Position numbers and translations under genes: made by a program. Below, one piece after another: positions 1-38,775 of a stretch of 38,775 nt of DNA. Position 1 is the stretch's first letter; each line of letters starts with the position of its first letter. The notes beneath the pieces were generated by a model that saw nothing but the letters and a program-made list of their open reading frames with translations, ran no database searches and was not told the DNA's origin. Origin of the DNA: Clostridia bacterium (GTDB taxonomy: Bacteria; Bacillota; Clostridia; Christensenellales; Borkfalkiaceae); the NCBI GenBank assembly GCA_017465145.1, contig JAFTWU010000002.1, forward strand, positions 1 to 38,775, given 5' to 3'.

Positions 1-420
1 AAAGTTGATATCTTCGTTGCCGGTGTAGGAACGGGCGGAACGGTTACGGGTGTAGGCAAATATCTAAAATCAAAAAATCCTAAAATTAAAGTCGTAGCCG
101 TTGAGCCTTCTTCTTCAGCCGTATTATCCACAGGCGTTGCAGGCTCACACAAAATTCAAGGTATCGGCGCAGGGTTTGTTCCTGACGTTCTCGATACTAG
201 CGTATATGATGAAATAATCACCGTCACTAATGAAGACGCTTTTGCAACGGGAAAAGAAATAGGAAAATTAGAAGGTGTTTTAGTCGGTATTTCTTCGGGC
301 GCAGCGCTAAAAGCTGCGATAGAACTTGCTAAAAGAGAAGAAAACGCAGGTAAAAATATCGTAGTTTTATTCCCTGATACGGGCGATAGATATCTTTCCA
401 CCCCACTTTTTAACGAATAA
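1..420 (+). CDS. cysK: Cysteine synthase (O-acetylserine sulfhydrylase), C-terminal part
   Basis: The first 139 residues visible are the C-terminal part of a PLP-dependent cysteine synthase; the start lies left of the window. The glycine-rich phosphate-binding stretch [13 protein letters not shown] near the first residues and the later motifs [11 protein letters not shown] and GISSGAA are those of CysK. Near the C terminus is [10 protein letters not shown], as in family members. The enzyme makes cysteine from O-acetylserine and sulfide in the cytosol. The serine acetyltransferase that supplies O-acetylserine is encoded at 16945-17589. No clear terminator follows; the metF promoter starts 23 bases after the stop. 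Confidence 0.95.
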
Positions 421-443
421 ACGCCGGTAACTACTTCATTTTA

Positions 444-472
444 TTGCAATTATACGGCAATAGTTGTATAAT
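444..472 (+). promoter_or_regulatory. Promoter of the metF-metH operon
   Basis: TTGCAA (444-449), a 17-base spacer and TATAAT (467-472) form a near-consensus sigma-A promoter. The leader to the metF ATG at 504 is only about 25 bases, so there is no room for a SAM riboswitch or T-box. An inverted repeat ATTATAC (449-455) / GTATAAT (466-472) covers the spacer and the -10 box and could be an operator; that is inference. Confidence 0.7.
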
Positions 473-503
473 AAATTCATACTAAAAAGATAGGTTATTT
501 AAT

Positions 504-1379
504 ATGAAGATAATTGATTTATTAACTGAAGAAAAATTAACCCTTTCGTTTGAAGTGTTTCCACCCAAAACCGAAAGCGCGTTTGACAGCGTAAGGAAAG
601 CAACTGAAGAGATTGCAAAATTAAAACCTGCGTTTATGAGCGTAACTTACGGTGCGGGCGGTGGAACGAGTAAATATACTTTGGATATCGCAAAAAACAT
701 ATTAAAAGAGTACGGTGTGCCGACTTTGGCGCACCTTACTTGCGTTTCTTCAACAAAACAAACGGTAAAAGAAAGAATAATCGATATTAAAAATTCGGGC
801 ATAGAAAACGTAATGGCACTACGTGGCGATATTCCTAAGGAACTTGAAAACGCCGATAGAAGCGACTGGGATTATCAGCACGCCATAGATTTAATAAGAG
901 AATTAAAAGAATATAGCCCTGACCTTTGCGTAGGCGGTGCGTGTTATCCTGAAATTCACCCCGAGAGCGTAAATCAAAAGGAAGATATAAAATACTTAAA
1001 AGAAAAGGTTGATGCGGGTTGTGATTTTTTAACTACGCAAATGTTTTTTGACAATAACCTTTTGTATAATTTTTTGTATAAAATTCGTGAAGCAGGTATA
1101 ACCGTTCCCGTTATGCCGGGCATTATGCCGATTACAAATGCAAATCAAGTTGAGCGCGCTATTAAACTTTCGGGTTCGTTTATGCCCCAACGCTTTAAGA
1201 GTTTGGTGGATAAGTTCGGAACGAATCCCGACGCTATGAAACAGGCGGGTATAATTTACGCAACCGACCAAATTATAGACCTTTTTGCAAACGGCATAAA
1301 GAACGTTCACGTTTATTCGATGAACAAACCCGACGTTGCTGAAAAGATTTTAACTAATCTATCAAGTATTTTGAACTGA
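504..1379 (+). CDS. metF: Methylenetetrahydrofolate reductase
   Basis: A 291-residue FAD-dependent TIM-barrel enzyme that reduces 5,10-methylene-THF to 5-methyl-THF, the methyl donor for methionine synthase. Diagnostic stretches are SFEVFPPKTES near residue 15, the conserved NVMALRGDIP loop around residue 100, and TTQMFFDN around residue 178, where the family has the folate-binding Q-FFD motif. The length equals that of bacterial MetF without a regulatory domain. The ribosome binding site (AGG about 10 bases upstream) is weak. The stop is followed after one base by the next start, so this is the first gene of a three-gene operon feeding MetH. Confidence 0.95.
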   Translation: MKIIDLLTEEKLTLSFEVFPPKTESAFDSVRKATEEIAKLKPAFMSVTYGAGGGTSKYTLDIAKNILKEYGVPTLAHLTCVSSTKQTVKERIIDIKNSGIENVMALRGDIPKELENADRSDWDYQHAIDLIRELKEYSPDLCVGGACYPEIHPESVNQKEDIKYLKEKVDAGCDFLTTQMFFDNNLLYNFLYKIREAGITVPVMPGIMPITNANQVERAIKLSGSFMPQRFKSLVDKFGTNPDAMKQAGIIYATDQIIDLFANGIKNVHVYSMNKPDVAEKILTNLSSILN

Positions 1380-1380
1380 T

Positions 1381-2049
1381 ATGGTATATCCCGTTTACGT
1401 TAAAAACTATCCTGCCCCTGATTTTAACAAAAAAGAAATTTTACGTTACGCTGGTGTTAAGGAAAATATATCTGAAATTAACGCGCTAATTGATGAGTGC
1501 ATAAAAGAATTAGACGGTAAATTAACTTACAAGGTGTGCTACAGCGAATATCCCGTAAAAATTATATCTAACGATATTGATTTAACTTTTACTGCGGTAA
1601 TATCTAAAGACCTAGCAAAAAACCTTAAAAACTGTAACCGTTTTATTCTTTTTGCTGCAACCGTCGGTTTAGGCGTAGATAGGCTTATTGCAAAATATAG
1701 CGCGTTATCTCCCGCCAAAGCGCTTATTTTTCAAGCAATCGGGGCGGAAAGAATAGAAAGCCTTTGCGATTTATTTAATAATGATATTAAAAAAGAGTAC
1801 AAAGCGGTTAGACCAAGATTTTCCGCAGGATACGGCGATTTATCGATAGAAATTCAAAAAGATATTTTTACGGCGCTTAACTGTTCTAAAAATATAGGCG
1901 TATCCTTAAACGAAAGCCTTTTGATGTCCCCGTCAAAATCTGTTACTGCGATAATAGGCATTGCAAACGATAGCGATTGCGCGGGTGAGAACGGTTGCTT
2001 TTCGTGCAAAAAAACCGACTGCGAATTTAGGAGAGAAAATGAAAATTAA
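1381..2049 (+). CDS. Stand-alone methionine synthase activation domain protein
   Basis: This 222-residue protein resembles the C-terminal, SAM-binding reactivation domain of cobalamin-dependent methionine synthase (Pfam Met_synt_B12 type). The segment around residues 140-200 (RPRFSAGYGDLSIEIQKDIF, then GVSLNESLLMSPSKSVTAIIG) matches the conserved R-x-GY-GD-x-K/Q and M-P-x-S-V pattern of that domain. The adjacent MetH lacks the domain, so the two proteins probably work in trans: this one would rebind cob(II)alamin for reductive methylation by SAM. It ends with four cysteines in a CFSCKKTDC tail, a possible metal or cluster site often seen in such split proteins. No Shine-Dalgarno is visible; translation is likely coupled to metF. 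It overlaps metH by 11 bases. Confidence 0.85.
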   Translation: MVYPVYVKNYPAPDFNKKEILRYAGVKENISEINALIDECIKELDGKLTYKVCYSEYPVKIISNDIDLTFTAVISKDLAKNLKNCNRFILFAATVGLGVDRLIAKYSALSPAKALIFQAIGAERIESLCDLFNNDIKKEYKAVRPRFSAGYGDLSIEIQKDIFTALNCSKNIGVSLNESLLMSPSKSVTAIIGIANDSDCAGENGCFSCKKTDCEFRRENEN

Positions 2050-4444
2050 AGAATATCTTAAAGACAACTTAATATTTCTCGACGGCGGAATGGGCACGCT
2101 TTTGCAAGCAAACGGATTAAGAGCAGGAGAACTTCCCGAACGATGGAACAAAACATACCCCGAAGTTATAACCGCAATTCACAAGGCGTATTTTGATGCG
2201 GGCAGTAACGTTGTCAGTACCAACACTTTCGGTGCTAATTCTCTTAAATTTTCTGACGATGAACTTGAAGAAATAATTAAGTGCGCCGCTCAAAACGCTA
2301 AAAAGGCAAAAGAACAATCGGTTGGCGCTAAAGAAAAATGGATAGCGCTAGATATAGGACCTACGGGCAGAATGTTAAAGCCTTACGGCGATTTTGATTT
2401 TGAAGATGCCGTTAAAGTGTTTTCAAAAACAGTAAACTTGGGCGTTAAATACGGCGTTGATTTAGTGTTTATAGAAACAATGAACGACAGTTACGAAACC
2501 AAGGCGGCGGTTTTGGCGGTAAAAGAAAACTGCGATTTACCCGTTTTCGTTTCTAACGCATACGGTGAAGACGGAACTTTAATGACGGGAGCAAATCCCA
2601 AAGCAATGGTCGCTATGCTCGAAGGTTTAGGCGTTGACGCAATAGGGGTAAACTGTTCGTTCGGTCCTAAAAAACTCGCGCCCGTTGTGGAAGAATACCT
2701 TAAATATTCGTCCATCCCCGTTCTTTTAGAGCCAAACGCAGGACTTCCTAAAGTAGTTGACGGAAAAACAGTTTACGACGTTCTACCCGAAGAATTTTCT
2801 TCTGACGTTAGCGCGCTTATTAAAAATGGCGTTCGTATTGCTGGCGGTTGCTGTGGCACTACACCCGATTATATTAAAGCGCTAGTAGAAAAAACCAAAG
2901 GTCAAGCGCCCGTTCAAATAGAAAAGAAAAACTTTTCGATGGTTTCATCTTATACTCACGCAGTTGAATTTGACGCTAAACCTATTTTGATAGGCGAAAG
3001 AATCAATCCGACGGGCAAGAAAAAATTTAAAGAAGCCTTAAAAGCAAACGATATAGACTATATATTAAAAGAAGGCGTTTCTCAACAAGAAAAGGGCGTG
3101 CATATTTTAGACGTTAACGTAGGACTTCCCGAAATTGACGAAACTAAAATGCTAACTACCGCCGTTAAAGAACTTCAAGCCATTATAGATTTACCCTTGC
3201 AAATTGATACGTCTAATATTTTAGCAATGGAAAAGGCGTTGCGCGTTTATAACGGAAAAGCAATGGTGAACTCGGTAAACGGCAAAAAAGAGAGTATGGA
3301 AGCCGTTTTCCCACTCGTAAAAAAATACGGCGGATTAGTGGTTTGCTTAACGCTTGACGAAAACGGTATCCCTGAAAAAGCCGAAGATAGACTAAACATT
3401 GCTAAAAAGATTTTAGCAAAGGCAAACGAGTACGGGATTGACAAAAAAGACTTGATTTTCGACCCGTTGGCGCTCACGATAAGCGCGGATAAAAACGCAG
3501 GAGTAGAAACGCTTAAAGCAGTAAAATTAATTAAAGAAAAATTAGGTGCAAACACTTCTCTCGGTGTTTCTAACGTATCGTTTGGACTTCCCGAAAGAGA
3601 TATTATAAACGGAAATTTCTTTACTCTTGCTCTTTATAACGGTTTATCGGCAGGTATAGTTAACCCCTATTCAAACGAAATTATGAAAGCGTATCACGCA
3701 TTTCGTGCGATTAATGGACTTGACAATAATTTTGAAAAGTATATTAAATTTACTGAAAACTTGCCAAGACAAACGACAGTTGCAGTAGATACGACTACAA
3801 AAACGACGGATAGCGGAGAATACAAATCCGAACTGCAAAAGGCGATAATCAAAGGTCTTAAGGAACAGGCAAGCGCAATTACCAAAGAATTGCTATTAAC
3901 TGAAAAACCGCTTGATATAGTCCAAAACGAGATTATTCCCGCGCTTAATATCGTTGGAGTTGGCTTTGAAAACAAAACGGTATATTTACCGCAACTTTTA
4001 ATGAGCGCAGAAGCGTCGAAGTCAGCGTTCGAGCGTATAAAAGAAAGTATGAGTGACGGAAAAACGGCAAACAAATGCGCTTTCGTTATCGCAACGGTAA
4101 AGGGAGATATTCACGATATAGGTAAAAATATAGTTAAACTGCTTTTGGAAAATTACGGATTTAACGTGTGTGATTTAGGTCGCGACGTTTCTCCCGAAAC
4201 AGTGGCTGAAAAAACTATAGAATTAAAAGCGCCGATAGTAGGTCTTTCCGCACTTATGACGACTACCGTTCCCGCAATTGAACAAACAATAAAATTATTA
4301 AGAGAAAAAGCGCCTTGGTGCAAAATCGTAGTTGGTGGCGCTGTGCTCAATAAAGAGTATGCGGATATGATAGGTGCTGATAAGTATGCAAAAGACGCTA
4401 TGGAAACGGTAAGGTACGCCGAAGAAATAAATAACAGTTTATAA
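2039..4444 (+). CDS. metH: Cobalamin-dependent methionine synthase lacking the activation domain
   Basis: The start is ATG 2039, preceded by AGGAGAG at 2029-2035; a longer frame from 1961 has no such site. The 801-residue enzyme moves a methyl group from methyl-THF to homocysteine via cobalamin. Order of domains: homocysteine methyltransferase barrel with zinc ligands Cys206, Cys271 and Cys272 (GVNCSFG, GGCCGTT); pterin-binding barrel from about 310 to 560 (LIGERINPTGKK at its start); four-helix cap around 600-670; B12-binding Rossmann domain with GDIHDIGKN, whose His692 is the lower cobalt ligand. Full-length MetH is about 1200 residues; the missing C-terminal reactivation domain is the upstream neighbour. 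Confidence 0.95.
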   Translation: MKIKEYLKDNLIFLDGGMGTLLQANGLRAGELPERWNKTYPEVITAIHKAYFDAGSNVVSTNTFGANSLKFSDDELEEIIKCAAQNAKKAKEQSVGAKEKWIALDIGPTGRMLKPYGDFDFEDAVKVFSKTVNLGVKYGVDLVFIETMNDSYETKAAVLAVKENCDLPVFVSNAYGEDGTLMTGANPKAMVAMLEGLGVDAIGVNCSFGPKKLAPVVEEYLKYSSIPVLLEPNAGLPKVVDGKTVYDVLPEEFSSDVSALIKNGVRIAGGCCGTTPDYIKALVEKTKGQAPVQIEKKNFSMVSSYTHAVEFDAKPILIGERINPTGKKKFKEALKANDIDYILKEGVSQQEKGVHILDVNVGLPEIDETKMLTTAVKELQAIIDLPLQIDTSNILAMEKALRVYNGKAMVNSVNGKKESMEAVFPLVKKYGGLVVCLTLDENGIPEKAEDRLNIAKKILAKANEYGIDKKDLIFDPLALTISADKNAGVETLKAVKLIKEKLGANTSLGVSNVSFGLPERDIINGNFFTLALYNGLSAGIVNPYSNEIMKAYHAFRAINGLDNNFEKYIKFTENLPRQTTVAVDTTTKTTDSGEYKSELQKAIIKGLKEQASAITKELLLTEKPLDIVQNEIIPALNIVGVGFENKTVYLPQLLMSAEASKSAFERIKESMSDGKTANKCAFVIATVKGDIHDIGKNIVKLLLENYGFNVCDLGRDVSPETVAEKTIELKAPIVGLSALMTTTVPAIEQTIKLLREKAPWCKIVVGGAVLNKEYADMIGADKYAKDAMETVRYAEEINNSL

Positions 4445-4462
4445 AAAAATAACAACTAAATA

Positions 4463-4604
4463 TAGCAATGCGAGTTGTGTTAATTCACAGAGAGTAGGGA
4501 AAGTGCGGTGAAAATCCGTCGCAACAGTCATTACGGTTAAAGTCCGATAGCCTACCCGTTGCTACAAGCGTTATCATCTCGGGCAATGGAGAACGTGATA
4601 ACGT
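4463..4604 (+). promoter_or_regulatory. Cobalamin riboswitch aptamer with downstream regulatory hairpin
   Basis: Between metH and a lipoprotein gene lies the typical B12 element: GGGAAAGTGCGGTGAAAATCC about 4498-4518, CAACAGTCATTACGG around 4524-4538, and the B12-box variant AAGTCCGATAGCCTACCC at about 4540-4557. GTAGG near 4496 can pair with CCTAC at 4551. After the box is a hairpin CGTTATCA (4569-4576) / TGATAACG (4596-4603) with a 19-base loop, the position of the loop that in known cobalamin riboswitches kisses L5. Seen directly: the boxes and stems; the ligand is taken from the family. Confidence 0.85.
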
Positions 4605-4612
4605 TATTTAAG

Positions 4613-4635
4613 CGTGCCCGAGTGGCACGTTTTTT
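4613..4635 (+). terminator. Riboswitch-controlled intrinsic terminator
   Basis: CGTGCC (4613-4618) and GGCACG (4624-4629) form a perfect six-base stem followed by a run of T. It lies just before the ribosome binding site of the next gene. TGCCCGAG (4615-4622), covering most of the left arm, is exactly complementary to CTCGGGCA (4578-4585) in the loop of the preceding hairpin, so that loop could act as antiterminator. Confidence 0.75.
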
Positions 4636-4655
4636 CATTTACAAGGAGAAAAAAT

Positions 4656-5120
4656 ATGAAAAAATTTACAACACTTTTATTTGCGTTTTTATTATGTTTT
4701 ATAACGGCTTTTTCAGTCGCTTGTAAAAACGGCGAAGCGACGGCAAAAATTGAGTCTGTAACCGAAACACAAATTGTTATGTCTATTGAAGAAACTGACG
4801 GCAAAGCCACCGCTTTTGATGCGCTTAAATCATTGAGAAATCAAGATTTAATTTCTTTTGATTATGTAGAAAGTTCTTATGGTGCTTATATTACGTCAAT
4901 CAATGGTAAAGCAGAATACGTGATAGAATCTACGTTAACTTCAAGTAAAGGCTATTCGTGGATGTTATATACATCGGATATGGAAAATGCCTACGAAGAA
5001 AAGAGCATTGAAATAAACGGAATAACTTGCGGGCAATCGGCTTTCGGTGCAAGTTCACTTGCCGTAAAGTCCGATGAATTATATGTTTGGGTTTTTGAGT
5101 ATTACGAATATACGTGGTAA
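4656..5120 (+). CDS. Lipoprotein with transcobalamin-C-like (DUF4430) domain
   Basis: The start is ATG 4656 after AAGGAG (4643-4648); the 154-residue product has a signal peptide with a lipid-attachment cysteine at about residue 23 (FSVAC). The rest fits the DUF4430 family, related to the beta domain of animal transcobalamin: FDALKSL near 60, YGAYITSINGKAE near 78, GYSWMLYTSD near 100, and a final YVWVFEYYEYTW. It would sit on the outer face of the membrane. Because a cobalamin riboswitch precedes it and an ECF-type S protein follows after three bases, I infer that it captures cobalamin or a precursor for uptake. DUF4430 domains also occur in unrelated surface proteins, so the ligand is unproven. 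Confidence 0.75.
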   Translation: MKKFTTLLFAFLLCFITAFSVACKNGEATAKIESVTETQIVMSIEETDGKATAFDALKSLRNQDLISFDYVESSYGAYITSINGKAEYVIESTLTSSKGYSWMLYTSDMENAYEEKSIEINGITCGQSAFGASSLAVKSDELYVWVFEYYEYTW

Positions 5121-5123
5121 AAA

Positions 5124-5678
5124 ATGAAAGATAAAGAATTGTTACAGGCAAAAACTAAAAAAGCGAGTATGCAGTCGGCAAAAGAGTGTGCCTACGTCGC
5201 CGTTTTCGTAGCCGTACTTATCGCCGTGCAGTTTGCTCTTTCTTTTGTGCCTGGCGTTGAACTAGTAACCGTTTTATTCGTTACGTTTTCTTTTGTTATG
5301 GGAATAAAACGCGGTGTAATTTCCGCTATTGCTTTTACCCTTTTAAGGCAGTTGGTTTTCGGTTTTGCACCAACGGTGCTTATTCTCTATCTCTTTTATT
5401 TTCCACTATTAACGTTTATTTTTGGGTTTTTAGGTAGTAAAATAAAGAATCCGTTAAAGTTGTTGCCACTTATCGTTTTAGTTTCTTGCGTGTGTACGGC
5501 TATGTTTACTATGTTAGATAACGTAATCACTCCTATTTGGTACGGGTACGGGCAAAAATCTACAAAGCTCTATTTTATGGCGTCTATTCCGTTTATGATA
5601 CCGCAAGTGATTTGCTCTCTAATTTCAGTATCAGTTTTGTTCTATCCACTATATAAGGTGTTTATAGCATTTAGATAA
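5124..5678 (+). CDS. ECF transporter S component, probably for cobalamin
   Basis: A 184-residue membrane protein with about five to six hydrophobic helices (first at about residues 22-45, then near 50-70, 80-105, 112-132, 150-180). Size, short charged N terminus and the pattern VELVTVLFVTFSFVMGIKRG are those of energy-coupling-factor substrate-binding (S) proteins. It has no ATPase or T subunit beside it, so it would share the group II module encoded elsewhere. Co-transcription with the riboswitch and the DUF4430 lipoprotein points to cobalamin as substrate. The family is poorly conserved, so the substrate rests on context only. Confidence 0.75.
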   Translation: MKDKELLQAKTKKASMQSAKECAYVAVFVAVLIAVQFALSFVPGVELVTVLFVTFSFVMGIKRGVISAIAFTLLRQLVFGFAPTVLILYLFYFPLLTFIFGFLGSKIKNPLKLLPLIVLVSCVCTAMFTMLDNVITPIWYGYGQKSTKLYFMASIPFMIPQVICSLISVSVLFYPLYKVFIAFR

Positions 5679-6021
5679 TTGTAAACGATTTTGTGGTACA
5701 AATTTTTAGGTACTACACTCTTACATCTTCATATTCGAATATTAAATCCGTGCGGAGTATAAACGCTTTAAGCGTGTTTTGATTCGTACGGATTTTTTAT
5801 CCCATTAGGTCGGTGGTAGTTTTATCAGCGACTTTTTAAAAGATATTTTTTAAGTTTTCGGGTTATATTTTTAATTTTCGTGTCCTTGGGTATATAGAGA
5901 GAATTTTAGCGTAAACCGTGTAATTTTCTATTTTTTGTCCTTGGATAAGTGAGGACTAAAATAAAAAAAACTTTAAGAAAGTGGTGCTTATGTGCTACTA
6001 AAAGGCAGTGCAGCTTAGCCT
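5679..6021. other. Gene-free stretch: hairpins, then leader of the deleted element copy
   Basis: The first part holds a weak hairpin GTGGTAC/GTACTAC (5695-5718) and a 12-base palindrome ATATTCGAATAT (5731-5742). It also holds the probable operon terminator at 5744-5798. From about 5880 the sequence resembles the leader of the mobile element at 7340-7460, including GTGGTGCTTATG, a three-codon frame Met-Cys-Tyr-stop (5990-6001) and a hairpin with AGGC/GCCT arms (6003-6020). I see no longer coding frame with a ribosome binding site. Confidence 0.6.
5744..5798 (+). terminator. Probable terminator after the cobalamin uptake genes
   Basis: AAATCCGTGCG (5744-5754) pairs with CGTACGGATTT (5785-5795) with one G-U pair, enclosing a second stem ACGC/GCGT near 5763-5774, and ends in a T run. 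Confidence 0.6.
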
Positions 6022-6813
6022 ATTCCCGATAATCCGTTCGATTTTTTAGAGCCTATACATAAACAAAAATGCCCTATATCCTATTACGATAAGACGGAAA
6101 TGAAAAAACTGTTTGAAGTGATAAAAGGTCACCCATTAGAAGTTCCATTAACACTTGCAGCCTATTATGGTTTTCGTAGAATTGAAGTGTTAGGAATTAG
6201 GTGGAGCGCGATTGATTTTGAGCATAAACTCATAACGATTAATCACAAGTTGCTTGTGGTTGAAAGACAAGTCATTTTAACCGACCAATTAAAGACCAAA
6301 ACGAGCCATAGAACGCTCCCACTGATTGCGCCCGTAGAAGAGTTGCTTCTTCGGCATAAGGCTAAAATAGAAGAAAATAAAGAGTTCTACGGCAACGTTT
6401 ATGACAAGAGGTTTTTAGATTACGTCTGTGTGGAAGAAGATGGTAAAATCGTATATCCCGACCATTTAACGAAAAAGTTTGCAGACTTGATTAAGGAAAA
6501 CGGTTTAAGACATATTCGCTTTCACGATTTAAGACATAGTTGTGCAAGTAATATGCTTGCAAGCGGTGTACCTTTGAAAGAAATTCAAGAATGGCTTGGA
6601 CACTCGGATTTTTCTACGACGGCAAACGTGTACTCTCATCTTGATTTTAGTTTTAAGATACAAGCGGCAAACACGATTTTATCTGCCTATTCCGATGAAG
6701 AACCTGCAATCAAGCAAGAAAGCGAACTTTCTCTTTTAGAAAAAGTAAATAAGGAAATGAAAACACTCGGTTTTACATCTATTAAAGAATATCTCGCTTA
6801 TAAAGCAAAATAA
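6022..6813 (+). pseudogene. 5'-truncated tyrosine integrase (catalytic domain only)
   Basis: The frame from 6022 matches integrase residues 169-431 of the complete copy at 10849-12144 over its whole length. An in-frame TAG at 6016-6018 and the leader junction replace the first 168 codons (arm- and core-binding parts). An internal ATG at 6100 could give a 237-residue catalytic fragment, and all catalytic motifs remain (GFRRIEVL, HDLRHSC, LGHSD, YSH). No ribosome binding site is seen before 6100. The open frame and conserved motifs suggest either young decay or some remaining use. Confidence 0.8.
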
Positions 6814-6830
6814 TAAAACTGAATATAAAT

Positions 6831-6875
6831 AGAAAAGACGGTATCGCTAAAAGCGGTGCCGTCTTTTCTATTGCT
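6831..6875 (+). terminator. Terminator after the truncated integrase
   Basis: An 18-base stem with a three-base loop (arms 6831-6848 and 6852-6869), core GACGGTATCGC paired with GCGGTGCCGTC, and T-rich right arm. The same terminator in diverged form follows the complete integrase at 12164-12195. Confidence 0.8.
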
Positions 6876-6919
6876 AAAAATAAATAAAAATATTACAAAG
6901 TTAAAAATGATATTAAGTG

Positions 6920-7424
6920 AAGGACGTTTATAAAAAAGTTTCCGACCAAAAAGAATTTTTTTATACCAATACCATAGTGGAAAGGTTTAATAAAAAGAAT
7001 TTTTAGTTTTAACCTTAACTTTTGCCTAAAAATCGCCCTTTTAAGTGAAGGGGTAAAAATATTTTTAGGTTTAATGGGGTTTACTTTTGAGTAAAAAAAG
7101 CCCTTTTATATGGGAAGCAAAATATTTTTAACTTATGGGGGTGCGGTTTTGCTTAGAATTAACCCTTTTAAGTAAAAGGTGTAAATTTTTTAAGAAATGG
7201 TTGTAAAAATGCTGTTTTCAACGGCTACCACTTGAGGGGATAAAAAATTTTGAAGAATTATTGAAGCAAATAACAAAACATCCCCATAAATACGGGAGCA
7301 AATGTCCATTAATAGTGAGTGGTAAAAATTTTTCGAGAGAATTTTCAATTTAGGGCTTGAAAAATGCTTCTTCAAAAGGCTTATAAGTGAGTGGGTTAAT
7401 AAAAACGTTAAGGAGGTGATGCTT
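6920..7424. repeat. Degenerate tandem repeats, unit about 62-70 bases
   Basis: This stretch without genes is built from roughly six to eight diverged units. CCCTTTT starts at 7036, 7101 and 7163, each followed by a purine-rich GTGAAGGGG-like part and an A/T run such as GTAAAAATATTTTTA. Weaker copies occur near 6979, 7229, 7305 and 7388. The unit carries no coding frame. It lies between the element's left limit and its first gene, where iterons or a regulated leader would be expected; which one cannot be told. Confidence 0.5.
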
Positions 7425-7460
7425 ATGGGCTAACTTAAAAGGCAATGCAGATGCGCCTAT
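7409..7460 (+). promoter_or_regulatory. Leader with extended Shine-Dalgarno, two-codon frame and hairpin
   Basis: TAAGGAGGTGAT (7409-7420) is complementary to 12 bases of the 16S rRNA 3' end. It is followed by ATG GGC TAA (7425-7433), a Met-Gly-stop frame. A hairpin with AGGC / GCCT arms follows (about 7440-7458). The arrangement is kept in the deleted copy at 5980-6020, where the frame reads Met-Cys-Tyr-stop, so it is likely functional. A ribosome held here could control the genes downstream; that is inference. Confidence 0.5.
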
Positions 7461-7494
7461 AAACGTTCTGTAAATAAATTAAAAGGAGATTAAA

Positions 7495-8226
7495 ATGGAG
7501 AAAAAATTAACTCGATTTACGTTCTACGATATGTATTGGAACGTAATCAAAAACGCCAAAGACGAAGAGATTGGGCGCTTTATTAAAGCCGTTTGCGCCT
7601 TTGTCTTTGACAACGTACCGATGGCTCCACCTAAGTCAGCGCAAGAGGATTATTATCAAAGTTGTATTCTATCTGAACTTGAAGAAGTTAAACGCCTTGA
7701 AACGCAAGGCAAAGTTCCTAAAAAGTATAACCAAAAGATGCTCCACTTTGCTTTCTTAGACGTGTACTATAAAGCCATCAAACTGATGAACGACGAAGAT
7801 AGCGGCGCATACTTAAAAGCACTCTGCTCTTATGCGTTCAACGGCAAGCAAACAAGCAAATTAAAACCACCTGTGGACGGATATTTTGAGTTTGCAAAAC
7901 TGAAATTAGAACTCTCTAAACTGCGTGCAACAAGTGGTAAAAAAGGCGGTAAAACCGAGCGTGTTAAAGTTACTGATGAAGAAATTAACGGCAAGACGGA
8001 AAAACTTGATTTTATACTATCGTACGAGGATTTTATGAAAGCGCATCCGCACATTGTAAACGACCTTTATCAAAGTAACAAACACCTTTTAAAAGGCATT
8101 ACCGATTGGACTCCTATCGACGTTGGATTAGATTATAGCGGTTATAAAAACTGTAAAAGTTTAACCAAGATTTTGGAAAACCGAAAAGAGATAGAACTTG
8201 CGGTTTTCAAGGCAAGCAAACTATGA
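7495..8226 (+). CDS. DUF6291-like protein with a duplicated domain
   Basis: A 243-residue soluble protein starting after AAGGAG (7483-7488). Residues 6-60 (FTFYDMYWNVIKNAKDEEIGRFIKAVCAFVF) and 84-140 (FAFLDVYYKAIKLMNDEDSGAYLKALCSYAF) are two copies of one helical module, as in DUF6291-type proteins of phages and mobile elements, which usually carry one. A charged linker (GKKGGKTERVKVTDEE) leads to a C-terminal part I do not recognise. It is the first gene of the mobile element, before the relaxase, so a replication or transfer accessory role is possible. The function of the family is not known to me. Confidence 0.65.
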   Translation: MEKKLTRFTFYDMYWNVIKNAKDEEIGRFIKAVCAFVFDNVPMAPPKSAQEDYYQSCILSELEEVKRLETQGKVPKKYNQKMLHFAFLDVYYKAIKLMNDEDSGAYLKALCSYAFNGKQTSKLKPPVDGYFEFAKLKLELSKLRATSGKKGGKTERVKVTDEEINGKTEKLDFILSYEDFMKAHPHIVNDLYQSNKHLLKGITDWTPIDVGLDYSGYKNCKSLTKILENRKEIELAVFKASKL

Positions 8227-8264
8227 AGCAAAACGGAAGCCAAATAAAGGTTTTAGGTAGCAGG

Positions 8265-8330
8265 CTAAGAAAATGCAGTTTCAACCGCATTTTGCCTTTG
8301 GAAAGTGGGATACCCACCTTTCCCTTTACT
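8265..8330. other. Candidate origin of transfer (two inverted repeats)
   Basis: In the 133-base gap before the relaxase are AAAATGC (8270-8276) / GCATTTT (8287-8293), and GGAAAGTGGG (8300-8309) / CCCACCTTTCC (8313-8323), which pairs with one bulged base. Two hairpins close to a relaxase gene are typical of oriT. A terminator is an alternative, though no T run follows directly. Confidence 0.4.
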
Positions 8331-8359
8331 CGTCGGTCAAATAATGGAGATAAACCGCT

Positions 8360-9712
8360 ATGAGCCAACCTGTAATTTTTGATATAGCCTATACTCCCTA
8401 TCGCCTTAAAAAAGGTTCGTCGCAAGCGGATATTGACAAACACGCAAAAGACCGTGCTTTCTTCGATATGTCGGGGCAAGACAATAACATTTACAAGTAT
8501 ATGACGGCTGAAGGCAAGATTACGGGCGAAGAAACTCAAAAGTTTACGATGCTTGAATATTTGCAAAAAAGTACGGGCGTTTTCAACCAAAACGGCTTAC
8601 TTTCAAAGCAAGAAGTTAAGGAAATGAAAAAACGCGCGCAAACGGGCGAAAAGAATATTTGGCACGGGTTTATCTCGTTCAATAAAGAGAACTCCGAGAA
8701 GATAGACACGCCTGAAAAATGTATTGACCTTATTAAGAAAACGTTCAATGAATTTTTTAAAGATGCCAGCTTTGACAAGGACAATATCGACCTTATGTGT
8801 GCGCTTCATTTAGACAAGCCCGAACACCTACATATCCACTATGTTTTTTGGGAACGAGCGCCCAAAATTAAGAACAAGCGTGCCGCCGGTTATAAATATA
8901 GAGCCAAAGGAAAAATTTCTAAAGATTCCATACTAAAAATGACCGAGCGATTAAACGCTTACACCATTAACGACGAACTCGACAAAAAACGAGATGAAGT
9001 TATTCAAAGTTTCTCGAAATCGGTAGCGTTTGAAAAGGCTCACTTTAAGGATTTAGCCGCAAAAACATTAAAGGAACTTGCGAAAGAATTACCTAAGGAC
9101 AAGCCTTGGTTCTACGCATCAAAAGAGATGGCACCGTTTAGGCATAAAATTGATATGGCAGTAGATTTTTTGCTCTCTTGCGACAACAATGCGTACGCCG
9201 CACATAGAAGTTTCGTAAAAGAAATGGACAAGAAAGAAGAAGCCTTAAAAGGAATTATGGGCAAGTATTATGCCAATCAAGTTAAAGAAGAAATGCAAAC
9301 TGCGGACTTGTTTCCTAATTACACGGATTTTCACGGCGTAGGCACAATTCACACGATAGAAAAACTACGTTGGGATTATAGGCGTAGGCTTGGTAATATC
9401 GTTCTTAAAAAGGCGAAATACATCCAAGACAATACTTATACCTACGACAAAAGATTCAAGCGTAAAATCAACGATAAATTTCTTAAACGAAACATCGCTA
9501 TTTCTAATAAGAAAATCAAAGGTTATATGCAAGGTCTATTCTCGTCTGTGGCTAAAATGTTTATGCCCGAAACAAACAACTACCGTAACCGCTTGCAAGA
9601 AATTGAAGAAGAAATGATTGCTAAGCGCAAGGAAGAAGAACAACTCATATCTTCCCCACCGCCACAGCAAAACGAAAAGTACAACCGCTACAAATTTGGC
9701 AAAGGAGATTAA
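8360..9712 (+). CDS. MobL/MobP-type relaxase
   Basis: A 450-residue relaxase. The histidine cluster HLDKPEHLHIHYVFWE (His150, His156, His158, His160) is the HUH metal site of MOBP/MobL relaxases, which nick oriT and stay joined to the DNA through a tyrosine. The N-terminal half holds the nuclease fold. The C-terminal half (about 220-450) is highly charged and helical, with a basic stretch near 380-400 that may bind DNA, and a Gln/Pro-rich end. GGAGATAA at 8345-8352 precedes the ATG. With an integrase and no secretion genes it defines the element as mobilizable rather than self-transmissible. Confidence 0.85.
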   Translation: MSQPVIFDIAYTPYRLKKGSSQADIDKHAKDRAFFDMSGQDNNIYKYMTAEGKITGEETQKFTMLEYLQKSTGVFNQNGLLSKQEVKEMKKRAQTGEKNIWHGFISFNKENSEKIDTPEKCIDLIKKTFNEFFKDASFDKDNIDLMCALHLDKPEHLHIHYVFWERAPKIKNKRAAGYKYRAKGKISKDSILKMTERLNAYTINDELDKKRDEVIQSFSKSVAFEKAHFKDLAAKTLKELAKELPKDKPWFYASKEMAPFRHKIDMAVDFLLSCDNNAYAAHRSFVKEMDKKEEALKGIMGKYYANQVKEEMQTADLFPNYTDFHGVGTIHTIEKLRWDYRRRLGNIVLKKAKYIQDNTYTYDKRFKRKINDKFLKRNIAISNKKIKGYMQGLFSSVAKMFMPETNNYRNRLQEIEEEMIAKRKEEEQLISSPPPQQNEKYNRYKFGKGD

Positions 9713-9713
9713 A

Positions 9714-9728
9714 ATGAAAGTTTTTTAG
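9714..9728 (+). other. Four-codon frame behind the relaxase gene
   Basis: ATG AAA GTT TTT TAG directly after the relaxase stop, with a good Shine-Dalgarno AAAGGAGA (9701-9708). The same frame goes on after the stop with further stops, so it may be the start of a decayed gene. It could also be a regulatory mini-frame. Confidence 0.35.
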
Positions 9729-9758
9729 AAGAAAATTTAAGAAAGTTATAAAAACAGC

Positions 9759-9798
9759 TTGACTTCTCTTGAAAAAAGTGATATTCGTATTAATACGA
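9759..9798 (+). promoter_or_regulatory. Internal promoter with palindromic operator
   Basis: TTGACT (9759-9764) and TATTCG (9782-9787) are 17 bases apart. A perfect 14-base palindrome TCGTATTAATACGA (9785-9798) covers the -10 box and the likely start point. Its 10-base core GTATTAATAC recurs at 12326-12335 near the right end of the element. The ribbon-helix-helix protein at 10161-10388 is the natural candidate binder; this is inferred. Confidence 0.5.
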
Positions 9799-9828
9799 CA
9801 ACACATTAACGTTAAGGAGAAGATTGAA

Positions 9829-10149
9829 ATGGAAGGTTTAACGCTTGAAGAAGTAATCGAATATCAGCGCACGCATCCACCCGTGAAGCACGTTTACGGC
9901 AAATGGGGCAACCTAAAAAAGCAGTATTTGATAGATACGGGTAAAGATTGGTTGATTGAAGATATTCCATCCTATCTTCACGGCATAGATAAAGCCGCCG
10001 AGCAAATTTGGGAAGTTATGAGAGAAAAACTCTTAAAGCGCCCTGAATACAAAAAGACGGGAGAATTTATGCACGACGTTAAAATCGAAATGGAAATCAA
10101 ACACCTAATTGATGAAGAAATCTTAAACGAACTTATTTACGTAGATTAA
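9829..10149 (+). CDS. TnpV-like transposon protein
   Basis: The start is ATG 9829 after AAGGAGA (9813-9819), giving 106 residues; a longer frame from 9769 begins upstream of the ribosome binding site. The pattern KWGNLKKQYL, IPSYLHGIDKAAEQ and a C-terminal EEILNELIY is that of TnpV proteins of Firmicutes mobile elements. Their biochemical role is unknown. It sits between the relaxase and a small DNA-binding protein gene, 11 bases before the latter, and is probably co-transcribed with it from the promoter at 9759. Confidence 0.65.
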   Translation: MEGLTLEEVIEYQRTHPPVKHVYGKWGNLKKQYLIDTGKDWLIEDIPSYLHGIDKAAEQIWEVMREKLLKRPEYKKTGEFMHDVKIEMEIKHLIDEEILNELIYVD

Positions 10150-10160
10150 GGAGTATTAAT

Positions 10161-10388
10161 ATGGAAAGAAAACAAGATACGCCCACTCGCATTAGTCGTA
10201 GGGCTTATGAAGAAAAACACAAAGAAGAACGCAAGCTACTTAACAAGGTTTGGGGAACGAGTATTCCCCGTAAGGATGCAGAGAAAATTGATGAGTTCCT
10301 TACAAAAAACGGACTTAGTAAAGTAGATTTAATAATGGCAGGGTTCAACTACCTGCTACAAGTCCACTCGGATAAGGCAGAACGGTAA
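10161..10388 (+). CDS. Small ribbon-helix-helix DNA-binding protein
   Basis: A 75-residue protein with AAGGAG seven bases before its ATG. A basic N terminus (residues 1-28) is followed by a strand-helix-helix unit, TSIPRKDAEKIDEFLTKNGLSKVDLIMAGFN at about 34-66. That is the layout of Arc/CopG-type ribbon-helix-helix proteins. In mobilizable elements such proteins act as repressors or as relaxase accessory factors binding oriT. Target sites could be the palindrome at 9785 or the repeats at 8270. Confidence 0.6.
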   Translation: MERKQDTPTRISRRAYEEKHKEERKLLNKVWGTSIPRKDAEKIDEFLTKNGLSKVDLIMAGFNYLLQVHSDKAER

Positions 10389-10576
10389 ACTGCTGAAAGT
10401 AATAGCCGACGTGTTTCAAGGGCGCAATGAATTTATGATATAAAGCGATGAATGAAACAGGAAACACGGAAGCGTGGTATAAAATCCACCGTATTTATGA
10501 GTTGGCGGGGTTACGATGATAAGGGAAAAATAAGCGTAACGAATTAAAAGGAGGTTATCCCGCAACCACCAAATAA
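10389..10576 (+). promoter_or_regulatory. Structured intergenic leader before the excisionase and integrase genes
   Basis: CGTGTTTC (10410-10417) pairs with GAAACACG (10461-10468). ACGG/CCGT and GTGG/CCAC nest around 10466-10491. GTTACG (10510-10515) pairs with CGTAAC (10535-10540). GTTGGCGGG (10501-10509) can pair with CCCGCAAC (10559-10566), placing the GGAGG at 10550-10554 between its arms. The density of stems suggests a regulatory leader for the recombination genes. Confidence 0.45.
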
Positions 10577-10852
10577 ATGGAGGAAAATACTATAAACAAC
10601 AAAATAACGGCGCAAAGCGCTTTTAATAAAAATATTGTAAACAATGAACCAAAAGCAAACGAAATGTTTGAAAGCTATCCTGACGTTGTCAGTGTGGAAG
10701 ATTTAATGCAAATGCTCCAAATCGGACAAGTACTTGCATATAAATTGGTAAAACGAGGAGAAATAAAATCAAGAAAAGTTGGTAGAGAATACAAAATCCC
10801 AAAGATTAACGTAATCTCATATCTTCTTAATGGTACGGAGGTGAAATCGTGA
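10577..10852 (+). CDS. Excisionase-like helix-turn-helix protein
   Basis: A 91-residue protein. The N-terminal 35 residues are polar and probably disordered; residues 38-85 (VVSVEDLMQMLQIGQVLAYKLVKRGEIKSRKVGREYKIPK) form a MerR-like HTH of the excisionase (xis) family. Its stop overlaps the integrase start by four bases (GTGA), so the two are translated together, as expected for a protein that steers the recombinase toward excision. The GGAGG lies over 20 bases before the ATG, so the start is uncertain; ATG 10664 would still keep the HTH. Confidence 0.75.
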   Translation: MEENTINNKITAQSAFNKNIVNNEPKANEMFESYPDVVSVEDLMQMLQIGQVLAYKLVKRGEIKSRKVGREYKIPKINVISYLLNGTEVKS

Positions 10853-12144
10853 ACGTAAGCATTCACGCAAAAAAAGGATTTTTATACGGCGTTATAACTT
10901 ATTACGACGAAGCAAACTTAAAAAGGCATAAATGGATAAGCACGGGCTTAAAAGAACGTGGAAATAAAAAAGAAGCCAAAAGAATTGCCGAAGAAAAAGC
11001 TGAAGAGTTTGAAAAAGAACTTATTGCTTCCCGTAATAAAATTTCTCGTCGTGCAAACGTGAGTGAAGCTGATAAGTCGGATGCAGTAATGCTTTTTACT
11101 GATTACTGCGATAGATACGTTGAAGAAAGAAAGCCAAAACTTTCTGCTTCGGTGTATTACGGCTACAAACGCTATATTCCACTCTTTAAAAAATTCTTTG
11201 ATAAGCGCAAGCTACGTTTAATCGACGTTACCGAAAAGGAATTAAACGAGTTTTACGATAGCGAAAGAAAACGTGGCGTGAAAGAAATTAGTCTAAAACA
11301 TTATAACTGTGTTCTTCGTCCCGCACTTCGCAAAGCGTATCAAGCAAAGTTGATTCCCGACAATCCGTTTGACTTTTTAGAGCCGATACATAAAGAAAAA
11401 TCGCCAATGTCTTATTACGACAAAGGCGAAATGAAAAAACTGTTTGAACTTATAAAAGGTCATCCGTTAGAAGTTCCTTTAACACTTGCCGCCTATTACG
11501 GTTTCCGTAGAAGCGAAGTGTTGGGTATTAGGTGGAGCGCAGTCGATTTTGAGCATAAACTCATAACGATTAATCACAAGGTGCTCGTTGTTGAAAAGAA
11601 AGTCATTTTAAGCGACGAATTAAAGACTAAAACGAGCCATAGAACGCTTCCGCTGATTGCGCCCGTAGAAGAACTGCTTCTTCGCCATAAGGCTAAAATA
11701 GAGGAAAATAAAGCCTTCTACGGCAACGTTTACGACAAGAGATATTTAGACTACGTTTGTGTGGAAGAAGATGGTAAAATCGTTTATCCCGACCACTTAA
11801 CGAAGAAGTTTGCAGACTTGATTAAGGAAAACGGTTTAAGACATATTAGATTTCACGATTTAAGGCACAGTTGTGCAAGTAATATGCTTGCAAGTGGCGT
11901 ACCATTAAAAGAAATTCAAGAGTGGCTTGGTCACTCGGATTTCTCGACAACGGCAAACGTGTATTCACACCTTGATTTCAGTTTTAAGATAAAAGCGGCA
12001 AATACAATTTTGTCTGCCTATTCTGATGAAGAACCTGCAATCAAGAAAGAAAGCGAACTTTCTCTTTTAGAAAAAGCAAGTCAAGAAATGAAAGCACTCG
12101 GTTTTACTTCTATCGAAGAATATCTCGCTTATAAAGCAAAATAA
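10849..12144 (+). CDS. int: Tyrosine recombinase (integrase)
   Basis: A 431-residue integrase starting at GTG 10849 after GGAGG (10835-10839). It has an N-terminal AP2-like/arm-binding part (KGFLYGVITYYDEANLKRHKWIS), a SAM-like core-binding domain at about 80-165, and the catalytic domain with Arg220 (GFRRSEVLG), His336 and Arg339 (HDLRHSC), His362 (LGHSD) and the nucleophile Tyr372 (VYSH). It inserts and, with the upstream HTH protein, removes the element by site-specific recombination. It is the last gene of the element, facing the tRNA-Arg gene. The truncated copy at 6022-6813 is its close homologue. Confidence 0.95.
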   Translation: MNVSIHAKKGFLYGVITYYDEANLKRHKWISTGLKERGNKKEAKRIAEEKAEEFEKELIASRNKISRRANVSEADKSDAVMLFTDYCDRYVEERKPKLSASVYYGYKRYIPLFKKFFDKRKLRLIDVTEKELNEFYDSERKRGVKEISLKHYNCVLRPALRKAYQAKLIPDNPFDFLEPIHKEKSPMSYYDKGEMKKLFELIKGHPLEVPLTLAAYYGFRRSEVLGIRWSAVDFEHKLITINHKVLVVEKKVILSDELKTKTSHRTLPLIAPVEELLLRHKAKIEENKAFYGNVYDKRYLDYVCVEEDGKIVYPDHLTKKFADLIKENGLRHIRFHDLRHSCASNMLASGVPLKEIQEWLGHSDFSTTANVYSHLDFSFKIKAANTILSAYSDEEPAIKKESELSLLEKASQEMKALGFTSIEEYLAYKAK

Positions 12145-12163
12145 AACTGAATAATATATAGAT

Positions 12164-12195
12164 AGACGGTATCGGAAAATGATGCCGTCTTTTCT
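12164..12195 (+). terminator. Terminator after the integrase
   Basis: AGACGGTATC (12164-12173) pairs with GATGCCGTCT (12181-12190) including a G-U pair, followed by TTTCT. Confidence 0.8.
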
Positions 12196-12276
12196 ATTGC
12201 TAAAAATAAATAAAAATATTTCAAAGTAAAAAATGATAGTAAAATTCTTCGGTTTTAACACAGAAAATGCACGTTG

Positions 12277-12379
12277 GGTTAGAACAGGGGTTAGAACAAG
12301 CCGTTTTTGGCGTTTTGCACTTTTAGTATTAATACTATAAAAAAAGATACATTTTGTTCTAACCCACGAGGTTAGAACA
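12277..12379. repeat. Four copies of GGTTAGAACA plus a palindrome
   Basis: GGTTAGAACA occurs at 12277-12286, 12289-12298 and 12370-12379, and inverted at 12355-12364. The last two form a 10-base stem with a five-base loop. Between them is a perfect 14-base palindrome TAGTATTAATACTA (12324-12337). The stretch 12239-12413 has no gene. Its place between integrase and tRNA suits recombinase arm sites. Confidence 0.6.
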
Positions 12380-12414
12380 GCGAAATTAAGATAGGTATAA
12401 TTCTAAAAATGGGT

Positions 12415-12445
12415 AAAAAATAGCCCAAAACATACCGTTTTGGGC
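12415..12445 (-). terminator. Terminator of tRNA-Arg
   Basis: On the minus strand, nine-base arms (12437-12445 and 12423-12431, GCCCAAAAC/GTTTTGGGC) with a five-base loop are followed by a T run (A run 12415-12420 on the plus strand), eight bases after the tRNA 3' end. Confidence 0.85.
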
Positions 12446-12452
12446 AAAAAAA

Positions 12453-12529
12453 TGGCGCACCCTAAGAGGCTCGAACTCCTAACCTTTGGTTCCGTAGACC
12501 AACGCTCTATCCAATTGAGCTAAGGGTGC
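12453..12529 (-). tRNA. tRNA-Arg(ACG)
   Basis: A complete 77-base tRNA with encoded CCA. Acceptor arms GCACCCT/AGGGTGC, D arm GCTC/GAGC, anticodon stem TTGGT/ACCAA with loop CTACGGA (anticodon ACG), and T arm AGGAG-TTCGAGC-CTCTT. It faces the integrase with its 3' end and its own terminator is intact. Confidence 0.95.
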
Positions 12530-12533
12530 ACAA

Positions 12534-12550
12534 CCCCGAAATCGGGGGGA
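12534..12550. other. Short hairpin between tRNA-Arg and its truncated copy
   Basis: CCCCGA/TCGGGG with an AA loop lies just 5' of the intact tRNA on the minus strand. It may be a processing signal or a remnant terminator. Confidence 0.4.
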
Positions 12551-12561
12551 TTATTAAATTT

Positions 12562-12611
12562 TAACCTTTGGTTCCGTAGACCAACGCTCTATCCAGCTGA
12601 GCTAACGGCGC
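12562..12611 (-). pseudogene. Truncated tRNA-Arg (5' 50 bases)
   Basis: It starts GCGCCGT, keeps the D arm and the complete anticodon arm (loop CTACGGA), and ends after AGGTTA, so the T arm and 3' acceptor strand are lost. 34 bases (12562-12595) are identical to 12480-12513 in the intact tRNA, but the acceptor differs (GCGCCGT against GCACCCT). It was therefore a separate tRNA-Arg gene. Confidence 0.8.
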
Positions 12612-12844
12612 ATATACTTTGTTATTTAATTGATTTTGTAAACTTAATTTATTTATCCAACTTTGTGCTGGATGGAGCGTTGCAAACGCTCTGTGCCTGA
12701 GCGTAGCGAAGAAATACGGTTGACGGGCTATCTTGACGATGCTTTCAGTTTCCAGCTGAGCTAACGGCGCATATACTTTGTTATTTAATTGATTTTGTAA
12801 ACTTAATTTTTCACCCAACCTTGTGCTGGATGGAGCGTTGCAAC
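12593..12844. repeat. Direct repeat of about 93 bases carrying tRNA 5' ends and leader
   Basis: 12593-12650 is identical to 12752-12809, and similarity goes on to 12686 and 12844 with a few changes and one gap. Each copy holds the first 19 bases of the tRNA-Arg and its upstream leader; the right copy (tRNA part 12752-12770) has nothing more of the tRNA. The stretch 12612-12920 has no protein gene I believe in. Confidence 0.8.
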
Positions 12845-12865
12845 TGCTAGCAATAATTAAGTTTC

Positions 12866-12895
12866 GTTAAGGCCGTTTTTTCAAACAGCCTTAAC
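12866..12895. terminator. Possible terminator of the cysE operon
   Basis: GTTAAGGC (12866-12873) / GCCTTAAC (12888-12895) with inner GTTT/AAAC pairing lies 25 bases beyond the stop of the SGNH gene. No clear T run follows on the minus strand. Confidence 0.45.
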
Positions 12896-12920
12896 ATTAT
12901 AAGATAAAATTTTGCCTTTG

Positions 12921-13556
12921 TCAAATTATTTGTTTATCGTTTTTTATAAACTCACAAATTTTTTCAGCAATCTTTTTATGTCCGTTGTCGTTTGGATGAA
13001 GACCGTCTACGAAAAATTCACTCTCTTCTTCAGGGGGTTCGGGGAAAAAGTTGTTAAATAAATCTATGTATTTTAAGCCGTATAAATCAACGTATTCTTT
13101 AATAACCTTTACGTAGTCTATTAAATGTAAACCCGTAACGGGGTTAATTCTTACGTTCATATTAAACCTTTTCATCGGCAATATAATTATAACGTTTTCT
13201 TTGCCGTACATACCGATTAAGGTAGAAAAAAGCATATTTACCGCGCCGTAGAAGGTGTATGGGTCATAGTCCCCCATCTTGCCGAACTCCGCGTCTCCGT
13301 GCCCAAAATCGTTGGTGCCACCGAACACGAAAATCTTGTCCGCCGTTTTATCTAATAAAGCGGTGCGCAAGTTAAAATCAATATCGTAGCGGTGAATTAA
13401 AGAAGGCTCTTTTTTTCTTGCATACCTTGTTCCGCCTATGCCGTAGTTGATAACTTCGCAACCAAGCATTTTTCCTACTTGGCTAACGTAGCAAAAATCT
13501 CTTTCGCTTGCACCCGTACCGTCTGTAATGCTATCGCCTAAAAACGCTAGTTTCAT
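12921..13556 (-). CDS. SGNH/GDSL-family hydrolase (cytosolic)
   Basis: A 211-residue esterase/lipase-like enzyme without signal peptide. Block I is LGDSITDG with the nucleophile Ser9; the Gly block is YGIGGTRY near 40; block III is FGGTNDFG near 78; the catalytic Asp-x-x-His is in DGLHPNDNGH near 185. The substrate is unknown; such enzymes remove acyl groups from sugars or lipids. AGAGG precedes the start, and the gene follows alaS by 50 bases, as the last gene of the cysE-cysS-alaS run. Confidence 0.85.
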   Translation of the reverse strand: MKLAFLGDSITDGTGASERDFCYVSQVGKMLGCEVINYGIGGTRYARKKEPSLIHRYDIDFNLRTALLDKTADKIFVFGGTNDFGHGDAEFGKMGDYDPYTFYGAVNMLFSTLIGMYGKENVIIILPMKRFNMNVRINPVTGLHLIDYVKVIKEYVDLYGLKYIDLFNNFFPEPPEEESEFFVDGLHPNDNGHKKIAEKICEFIKNDKQII

Positions 13557-13606
13557 TTTATTTTCCTCTAAAAACCTTTTCTTTTCAACTTTTTAGGTTG
13601 ATTATA

Positions 13607-15433
13607 TTACTTTAAGATTGCCTTAATTCTTCTTACGCCGGAAGATGAACTTTCTTCTTTCTTTATTACAAAAGTACCAAGTTCGCCCGTGTTTTTAACG
13701 TGGGGGCCACCGCAAATTTGCTTGTCTACGCCGTCAATGGTATAAATGGTAACCGTTTGGTCGTCGCTTTCAGCGTTGAACACGCCGTATGCACCACCTT
13801 TAACCGCGTCGCAATACTTTTCTTCCGTTTTAACTACGTCTATCTTTTTAGCGATAACTTCGTTTACGAAATTTTCCAACCATTTTAATTCTTCTTCGGT
13901 CATTTTATGGTCGCAATTAAAGTCAAACCTTAACCTTTCCGCCGTTATGTTAGAGCCCTTTTGTTCGGTTTTATCGCCAAACATTTTTCTTAAACCTGCA
14001 AGCATAATATGGGTTGCGGTGTGGTATTTAATGGTCATTTCGTTTTGTTCTGCAAGTCCACCTTTAGCCGCTTGTGCTTGCGCTTTAGATAGTTCTTGGT
14101 GTGCCTTAAACGCTTCGTTAAAAGCCGTTTCATCAACCGTTAAACCGCGCTCTGATGCAAGTTCCACCGTCAATTCTAGGGGGAAACCAAAGGTGTCGTA
14201 TAGCCTAAACGCTTGCTTGCCTGAAATTACCGTTTCGGGAATATAAGAAGGGTCTTTTTGCGCCATGAACGCGTTCTTTCTTTCCATGCCGATAATTGCT
14301 TTGTCAAATTCTTTCATACCCGCGCTTATCGTTGCCAAGAATTTTTTAATTTCTTTGTTAATTTCGTCTAAAATATAGTCTTCTTTTTCAACTAGTAAGG
14401 GATATGCAGAATCGTATATTTGTTCAATGAAAATTTTAGTGCAATCGCACATTACACTAGGTTCAATTTCTAGCATCATGCAGTATCTTATTGCACGGCG
14501 AAGAAGTCTTCTTAAAATATAGCCCGCACCCGTGTTAGAAGGGGTTATGCCGTTTTTGTCGCCGATAAGCATAACTGAAGTTCTAGTATGGTCGGCAATA
14601 ATACGCATAGCCTTTTGCGCTTTTTCATCGCTGTCATAACTCTTGTTAGAAACTTTTTCTAAGTGGGATATAACGCTTGCAAAAAGGTCGGTTTTATAAC
14701 CGTCGGAAAGTCCGTTTAAGAATAGCAATAGTCTATCTAAACCAAAACCCGTATCAACGTTTTTATTTTCTAGTTCAACGTATTTACCGCCTTCTAGTTT
14801 TTTGTATTGCATATACACGTCGTTGCCGATTTCTACGTATCTGCCACAATCACAGTTTACGTCGCAACTATCACAGCAAGGGTTATCGTGGCGGGGATAG
14901 AACCATTCGTTATCAGGCCCACAAGGTGTACCAACCGTGCCTTCTAATTCCCACCAGTTGTTAGATTTATCTAAATAAAAAATATTTTCGTCTTTTATGC
15001 CAAGTGCTTTTAAATAACCTGCCGTTTCTTCATCGCGGGGAGCAGATTCGTTGCCTTCGAAAACGGTAGAACAAATTTTGTCTTTGTCAAAACCGAAAAC
15101 TTCGGTAAGTAATTCAAAAGACCATTTTGTTTTTTCCTTTTTGAAGTAGTCGCCAAGCGACCAGTTACCCATCATTTCAAAGAAAGTGAAGTGGGTAGCG
15201 TCGCCAACAGAATCAATATCAACCGTTCTTACACAACCTTGAACGTTGCAAAGGCGTGTACCTTGTGGGTGTTTTTTGCCAAGAAGATATGGCATAAGTG
15301 GTTGCATACCCGCAACGTTAAACATAACGCCCGTAGTACCGTCGCCAATAAGGGATACCGCGCCGATATTAACGTGCCCCCTTTCTTCGTAAAATTTTAT
15401 CCATTTATCTCTTAATTCTTTAGAAGTAATCAT
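13607..15433 (-). CDS. alaS: Alanyl-tRNA synthetase, short form
   Basis: 608 residues, against about 870 for the usual bacterial enzyme. It has the class II catalytic core (motif 1 near SKELRDKWIKFYEERGH, TRLCNVQGCVRT, then FFEMMGNWSLGDYFKKE), the tRNA-recognition helices (ILRRLLRRAIRYC) and the editing domain with zinc ligands in HTATH (near 472-476) and CGGPH near 575. It ends right after the SGVRRIKAIL strand, so the linker and C-terminal DHHA1/C-Ala part are absent. No continuing frame is seen behind the stop, so this is not an obvious frameshift. It charges tRNA-Ala and may edit mischarged Ser or Gly. Confidence 0.9.
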   Translation of the reverse strand: MITSKELRDKWIKFYEERGHVNIGAVSLIGDGTTGVMFNVAGMQPLMPYLLGKKHPQGTRLCNVQGCVRTVDIDSVGDATHFTFFEMMGNWSLGDYFKKEKTKWSFELLTEVFGFDKDKICSTVFEGNESAPRDEETAGYLKALGIKDENIFYLDKSNNWWELEGTVGTPCGPDNEWFYPRHDNPCCDSCDVNCDCGRYVEIGNDVYMQYKKLEGGKYVELENKNVDTGFGLDRLLLFLNGLSDGYKTDLFASVISHLEKVSNKSYDSDEKAQKAMRIIADHTRTSVMLIGDKNGITPSNTGAGYILRRLLRRAIRYCMMLEIEPSVMCDCTKIFIEQIYDSAYPLLVEKEDYILDEINKEIKKFLATISAGMKEFDKAIIGMERKNAFMAQKDPSYIPETVISGKQAFRLYDTFGFPLELTVELASERGLTVDETAFNEAFKAHQELSKAQAQAAKGGLAEQNEMTIKYHTATHIMLAGLRKMFGDKTEQKGSNITAERLRFDFNCDHKMTEEELKWLENFVNEVIAKKIDVVKTEEKYCDAVKGGAYGVFNAESDDQTVTIYTIDGVDKQICGGPHVKNTGELGTFVIKKEESSSSGVRRIKAILK

Positions 15434-15458
15434 AATTATTTCCGTTTAATTTAATTTT

Positions 15459-15472
15459 GTCGACTTGTCGAC
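15459..15472. repeat. Inverted repeat in the cysS-alaS gap
   Basis: GTCGAC-TT-GTCGAC forms a perfect 14-base inverted repeat in the 95-base gap between cysS and alaS. A second pair ACGG/CCGT lies nearer cysS. It may be an RNA processing or regulatory site; no promoter is evident. Confidence 0.3.
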
Positions 15473-15528
15473 CGTTTTATTTTTTTGTTTTGTCTTCTTT
15501 GACGGTGCTTGTTTGCCGTTCTTTTTTA

Positions 15529-16929
15529 TTATTTTTTAATTAAGGTGTAGCAATCTTTACCGTCTTTAACTTCATAGCCAAGTGCGGAAATTTCTGCCCT
15601 TAACGCGTCTGCCGTAGCCCAATCTTTTGCTTGTTTTGCTTGTAAGCGCTTGTCGGCAAGGGCAACAACTTCAGCAGGGAAACTTTCCGCTGATACCGCC
15701 GTTTTTTCTTCGTAAGATTTAATAAACGCTTTAGCGTCCGCGGTAAACAAGCCAAGCAAGTTATAGGTTGATTTTATTTGATTAAGGTATGCGCCAACCG
15801 TTTGGTCGCCGTTATTTAACATAGCGCGCGCTTTCTTAAAGTAACCGTAAAGGTTGCTTATTGCAAGGGCGGTGTTAAAGTCGTCGTCCATACATTTATT
15901 AAACTCGGCATCGATTTCGGGGTATTCGCCCGCAATTTCTATGCCCTTTTCTACTGCCCCGTTAAACACTTTATAAAAATCGTATAAGTGCTTTTCTGCA
16001 TCGGGGAAAAGGTTATCGGTAACGTTAATGTCGCCACGATAATTGGTTTGAAGTAGCGCAAGTTTAATAACTTCTTTATCGTATTTATCAAGCAAATCTT
16101 TTAAGAAAAGGCTGTTGCCCAAAGACTTGCTCATTTTTTGACCGTTAACCTTAATTAAGCCGTTGTGTATCCAATAAGATGCAAAAGGTTTGCCCGTTAA
16201 GGCTTCGGTTTGTGCAATTTCGTTTTCGTGGTGGGGGAAAATCAAATCTCTGCCACCGCCGTGGATATCAATGCTTTCGCCAAAAGTTTTATAGTTCATT
16301 GCAGAACACTCTATATGCCAACCCGGTCTACCTTCGCCCCAAGGAGACGGCCAACTAGGTTCGCCTTCCTTTGCGCTTTTCCACAACGCAAAGTCTAGTG
16401 GGTTTTTCTTTTCTTCGTCGTTTGATACGCGAACGCCGTTGAGCGCGTCTTCTAAATTTCTATGAGAAAGTTTGCCGTAAGAATTAAAACTTTCAACGGA
16501 AAAATAAACGTCGCCCTTGTCTGTGGGATACGCGTGCCCCTTTTCGATAAGGGTTTTTACAAACGCGATAATATCGTCTATGCAGTCGGTTGCCATAATC
16601 CATACGTTAGGGTCGTCAACTGCAAGGCGTGCCATTTGCGCGTCGATATTTTCTATCATTTGCTTTGCGTAAACGTCGGCAGGGATACCCGTTTCGTTTG
16701 ACTTTACTATAATTTTATCGTCAACGTCGGTATAGTTTCTTGCATACGTTACGTCGTAGCCTTTCTTTTCTAAATATTTCCTAATGATATCGTAAATTAA
16801 AGCTTGGTAAGCGTGGCCGATATGCGCTTCACCACTAACGGTAATACCGCAAGCGTACATTTTTACCTTGCCTTCTTCGTTGGGGATAAATTCTTGTTTT
16901 TTACCTGTTAAAGTGTTATAAATTTTCAT
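15529..16929 (-). CDS. cysS: Cysteinyl-tRNA synthetase
   Basis: A 466-residue class I synthetase. It has the HIGH signature ([11 protein letters not shown], where most family members have HIGN), the zinc-site cysteine in [18 protein letters not shown] and HHENE with the other zinc ligands, and the KMSKS loop in [10 protein letters not shown]. The C-terminal ends with the short anticodon-binding part ([17 protein letters not shown]). It charges tRNA-Cys. It lies 15 bases behind cysE, the gene pair found in many Bacillota, so cysteine synthesis and its use in translation are expressed together. Confidence 0.95.
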
Positions 16930-16944
16930 AATTACACCTGTTAA

Positions 16945-17589
16945 TTATTTACCGTTTTTTTCATTTTCATATTTGTTTAAGCGTTCTTCTAAAAGGAAAA
17001 GTTTTTCCCTTAAATTACAAAGTTCTTGTGCAACGGGGTCTTGTTTTTCTTGTTCTAGGTCGGTAACCTTAGCGCCGTTAACCCTTACTATCTTACCGGG
17101 AACGCCAACAACCGTGCTGTAGGGGGGAACTTCTTTCAAAACGACTGCGCCCGCGCCGATTTTAGCATATTCGCCAACGGTAAACCCGCCCAAAACCTTT
17201 GCGCCCGCGCTTATCGTTACGCCCTTTTTAACGGTGGGGTGACGCTTTCCGCTTTCCTTACCCGTACCGCCAAGGGTTACGCCTTGGTAGATAACCACGC
17301 CTTCTTCAATTTCTGCCGTTTCACCTATAACGACGCCTGCACCGTGGTCGATAAAAACACCGCCCGCAATTTTTGCCGCGGGGTGAATTTCTATCCCCGT
17401 CCAAAACTTTGCCCATTGTGAAATTGCACGCGCAAGTAGTTTAAACTTTATTTTATGAAAAAAGTGGGCTACCCTGTGCCAAGAAAGTGCCTTTACGCCA
17501 GAGTAGGTTAATAATATTTCAAATTTAGAGCGCGCCGCTGGGTCGAACTGTTTTGCCGCCCTTATGTCCGCGCGTAAGTTTTTGCACAT
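16945..17589 (-). CDS. cysE: Serine O-acetyltransferase
   Basis: A 214-residue left-handed beta-helix enzyme that makes O-acetylserine from serine and acetyl-CoA. The N-terminal helical part is short (Bacillus/EpsC-like size). The hexapeptide repeats begin near residue 70 (GIEIHPAAKIAGGVFIDHG) with the catalytic His in FIDHGAGVVIGETA; GKRHPTVKKG, GAGAVVLKEVP and VVGVPGKIVR complete the family pattern. A charged tail of about 45 residues follows, with heptad-like leucines, perhaps for contact with CysK. It is the first gene of the operon, with AAGGTG before the ATG. Confidence 0.95.
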   Translation of the reverse strand: MCKNLRADIRAAKQFDPAARSKFEILLTYSGVKALSWHRVAHFFHKIKFKLLARAISQWAKFWTGIEIHPAAKIAGGVFIDHGAGVVIGETAEIEEGVVIYQGVTLGGTGKESGKRHPTVKKGVTISAGAKVLGGFTVGEYAKIGAGAVVLKEVPPYSTVVGVPGKIVRVNGAKVTDLEQEKQDPVAQELCNLREKLFLLEERLNKYENEKNGK

Positions 17590-17613
17590 AATTCACCTTT
17601 ATCGTTTCAAGTA

Positions 17614-17642
17614 ATTATACCATTTAAACGGGTATCTAGCAA
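17614..17642 (-). promoter_or_regulatory. Promoter of the cysE operon with inverted repeats
   Basis: Read on the minus strand: TTGCTA (17642-17637), 17 bases, TATAAT (17619-17614), giving a short leader to the ATG at 17589. AGTAAAA/TTTTACT (17642-17657) touches the -35 box, and a nine-base-arm repeat ACTAGTTAA/TTAACTAGT lies at 17681-17700, just behind the DeoR-gene stop. No T-box motifs are present. Confidence 0.75.
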
Positions 17643-17708
17643 GTAAAACCTTTTACTTTTACTGCCCTATTCCCCGTTCTACTAGTTAAAATTAACTAGT
17701 AACCTATT

Positions 17709-18467
17709 CTAGTAAACCTTAACGCCGTTTTGTTCTAGCGTGGTTTTAAGTTCTTTTGAAAAGTTTTTGTCAACGACCATACAGTCAACGTCTAAAATAG
17801 ATGCGAAAGTGTAGGGGGTTTTTTTGTTAACCTTACTGCTATCAAGTAGCATAATAACGTTGTCGGCTTTTTTAATAACCTTTCTTTTTACTTCCGCTTC
17901 GGCTTGCCCACCGCAAGTGAAACTGCCCGTATCTTTAATATAGCCCGTTGCCGTCATAACCGCCGTTTGAATATTTATGCCGTCTATAAAATCTAAACAA
18001 GACCTGCCAACCGTTATAAAGTTACTTTTGTTAAGGTCGCCACCAAGAAGTGAAACCGTGGGCTTATGCTTTCTTAACACCGTTTCGGCAATAATTACGG
18101 CGTTGGTTAAAACGTAAAAATTATCGTCTGGTAGAGCGCGCGCAAAATAGGTGGTGGTTGAACCGCCGTCAATAAAAATACAACTCATAGGTTCAACAAG
18201 TTTAACCGCCTTGTCGGCAATTTCTAGTTTTTCTTCTGCGTTATAATTAATACGTTCTGATACCGCACCGTCGTTTGAACGAACTATTGCACCAACGGAA
18301 ACAGCACCGCCAGGCACTCTAAAGATAGCGTTATCTTCTTCTAGGCGTTGAAGGTCGCGTCTTAACGTCATTGAAGACACGCCGGGAAAAGCCCCTTCAA
18401 GTTCTTTAAGGGTTACCCTGCCGTTTTTATCAATAAATTCTTTCAAGTGGAACATTCTATCTTTCAT
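17709..18467 (-). CDS. DeoR-family transcriptional regulator
   Basis: A 252-residue regulator. The N-terminal winged HTH is at residues 1-57 (VTLKELEGAFPGVSSMTLRRDLQRLEE), followed by FRVPGGAVS. The C-terminal sugar-phosphate sensor domain has IFIDGGSTTTYFARAL, VSLLGGDLN and VIMLLDSSKVNKK, the usual DeoR pattern. AAGGGG precedes the ATG. No sugar catabolic operon is next to it, so its effector cannot be inferred. It is divergent from serS, and a palindrome in the gap could be its operator. Confidence 0.85.
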   Translation of the reverse strand: MKDRMFHLKEFIDKNGRVTLKELEGAFPGVSSMTLRRDLQRLEEDNAIFRVPGGAVSVGAIVRSNDGAVSERINYNAEEKLEIADKAVKLVEPMSCIFIDGGSTTTYFARALPDDNFYVLTNAVIIAETVLRKHKPTVSLLGGDLNKSNFITVGRSCLDFIDGINIQTAVMTATGYIKDTGSFTCGGQAEAEVKRKVIKKADNVIMLLDSSKVNKKTPYTFASILDVDCMVVDKNFSKELKTTLEQNGVKVY

Positions 18468-18530
18468 AGCCCACCCCTTTTTGTGAAAATTTAACGGTTT
18501 TTCGTGGTAAAAAAATTTCTAGCGATATAT

Positions 18531-18547
18531 TCTAAACTTTGTTTAGA
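18531..18547. promoter_or_regulatory. Candidate operator between the DeoR gene and serS
   Basis: TCTAAAC-TTT-GTTTAGA is a perfect seven-base inverted repeat 64 bases upstream of the regulator's start. Autoregulation is inferred. Confidence 0.4.
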
Positions 18548-18659
18548 TATATTTTAACAATATTTTTGTAATTGCGCAACAAAATGGGGCTAAACCGCCC
18601 TATTTTTTGTTAATTTTTTTCACTTTTGATATTTTAACCTTGTAATAGGGCGAAAAAGA

Positions 18660-18688
18660 TTGATTTTTATTGAAAAAAGATATAAAAT
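18660..18688 (+). promoter_or_regulatory. Promoter of serS
   Basis: TTGATT (18660-18665), 17 bases, TAAAAT (18683-18688); the leader is about 28 bases, which excludes a T-box. Confidence 0.65.
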
Positions 18689-18722
18689 TAAATGGTAATT
18701 TAATTACTTAACGGAGTTAACT

Positions 18723-20009
18723 ATGATTGACTTAAAAAGAATTCAAGAAAACAAAGAAAAAATTACCGAACTTTTAGCACGCAAAGGCTATACTGCGGAC
18801 TTTGACCCCCTACTTAAGCTTGACGCTGAAAGAAGGGCTGCAATTTCTGAAGTAGAAACCTTAAAGGCAAAGCGCAACAAAGTTTCGGCTGAAATACCCG
18901 CGCTTAAAAAGGCTGGTCAGCCCGTTGACGAAATCTTTAAGCAAATGCGCGCTTTGGGTGACGAAATTGCTATGCTAGACGCTAAAGCAAAAGAACTTGA
19001 CGAAAAAGTTTTTGATATTTTAGCGGGCATTCCTAATATCCCCGACGAAGATTTACTTCCCGGTGAAAAGGAAAACAACACGGTTATTAAAACCTTTGGT
19101 GAAAAACCCACCTTTGATTTTGAACCGCAAAACCACGTTGACCTTTGCACTAAACTTGGCATTATCGACTATCCCCGTGGCACTAAACTTTCGGGTGGCG
19201 GTTTTTGGCTATACCGTGGAGACGGCGCAAGGCTTGAATGGGCACTTCTTAACTTTTTTATAAGCGAACACTTAAAAGACGGTTACGAATTTATTCTCCC
19301 CCCACACCAACTTGGTTATAACTGTGGTTTCGGCGCAGGTCAATTCCCCAAATTTACCGATGAAGTATATTGGCTTGACTGTGATGAAGACAGAAAGAAA
19401 AACCGCTTTATGTTACCCACCGCTGAAACGGCGCTAGTTAACCTTTATTCTAACGAAATTATGGATGAAACGAAACTTCCTATGAAGTTATTCGCCTACA
19501 CCCCTTGCTATCGTAAAGAAGCAGGTTCTTACCGTGCAGAAGAACGCGGTATGGTGCGCGGACATCAATTCAACAAAGTTGAAATGGTGCAAATTACTAC
19601 CCCCGCTCAATCCAAAGCCGCTTTTGAAGAACTAGTTAATAAAGCAGCGTCTTTAATGGAAAAACTTGGTCTTCACTTCCACGTTTCTAAACTTGCTGCG
19701 GGCGACTGCTCTGCAACTATGTGCAGAACTTACGACATTGAAGTTTGGATTCCTTCAATGGGCATTTACAAAGAAGTAAGTTCAGTAAGTAACGCCGGTG
19801 ATTATCAAGCAAGACGTAACAACACTAGATACCGCGATACTCAAACGGGTAAACCCGCTTTCGTTCACACCTTAAACGGTAGCGGTTTGGCAACTAGCCG
19901 TATCTTCCCCGCTCTCGTTGAACAAAACCAAAATGCAGACGGCAGTATCAATATCCCCGAAGTATTACAACCCTTTATGGGCGGTCAAAAGGTTATTAAA
20001 AGCCTTTAA
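18723..20009 (+). CDS. serS: Seryl-tRNA synthetase
   Basis: A 428-residue class II synthetase. The N-terminal coiled-coil arm that grips the long variable arm of tRNA-Ser is at residues 28-100. The catalytic core has GTKLSGGGFWLYRGDGARLEWAL, motif 2 with YRKEAGSYRAEERGMVRGHQFNKVE, and motif 3 near residue 390 with GLATSRIFPALVEQ. CGGAG lies seven bases before the ATG. A strong terminator follows at 20061. Confidence 0.95.
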   Translation: MIDLKRIQENKEKITELLARKGYTADFDPLLKLDAERRAAISEVETLKAKRNKVSAEIPALKKAGQPVDEIFKQMRALGDEIAMLDAKAKELDEKVFDILAGIPNIPDEDLLPGEKENNTVIKTFGEKPTFDFEPQNHVDLCTKLGIIDYPRGTKLSGGGFWLYRGDGARLEWALLNFFISEHLKDGYEFILPPHQLGYNCGFGAGQFPKFTDEVYWLDCDEDRKKNRFMLPTAETALVNLYSNEIMDETKLPMKLFAYTPCYRKEAGSYRAEERGMVRGHQFNKVEMVQITTPAQSKAAFEELVNKAASLMEKLGLHFHVSKLAAGDCSATMCRTYDIEVWIPSMGIYKEVSSVSNAGDYQARRNNTRYRDTQTGKPAFVHTLNGSGLATSRIFPALVEQNQNADGSINIPEVLQPFMGGQKVIKSL

Positions 20010-20060
20010 TAAACAAAAATTTAACTAAAACGAAAAGATTTTTATATGATTTTACACGTA

Positions 20061-20092
20061 AAAAGCCGTTGCGATTTCGCAACGGCTTTTTT
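20061..20092 (+). terminator. Terminator of serS
   Basis: A 13-base perfect stem (AAAAGCCGTTGCG and its complement) with a four-base loop and a T run. Its core is identical to that at 20831-20860. Confidence 0.9.
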
Positions 20093-20155
20093 CATAAACT
20101 TTATTTAGTGCTCGCTATTATTTTCTTAATTTAAAAACTTTTTCTTATTTTTTAA

Positions 20156-20356
20156 CTATTCCATACCTAATAAATAGTCTGCTGAAACGTCAAAGTACTT
20201 ACATAATGCACGAATATAAGTAATTTTAGGTTCACTAACCCCATCACACCAATTGCAAACACTTTGCTTACTGCATTGCAAATCTTTCGCAAGCCTATAT
20301 TTTGTTATCCTAAATTCCTTTATTAGTTCGTTAAGTCTAACTGCAAAAATATCCAT
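20156..20356 (-). CDS. Small XRE-family helix-turn-helix regulator
   Basis: I take ATG 20356 (GGGAG seven bases upstream), giving 66 residues; a longer frame starts at 20374. It is a single HTH_3 domain: MDIFAVRLNELIKEFRITKYRLAKDLQCSK, then SVCNWCDGVSEPK as recognition helix, and a DVSADYLLGME end. It is a Cro/C1-type repressor. It is divergent from the DUF6809-like gene, with a shared 100-base control region containing three GGACT half-sites, so it probably represses both. Confidence 0.85.
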   Translation of the reverse strand: MDIFAVRLNELIKEFRITKYRLAKDLQCSKQSVCNWCDGVSEPKITYIRALCKYFDVSADYLLGME

Positions 20357-20401
20357 TTTTTCTCCCGCCACCATATTTTTAAATAAATTATACTAAAAAA
20401 A

Positions 20402-20442
20402 TGGACTAAATGCTTGACAAGTCCACTTTTTTGGACTATATT
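20402..20442 (+). promoter_or_regulatory. Divergent control region with consensus promoter and triple half-site
   Basis: TTGACA (20414-20419) and TATATT (20437-20442), 17 bases apart, drive the rightward gene. TGGACT (20402-20407), AGTCCA (20420-20425) and TGGACT (20432-20437) alternate in orientation and cover the spacer, so a repressor bound there would block the promoter. TATAAT for the leftward XRE gene is at about 20388-20393. Confidence 0.7.
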
Positions 20443-20463
20443 TGTATTAGAAAGGAGAAACGC

Positions 20464-20760
20464 ATGAAAAATATTATATCTCACTTGTTTAACGGACAAT
20501 TACGTGATTTAGAACGCTCTTTCAAAAATACACTATCAGCCAAACAACAACGCGAACTAATCGACTGTGAAAAAGCCCTTATACAGTCTTTTACGATTGC
20601 ACAAAAAAATCTTTTTTCTAAATATGAAGAGCTTGCTCTTGAACAAACTAGCATGAATATTGAAGAGTCTTTTGTTAACGGGTTTAAGATGGGGCTTTGT
20701 TTTGGCTTAGAGCTTGCCGACTATAGCCCGATAAACGCTGACTGTTCTGATGATGTGTAG
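20464..20760 (+). CDS. DUF6809-like small protein
   Basis: The start is ATG 20464 after AAAGGAG (20451-20457), giving 98 residues. All-helical and acidic: HLFNGQLRDLERSFKN, a central coiled coil, then FVNGFKMGLCFGLELAD near 75-91. This is the pattern I know from DUF6809 proteins of Clostridia, which are small proteins of unknown function often beside HTH regulators or phage genes. There is no membrane segment or signal peptide. It is controlled with the XRE gene; a toxin, antirepressor or structural role cannot be told apart. Confidence 0.65.
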   Translation: MKNIISHLFNGQLRDLERSFKNTLSAKQQRELIDCEKALIQSFTIAQKNLFSKYEELALEQTSMNIEESFVNGFKMGLCFGLELADYSPINADCSDDV

Positions 20761-20830
20761 TTTTAACTTTTTTAAGTATTTTCTTTTTTTTACGTTGTTA
20801 TAAAACTTACCATCAATAAATATGAATTTA

Positions 20831-20868
20831 AAAAGCCGTTGCGATTTCGCAACGGCTTTCTGTTTTTT
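20831..20868. terminator. Bidirectional terminator
   Basis: The same 13-base GCCGTTGCG stem as at 20061 is followed by a T-rich run. It lies between the DUF6809-like gene and the converging sugar kinase gene and could serve both. Confidence 0.85.
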
Positions 20869-20901
20869 TGACTTTCAAATTTTACGTTTATGTTTTTAAT
20901 A

Positions 20902-21999
20902 TTAATACTTTTTAATGATTGCTTCCATTTCGGGCAACAATTTTTCCATATCTTTAACAAGTTTAATTTGCGTTCTCGTTCTGTCAAGGTTGTGCCCTTC
21001 ACGGTGAGTACGGAAATAAACGTCGCCGTCTAAATAGTCGGCTAAGAATCTCATACCGCATTCGTAAGTCATTAATATTGCACCGAAAGCAAGGTTGTCG
21101 CGTTCAATTTGAGTTGCGCCCTTGCCAACTGCTGACAAATAACCTTTGGCATAACTTTCAAAAAGGTTAATATCAAAGTTAACTTTAGAAAGGTCGGGTT
21201 CGTCTTCTGCAGCGGGGTTACAACCGAAACGGATACTGTCGCCAAAGTCGTAGCAAATACTACCGGGCATTATGGTATCAAGGTCGATAACCGCAACGTT
21301 CTTGCCGGTGTTAGCATCTAGCATAACGTTGTTAAGTTTGGTGTCGTTATGGGTAACCTTAGTGGGCATTTCGCCACTTCTTAATAGGTTTACGATTCTG
21401 CCACAGTAATCTTTTCTTGATAGGTAAAAATCAATTTCTTCTTTAACGCTTGCAGCCCTGCCCATTTTGTCTGCTTTAAGACTTGCTTCAAAATCGCGGA
21501 AACGCTTTTCGGTGTTGTGGAAATCGGGCAAAACTTCGTAAAGTTTAGTAGCGTCGAATTCTGCCAAAAGGTTTGCAAAGTTACCAAAAGCAACTGCACT
21601 TTCATAGAAGTGTTCGGGCTTTTCAACAACTTGGTAAGCGATAGCGTCGGTTATAAATTTATAAACGCGGAAATATGCGTCACAACTTTCACAATGATAA
21701 TAGGGCTTGCCATCTTTAGCGTAAACGATAGAAAGGCTTTCTCTATCGGGGTTGCCACCGCGCGCCTTAATCTTTTCGCGGTTAAATTCGGTAACAAGGC
21801 GGATATTGTTCATAAGTTTATCAACGTCTTTGAATAAATTGCTGTTGATTTTTTGAACGATATAGTTCTTTTCCTTGCCGTCTTCTTTAACGACTGCAAG
21901 ATAAGTTTCGTTAATGTGACCTTCGCCGTAGCGTTCACAAGAGATAAGTTCTACGTCTAATTGAAAATTAGAAAGTACTTTGTTAAAATCGTATGCCAT
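20902..21999 (-). CDS. Phosphotransferase resembling N-acetylhexosamine 1-kinase
   Basis: I choose ATG 21999 with GGGTGA just upstream (22005-22010), giving 365 residues; a GTG nine bases earlier overlaps that site. It has the aminoglycoside/choline kinase fold: GEGHINETYLAV as nucleotide loop near 30, THNDTKLNNVMLD with the catalytic Asp near 225, VIDLDTIMPG as metal site near 245, followed by YDFGDSIRFG. This set is that of NahK-like kinases that phosphorylate sugars at C1. The exact sugar is not certain. It lies 67 bases behind a histidine phosphatase gene on the same strand. Confidence 0.8.
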   Translation of the reverse strand: MAYDFNKVLSNFQLDVELISCERYGEGHINETYLAVVKEDGKEKNYIVQKINSNLFKDVDKLMNNIRLVTEFNREKIKARGGNPDRESLSIVYAKDGKPYYHCESCDAYFRVYKFITDAIAYQVVEKPEHFYESAVAFGNFANLLAEFDATKLYEVLPDFHNTEKRFRDFEASLKADKMGRAASVKEEIDFYLSRKDYCGRIVNLLRSGEMPTKVTHNDTKLNNVMLDANTGKNVAVIDLDTIMPGSICYDFGDSIRFGCNPAAEDEPDLSKVNFDINLFESYAKGYLSAVGKGATQIERDNLAFGAILMTYECGMRFLADYLDGDVYFRTHREGHNLDRTRTQIKLVKDMEKLLPEMEAIIKKY

Positions 22000-22066
22000 A
22001 TTTTTCACCCTTTTGTTTTTTTAGGCTTTCGCCCCTTTATTTTTCGGTTTTACCCGTAAATTACTT

Positions 22067-22711
22067 TTAAGAATTTTTTGGAAGTTTTGTTGCCAAATCT
22101 CCCATATAATCGCAAGTTCCGCGCTCTAAAATAGTGAACTTTTCGCCGTCGTATTTAACCGCCGTAACGGACGCGTTAGGCACGAACTCTACGTCCTTTG
22201 CATAGAAAACGTCTTTGTCCATTATTTTACATTCCATCATACGAATAGGCGTTGCGTGGCAAACTATTAATATAGTTTTGCCTTTATATTTATCTATAAC
22301 GTCGAATAGCGCGGTATTTACCCTATCGTAAAGGTCTTTTGCGCTTTCGCCCCCTTCTATGTGGGCGTTGCCGATATCGTGTGTCCAAAGATAGTGTTGC
22401 TTAGAGAACTTTTTGGGCAATTCTTCAAAAGGCACGCCTTCCCAAAGCCCTGCATTTACTTCGCGAAAACGACTGTCTTTTATAATTTCTTTATTTTGCA
22501 AGGTTGCAATTTTTTTAGCCGTGTTATAGGCGCGTTGCAAATCGCTTGCAATTATAACGTCAAATTTATATTTGTCTTTTACGTATTCCGCCGTCATTTC
22601 CGCTTGCTTTTCGCCAAGCGGGGTAAGCGGAACGTCTCCGTGCCCGATAAATCTGCAATTTAAGTTGCCTTGGCTTTCGCCGTGGCGGATTAAAACAATA
22701 GTCGTTTCCAT
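22067..22711 (-). CDS. Histidine phosphatase (phosphoglycerate mutase-like)
   Basis: A 214-residue branch-1 histidine phosphatase. LIRHGESQGN at residues 7-16 holds the phospho-accepting His, GDVPLTPLGEKQA follows, SDLQRAYNTA near 57-66, and the second catalytic His is in IVCHATPIRMME near 150. Members act on phosphoglycerate, alpha-ribazole phosphate, sugar phosphates or other small substrates; which one is unclear. It has no visible Shine-Dalgarno, and a TATAAT (22720-22715 on the minus strand) lies only four bases before the ATG, so it may be leaderless. Co-transcription with the downstream sugar kinase suggests a sugar-phosphate role. Confidence 0.85.
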   Translation of the reverse strand: METTIVLIRHGESQGNLNCRFIGHGDVPLTPLGEKQAEMTAEYVKDKYKFDVIIASDLQRAYNTAKKIATLQNKEIIKDSRFREVNAGLWEGVPFEELPKKFSKQHYLWTHDIGNAHIEGGESAKDLYDRVNTALFDVIDKYKGKTILIVCHATPIRMMECKIMDKDVFYAKDVEFVPNASVTAVKYDGEKFTILERGTCDYMGDLATKLPKNS

Positions 22712-22858
22712 AAAATTATAATAACATATACCGCTTTATTTTTCAATGTTTTTTATTTAAATTTATAACAACATTTATTGCACAAAAAGACACATATTTT
22801 TGTATTTTTGCCCTTTTATACAACCTTTTTTACGCCCGTTCTTTTTGTCGATTGTATA

Positions 22859-22887
22859 TTGACATTATTCTTTTGCAATGTTAAAAT
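22859..22887 (+). promoter_or_regulatory. Promoter of the surface esterase gene
   Basis: TTGACA (22859-22864), 17 bases, TAAAAT (22882-22887). A small hairpin ACAAAT/ATTTGT lies in the leader at 22901-22915. Confidence 0.75.
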
Positions 22888-22938
22888 ATCTTTCGTAATA
22901 ACAAATGTAATTTGTTAAGGACTTTTTAAGGAGTTATT

Positions 22939-24792
22939 ATGAAAAAGTTTTTAAGCCTATTTTTAGTGTTCTTGCTTACCTTTTCACTATGCGCTTGCTC
23001 TTCGCCTAGCGACCCCGCGGGCCCTGGTGGAACGGGTGGCAATCTTTCTTTTACCAAAGACCGTTTAATTTTAACTACCGACGACCAACCTATGCTTTCA
23101 AACTATATTAGCGGTGATTTGGCAAGCGGTACAACCTTTACTTCTAGCGACAACACCGTTTTTCAAGTAACGGCACAAGGTGCAACCTACGCTCATAAAA
23201 AAGGCAAGGTTACGGTTACGGCAACTAACGGTTCTAATTCCGACACCCTTGACGTTTACGTTATTAGCGGAACGATGATTAAAACTCAAACGGCAACCCT
23301 TCCCATTTTGGCGGATATGCCCGTTAACGATATTATAGATTATAGCGAAATTTTCTCTTTCACTTCTTCTAACCCATCTGTTGCAAAAATTGAAGACGGC
23401 AAGGTTAAATCTCTTACCCCCGGCGATGCAACCATAACTATTTCTACCACTTTAGAAAACAACACATCCTTTACAAGAACTATGACAGTTACCGTTAAAG
23501 CAATAGAATTAAACCTTTCTTCTATAGAACTATATCCCGCTGAAACGCAAGCGCTAACCGTTAGGCATTTCGGCAACGACGGTGCAACCTTTGAAAGTTT
23601 AGATAGCGAAGTTGCAACCGTTGACGGCAACGTTGTTACCGCGCTTAAAGAAGGTTCTACCTTTATTAAAGTTACCGTTGGGCTTGCAACCGTTCAAGTT
23701 CCCGTAATGGTAAACGCTAAAGTAGACGCTCTTTCTATGGCAACGCCTAACGACGATTATTTTAACACCATAGGCAGAACGTTCTATAACAACAATTACC
23801 TTTGCCTATACAACACGGCAACGGGTTTTGAAGTTTCTTTCTACGGCACTTCTCTTTCTGCCGACTTTATTGCAGGCACGCTAAAGACGGAAAGTGATTA
23901 TAGTGAAAGCGCACCTTGGCTTTACACCACGCGCTTTGCCGTTTACGTTGACGGCGCGACTACCGCAACCGCTACCGTTGATATTCCAACCAATAAAACC
24001 ACCGCTCAAACGGTTACTCTCCTAAGCGGTCTTACTCAAGGCGTTCACACCGCCAAAGTTTACAAAATGACTGAAGCGGGCTATACTCAAGCAGCTGTTT
24101 CAAATATTGATACCGACGGTTATTTCCGCAAGGTTTCTGCACCTGAACGCGTTATCGCTTTCTACGGCGATAGCATTACCGCGGGTTGTAATAACCTAGC
24201 CCCTGGTGGCGACGTTGTTGAACTTATGGAAGATTGCGAGGACGGTATGCAAACTTACGCCTCTTTCGCGGCGCTATCACTTGGCGCGTCTTTAGACGTA
24301 CACGCGAGAACGGGTATCGGCTTATATAACACTTACGGCAACACGGTGTTTACTCAAAAGAACTATTACAACAAGCGTTATTGCTCTGCAGTTGAACTAT
24401 TATTTAACACTAGTCAACAAGCGGAATTTGATATCGCATCACTTTCCCCTGACGTAGTTGTCGTTAACCTTTGCACCAACGATATTTGGAAATTCGGCTC
24501 TGATATTGACACCACGACGTTAAAGAACGAAATGGTTGATTTTATGAACGCGCTATTTACCGTTTACGGCAACGATACGCCTATAATATTCTGCTATAAC
24601 GCGTTGTCTACCGGTTTAGCAGATTGGAATACTGTTGTCGCTAACGCGATAACCACACTAACCAACGCGCAAAAACCCGCTTATTCACTTGCGCTTACTA
24701 CCCACACTTACGGCGGACACCCCAAGGTTGAAAACCATAAAACTAACGGCACACTTTTAGAAAACAAAATAAAAACAATCTTAGGTTGGTAA
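22939..24792 (+). CDS. Lipoprotein with Ig-like domains and CE2-like SGNH esterase
   Basis: 617 residues. Signal peptide with lipid-attachment Cys20 (SLCAC), then a Ser/Pro/Gly linker. Residues 35-270 hold about three BIG2-type Ig-like modules, each ending in a VTV-x-A pattern. Residues 275-395 form a jelly-roll domain (TGFEVSFYGTSLSADF), and the SGNH catalytic domain runs from about 405 to the end: FYGDSITAGC with the Ser, VVVNLCTNDIW with the Asn, and a late HTYGGHPKVENH with the His. Jelly roll plus SGNH is the layout of carbohydrate esterase family 2, so it probably removes acetyl groups from polysaccharide at the cell surface. AAGGAG precedes the start. Confidence 0.85.
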   Translation: MKKFLSLFLVFLLTFSLCACSSPSDPAGPGGTGGNLSFTKDRLILTTDDQPMLSNYISGDLASGTTFTSSDNTVFQVTAQGATYAHKKGKVTVTATNGSNSDTLDVYVISGTMIKTQTATLPILADMPVNDIIDYSEIFSFTSSNPSVAKIEDGKVKSLTPGDATITISTTLENNTSFTRTMTVTVKAIELNLSSIELYPAETQALTVRHFGNDGATFESLDSEVATVDGNVVTALKEGSTFIKVTVGLATVQVPVMVNAKVDALSMATPNDDYFNTIGRTFYNNNYLCLYNTATGFEVSFYGTSLSADFIAGTLKTESDYSESAPWLYTTRFAVYVDGATTATATVDIPTNKTTAQTVTLLSGLTQGVHTAKVYKMTEAGYTQAAVSNIDTDGYFRKVSAPERVIAFYGDSITAGCNNLAPGGDVVELMEDCEDGMQTYASFAALSLGASLDVHARTGIGLYNTYGNTVFTQKNYYNKRYCSAVELLFNTSQQAEFDIASLSPDVVVVNLCTNDIWKFGSDIDTTTLKNEMVDFMNALFTVYGNDTPIIFCYNALSTGLADWNTVVANAITTLTNAQKPAYSLALTTHTYGGHPKVENHKTNGTLLENKIKTILGW

Positions 24793-24812
24793 AATTTTAA
24801 CCCTTAATTTAT

Positions 24813-24850
24813 ACCCCTGCTTGACTTTCGGCAGGGGTTAATTATTTTTT
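24813..24850 (+). terminator. Terminator after the esterase lipoprotein gene
   Basis: ACCCCTGC (24813-24820) / GCAGGGGT (24831-24838) with a 10-base loop, then TAATTATTTTTT. Confidence 0.85.
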
Positions 24851-24853
24851 GTA

Positions 24854-24882
24854 TTGACTTAACCCTTAATTAATGGTACAAT
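24854..24882 (+). promoter_or_regulatory. Promoter of the sugar transferase gene
   Basis: TTGACT (24854-24859), 17 bases, TACAAT (24877-24882). A leader hairpin TAAGGC/GCCTTA (24892-24908) lies just before the ribosome binding site. Confidence 0.75.
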
Positions 24883-24925
24883 ATTAGCGTTGTAAGGCTT
24901 TTTGCCTTAATAAAAGGATTTGTTT

Positions 24926-25657
24926 ATGTCATCTACGGCGGAAAAAGATAATACTTTAATTAATAACGAAAATAGCGAACAAAATTCTAAGGTAAAGGGA
25001 CAGTCTGCCGTTATGCCATTTAACCACGGTGATAAAGAATATACCGTTAAACAGTTGGGGGCTTTGCCAAAGAAAAGATTTTACCGCTTTGTTAAACGTT
25101 GTTTTGATATTTCGGCGTGCGGTCTTGCTTTGATTTTACTATCCCCCGTTATGCTTATCGTTGCAATCTGTATTAAATGCACGTCTAAAGGTCCTGTTCT
25201 ATATAAACAAGAACGCCTTGGGCTTAACGGCAAAAAGTTTAACGTGGTTAAGTTCCGCACTATGCACGTGGACGCGGAAAAAAACGGCGCACAATGGTCG
25301 GCTGGCGATAACGATAATAGAATTTATCCTTTCGGCAGAAAACTGCGCCTTTCCCGTTTAGACGAGTTGCCACAACTTTGGCTTTGCGTTACGGGTAAAA
25401 TGAGTTTGATAGGTCCAAGACCTGAACGCGAAGTTTTTTATAACGAATTTGAAAAATACGTTCACGGCTTTTCTCAAAGATTACTTGTTAAACCAGGGCT
25501 TACCGGCTTAGCACAAGTTAGCGGTGGTTATAACCTAAAGCCTGAAGAAAAAATTGTTTACGACATTGAATATATAGAAAAACGTTCTATTTGGCTTGAT
25601 ATTAAAATTTTGTTCAAAACCATTGGCGTAATATTCAGTCATAAAGGCGCAAAATAG
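24926..25657 (+). CDS. Undecaprenyl-phosphate sugar phosphotransferase (priming transferase)
   Basis: I choose ATG 24926 with AAAAGGA seven bases upstream; a TTG six bases earlier also opens the frame. The 243-residue product has a variable N terminus of about 45 residues, a membrane helix or re-entrant segment (CGLALILLSPVMLIVAICIK at about 66-85), and the bacterial sugar transferase domain: GPVLYKQERLG, VVKFRTMHVDAE, RLSRLDELPQLW, MSLIGPRPE. It links the first sugar phosphate to the undecaprenyl carrier at the inner membrane face and so starts assembly of a surface polysaccharide. The specific sugar is not readable from the sequence. Confidence 0.9.
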   Translation: MSSTAEKDNTLINNENSEQNSKVKGQSAVMPFNHGDKEYTVKQLGALPKKRFYRFVKRCFDISACGLALILLSPVMLIVAICIKCTSKGPVLYKQERLGLNGKKFNVVKFRTMHVDAEKNGAQWSAGDNDNRIYPFGRKLRLSRLDELPQLWLCVTGKMSLIGPRPEREVFYNEFEKYVHGFSQRLLVKPGLTGLAQVSGGYNLKPEEKIVYDIEYIEKRSIWLDIKILFKTIGVIFSHKGAK

Positions 25658-25668
25658 TTTGCGCTTTT
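25647..25668 (+). terminator. Weak terminator or attenuator between sugar transferase and GT4 genes
   Basis: GCGCAAA (25647-25653) / TTTGCGC (25658-25664) with a four-base loop, then TTTT. It contains the stop codon of the upstream gene. Confidence 0.5.
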
Positions 25669-25712
25669 AGTTTTATAAAAACTTATTTATTTTGCGATAG
25701 TTAGGCAAGTTT

Positions 25713-26810
25713 ATGAAATATTTATTTGTAATGACAACTTCATCTAACGTGATAAATTTCCGCGCCGACCTTATCCGTTTTCTTATAGAAAAGGGGCACG
25801 AAGTTAGCGTTATTGCCCACGACTATGAAAGAAAGGGCGACGTTTTAAATTTAGGTGTTTCGGCTTTTTATTGTGCAAAGCAAAATAACCGCTCTCTTAA
25901 CCCGTTTTCCATTTTAACCTATCAAAAAACTCTTAAAGAAATTATCTCTAAAGAAAAACCCGATTATCTTTTTACCTATCAATTAAAGCCCAACGTTTTC
26001 GGCACGATTGCGGGCAAAAAAGCGGGGGTTAAAAACGTTTATTCTTTCGTTGAAGGACTTGGCGACGTTTACGTTAACAGCGGGTTTAAGTGGAGGTTAA
26101 TTCGTTTTGTCGTTAGCCGTTTATATAAGCGCGGTTTTAAGGCGTGCAAAAAGGTTTTCGTTTTGAATAACGACGACAAGGACGCTTTTTTATCGCTTAA
26201 AATAGTGCAAAAAGATAAAATTGCCGTTTTGCCTGGCACGGGGGTTAATACGGAAAGATTTACACCTGCCCCGATAGAAAAACACGACGACTTTATAATG
26301 GTTGCGCGTATGAATAAGGCAAAGGGCGTTTTAGAATATTGTAAGTGCGCCCGCCGTGTTAAAGCCCTTTACCCAAACGCCAACTTTAATTATTTAGGTT
26401 GTGAAGGCGACCTTAAACTTAGCGATATACAAGAATATATTGACGATAAAAGTATAAACTATCTTGGCGAAGTTAAAGACGTGCGCCCCTATCTAAACGA
26501 TAACGCCGTTTTGGTTTTGCCATCTTACCGCGAAGGTATGCCCGTTTCAGTTATGGAGGCGCAAAGTAGCGGTAGAGCGGTTTTAGTTACCGCTTGCCCC
26601 GGCAGTAAAGATACCGTAAAAGACGGGTTTAACGGGTTTTTAGTTCCTATTAAAGACGTTGACGCCCTAGTTGAAAAAGCAACCTATTTTATCAACAATC
26701 CTAACGCCGTTAAAGAAATGGGCGCTAACGCTAGAGAGTTTGCTTTAGTTAACTTTGATTGCAAGCGCATTAATAACTTGATTTATTCTTTAACAAATGC
26801 AAACGCCTGA
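25713..26810 (+). CDS. Glycosyltransferase family 4
   Basis: A 365-residue GT-B enzyme. The N-terminal Rossmann half begins MKYLFVMTTSSNVINFRADLI and has the FVEGLGDVY stretch typical of WbnK/EpsD-like GT4 enzymes. The donor half has MVARMNKAKGVLEY, and the PSYREGMPVSVMEAQ stretch near 270-285 holds the E-x7-E nucleotide-sugar site. It would add a second sugar to the primed lipid carrier in the cytosol. It lies 55 bases after the priming transferase gene, with a weak terminator in between. Confidence 0.9.
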   Translation: MKYLFVMTTSSNVINFRADLIRFLIEKGHEVSVIAHDYERKGDVLNLGVSAFYCAKQNNRSLNPFSILTYQKTLKEIISKEKPDYLFTYQLKPNVFGTIAGKKAGVKNVYSFVEGLGDVYVNSGFKWRLIRFVVSRLYKRGFKACKKVFVLNNDDKDAFLSLKIVQKDKIAVLPGTGVNTERFTPAPIEKHDDFIMVARMNKAKGVLEYCKCARRVKALYPNANFNYLGCEGDLKLSDIQEYIDDKSINYLGEVKDVRPYLNDNAVLVLPSYREGMPVSVMEAQSSGRAVLVTACPGSKDTVKDGFNGFLVPIKDVDALVEKATYFINNPNAVKEMGANAREFALVNFDCKRINNLIYSLTNANA

Positions 26811-26863
26811 TACTAATTACTTGTAATTTCGCTTGGCATACTAACTTAATAATTTAAAATGAT

Positions 26864-26895
26864 AAACGCGGTGGCTGTGCCACCGCGTTTTTTTA
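26864..26895. terminator. Bidirectional terminator between converging polysaccharide genes
   Basis: A 12-base perfect stem (AAACGCGGTGGC and its complement) with loop TGT and T runs; it separates the rightward GT4 gene from the leftward flippase gene. Confidence 0.9.
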
Positions 26896-26927
26896 TTTTC
26901 TTCGTTTTCTTTCTTTTTTTAGTCGGC

Positions 26928-28469
26928 TTATTTATCTAGTTTTCTTCTTGAAATCATATTTTTGCCCCAAATATAAGTTTCCTTAAACGTTCTTGTGGGG
27001 GCGTAAACAATAGCTATAAGCAATATGGCAACCACTATGCATACGGCAAATTTTAATATTAAATTGCCTATCGTTCCGTCTGGGATATAACTGCATACGG
27101 CATGACACAAAAAGGCAACGGCTATCGTTATCAAGACGTCCATAAAATATTGCTTAAAGTATAGCCAAACGCTCTTCTTAAAGTAATATTTATATAAAAC
27201 GTGGGGGGCTGACCAAACGGGTGCGACAAGCGAACTTACTATCGTGCCGATAATAACGCCGTCTAGCCCCATATGGAGCCCTAGGACTATAGAAACGACT
27301 ATGTTTACCCCCGCTTCGATAAGCGGAATAAATCTGTTTTGATAAAAGAGCCCCGCCCCGTCGATAAAAGCAAGCACGCCCATTCTCATTTTAGTAACGA
27401 AGAAACTTATACAAATTAAAATTACCGTAGAGTAATTAAGCAACATCTCTTCGCCCGGCGTCCAAATTTTGATAAATGGTTGGAATAAAACTAATAGACA
27501 TACCGTACTGAACACGGTAAGCAACGTGAATATAAAGTTAACCCTTTCAAAGCGTTCGTAAACGTATTCTTTACTAGTGCTTGCAATAAGGTTTCCAATG
27601 CTACCGGGAAGTGCGCTAGATAATAGCAAGAACACCGAAGTTAAACTTGTTATTATTAAATAATAGTTAGAATAAACGCCAAGAACGGTAAGCCCAAGAA
27701 GTGATGAAATTATAATATTGTCGGTTGAAAATACTACAACGCTACCTATTTTATGCATGCTAAGTGCGGTGGCGTTTTTGGTAATTTCCTTTCTGGTTAA
27801 CGTATCTAGCGGTTGGCTTTTACCTAAAAGTTCGGGGAAGAGTTTGCTTGCCCAAACGTGAATTAAAAGGTTTTCTACAAAGGTAAACACAAGGGTTATT
27901 GCAAAGTAAACGTAATAGTTTTTGAAAATGAAAACCACGGCAATTTGAATAGCCGTCATTAAAAACATACATATCGTTTTAACCTTGCTTTCTATGTCGT
28001 TACGTTGATAAGCGTAAAGTAAAGAACGCTTATGTGCGGAAAAATACCCTATTACCGTGTTAACTAAATACATTGCGTAAAGGATATAAAGATTAACGTT
28101 TACGGTAACTTCGCCGTTAATTAAATGCCTTATAAACGGCATTATAATAAGACCTAGCACGGCTATTACGCACGCTATAATGGTATAAAACTTTTTGTAA
28201 TACGCGATAAGTGTTTTAACCTTTTCAATATCCCCTTGCGCTATGGGTTTATACATACTGAAAACTATCGCGCTACCTATACCAAGTTCGGCTAAATTAA
28301 GAAAGGAAAAAACGTTTGTGAAAAGCCCGTTAAGACCAACGTAATCTACCCCCATTTTGTAAATGAGGGCGGTGCGCAGAGCAAATTGCAAAATAAGTTG
28401 TGCAATAAACTTTAGTACGTTGAATATTAAATTACGTTTTACGTTTTTAACTCTTGCTTGTTGTTCCAT
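26928..28469 (-). CDS. Polysaccharide flippase (Wzx/MATE-like)
   Basis: A 513-residue membrane protein with about 12-14 helices and no soluble domain. It fits the oligosaccharide flippase family: FLNLAELGIGSAIVFSMYKPIA near 55-76 is the usual second-helix region, and RKEITKNATALSMHKIGSVVVFSTDNIIIS near 225-255 the central gate region. It would turn the undecaprenyl-linked repeat unit to the outside. It is the last of five leftward genes. No Wzy-like polymerase is present in the window, so polymerisation may be encoded elsewhere. Confidence 0.85.
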   Translation of the reverse strand: MEQQARVKNVKRNLIFNVLKFIAQLILQFALRTALIYKMGVDYVGLNGLFTNVFSFLNLAELGIGSAIVFSMYKPIAQGDIEKVKTLIAYYKKFYTIIACVIAVLGLIIMPFIRHLINGEVTVNVNLYILYAMYLVNTVIGYFSAHKRSLLYAYQRNDIESKVKTICMFLMTAIQIAVVFIFKNYYVYFAITLVFTFVENLLIHVWASKLFPELLGKSQPLDTLTRKEITKNATALSMHKIGSVVVFSTDNIIISSLLGLTVLGVYSNYYLIITSLTSVFLLLSSALPGSIGNLIASTSKEYVYERFERVNFIFTLLTVFSTVCLLVLFQPFIKIWTPGEEMLLNYSTVILICISFFVTKMRMGVLAFIDGAGLFYQNRFIPLIEAGVNIVVSIVLGLHMGLDGVIIGTIVSSLVAPVWSAPHVLYKYYFKKSVWLYFKQYFMDVLITIAVAFLCHAVCSYIPDGTIGNLILKFAVCIVVAILLIAIVYAPTRTFKETYIWGKNMISRRKLDK

Positions 28470-28491
28470 TTTTCCGTCTTTTTAACTAAAT

Positions 28492-29697
28492 TTATTTTAC
28501 GTTTTCTAAAAGGTATAGCACCTTGTCTTTAATTTTTTTATTATCGTAGGTATAATTTTTAAGGTTTTCTCTTTGTGTTTTTAGGTCGATTTTACCGTCT
28601 AAAATATCTTTTAGCGAACTATATAGCCCGTCGCTACTGTTTTCACAAACGGTGCCATAATCGGCAATTAATTCTTCCGAAGAACTTGTTTTCGTAGAGA
28701 GTACGGGCGTGCCAAGTGTTAAGGCTTCGGCAACGACTAGCCCCCAAGATTCGTGGTAAGAGCAAAGCACCAAAAGGTCGGCTTTTTTTACGAAAGGATA
28801 GGGGTTTGCCTTTTGACCGTAGAAAAGAATATAGTCTTCCGCGCCGATTTTTTTAACGTGGTCTTTCATTTTTTGTTCGTCTATTCCGCCGCCAATTACG
28901 TGATAGCAAAAATCGTAGCCTTCGTCGTGCAAGCGCTTAAGCACGTCGGCAAAACGGATAATGCCTTTATCTTGTTCAAAAAGTCTTGCAACCGAAACCA
29001 TATTAAAGGTTATGGGGTATTGAACGGTAAACTCTTTGCTTTTTTCAACGATTTTTTTGTTGTCTTGGAAGTTATAGATATAATCCACTTTGTCTTTAAG
29101 GTGTGGATAAACGCCCTTAAAAATTTCCGCACAAGAAGATGATACGCAAAGAATTTTATCGAACTTAGCAAGCGTTTTAATTAACTTTTTGCTATAGTTA
29201 ACCTGTCTAACGTCGGCGTGAATTACCGCCCATTTTTCTTTAGCGTTAACCCTTTTTAGCGCGATATTTTCGCAACACAAGTGTTGGGCGCAAAAACATA
29301 TTGCCACGTCGTATTGTTTTTTGGGCTTTTTAAGAAGATTAACCCCAACGCTTTGCACGCCGACTACTATACGGTGCTTGTCAACGTGAAGTTTATCTAG
29401 CGCCCTTTTAATAAAATTAACAAGTCTTGCTTTTGCCCCTAGCCTAGCGGGTGCGCCGTCTTCTGTATTAGCGGAACTATCTATAGAGTCTGCACGGTTA
29501 GTGTTTCTTAAAATCTTGTTACCTTCGTAAACGCAAACGTCTTTTGGCATATTATCTTTTAATACGCCACTATTACTGCACAAAAAGACGTCTAAATCTA
29601 CGCTATCGCGCATATTAGAAACAAAGTGTAAAAAGGCAGTTTCTATACCGCCCGCAGCCAAATTACTGCCTATTAAGAACACCTTTTTTTGTTCCAT
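28492..29697 (-). CDS. Glycosyltransferase family 4
   Basis: I choose ATG 29697 (AAGGGG seven bases upstream); a frame from 29715 overlaps the preceding stop. The 401-residue GT-B enzyme begins with a GGIETAFLHF motif as in GT4 family members. Residues 75-110 form a variable, charged insert. The donor domain has NMVSVARLFEQDKGIIRFADVL, FYGQKANPYPFVKKADLLVLCSYHES and WGLVVAEALTLGTPVLST near 320, the E-x7-E site. It probably transfers a hexose within the same surface polysaccharide. Confidence 0.9.
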   Translation of the reverse strand: MEQKKVFLIGSNLAAGGIETAFLHFVSNMRDSVDLDVFLCSNSGVLKDNMPKDVCVYEGNKILRNTNRADSIDSSANTEDGAPARLGAKARLVNFIKRALDKLHVDKHRIVVGVQSVGVNLLKKPKKQYDVAICFCAQHLCCENIALKRVNAKEKWAVIHADVRQVNYSKKLIKTLAKFDKILCVSSSCAEIFKGVYPHLKDKVDYIYNFQDNKKIVEKSKEFTVQYPITFNMVSVARLFEQDKGIIRFADVLKRLHDEGYDFCYHVIGGGIDEQKMKDHVKKIGAEDYILFYGQKANPYPFVKKADLLVLCSYHESWGLVVAEALTLGTPVLSTKTSSSEELIADYGTVCENSSDGLYSSLKDILDGKIDLKTQRENLKNYTYDNKKIKDKVLYLLENVK

Positions 29698-29707
29698 AAC
29701 TATCCCC

Positions 29708-30706
29708 TTATGCAAGTTTACATAGTTTTTCGTATAGCGAAAACCACTTTTTGTGCACTAAATAATACGCTATTTTTCTTTTTAAACTCTTAACGTTTTT
29801 CTTTTCCGCAAGGTAACTTTCCCTTGTGTTAAGAGTGTGGAAAAACCCGTCGCTTAAATATTCTTTTAACAAGTCTATATGCCCGTATTTTACCATTTCG
29901 TTAGATAAGGACGCGTAGTTATAAAACTTAAATGCGTTTAAGTTATCTAGCGCTACCCTATTTTCAATTTCTTTTAATATCGTCTTAAAGGACTGATATC
30001 TTAGCGCAACTTTATCCTTGTTAAAAGTGTGCATAACGCTACTTTCGCGTTGCAAATAATAATAACAACGCTTGTCCGTTGCGGAAATTTTTATATCGTC
30101 TTTTATAATTTTTATTAAAAACAAAAGGTCTTCTGCAATTTTAAGTTGTTCAAAACGAACGTCGCCTATTACTTCTTTTTTTATAAGCAAACGCCACACG
30201 TTGCCCATTATACCGTAGGTTTCAAAAACAGTTTCTCTTTCTTCGGTAGTGTTTGCTAAAAAATGGTTTATTATGTTTTTTGAATTAACGTTTAATAAAT
30301 TGTGTTCTATAAAAGGTTTTTCTTTGCCGTCTTCGTATACGGCGGTAAACCCGCACATTGCAATATCGCACCCACTATCAACGACAACTTTGGTTAAGTT
30401 TTCGTAAGTTTCGGGGTGAATATAATCGTCGCTATCAACAAAGGCAATATAAGTGCCCGTGGCGTTATCTAGCCCCGTGTTTCTGGCTTTGCTAACCCCT
30501 TCGTTTTGTTTATGAATAACCCTTATTCTGTCGTCTTTTTCCGCCCATTTATCGCAAATAGCGGGGCAATTGTCGGGGCTACCGTCATCGATAAGTAAAA
30601 TTTCCAAATTTTTATAAGTTTGGTTAACTATACTTTCAACGCACCTATCTAAATACCCTTCGACTTTGTATACGGGAACGATAACCGTTATCTTTTCGGT
30701 AAACAT
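29708..30706 (-). CDS. Glycosyltransferase family 2
   Basis: A 332-residue GT-A enzyme: ITVIVPVYKVEGYLDRCVES at the N terminus, LLIDDGSPDNCP, and the metal-binding motif in AFVDSDDYIHPE near 88-100. The second half has a helical part without membrane segments (LNTRESYLAEKKNVKSLKRK), as in capsule transferases of the WaaB/EpsJ kind. AAAGGA precedes the start, one base after the stop of the GT-D gene, so translation is coupled. Confidence 0.9.
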   Translation of the reverse strand: MFTEKITVIVPVYKVEGYLDRCVESIVNQTYKNLEILLIDDGSPDNCPAICDKWAEKDDRIRVIHKQNEGVSKARNTGLDNATGTYIAFVDSDDYIHPETYENLTKVVVDSGCDIAMCGFTAVYEDGKEKPFIEHNLLNVNSKNIINHFLANTTEERETVFETYGIMGNVWRLLIKKEVIGDVRFEQLKIAEDLLFLIKIIKDDIKISATDKRCYYYLQRESSVMHTFNKDKVALRYQSFKTILKEIENRVALDNLNAFKFYNYASLSNEMVKYGHIDLLKEYLSDGFFHTLNTRESYLAEKKNVKSLKRKIAYYLVHKKWFSLYEKLCKLA

Positions 30707-30707
30707 A

Positions 30708-31619
30708 TTATATCCTTTCTATAATTTGTGCTATATAGTCTTGTTCGATAGCGTTTTGTTTGCTTTTATCGGCGGTTAAATCGGTTAAATCGGCGCCGTT
30801 TTCATCTAAACCGTCGCTACCTATTTCTATCACTTGTTTGTTTTTAACGGGACATTTTTTAGTTGCGCCCATCTTAAACCATTCGTATTCAACGTCTACG
30901 TGCCCAAGGTCTAAAGCCTGATAACCAAGCCCGCATAAATCGTAGGCAAGCACCGTAGCCGTAGGCCCAAGCGCAACGATAATTAGCGAATCTTTCTTTG
31001 CGCTTTTTTTAACGGCGGATAAAATTTTTTCATAACTTTCAAAGGCGTTTTTAGACGGGCAAATTATTCTTTTTATATCTTTAGAATTAGAAAATAAATC
31101 GTTGCCAACGCCAAGGCGGGACTTTTCCCCTTCAACGAAAATAATTTCCCTATCTTGCCAAATTTCTTTTAGCGCAAGAGCGTAATTTTCCGTTTGGCTT
31201 TTGTCCGTTTTGCGCATATAAAACCTTGACAAAAAGGCGTCGCCAACCACGGTGCATTTGCCGAAAACTTTTTTCCAAAGCCCTAAAAATTTATTTAAGT
31301 TCTTTTTCCAAAAGTTAAATTCTTCTTCGTTTGTCGTTTGTTTAAGCGCGTTAAGGTCGAATACGTTTGGCACGCACACTAAACAGTTTTTCGTTGTCTT
31401 AATATTTTTAAGCCTTTTTGCTAAGGCGTTGTTTTTATCTTGGAAAGGTATGCTAAAGCCTTGCATAAGGGCAAGTTCGCCATCGCCAAAGCGCGCGATA
31501 CCACACCCCGTTTTTTTAATATATTCTACCGTTTCAAAATCGCTAAGTACGTTTGGGGTTTTGTAAAACGGCGAAATTATTTTGCTTTGCAAAACGTAAA
31601 AAATCGTTTTTAATTTCAT
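30708..31619 (-). CDS. GT-D fold glycosyltransferase (DUF1792-like)
   Basis: A 303-residue protein. GCGIARFGDGELALMQG near 34-50 is the conserved RFGDGE motif of the GT-D family described for streptococcal glycoprotein glycosylation (DUF1792), and VEGEKSRLGVGNDLF plus SLIIVALGPTATVLAYDL near 200 match its nucleotide-binding and central parts. GT-D enzymes need a divalent metal and use UDP-sugars. The C-terminal 50 residues are rich in Asp, Asn and Lys. It lies 62 bases behind the GT32 gene and before a GT2 gene. Confidence 0.8.
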   Translation of the reverse strand: MKLKTIFYVLQSKIISPFYKTPNVLSDFETVEYIKKTGCGIARFGDGELALMQGFSIPFQDKNNALAKRLKNIKTTKNCLVCVPNVFDLNALKQTTNEEEFNFWKKNLNKFLGLWKKVFGKCTVVGDAFLSRFYMRKTDKSQTENYALALKEIWQDREIIFVEGEKSRLGVGNDLFSNSKDIKRIICPSKNAFESYEKILSAVKKSAKKDSLIIVALGPTATVLAYDLCGLGYQALDLGHVDVEYEWFKMGATKKCPVKNKQVIEIGSDGLDENGADLTDLTADKSKQNAIEQDYIAQIIERI

Positions 31620-31681
31620 TTTAATTCTCTTAAATTTTTATCTTATATGAGTTTTTTTTGAACTTAAATAGCCAAAAATTT

Positions 31682-32398
31682 TTATTTTTTGATTTTGTTG
31701 TAAATTTTGCCCGCTAGCCCGAAAGTTAAAAAGTTTGCTATTTTTTTAATTCTTAAAAGCGCCTTTTGTTTTGGGGTATACCAACTTGCCGAATACCAAT
31801 GAATAGAGCGGGTGTTTTCGGTAATTTTTTTTCTGTTAGTAATAACGTCTATCGGGCTAAAATATTCAGAAGAATAAAAGGTAGTGCCTTCTATGGTTTG
31901 AGTTTTATTTTCGCGAACAAGCCCCTTTTTTTCGTAATGCGCCATAAAAACTTCGCAAATGGTGTTAGCCGTCATATCGTTTATATTAAACGTGGCGTTT
32001 TTGTAAGTTTCTAAAATGGCAAGCATATCGGGGTTATGCTTTTTAGTTGCCATAATAAGCCCGGGGGCTAGAACGCAAGAACTTTCAAAACCCGTTACCG
32101 CAGATTTGCCTTCTAAAAGGTCGTCTATGGGCTTTATTAACTCTACGTCAACGTCAAAATAAATCCCGCCTTCGTTATATAAAACGTCGGTGCGGAGCAC
32201 GTCGCTTGCAAAGGCGAATTTTTTAGCGTCGTAAGCGTCGCGCGCAAATTGATATTTATCTAAATTAAGGTTAGTTTCATCATGACGGCGAATTTCATAG
32301 TCGGGGCAAAACTTTTGCCAACTTGCTATGCACTTATTTGCTATTTCTGGCAAGGGATTACCCCCAAGCCAAATATAATGAATAATTTTAGGTATCAT
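31682..32398 (-). CDS. Glycosyltransferase family 32 (DXD type)
   Basis: A 238-residue enzyme. IPKIIHYIWLGGNPLPE at the N terminus, SDVLRTDVLYNEGGIYFDVD with the D-x-D near 88-92, and GFESSCVLAPGLIMATKKHNP are the family signature of capsule-type GT32 enzymes (mannosyl-, galactosyl- or other transferases). It is the first gene of the leftward polysaccharide operon behind a consensus promoter. A short basic C terminus (GKIYNKIKK) may touch the membrane. Confidence 0.9.
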   Translation of the reverse strand: MIPKIIHYIWLGGNPLPEIANKCIASWQKFCPDYEIRRHDETNLNLDKYQFARDAYDAKKFAFASDVLRTDVLYNEGGIYFDVDVELIKPIDDLLEGKSAVTGFESSCVLAPGLIMATKKHNPDMLAILETYKNATFNINDMTANTICEVFMAHYEKKGLVRENKTQTIEGTTFYSSEYFSPIDVITNRKKITENTRSIHWYSASWYTPKQKALLRIKKIANFLTFGLAGKIYNKIKK

Positions 32399-32439
32399 TT
32401 TTTTCGCCTTTTTTATCTTTTTAATATTATCAATATTAA

Positions 32440-32468
32440 ATTATAACACAGTTTACGCGCGGTGGCAA
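32440..32468 (-). promoter_or_regulatory. Promoter of the leftward glycosyltransferase-flippase operon
   Basis: Minus strand: TTGCCA (32468-32463), 17 bases, TATAAT (32445-32440); the GT32 ATG follows 42 bases on. Confidence 0.75.
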
Positions 32469-32551
32469 GGGGATACGGTTTTTTAAGAAGTAAGGTTTTA
32501 GCCTTTTTATATAGTTAAAGCGAAACTTAATTGTTGTTCTAACAAAAATAA

Positions 32552-32574
32552 AAAGCAACCGTTTTGGTTGCTTT
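32552..32574 (-). terminator. Terminator after the XRE-membrane gene
   Basis: AAAGCAACC/GGTTGCTTT with a five-base loop, flanked by A-rich sequence on the plus strand that reads as T on the minus strand. Confidence 0.75.
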
Positions 32575-32607
32575 CTCGTTAGTGCCAAAGCCCTGTTAAA
32601 ACAATTT

Positions 32608-34029
32608 TTATTTATAGCACAAAATAAAAAGTGTGCTTAGCTCTATATCATACGCCATAAAAATTATTTTGCCATCAAAATCATTGTATACGTTCTTAGA
32701 CACATTATAAACCGTGAAATAGTCGTAGACACTTGTTTTACTTGAAACAAAACCGTCTACAATGCTTGACGGAATATAGGTTATATCCGTTTTCCAATTA
32801 TTATCAGTTTGCAAATAATTAGAAAATTCCGCCGCCCCTTGTTCCGAAAATTTTGCCATTGCCAAAGATTCGCTATTTTCCGTATATTCCTTTGCTATGG
32901 AAATATATCCTTCATCTGGGAAGTCGATTTGCACTATGGCAGAAATATTATCTAGATATGCATAATCATGGCTTATTTTATCTTTATAAATGCTTGTAAA
33001 AGAGCCATACACACATAGCAGTGCGGTCATAATCACGCCTGCTATTATATTTTTCTTGCACTTGTATCCTTTTTTTAAGTATATAATCCCCAAAATTGCC
33101 GACGTTACAGGAATTGGTGTTAGTAAAAAGAATCTCCACATATGCTCTACCATCAAAAGCGGGAAAGATGGTGTTGGAGAGGATGGAAAAGCAGCGACAC
33201 ATACAAAGAGGGCGACCATAATTGACGCTAGTGAAGAAATAAAAAACGTAATTAATAATCTTCTAATTTTAGCGCTTGTTTTGTCCCTTTGACTTCTAAA
33301 TTTAAAAAATACATCAAGGATAGCAACGTTTTGGCTACAAGTTCTTTTGTCTATCGCCGTAAGCACATCGTTAAAGCCCAAATATATGTATTTTTCATCT
33401 TGTTTCTTAAAAACAACTTCATCGTATTTCTTGTTATGTTTCGACGCCGAATTGTCTGATTTGCTTAAAAATTCAAAATGGTCGTAATAAAAGAAAAATT
33501 CAGTTTGTAGATTTGGCTTTGACGCAAGACTTATTTGCACATGTTCTTTTCTTTTTAACTTTACGCGTATGAATAGTGAAACAAAAAAACAAAAGGATAG
33601 TATAGGAAAAATAATATTTATTAGAGATTTCTTCGTGGCGATAATAATTATCAAGGCAACTAGAGATGCTATTACACCTAAAACTCCCGCTACTATTTGC
33701 TTTTTGCTAAGAATTTTATAAAACCTTTCATACAAATCTTTATCGTAGTTGGTCTTCGCGCCAAAAAGCGCCTCCTGTGGCTCTTCTTTACCGTCTGAAA
33801 TCATTTTAAACTTTTCTTTCTGTATGTTGTCTTGTTCAGTTTCGCACAACTCGTCGATAGAAACGTTAAAAATAATCGATAAGGCAAGTAGGTTTTCTAG
33901 AGTAGGCTGAGCTTGGTTTGTTTCCCATAAACTAACACTTTGTCTTGTTACGTTTAACCTATGCCCTAACTCTTCTTGAGAAAGTCCCGCCTTTTTTCTT
34001 AATTCAAATATTTTATTTCCCAAATCCAT
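32608..34029 (-). CDS. XRE-family regulator fused to a membrane and extracytoplasmic domain
   Basis: The start is ATG 34029 after AGAGGTGA, giving 473 residues; the longer frame from 34080 lacks a ribosome binding site. Residues 1-65 are an HTH_3 domain (MDLGNKIFELRKKAGLSQEE, SVSLWETNQAQPTLENLLAL). Two helices follow near 110-165, a soluble loop of about 90 residues (LASKPNLQTEFFFYYDHFEF, then DVLTAIDKRTCSQN), then helices near 250, 290 and 330. A C-terminal part of about 115 residues follows (KDKISHDYAYLDNISAIVQI), likely outside. It seems to be a membrane-bound transcription factor sensing something at the envelope. The ligand and targets are unknown. Confidence 0.75.
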   Translation of the reverse strand: MDLGNKIFELRKKAGLSQEELGHRLNVTRQSVSLWETNQAQPTLENLLALSIIFNVSIDELCETEQDNIQKEKFKMISDGKEEPQEALFGAKTNYDKDLYERFYKILSKKQIVAGVLGVIASLVALIIIIATKKSLINIIFPILSFCFFVSLFIRVKLKRKEHVQISLASKPNLQTEFFFYYDHFEFLSKSDNSASKHNKKYDEVVFKKQDEKYIYLGFNDVLTAIDKRTCSQNVAILDVFFKFRSQRDKTSAKIRRLLITFFISSLASIMVALFVCVAAFPSSPTPSFPLLMVEHMWRFFLLTPIPVTSAILGIIYLKKGYKCKKNIIAGVIMTALLCVYGSFTSIYKDKISHDYAYLDNISAIVQIDFPDEGYISIAKEYTENSESLAMAKFSEQGAAEFSNYLQTDNNWKTDITYIPSSIVDGFVSSKTSVYDYFTVYNVSKNVYNDFDGKIIFMAYDIELSTLFILCYK

Positions 34030-34430
34030 TAAGTTCACCTCTTGACCATTATAACTTTTTTCCTTAAAGTTTTCTACCAAAACCGTTTAGAAGTTTGTCA
34101 AGTTCTGCTTGCACTTTATTATATCACACCTTTAAGAGAAAATAAACACCTAAAAATATATTTGTGCTATGGCGGGGACTTGCTCCGTCGCCCTGCGTGT
34201 GCTTTCGCACGGCTATACCGCGACTATCACGCCCACTCGCTAAAATATGCGGAGCAACGCATATTTTTTTACGCTCGCGTTCAAGTCCCTAAAAAACGTA
34301 AAGCAAAACAAGGTGGTCTGTTGACCACCTTGTTTCACTTGGTGCCGAAGGCATTTCAAACCCGAACATTAAAAAGTTTTCAAGTGTCAATGCGATATGA
34401 GTATATTTATTAAAATTAGATATTAAAAAT
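34030..34430. other. Gene-free stretch upstream of the XRE-membrane gene
   Basis: It contains the GC-rich structured block at 34171-34290 and a 13-base perfect hairpin at 34306-34335 (AAACAAGGTGGTC and its complement, loop TGTT). It also holds AT-rich sequence with several TATAAT-like boxes for the leftward gene (minus strand near 34050 and 34125). No coding frame with a ribosome binding site is visible. Confidence 0.6.
34171..34290 (-). ncRNA. Candidate structured RNA or intergenic repeat element
   Basis: A GC-rich island in AT-rich surroundings. An outer stem GGGACTTG/CAAGTCCC (34175-34182 with 34282-34289) encloses a 10-base perfect hairpin (AAAATATGCG and its complement, 34242-34267) and a hairpin GTGC-GAAA-GCAC (34199-34210). 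The GAAA loop is on the minus strand, which favours that strand as the RNA. GGCG/CGCC at the right end on the minus strand gives an alternative fold. I do not match it to a named RNA family. Confidence 0.4.
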
Positions 34431-34452
34431 GGCAGATTGAAATAAATCTGCC
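34431..34452 (-). terminator. Terminator of the large surface protein operon
   Basis: GGCAGATT/AATCTGCC with a six-base loop, followed on the minus strand by ATTTTTAA; 35 bases behind the zinc-ribbon gene stop. Confidence 0.75.
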
Positions 34453-34487
34453 GTTTTATCATTTGAGCTATAAAATTTGTTACATCG

Positions 34488-34640
34488 CTAAAAAGTTAAT
34501 TCTTCATCACCCAATTGGGAAGGAAGATGAATATTAGTTTTTATCAATTCTAATTTGAAACCACAGCATGGACAAACACAATCTTGCGGTGGATTTTCTG
34601 TTGTATAATCACAATTTTCACATTCATATATTGTTATCAT
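34488..34640 (-). CDS. Small zinc-ribbon protein (50 residues)
   Basis: I choose ATG 34640 with AAGGAGAG upstream; a longer frame from 34772 overlaps the preceding gene in another frame. The product begins MITIYECENCDYTTENPPQD and goes on CVCPCCGFKLELIK: two CxxC-type knuckles, as in rubredoxin-like or zinc-ribbon proteins, and an acidic tail. It is cytosolic. It lies 40 bases behind the 56-codon zinc-finger gene. The role is unknown. Confidence 0.7.
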   Translation of the reverse strand: MITIYECENCDYTTENPPQDCVCPCCGFKLELIKTNIHLPSQLGDEELTF

Positions 34641-34680
34641 AATAGCTCTCCTTTTCTTTTGTTCTTGTTTTTTGGCATCC

Positions 34681-34851
34681 TTAATCTTTAACTTCGCCTG
34701 TTCCATTGCATTTAGGACAGACAATTTCTCCATCTCTTCCGCATTTAAAACACGCTTGCGTACCATATCCACAATCTGCAGGCTCTTTTCCAGTTCCGTC
34801 GCAATAAGGGCAAATTACTTTACCAGTTCCATTACAATTATCACATTTCAT
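34681..34851 (-). CDS. 56-residue DnaJ-type zinc-finger protein
   Basis: A very short gene with AAGGAG seven bases before ATG 34851. Translated by hand, the protein begins MKCDNCNGTGKVICPYCDG and ends CPKCNGTGEVKD. It has four CxxC pairs, three in the CxxCxGTG or CxxCxG form of the DnaJ central zinc domain and one (CFKC) between. There is no J domain, so it is a stand-alone two-zinc module. Such modules bind unfolded or Cys-rich proteins. It follows the gene of a Cys-rich surface protein, which may be its partner; this is inferred. Confidence 0.8.
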   Translation of the reverse strand: MKCDNCNGTGKVICPYCDGTGKEPADCGYGTQACFKCGRDGEIVCPKCNGTGEVKD

Positions 34852-34885
34852 ATTCTTTACTCCTTTTCATTTGTTTTTATTTTAT

Positions 34886-34915
34886 AGATAGGGATAAGGT
34901 GATTTATCCCTATCT
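34886..34915. other. 12-base perfect hairpin between surface protein and zinc-finger genes
   Basis: AGATAGGGATAA (34886-34897) / TTATCCCTATCT (34904-34915) with a six-base loop, 11 bases after the surface gene stop on the minus strand. No T run follows, so a transcript-stabilising or partial termination site is more likely than a full terminator. Confidence 0.5.
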
Positions 34916-34926
34916 AATATTTTGTT

Positions 34927-37900
34927 TTATTCTTCGGTCGTTGTCCAAGGGGTTGGAACACCGTCAACGTAATGCCAGTAGTTGCCGTTATCGGCAGGTA
35001 AATCGCTTTCGTTTTCTACGTAATAATATATTGTAGCACTTGTTAATTCTGAGTTATTGCCGCCGATTGATATTTTAGACCAATCTTCCGCTGTTCCAGT
35101 ATAATAAACATTTTCTAGCGAGGTGCATCTAAAGAATGACATAGAACTAATACTAATTATGCTGTCTGGTATTATTATATTAATCATCTCATCACACCAA
35201 GAGAATGCAGAAGAACCTATATTTGTTACATCATAGTTGTTACCTTTATAAGTAATAGTTGAACGAATATTTGCTGTTATTATATTTTTGGGTTGACAAA
35301 CTACTGTCGCTTTATCTCCTTTTATGCCATATCTTACTCCATCTATACTAGTGTAAATATAACCATCAGTAGCAACGTCATTGTTTTCGCAATTAAAAAC
35401 TATTGCACAACTTAAACTACCCCATCCACTCGGTTTATTTTGCATTGAACAATATATAGTTAACGCATTACAACCAGAGAATGCATTTGAGCCTATAATT
35501 GTTACACTGTCTCCCATTATTACACTTGTTAACGCACTACAATTATAGAAAGACATAGAACCTATATTTATTACATTATCTCCTATTATTACGTTTGTTA
35601 ACGAGCTACAATTAGCAAACGCATAATCGCCTATACTTGTTACACTATTAGGGATTGTTATATTTGTTAAATTCCAACAACCATAAAAGGCATACTCATC
35701 TACATTTATAACACTACTTGGTATTTTTACACTTGTTAATGAACTACATAAATAGAACGCAGAATGACCAATAGCCGTCACCCCTTCGGGGATATTTAGT
35801 GTTGCAGCCGTTCCTTCATAGTTCACAATTATCCCGTCCATAATTATTAGACCATCTTTATTTTCATATGGTTTTAAAATTATATCTCCATTTGAATCTA
35901 CAAAATATAAAGAAGTTTTATTTCCTGAATTTGCGTAGCATATACTAATTTTTTCAAATTCAGAACTTTGTAACAAATGAGCAATAGGTTTAGTAACATT
36001 AAACGGATTCGCCTCTTCAACATACCTATTAATTTCATTGCCAAATATATCTGTAATTAAAACATGAACAGTTCCATCAAGAGTAATTTTAACATCAGAT
36101 TTTAAATTCCCTAAAAACAACTGTGGAACTTCTTCTAATTTTCCAAAATTTAAATCAATCTCAATTTCATTGATATCTGAATATAGGTTTTGTATATTCG
36201 CGATCCCCTTATCGTATAACCAAACATGACAATATTCATAAACTCCATACATATTTTCAACATTTAAAATACCACCATAAACAGATACTTTTTTCGCTTT
36301 CAATTGTTTTATAGTAGCTATTCCCCGGAATACAACTCCTTCTCCAGGGACATCCATCTCATAAGTCTGAACTTCTTTAAAAAACGTTGTATTAGTGGCG
36401 GTTATTTTTGATGCTGAAATTTCTTCAACATTACCTATAATAGAAATAGATGCTTGACAAAGATTTCCCGTCATCTCTAAACAATTGTTTTGAATATACA
36501 ATGGATAATCACCCTTTGGACTAATATTATATAAAATCAAAGTATCGGCAAACAGGGTCAAAGAATTATTTATATACACCCTTGTACAAGTTACATAGCC
36601 GTTACCTAAAGACTCATAATGTCCACGTATGGCAATACTTTTAACGTTAGGTGTTTCTGCGCTATAAACATTATGAATTATACTCGGCGATGAAATTAAT
36701 AATGGTCCTTGCAAAGTATATGAATATAATTGCAACGTATAATCAGCATTTTGGTCGGTCATAAATTCAAATGCTTTGTCAATACTTACATACGTTCCAA
36801 CAAATTCACCGTTTTTAAACAAGTCAACAAGTTCAATGGGTTTTTCACTCATTTCAGGCAATTGATATAAGTAATTAACACCTATTTTGTCAAAACTATC
36901 TGCATTATGCGTTGAATCACAATACTGTCTAGACATACCAAAACAATTGTATGAAATTAGACCAGCCTCATTTGTTTCATCCCAAGTAACATCAACACCA
37001 TACCACACACCATCTATTTTTACGATGTTCCATTCATGGCTTTCGTTATTAGCCGTTCCAGTTACAATGATTGTATCTACGTCGTTGAGTCGGCACAAGA
37101 ACATAAACGTTTCTGCAAAGGTTTCGCAAACACCAAGATTATATTTTGCACAACCAACCATATTATGCGCCCAAATATCGTCCTGCGGTGTTACACCATC
37201 ACTCTCATATGCATAATCCATACGATTTATAATAAAATCATGTACGGTCAACGCAATTTCTAATTCAGACATACCCTCGTTAATAAGAGCATTGCATTCT
37301 TCTATCATTTCATCAATTGCCGTATCGCATTGAGCACGATAATCTGCTTTTGAATAAGCCTCGTCAATACAGAATTTTAGATTGCTGCCATCTACTGTAA
37401 GGCGATTTGAAAGCCAATAATATCTCGGATTTTCAACAATAAACACTTTCCAGGTTGCAATAACTTCATTAACGTTGATAATATAATGGCTTAAATCAAT
37501 AGTATCTAAAATATAGAATCCGTTTGTGCTTTGAATATCGTCCGTATTATTTACAAAAGCTTCGCAAGCGTAGAACATTCTTCTGTAAAGATCTTGCATT
37601 GACTCTCCGTGAACATTATTAGCAAGGTCGTAGTAGCCATAAGTACTATTGCCTAATCTCGGAACTAAATCAACGGTCGTAATGCCTTCTGGTCTTTCGT
37701 ACTTTTCCTTATCCCAACTTGAACCGTCTCTCTTGCAAAATTCAAACTTATCATCAATAAATCTTATATACATGGAATCACGTCCATCAGCAAATATAAG
37801 TTCATGGATTCCATCACCAATATTAGAAATTGTTCCACTAGAATAATTTAGTGAATAAGTTTCATTTGAGCCAATTGTTAGTGTTGTCAAAACAAAAGAA

Positions 37901-38775
37901 TCATTGTCTTTGATATTTAGAGAATAACTATATCTATACGACACACCTTCTTCTACATCACTATATTCTGGACTAGCAACTATGCCTTGCTGTGAATCAC
38001 CACCCAAACCCAATGCTGGTATTTCAATTTGCGCTACAATAACCTCATTACACACAGAACAATGTGAACCAGCCGTCAAGCCAGGCAAAGAGAAAGTAGC
38101 GTCAACTGCATTATCAACTACTTCAATATGTCCTAACGCATCAATGTAATCATCTATGTAACTATGATTACAATGACAAGTATAAGTAGTGTATCCTTGT
38201 TCAGTACACGTTGGTTCTGTTACTACTTCGTCATAATCGTGTCCAGTTGCTTCAACCACTTCTTGTGCAATAAGAACTTCTTCACATACCGAGCAGTGCT
38301 TACCTTCAGTTAATCCTGTTTCTGTACACGTTGGAGTAACTGCATTATCAACTACTTCAGTATGTCCTAATGCATCTACCACAATAGTTTCTCTGCTTAA
38401 TTCTTCTTCACAAGTTAAGCAATAAACAACGTCGTCGTAGCTTCCTGTTTCCGTACATTTTGGCAATACATTGTTTTCTAGAACAACTCCTCCCGCACTA
38501 TGTCCAAGTGCTTCAATGTAATCATCTATGTAACTATGATTACAATGGCAAGTGTATGTAGTATATCCTTGTTCAGTACACGTTGGTTCGGTTACTACTT
38601 CATCATAATCATGTCCTTTTGCTTCAACTATTTCTTGCGCAATAAGAACTTCTTCACAGGCTAAACAATGTTTACCTTCAGTTAAACCTGTTTCTGTACA
38701 ACTAGGTGCAACTGCCTCATCAATTACTTCAATATGTCCTAAGGCATCAATGTAATCATCTATGTAACTATGATT
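34927..38775 (-). CDS. Large surface protein: Cys/His repeats, transglutaminase-like domain, BspA-type LRR (5' end missing)
   Basis: The frame stays open to the right edge; 1282 residues are visible and the start lies outside. Counting from the edge, residues 1-260 are tandem repeats such as CTETGLTEGKHCSVCEEVL ending in A-x-GH, and CTEQGYTTYTCHCNHSY. Residues 545-600 form a transglutaminase-like core: Cys550 in GVCETFAETF, His580 in SHEWNIVKIDGVWYG, Asp595 in VDVTWDE. A region of beta strands follows. Residues about 990-1110 are BspA/LRR_5 repeats (LTSVKIPSSVINVDEYAF, IPNSVTSIGDYAF), with one more near 1210. It ends WHYVDGVPTPWTTTEE without sortase motif or membrane helix. It is probably secreted and binds or cross-links surface or host proteins. 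Confidence 0.85.
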   Translation of the reverse strand, partial: NHSYIDDYIDALGHIEVIDEAVAPSCTETGLTEGKHCLACEEVLIAQEIVEAKGHDYDEVVTEPTCTEQGYTTYTCHCNHSYIDDYIEALGHSAGGVVLENNVLPKCTETGSYDDVVYCLTCEEELSRETIVVDALGHTEVVDNAVTPTCTETGLTEGKHCSVCEEVLIAQEVVEATGHDYDEVVTEPTCTEQGYTTYTCHCNHSYIDDYIDALGHIEVVDNAVDATFSLPGLTAGSHCSVCNEVIVAQIEIPALGLGGDSQQGIVASPEYSDVEEGVSYRYSYSLNIKDNDSFVLTTLTIGSNETYSLNYSSGTISNIGDGIHELIFADGRDSMYIRFIDDKFEFCKRDGSSWDKEKYERPEGITTVDLVPRLGNSTYGYYDLANNVHGESMQDLYRRMFYACEAFVNNTDDIQSTNGFYILDTIDLSHYIINVNEVIATWKVFIVENPRYYWLSNRLTVDGSNLKFCIDEAYSKADYRAQCDTAIDEMIEECNALINEGMSELEIALTVHDFIINRMDYAYESDGVTPQDDIWAHNMVGCAKYNLGVCETFAETFMFLCRLNDVDTIIVTGTANNESHEWNIVKIDGVWYGVDVTWDETNEAGLISYNCFGMSRQYCDSTHNADSFDKIGVNYLYQLPEMSEKPIELVDLFKNGEFVGTYVSIDKAFEFMTDQNADYTLQLYSYTLQGPLLISSPSIIHNVYSAETPNVKSIAIRGHYESLGNGYVTCTRVYINNSLTLFADTLILYNISPKGDYPLYIQNNCLEMTGNLCQASISIIGNVEEISASKITATNTTFFKEVQTYEMDVPGEGVVFRGIATIKQLKAKKVSVYGGILNVENMYGVYEYCHVWLYDKGIANIQNLYSDINEIEIDLNFGKLEEVPQLFLGNLKSDVKITLDGTVHVLITDIFGNEINRYVEEANPFNVTKPIAHLLQSSEFEKISICYANSGNKTSLYFVDSNGDIILKPYENKDGLIIMDGIIVNYEGTAATLNIPEGVTAIGHSAFYLCSSLTSVKIPSSVINVDEYAFYGCWNLTNITIPNSVTSIGDYAFANCSSLTNVIIGDNVINIGSMSFYNCSALTSVIMGDSVTIIGSNAFSGCNALTIYCSMQNKPSGWGSLSCAIVFNCENNDVATDGYIYTSIDGVRYGIKGDKATVVCQPKNIITANIRSTITYKGNNYDVTNIGSSAFSWCDEMINIIIPDSIISISSMSFFRCTSLENVYYTGTAEDWSKISIGGNNSELTSATIYYYVENESDLPADNGNYWHYVDGVPTPWTTTEE
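38000..38775 (-). repeat. Tandem coding repeats of the surface protein
   Basis: The segment beginning NHSYIDDYI recurs with first bases at 38775, 38541 and 38169, i.e. after 234 and 372 bases. Stretches of DNA are almost identical between copies (for example around 38141-38175, 38513-38547 and 38747-38775), which points to recent duplication or conversion. The array goes on beyond the window. Confidence 0.85.

Follow-up and report, generated by a model that had tools for sequence, protein, structure and literature searches.

Which molecule, if any, is handled by a lipoprotein and a small membrane protein that follow a cobalamin riboswitch as a two-gene unit? We considered this question for a locus in the Clostridia bacterium assembly GCA_017465145.1 (Borkfalkiaceae), a draft genome of 1.51 Mb in 24 contigs with 94% completeness, using the first 38,775 nucleotides of contig JAFTWU010000002.1 (the whole stretch of DNA analyzed, hereafter the window) and 201 genomes of the family.

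Genomic Context and Predicted Regulation of the Unit

A cobalamin riboswitch at the head of the unit, as proposed in the initial annotation, was confirmed by a match to the full AdoCbl-II model RF01689 (positions 1–81), with a score of 46.3 bits where the gathering score is 36.5 bits. Genes of the metF and metH type lie 5′ of the riboswitch, directly before the lipoprotein/S protein unit (Table 1); the start of the MetH-type gene (2036) was chosen inside an ORF listed from 1961. The lipoprotein gene begins with an ATG at 4656, with AAGGAG 7 nt ahead of it, and the predicted lipobox is present (FSVAC) in a product of 154 a.a. The gene of the membrane protein (S protein) begins 3 nt past the lipoprotein stop codon, and the next same-strand ORF after it (among listed ORFs of at least 90 a.a) is a recombinase at 6100, about 420 nt off. 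This position, with the metF/metH-type genes upstream, fits the proposal that the riboswitch controls only two genes.

Table 1. Features of the riboswitch-controlled unit and the genes preceding it (window coordinates).
Feature	Position	Strand	Evidence
metF-like methylenetetrahydrofolate reductase	504..1379	+	Pfam MTHFR 2.1e-85; upstream B12-use gene
Methionine synthase activation-domain protein	1381..2049	+	Pfam Met_synt_B12 2.9e-8
B12-dependent methionine synthase, MetH type without activation domain	2036..4444	+	Pfam S-methyl_trans, Pterin_bind, B12-binding, B12-binding_2
AdoCbl-II cobalamin riboswitch aptamer	4485..4561	+	RF01689, 46.3 bits, E 3.1e-8
Expression-platform hairpin with CUCGGGCA at 4578-4585	4567..4605	+	Fold z -4.52 (4562-4605)
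Intrinsic terminator with UGCCCGAG at 4615-4622	4610..4632	+	Fold z -4.45 (4607-4636), U run
Lipoprotein, 154 a.a, DUF4430/transcobalamin-beta-like	4656..5120	+	Lipobox, family profiles
ECF S-component-like membrane protein, 184 a.a, distant CbrT relative	5124..5678	+	Family profiles

Downstream of the aptamer, the segment at nt. 4578–4585 (CUCGGGCA) is the exact complement of nt. 4615–4622 (UGCCCGAG). The two segments pair into an antiterminator helix when nt. 4572–4625 are folded alone, and when the whole leader is folded, the first hairpin and the terminator prevail over this antiterminator. We examined 76 sequences (the window plus 75 contigs), each with 150 nt or more ahead of the lipoprotein; 65 of them have a hairpin with a T run there, compared to 90 of 380 approximate dinucleotide shuffles. 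On the simplest reading, which also sets the direction of the switch, the folded platform is consistent with an off switch at the level of transcription: with ample cobalamin, the AdoCbl-II riboswitch would favor the first hairpin, the terminator (nt. 4610–4632) would form, and both genes would be turned off, whereas without ligand the antiterminator would form between the two complementary segments. Class II cobalamin riboswitches are reported to vary in the form of cobalamin that they sense (PMC11477304).

Beyond the S gene, at 5.9–12.5 kb of the window, lies a mobile element. Its recombinase ORFs at nt. 6100–6813 and nt. 10849–12144 (Phage_integrase, 3.1e-26) have a common ~900 bp repeat with 89% identity, a relaxase-like ORF (nt. 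8360–9712) scored 23.2 bits, slightly under the cut-off, and a tRNA-Arg(acg) lies in the same region (nt. 12453–12529). A second locus in the source genome was considered and rejected: the redundant contig G000:C24 (locus L031) carries a second copy of the riboswitch, lipoprotein, and S genes, but nt. 1–4587 of this contig are 99.3% identical to nt. 4085–8675 of the window, and the contig is probably a strain variant within the assembly.

The Lipoprotein and Its Kinship with Transcobalamin

DUF4430-like motifs had been noted in the lipoprotein from its sequence. At the family level this stood, with matches to DUF4430 (PF14478) at E ≤ 0.1 in 45 of the 47 proteins of alignment A1 (best 5.9e-7), which comprises the window lipoprotein and 46 of 71 relatives, duplicates and most of the longer and more divergent ones being excluded. 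The window protein itself scored 18.3 bits, under the Pfam cut-off of 23.8 bits, and is therefore termed DUF4430-like here and not filed as a member. A search of the whole source genome with PF14478 gave no match at E ≤ 0.001, as the score of the window lipoprotein falls short of this limit, and a search of the window proteins against NCBIfam returned below-cut-off matches only.

With the window lipoprotein, A1, and a profile of the lipoprotein family (A3, 77 sequences) as queries, the PDB yielded no significant relevant match; A3 brought up transcobalamin-2 at E 2, ranked under several chance matches. Since direct PDB searches with both families of the unit gave nothing significant of relevance, bridging profiles were used. 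For the lipoprotein, this bridge was A5, a profile of six DUF4430-type proteins encoded beside distant relatives of the S protein, of which three of the four scanned pass the Pfam cut-off. Comparison of A3 with A5 (hhalign) gave a probability of 98.3 (E 2.3e-14), versus 3.5 for a reversed control and at most 0.6 for column-shuffled controls (n = 20). A5 in turn matched human transcobalamin-1 at 9.8e-6 (a single A5 member at 9.4e-5) and the solved protein 3u7z at 4.2e-15. By way of these bridge profiles only, the lipoprotein family appears homologous to the transcobalamin beta domain, which bears out the resemblance claimed initially. The sequence kinship with the beta domain of animal transcobalamin (4kki) thus runs through DUF4430 proteins, and compared to the animal protein, the lipoprotein has extra residues between its WMLYTSD and GASSL motifs.

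The Membrane Protein and Its Kinship with CbrT

The description of the second protein as ECF-type was upheld in part: PF12822 (ECF_trnsprt) matches at E ≤ 0.1 were present in 11 of the 54 proteins of the S-protein alignment A2 (23 longer relatives excluded), whereas the window S protein had no Pfam match, PF12822 included, and is for this reason called CbrT-related and not filed as a member. PDB searches with the window S protein, A2, and the S-family profile A4 (79 sequences) gave no significant relevant match, neither to CbrT nor to BtuM. A4 aligned with A6, a profile of nine distant S relatives, with a probability of 99.5 (E 2.2e-23, 174 columns), a link that is partly selected because the A6 members were found with A4. 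In the PDB, A6 matched 6fnp chain A at 6.9e-41, with the runner-up at 0.016; the entry 6FNP is the ECF-CbrT structure (PMC5997447).

The controls for A4 gave 7.8 with another ECF S family (A7), 0.3 when reversed, and at most 1.3 when column-shuffled (n = 20); given that A6 was found with A4 and that A7 consists of three sequences (a PF12822 S family from these genomes with no settled substrate), the contrast between A6 and A7 is partly selected as well. A single, unselected CbrT relative aligned with A4 at 71.2 (E 3.7e-5, 158 columns). Through the bridge profile, these comparisons suggest that the S family is akin to CbrT over most of its chain.

Length variants of the S protein were also seen. 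At loci L091–L110, from several genera, it is mostly 239–290 a.a long and has an insert, often hydrophobic, after window residue ~108, which could add membrane helices. S reading frames of 625–631 a.a occur in L131 and L136 (also L047); a meaningful S fusion was considered and dropped, the S frame of L131 running into the next gene and L136 being equally long. The downstream gene that the L131 frame enters is nucleotidyltransferase-like, and in other loci it is UDPGP-type.

Conservation of the Arrangement across the Family

Among the 201 family genomes, the S protein was found in 125 and the lipoprotein in 97, with AdoCbl-II matches in 38 and class I cobalamin riboswitch matches in 81. We listed 124 S places (the S-positive genomes G016, G032, G046, and G198 are counted as genomes, with their places outside the 124). 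A lipoprotein lies no more than 400 bp upstream at 92 of these and a cobalamin riboswitch no more than 1.5 kb upstream at 95, with no lipoprotein match at 32 and neither partner at 16. Riboswitch–lipoprotein–S triples, for which the initial annotation had suggested a genome search, make up 79 of the 124. The riboswitch is of class I only at 59 places, of class II only at 29, and matches both models at 7, the other 29 having no riboswitch match. The arrangement is well beyond chance.

Counted from the riboswitch, the 201 genomes contain 117 distinct cobalamin-riboswitch places. S follows at 95 of them, the lipoprotein without S at 3, and a FecCD permease at 6, and the remaining 13 are of other kinds. 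For cobalamin riboswitches, the kind searched, this agrees with the expectation that the pairs do not occur mostly under other riboswitches. Of the 13 other places, three are close to a contig end (G059, G023, and G093) and three stand before a lipoprotein-like start (L200 and L201, each with a sub-threshold DUF4430 match, and L197 without one). Another three of the 13, AdoCbl-II matches before another ECF S gene (G193, G024:C4, and G103:C73), were dropped, with scores of 25.7 to 29.3 bits, under the gathering score. The places left over are in G176, G040, G064, and G094. At the last of these (L202), a class I cobalamin match precedes lipoprotein-like ORFs of 387 and 170 a.a and a membrane-protein-like ORF of 198 a.a, all with no Pfam match, perhaps a further variant of the arrangement; in G040 (L198), a class I match precedes a 726-a.a lipoprotein-like surface protein.

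The named contigs with relatives (best 80 of 210) include ones from Candidatus Borkfalkia, Coproplasma, Faecicola, and many ruminant-gut clostridial MAGs. Within these best 80, S is present in all and a DUF4430-type ORF lies upstream in 78, while in L162 and L173 S stands directly behind MetH without the lipoprotein; the gap between lipoprotein and S has a median of 3 nt and lies within −45 to 60 in 75 of the 77 measured. Neighbor ORFs were available for 77 of the best 80 contigs, and their clusters were named by Pfam on one representative each. The commonest, UDPGP-type (25 loci) and DegV (19 loci), are not B12 genes; B12-linked clusters comprise MetH/corrinoid (14), MTHFR (9), Met_synt_B12 (8), RACo (6), and PduO type (3).

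B12 Metabolism and Other Transporters

In the source genome, no match was found to FecCD (BtuC), Peripla_BP_2 (BtuF), the MetE N-domain, or CbiC, absences that are not final given the 94% completeness of the assembly. The claim that the route has no classical BtuF agrees with the missing Peripla_BP_2 and FecCD matches. CbiC is needed for the corrin ring; it was present in 4 of the 201 family genomes, none of the four S-positive, and the source bacterium seems unable to make vitamin B12. A single CbiQ-family match identified one EcfT, on contig G000:C10, in the gene order ecfA1-ecfA2-ecfT-truA-rplM-rpsI (the last three encoding TruA, L13, and S9). This one EcfA1A2T module lies apart from the S gene, as in Group II ECF systems.

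B12-binding_2 domains were present in 94 genomes, 83 of them with S (Fisher p 2e-13, the genomes not being independent). Six of the 11 genomes with B12-binding_2 but no S match have a riboswitch-linked FecCD permease instead, and in the two of these six that were scanned, a Peripla_BP_2 protein is encoded between the riboswitch and FecCD. As FecCD also serves iron carriers, the label BtuC-type rests on the riboswitch here. Among the S-less genomes with B12-binding_2 beyond these six, G113 has a lipoprotein match and G069 a riboswitch before a lipoprotein. S without a B12-binding_2 domain was seen in 42 genomes, and S together with a FecCD gene in 13.

Distant Relatives outside the Family

Outside the family, the A4 profile was run on 298 genomes of the phylum and matched in 20. 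Directly upstream of S, a small DUF4430-type ORF was found in 7 of the 20 (by A5, and also by A3 with E from 1e-9 to 0.015), A5 having been built from six of these seven ORFs. Five of the 20 short stretches contain a cobalamin riboswitch, which in L227 lies behind S, not before it. Another ten of the 20 were extended to 13–14 kb. EcfT, EcfA, and one or more DUF4430-type proteins are encoded in every one of them; eight also encode a protein resembling the alpha/alpha-toroid protein of L223, and four contain a cobalamin riboswitch, which stands directly before a toroid/DUF4430 gene in L235 and L239. L225 and L230 were covered by the short stretch only, outside these ten, and no such neighbor was seen in L216.

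On a plasmid of Enterococcus durans, the genes of a CbrT relative (6.3e-21 against 6fnp chain A), a ribonucleotide reductase, an adenosyltransferase, and a DUF4430 lipoprotein lie together, with no riboswitch above threshold in this stretch. Cobalamin ECF transporter is the annotation of both the CbrT relative and the lipoprotein; an annotation service labels such lipoproteins part of a cobalamin ECF transporter, a labeling on which we found no paper. The plasmid DUF4430 genes of Companilactobacillus and Priestia have no ECF gene annotated alongside, and DUF4430 alone therefore does not mark such a unit.

Proposed Function and Alternatives

Given the riboswitch, the kinship with transcobalamin and CbrT, and a host that seems unable to make B12, the pair is very probably a B12 uptake system. 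We consider it highly probable that the unit is an importer of cobalamin or another complete cobamide, in which the lipoprotein and the CbrT-like S protein work on a shared ECF module under repression by the riboswitch. The lipoprotein, anchored outside the membrane, would bind the corrinoid with its lone transcobalamin-beta-like domain and would either concentrate it at the S protein or hand it over. The S protein would dock on the common EcfA1–EcfA2–EcfT motor, carrying the corrinoid across the membrane, at least for the neighboring MetH. In this scheme, we infer that the corrinoid is bound and handed over, that the shared module serves the S protein, and that the switch turns the genes off. 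Cobalamin uptake, as first proposed, is well supported by riboswitch linkage, conservation, and profile kinship. The further claim that the route is two-part is not supported, because an ECF module is very likely needed: a one-copy module is present, and the related CbrT is reported to need such a module (PMC5997447).

The most serious rival holds that the S protein and the shared ECF module suffice, the lipoprotein being an optional scavenger, storage, or selectivity factor with no hand-over. ECF-CbrT does support cobalamin uptake in Escherichia coli with an S component and a module, according to its description (PMC5997447), and S stands without the lipoprotein, directly behind MetH, in two of the best 80 of 210 loci. 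We nevertheless think this reading unlikely, since the lipoprotein is kept beside S in the other 78, with a median gap of 3 nt in 77 loci, and DUF4430 proteins also lie beside S in most distant relatives. The substrate might instead be a corrinoid precursor, a lower-ligand precursor (cobinamide, alpha-ribazole), or another tetrapyrrole. CbrT is reported to take cobinamide too (PMC5997447), and a Lactobacillus protein, CblT, is described as transporting alpha-ribazole (PMC8123684); with CbiC unmatched in the source genome and in every S-positive genome among the 201, with MetH and PduO-type linkage in part of the loci, and with the kinship to CbrT, we regard such substrates as improbable.

It appears more improbable still that the S protein works alone in the manner of BtuM, an S-like protein reported to support uptake when the host has no ECF module (PMC6072759). 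No module gene is seen beside the pair in the window, which would suit this idea, but the source genome encodes a complete module at the site where shared modules usually lie, distant S relatives lie near EcfT and EcfA in all ten extended loci, and CbrT by itself gave no growth in the published work (PMC5997447). That co-regulation of the pair by the riboswitch serves some other purpose, e.g., methionine metabolism, and that neither protein handles corrinoids, is hardly credible: the window proteins do score under their family cut-offs, yet they are kin to CbrT and the transcobalamin beta domain, and riboswitch-linked FecCD genes occur in six family genomes without S.

Within the preferred reading of a riboswitch-repressed corrinoid importer, we tentatively raise a split transcobalamin, a doubtful but possible form in which the beta-type lipoprotein and the outer face of S would clamp the corrinoid, S replacing the alpha/alpha toroid half. 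If true, capture and membrane docking would be one step, and the unit would be an ECF importer that strictly requires a co-receptor outside the cell. More broadly, the pair raises the question of whether ECF import can be made dependent on a binding protein outside the membrane, and under cobalamin riboswitches it links proteins of the transcobalamin type with the CbrT line of S components. B12 transporters unidentified in many gut genomes are described as an open problem (PMC6593275), and the pair provides a testable B12 importer for a mostly animal-gut family in which CbiC is nearly absent.

Comparison with Known Systems

ECF-CbrT of Lactobacillus delbrueckii (6fnp) resembles the pair in having a cobalamin S component and a shared module, the link running from A4 over A6 to 6fnp. 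B12-use genes lie near both: nrdJ and pduO are described at CbrT, and MetH and PduO-type genes are found at part of the S loci. Unlike in ECF-CbrT, S here is very diverged, adjoins a lipoprotein, and stands under an AdoCbl-II riboswitch. BtuFCD is comparable in pairing a surface binding protein with a permease behind a cobalamin riboswitch, but belongs to other protein families, with FecCD and Peripla_BP_2 unmatched in the source genome. BtuM is likewise an S-like B12 transporter, yet works without an ECF module according to its report (PMC6072759), unlike the S protein proposed here.

The general idea of B12 scavenging by bacterial transcobalamin-like proteins was already predicted by Burroughs et al. 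in 2007 (PMC1796856), who described secreted SLBB proteins of Gram-positives, resembling the C-terminal domain of transcobalamin, beside CbiO/CbiQ as predicted scavengers of B12 or its precursors, usually in bacteria without key B12 synthesis enzymes, and proposed that animals acquired transcobalamin from such bacteria. The animal proteins are described there as combining the beta domain and an alpha/alpha toroid in one chain. Compared to the SLBB-CbiO/CbiQ systems, the present locus has a lone beta-type domain, an S component, and a riboswitch, with no toroid or module gene. The literature searched, mostly without subscription papers, contained no study of this pair in these bacteria. As far as that literature goes, what is new is a stripped-down form across much of one family, consisting of a lone beta-type lipoprotein, a diverged CbrT-like S protein, a class I or II riboswitch, and a shared module, together with riboswitch-linked FecCD genes where the pair is missing.

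Nearer than the window pair to the SLBB-CbiO/CbiQ type are loci L233–L242, in which distant S relatives lie near large surface proteins with an alpha/alpha toroid and DUF4430, some with S-layer or LPXTG anchors, that adjoin EcfT and a long EcfA. These loci represent fuller bacterial transcobalamin-like systems. In L241, a molybdenum cofactor riboswitch (nt. 1628–1747) occurs in the same 14-kb stretch as the DUF4430/ECF operon.
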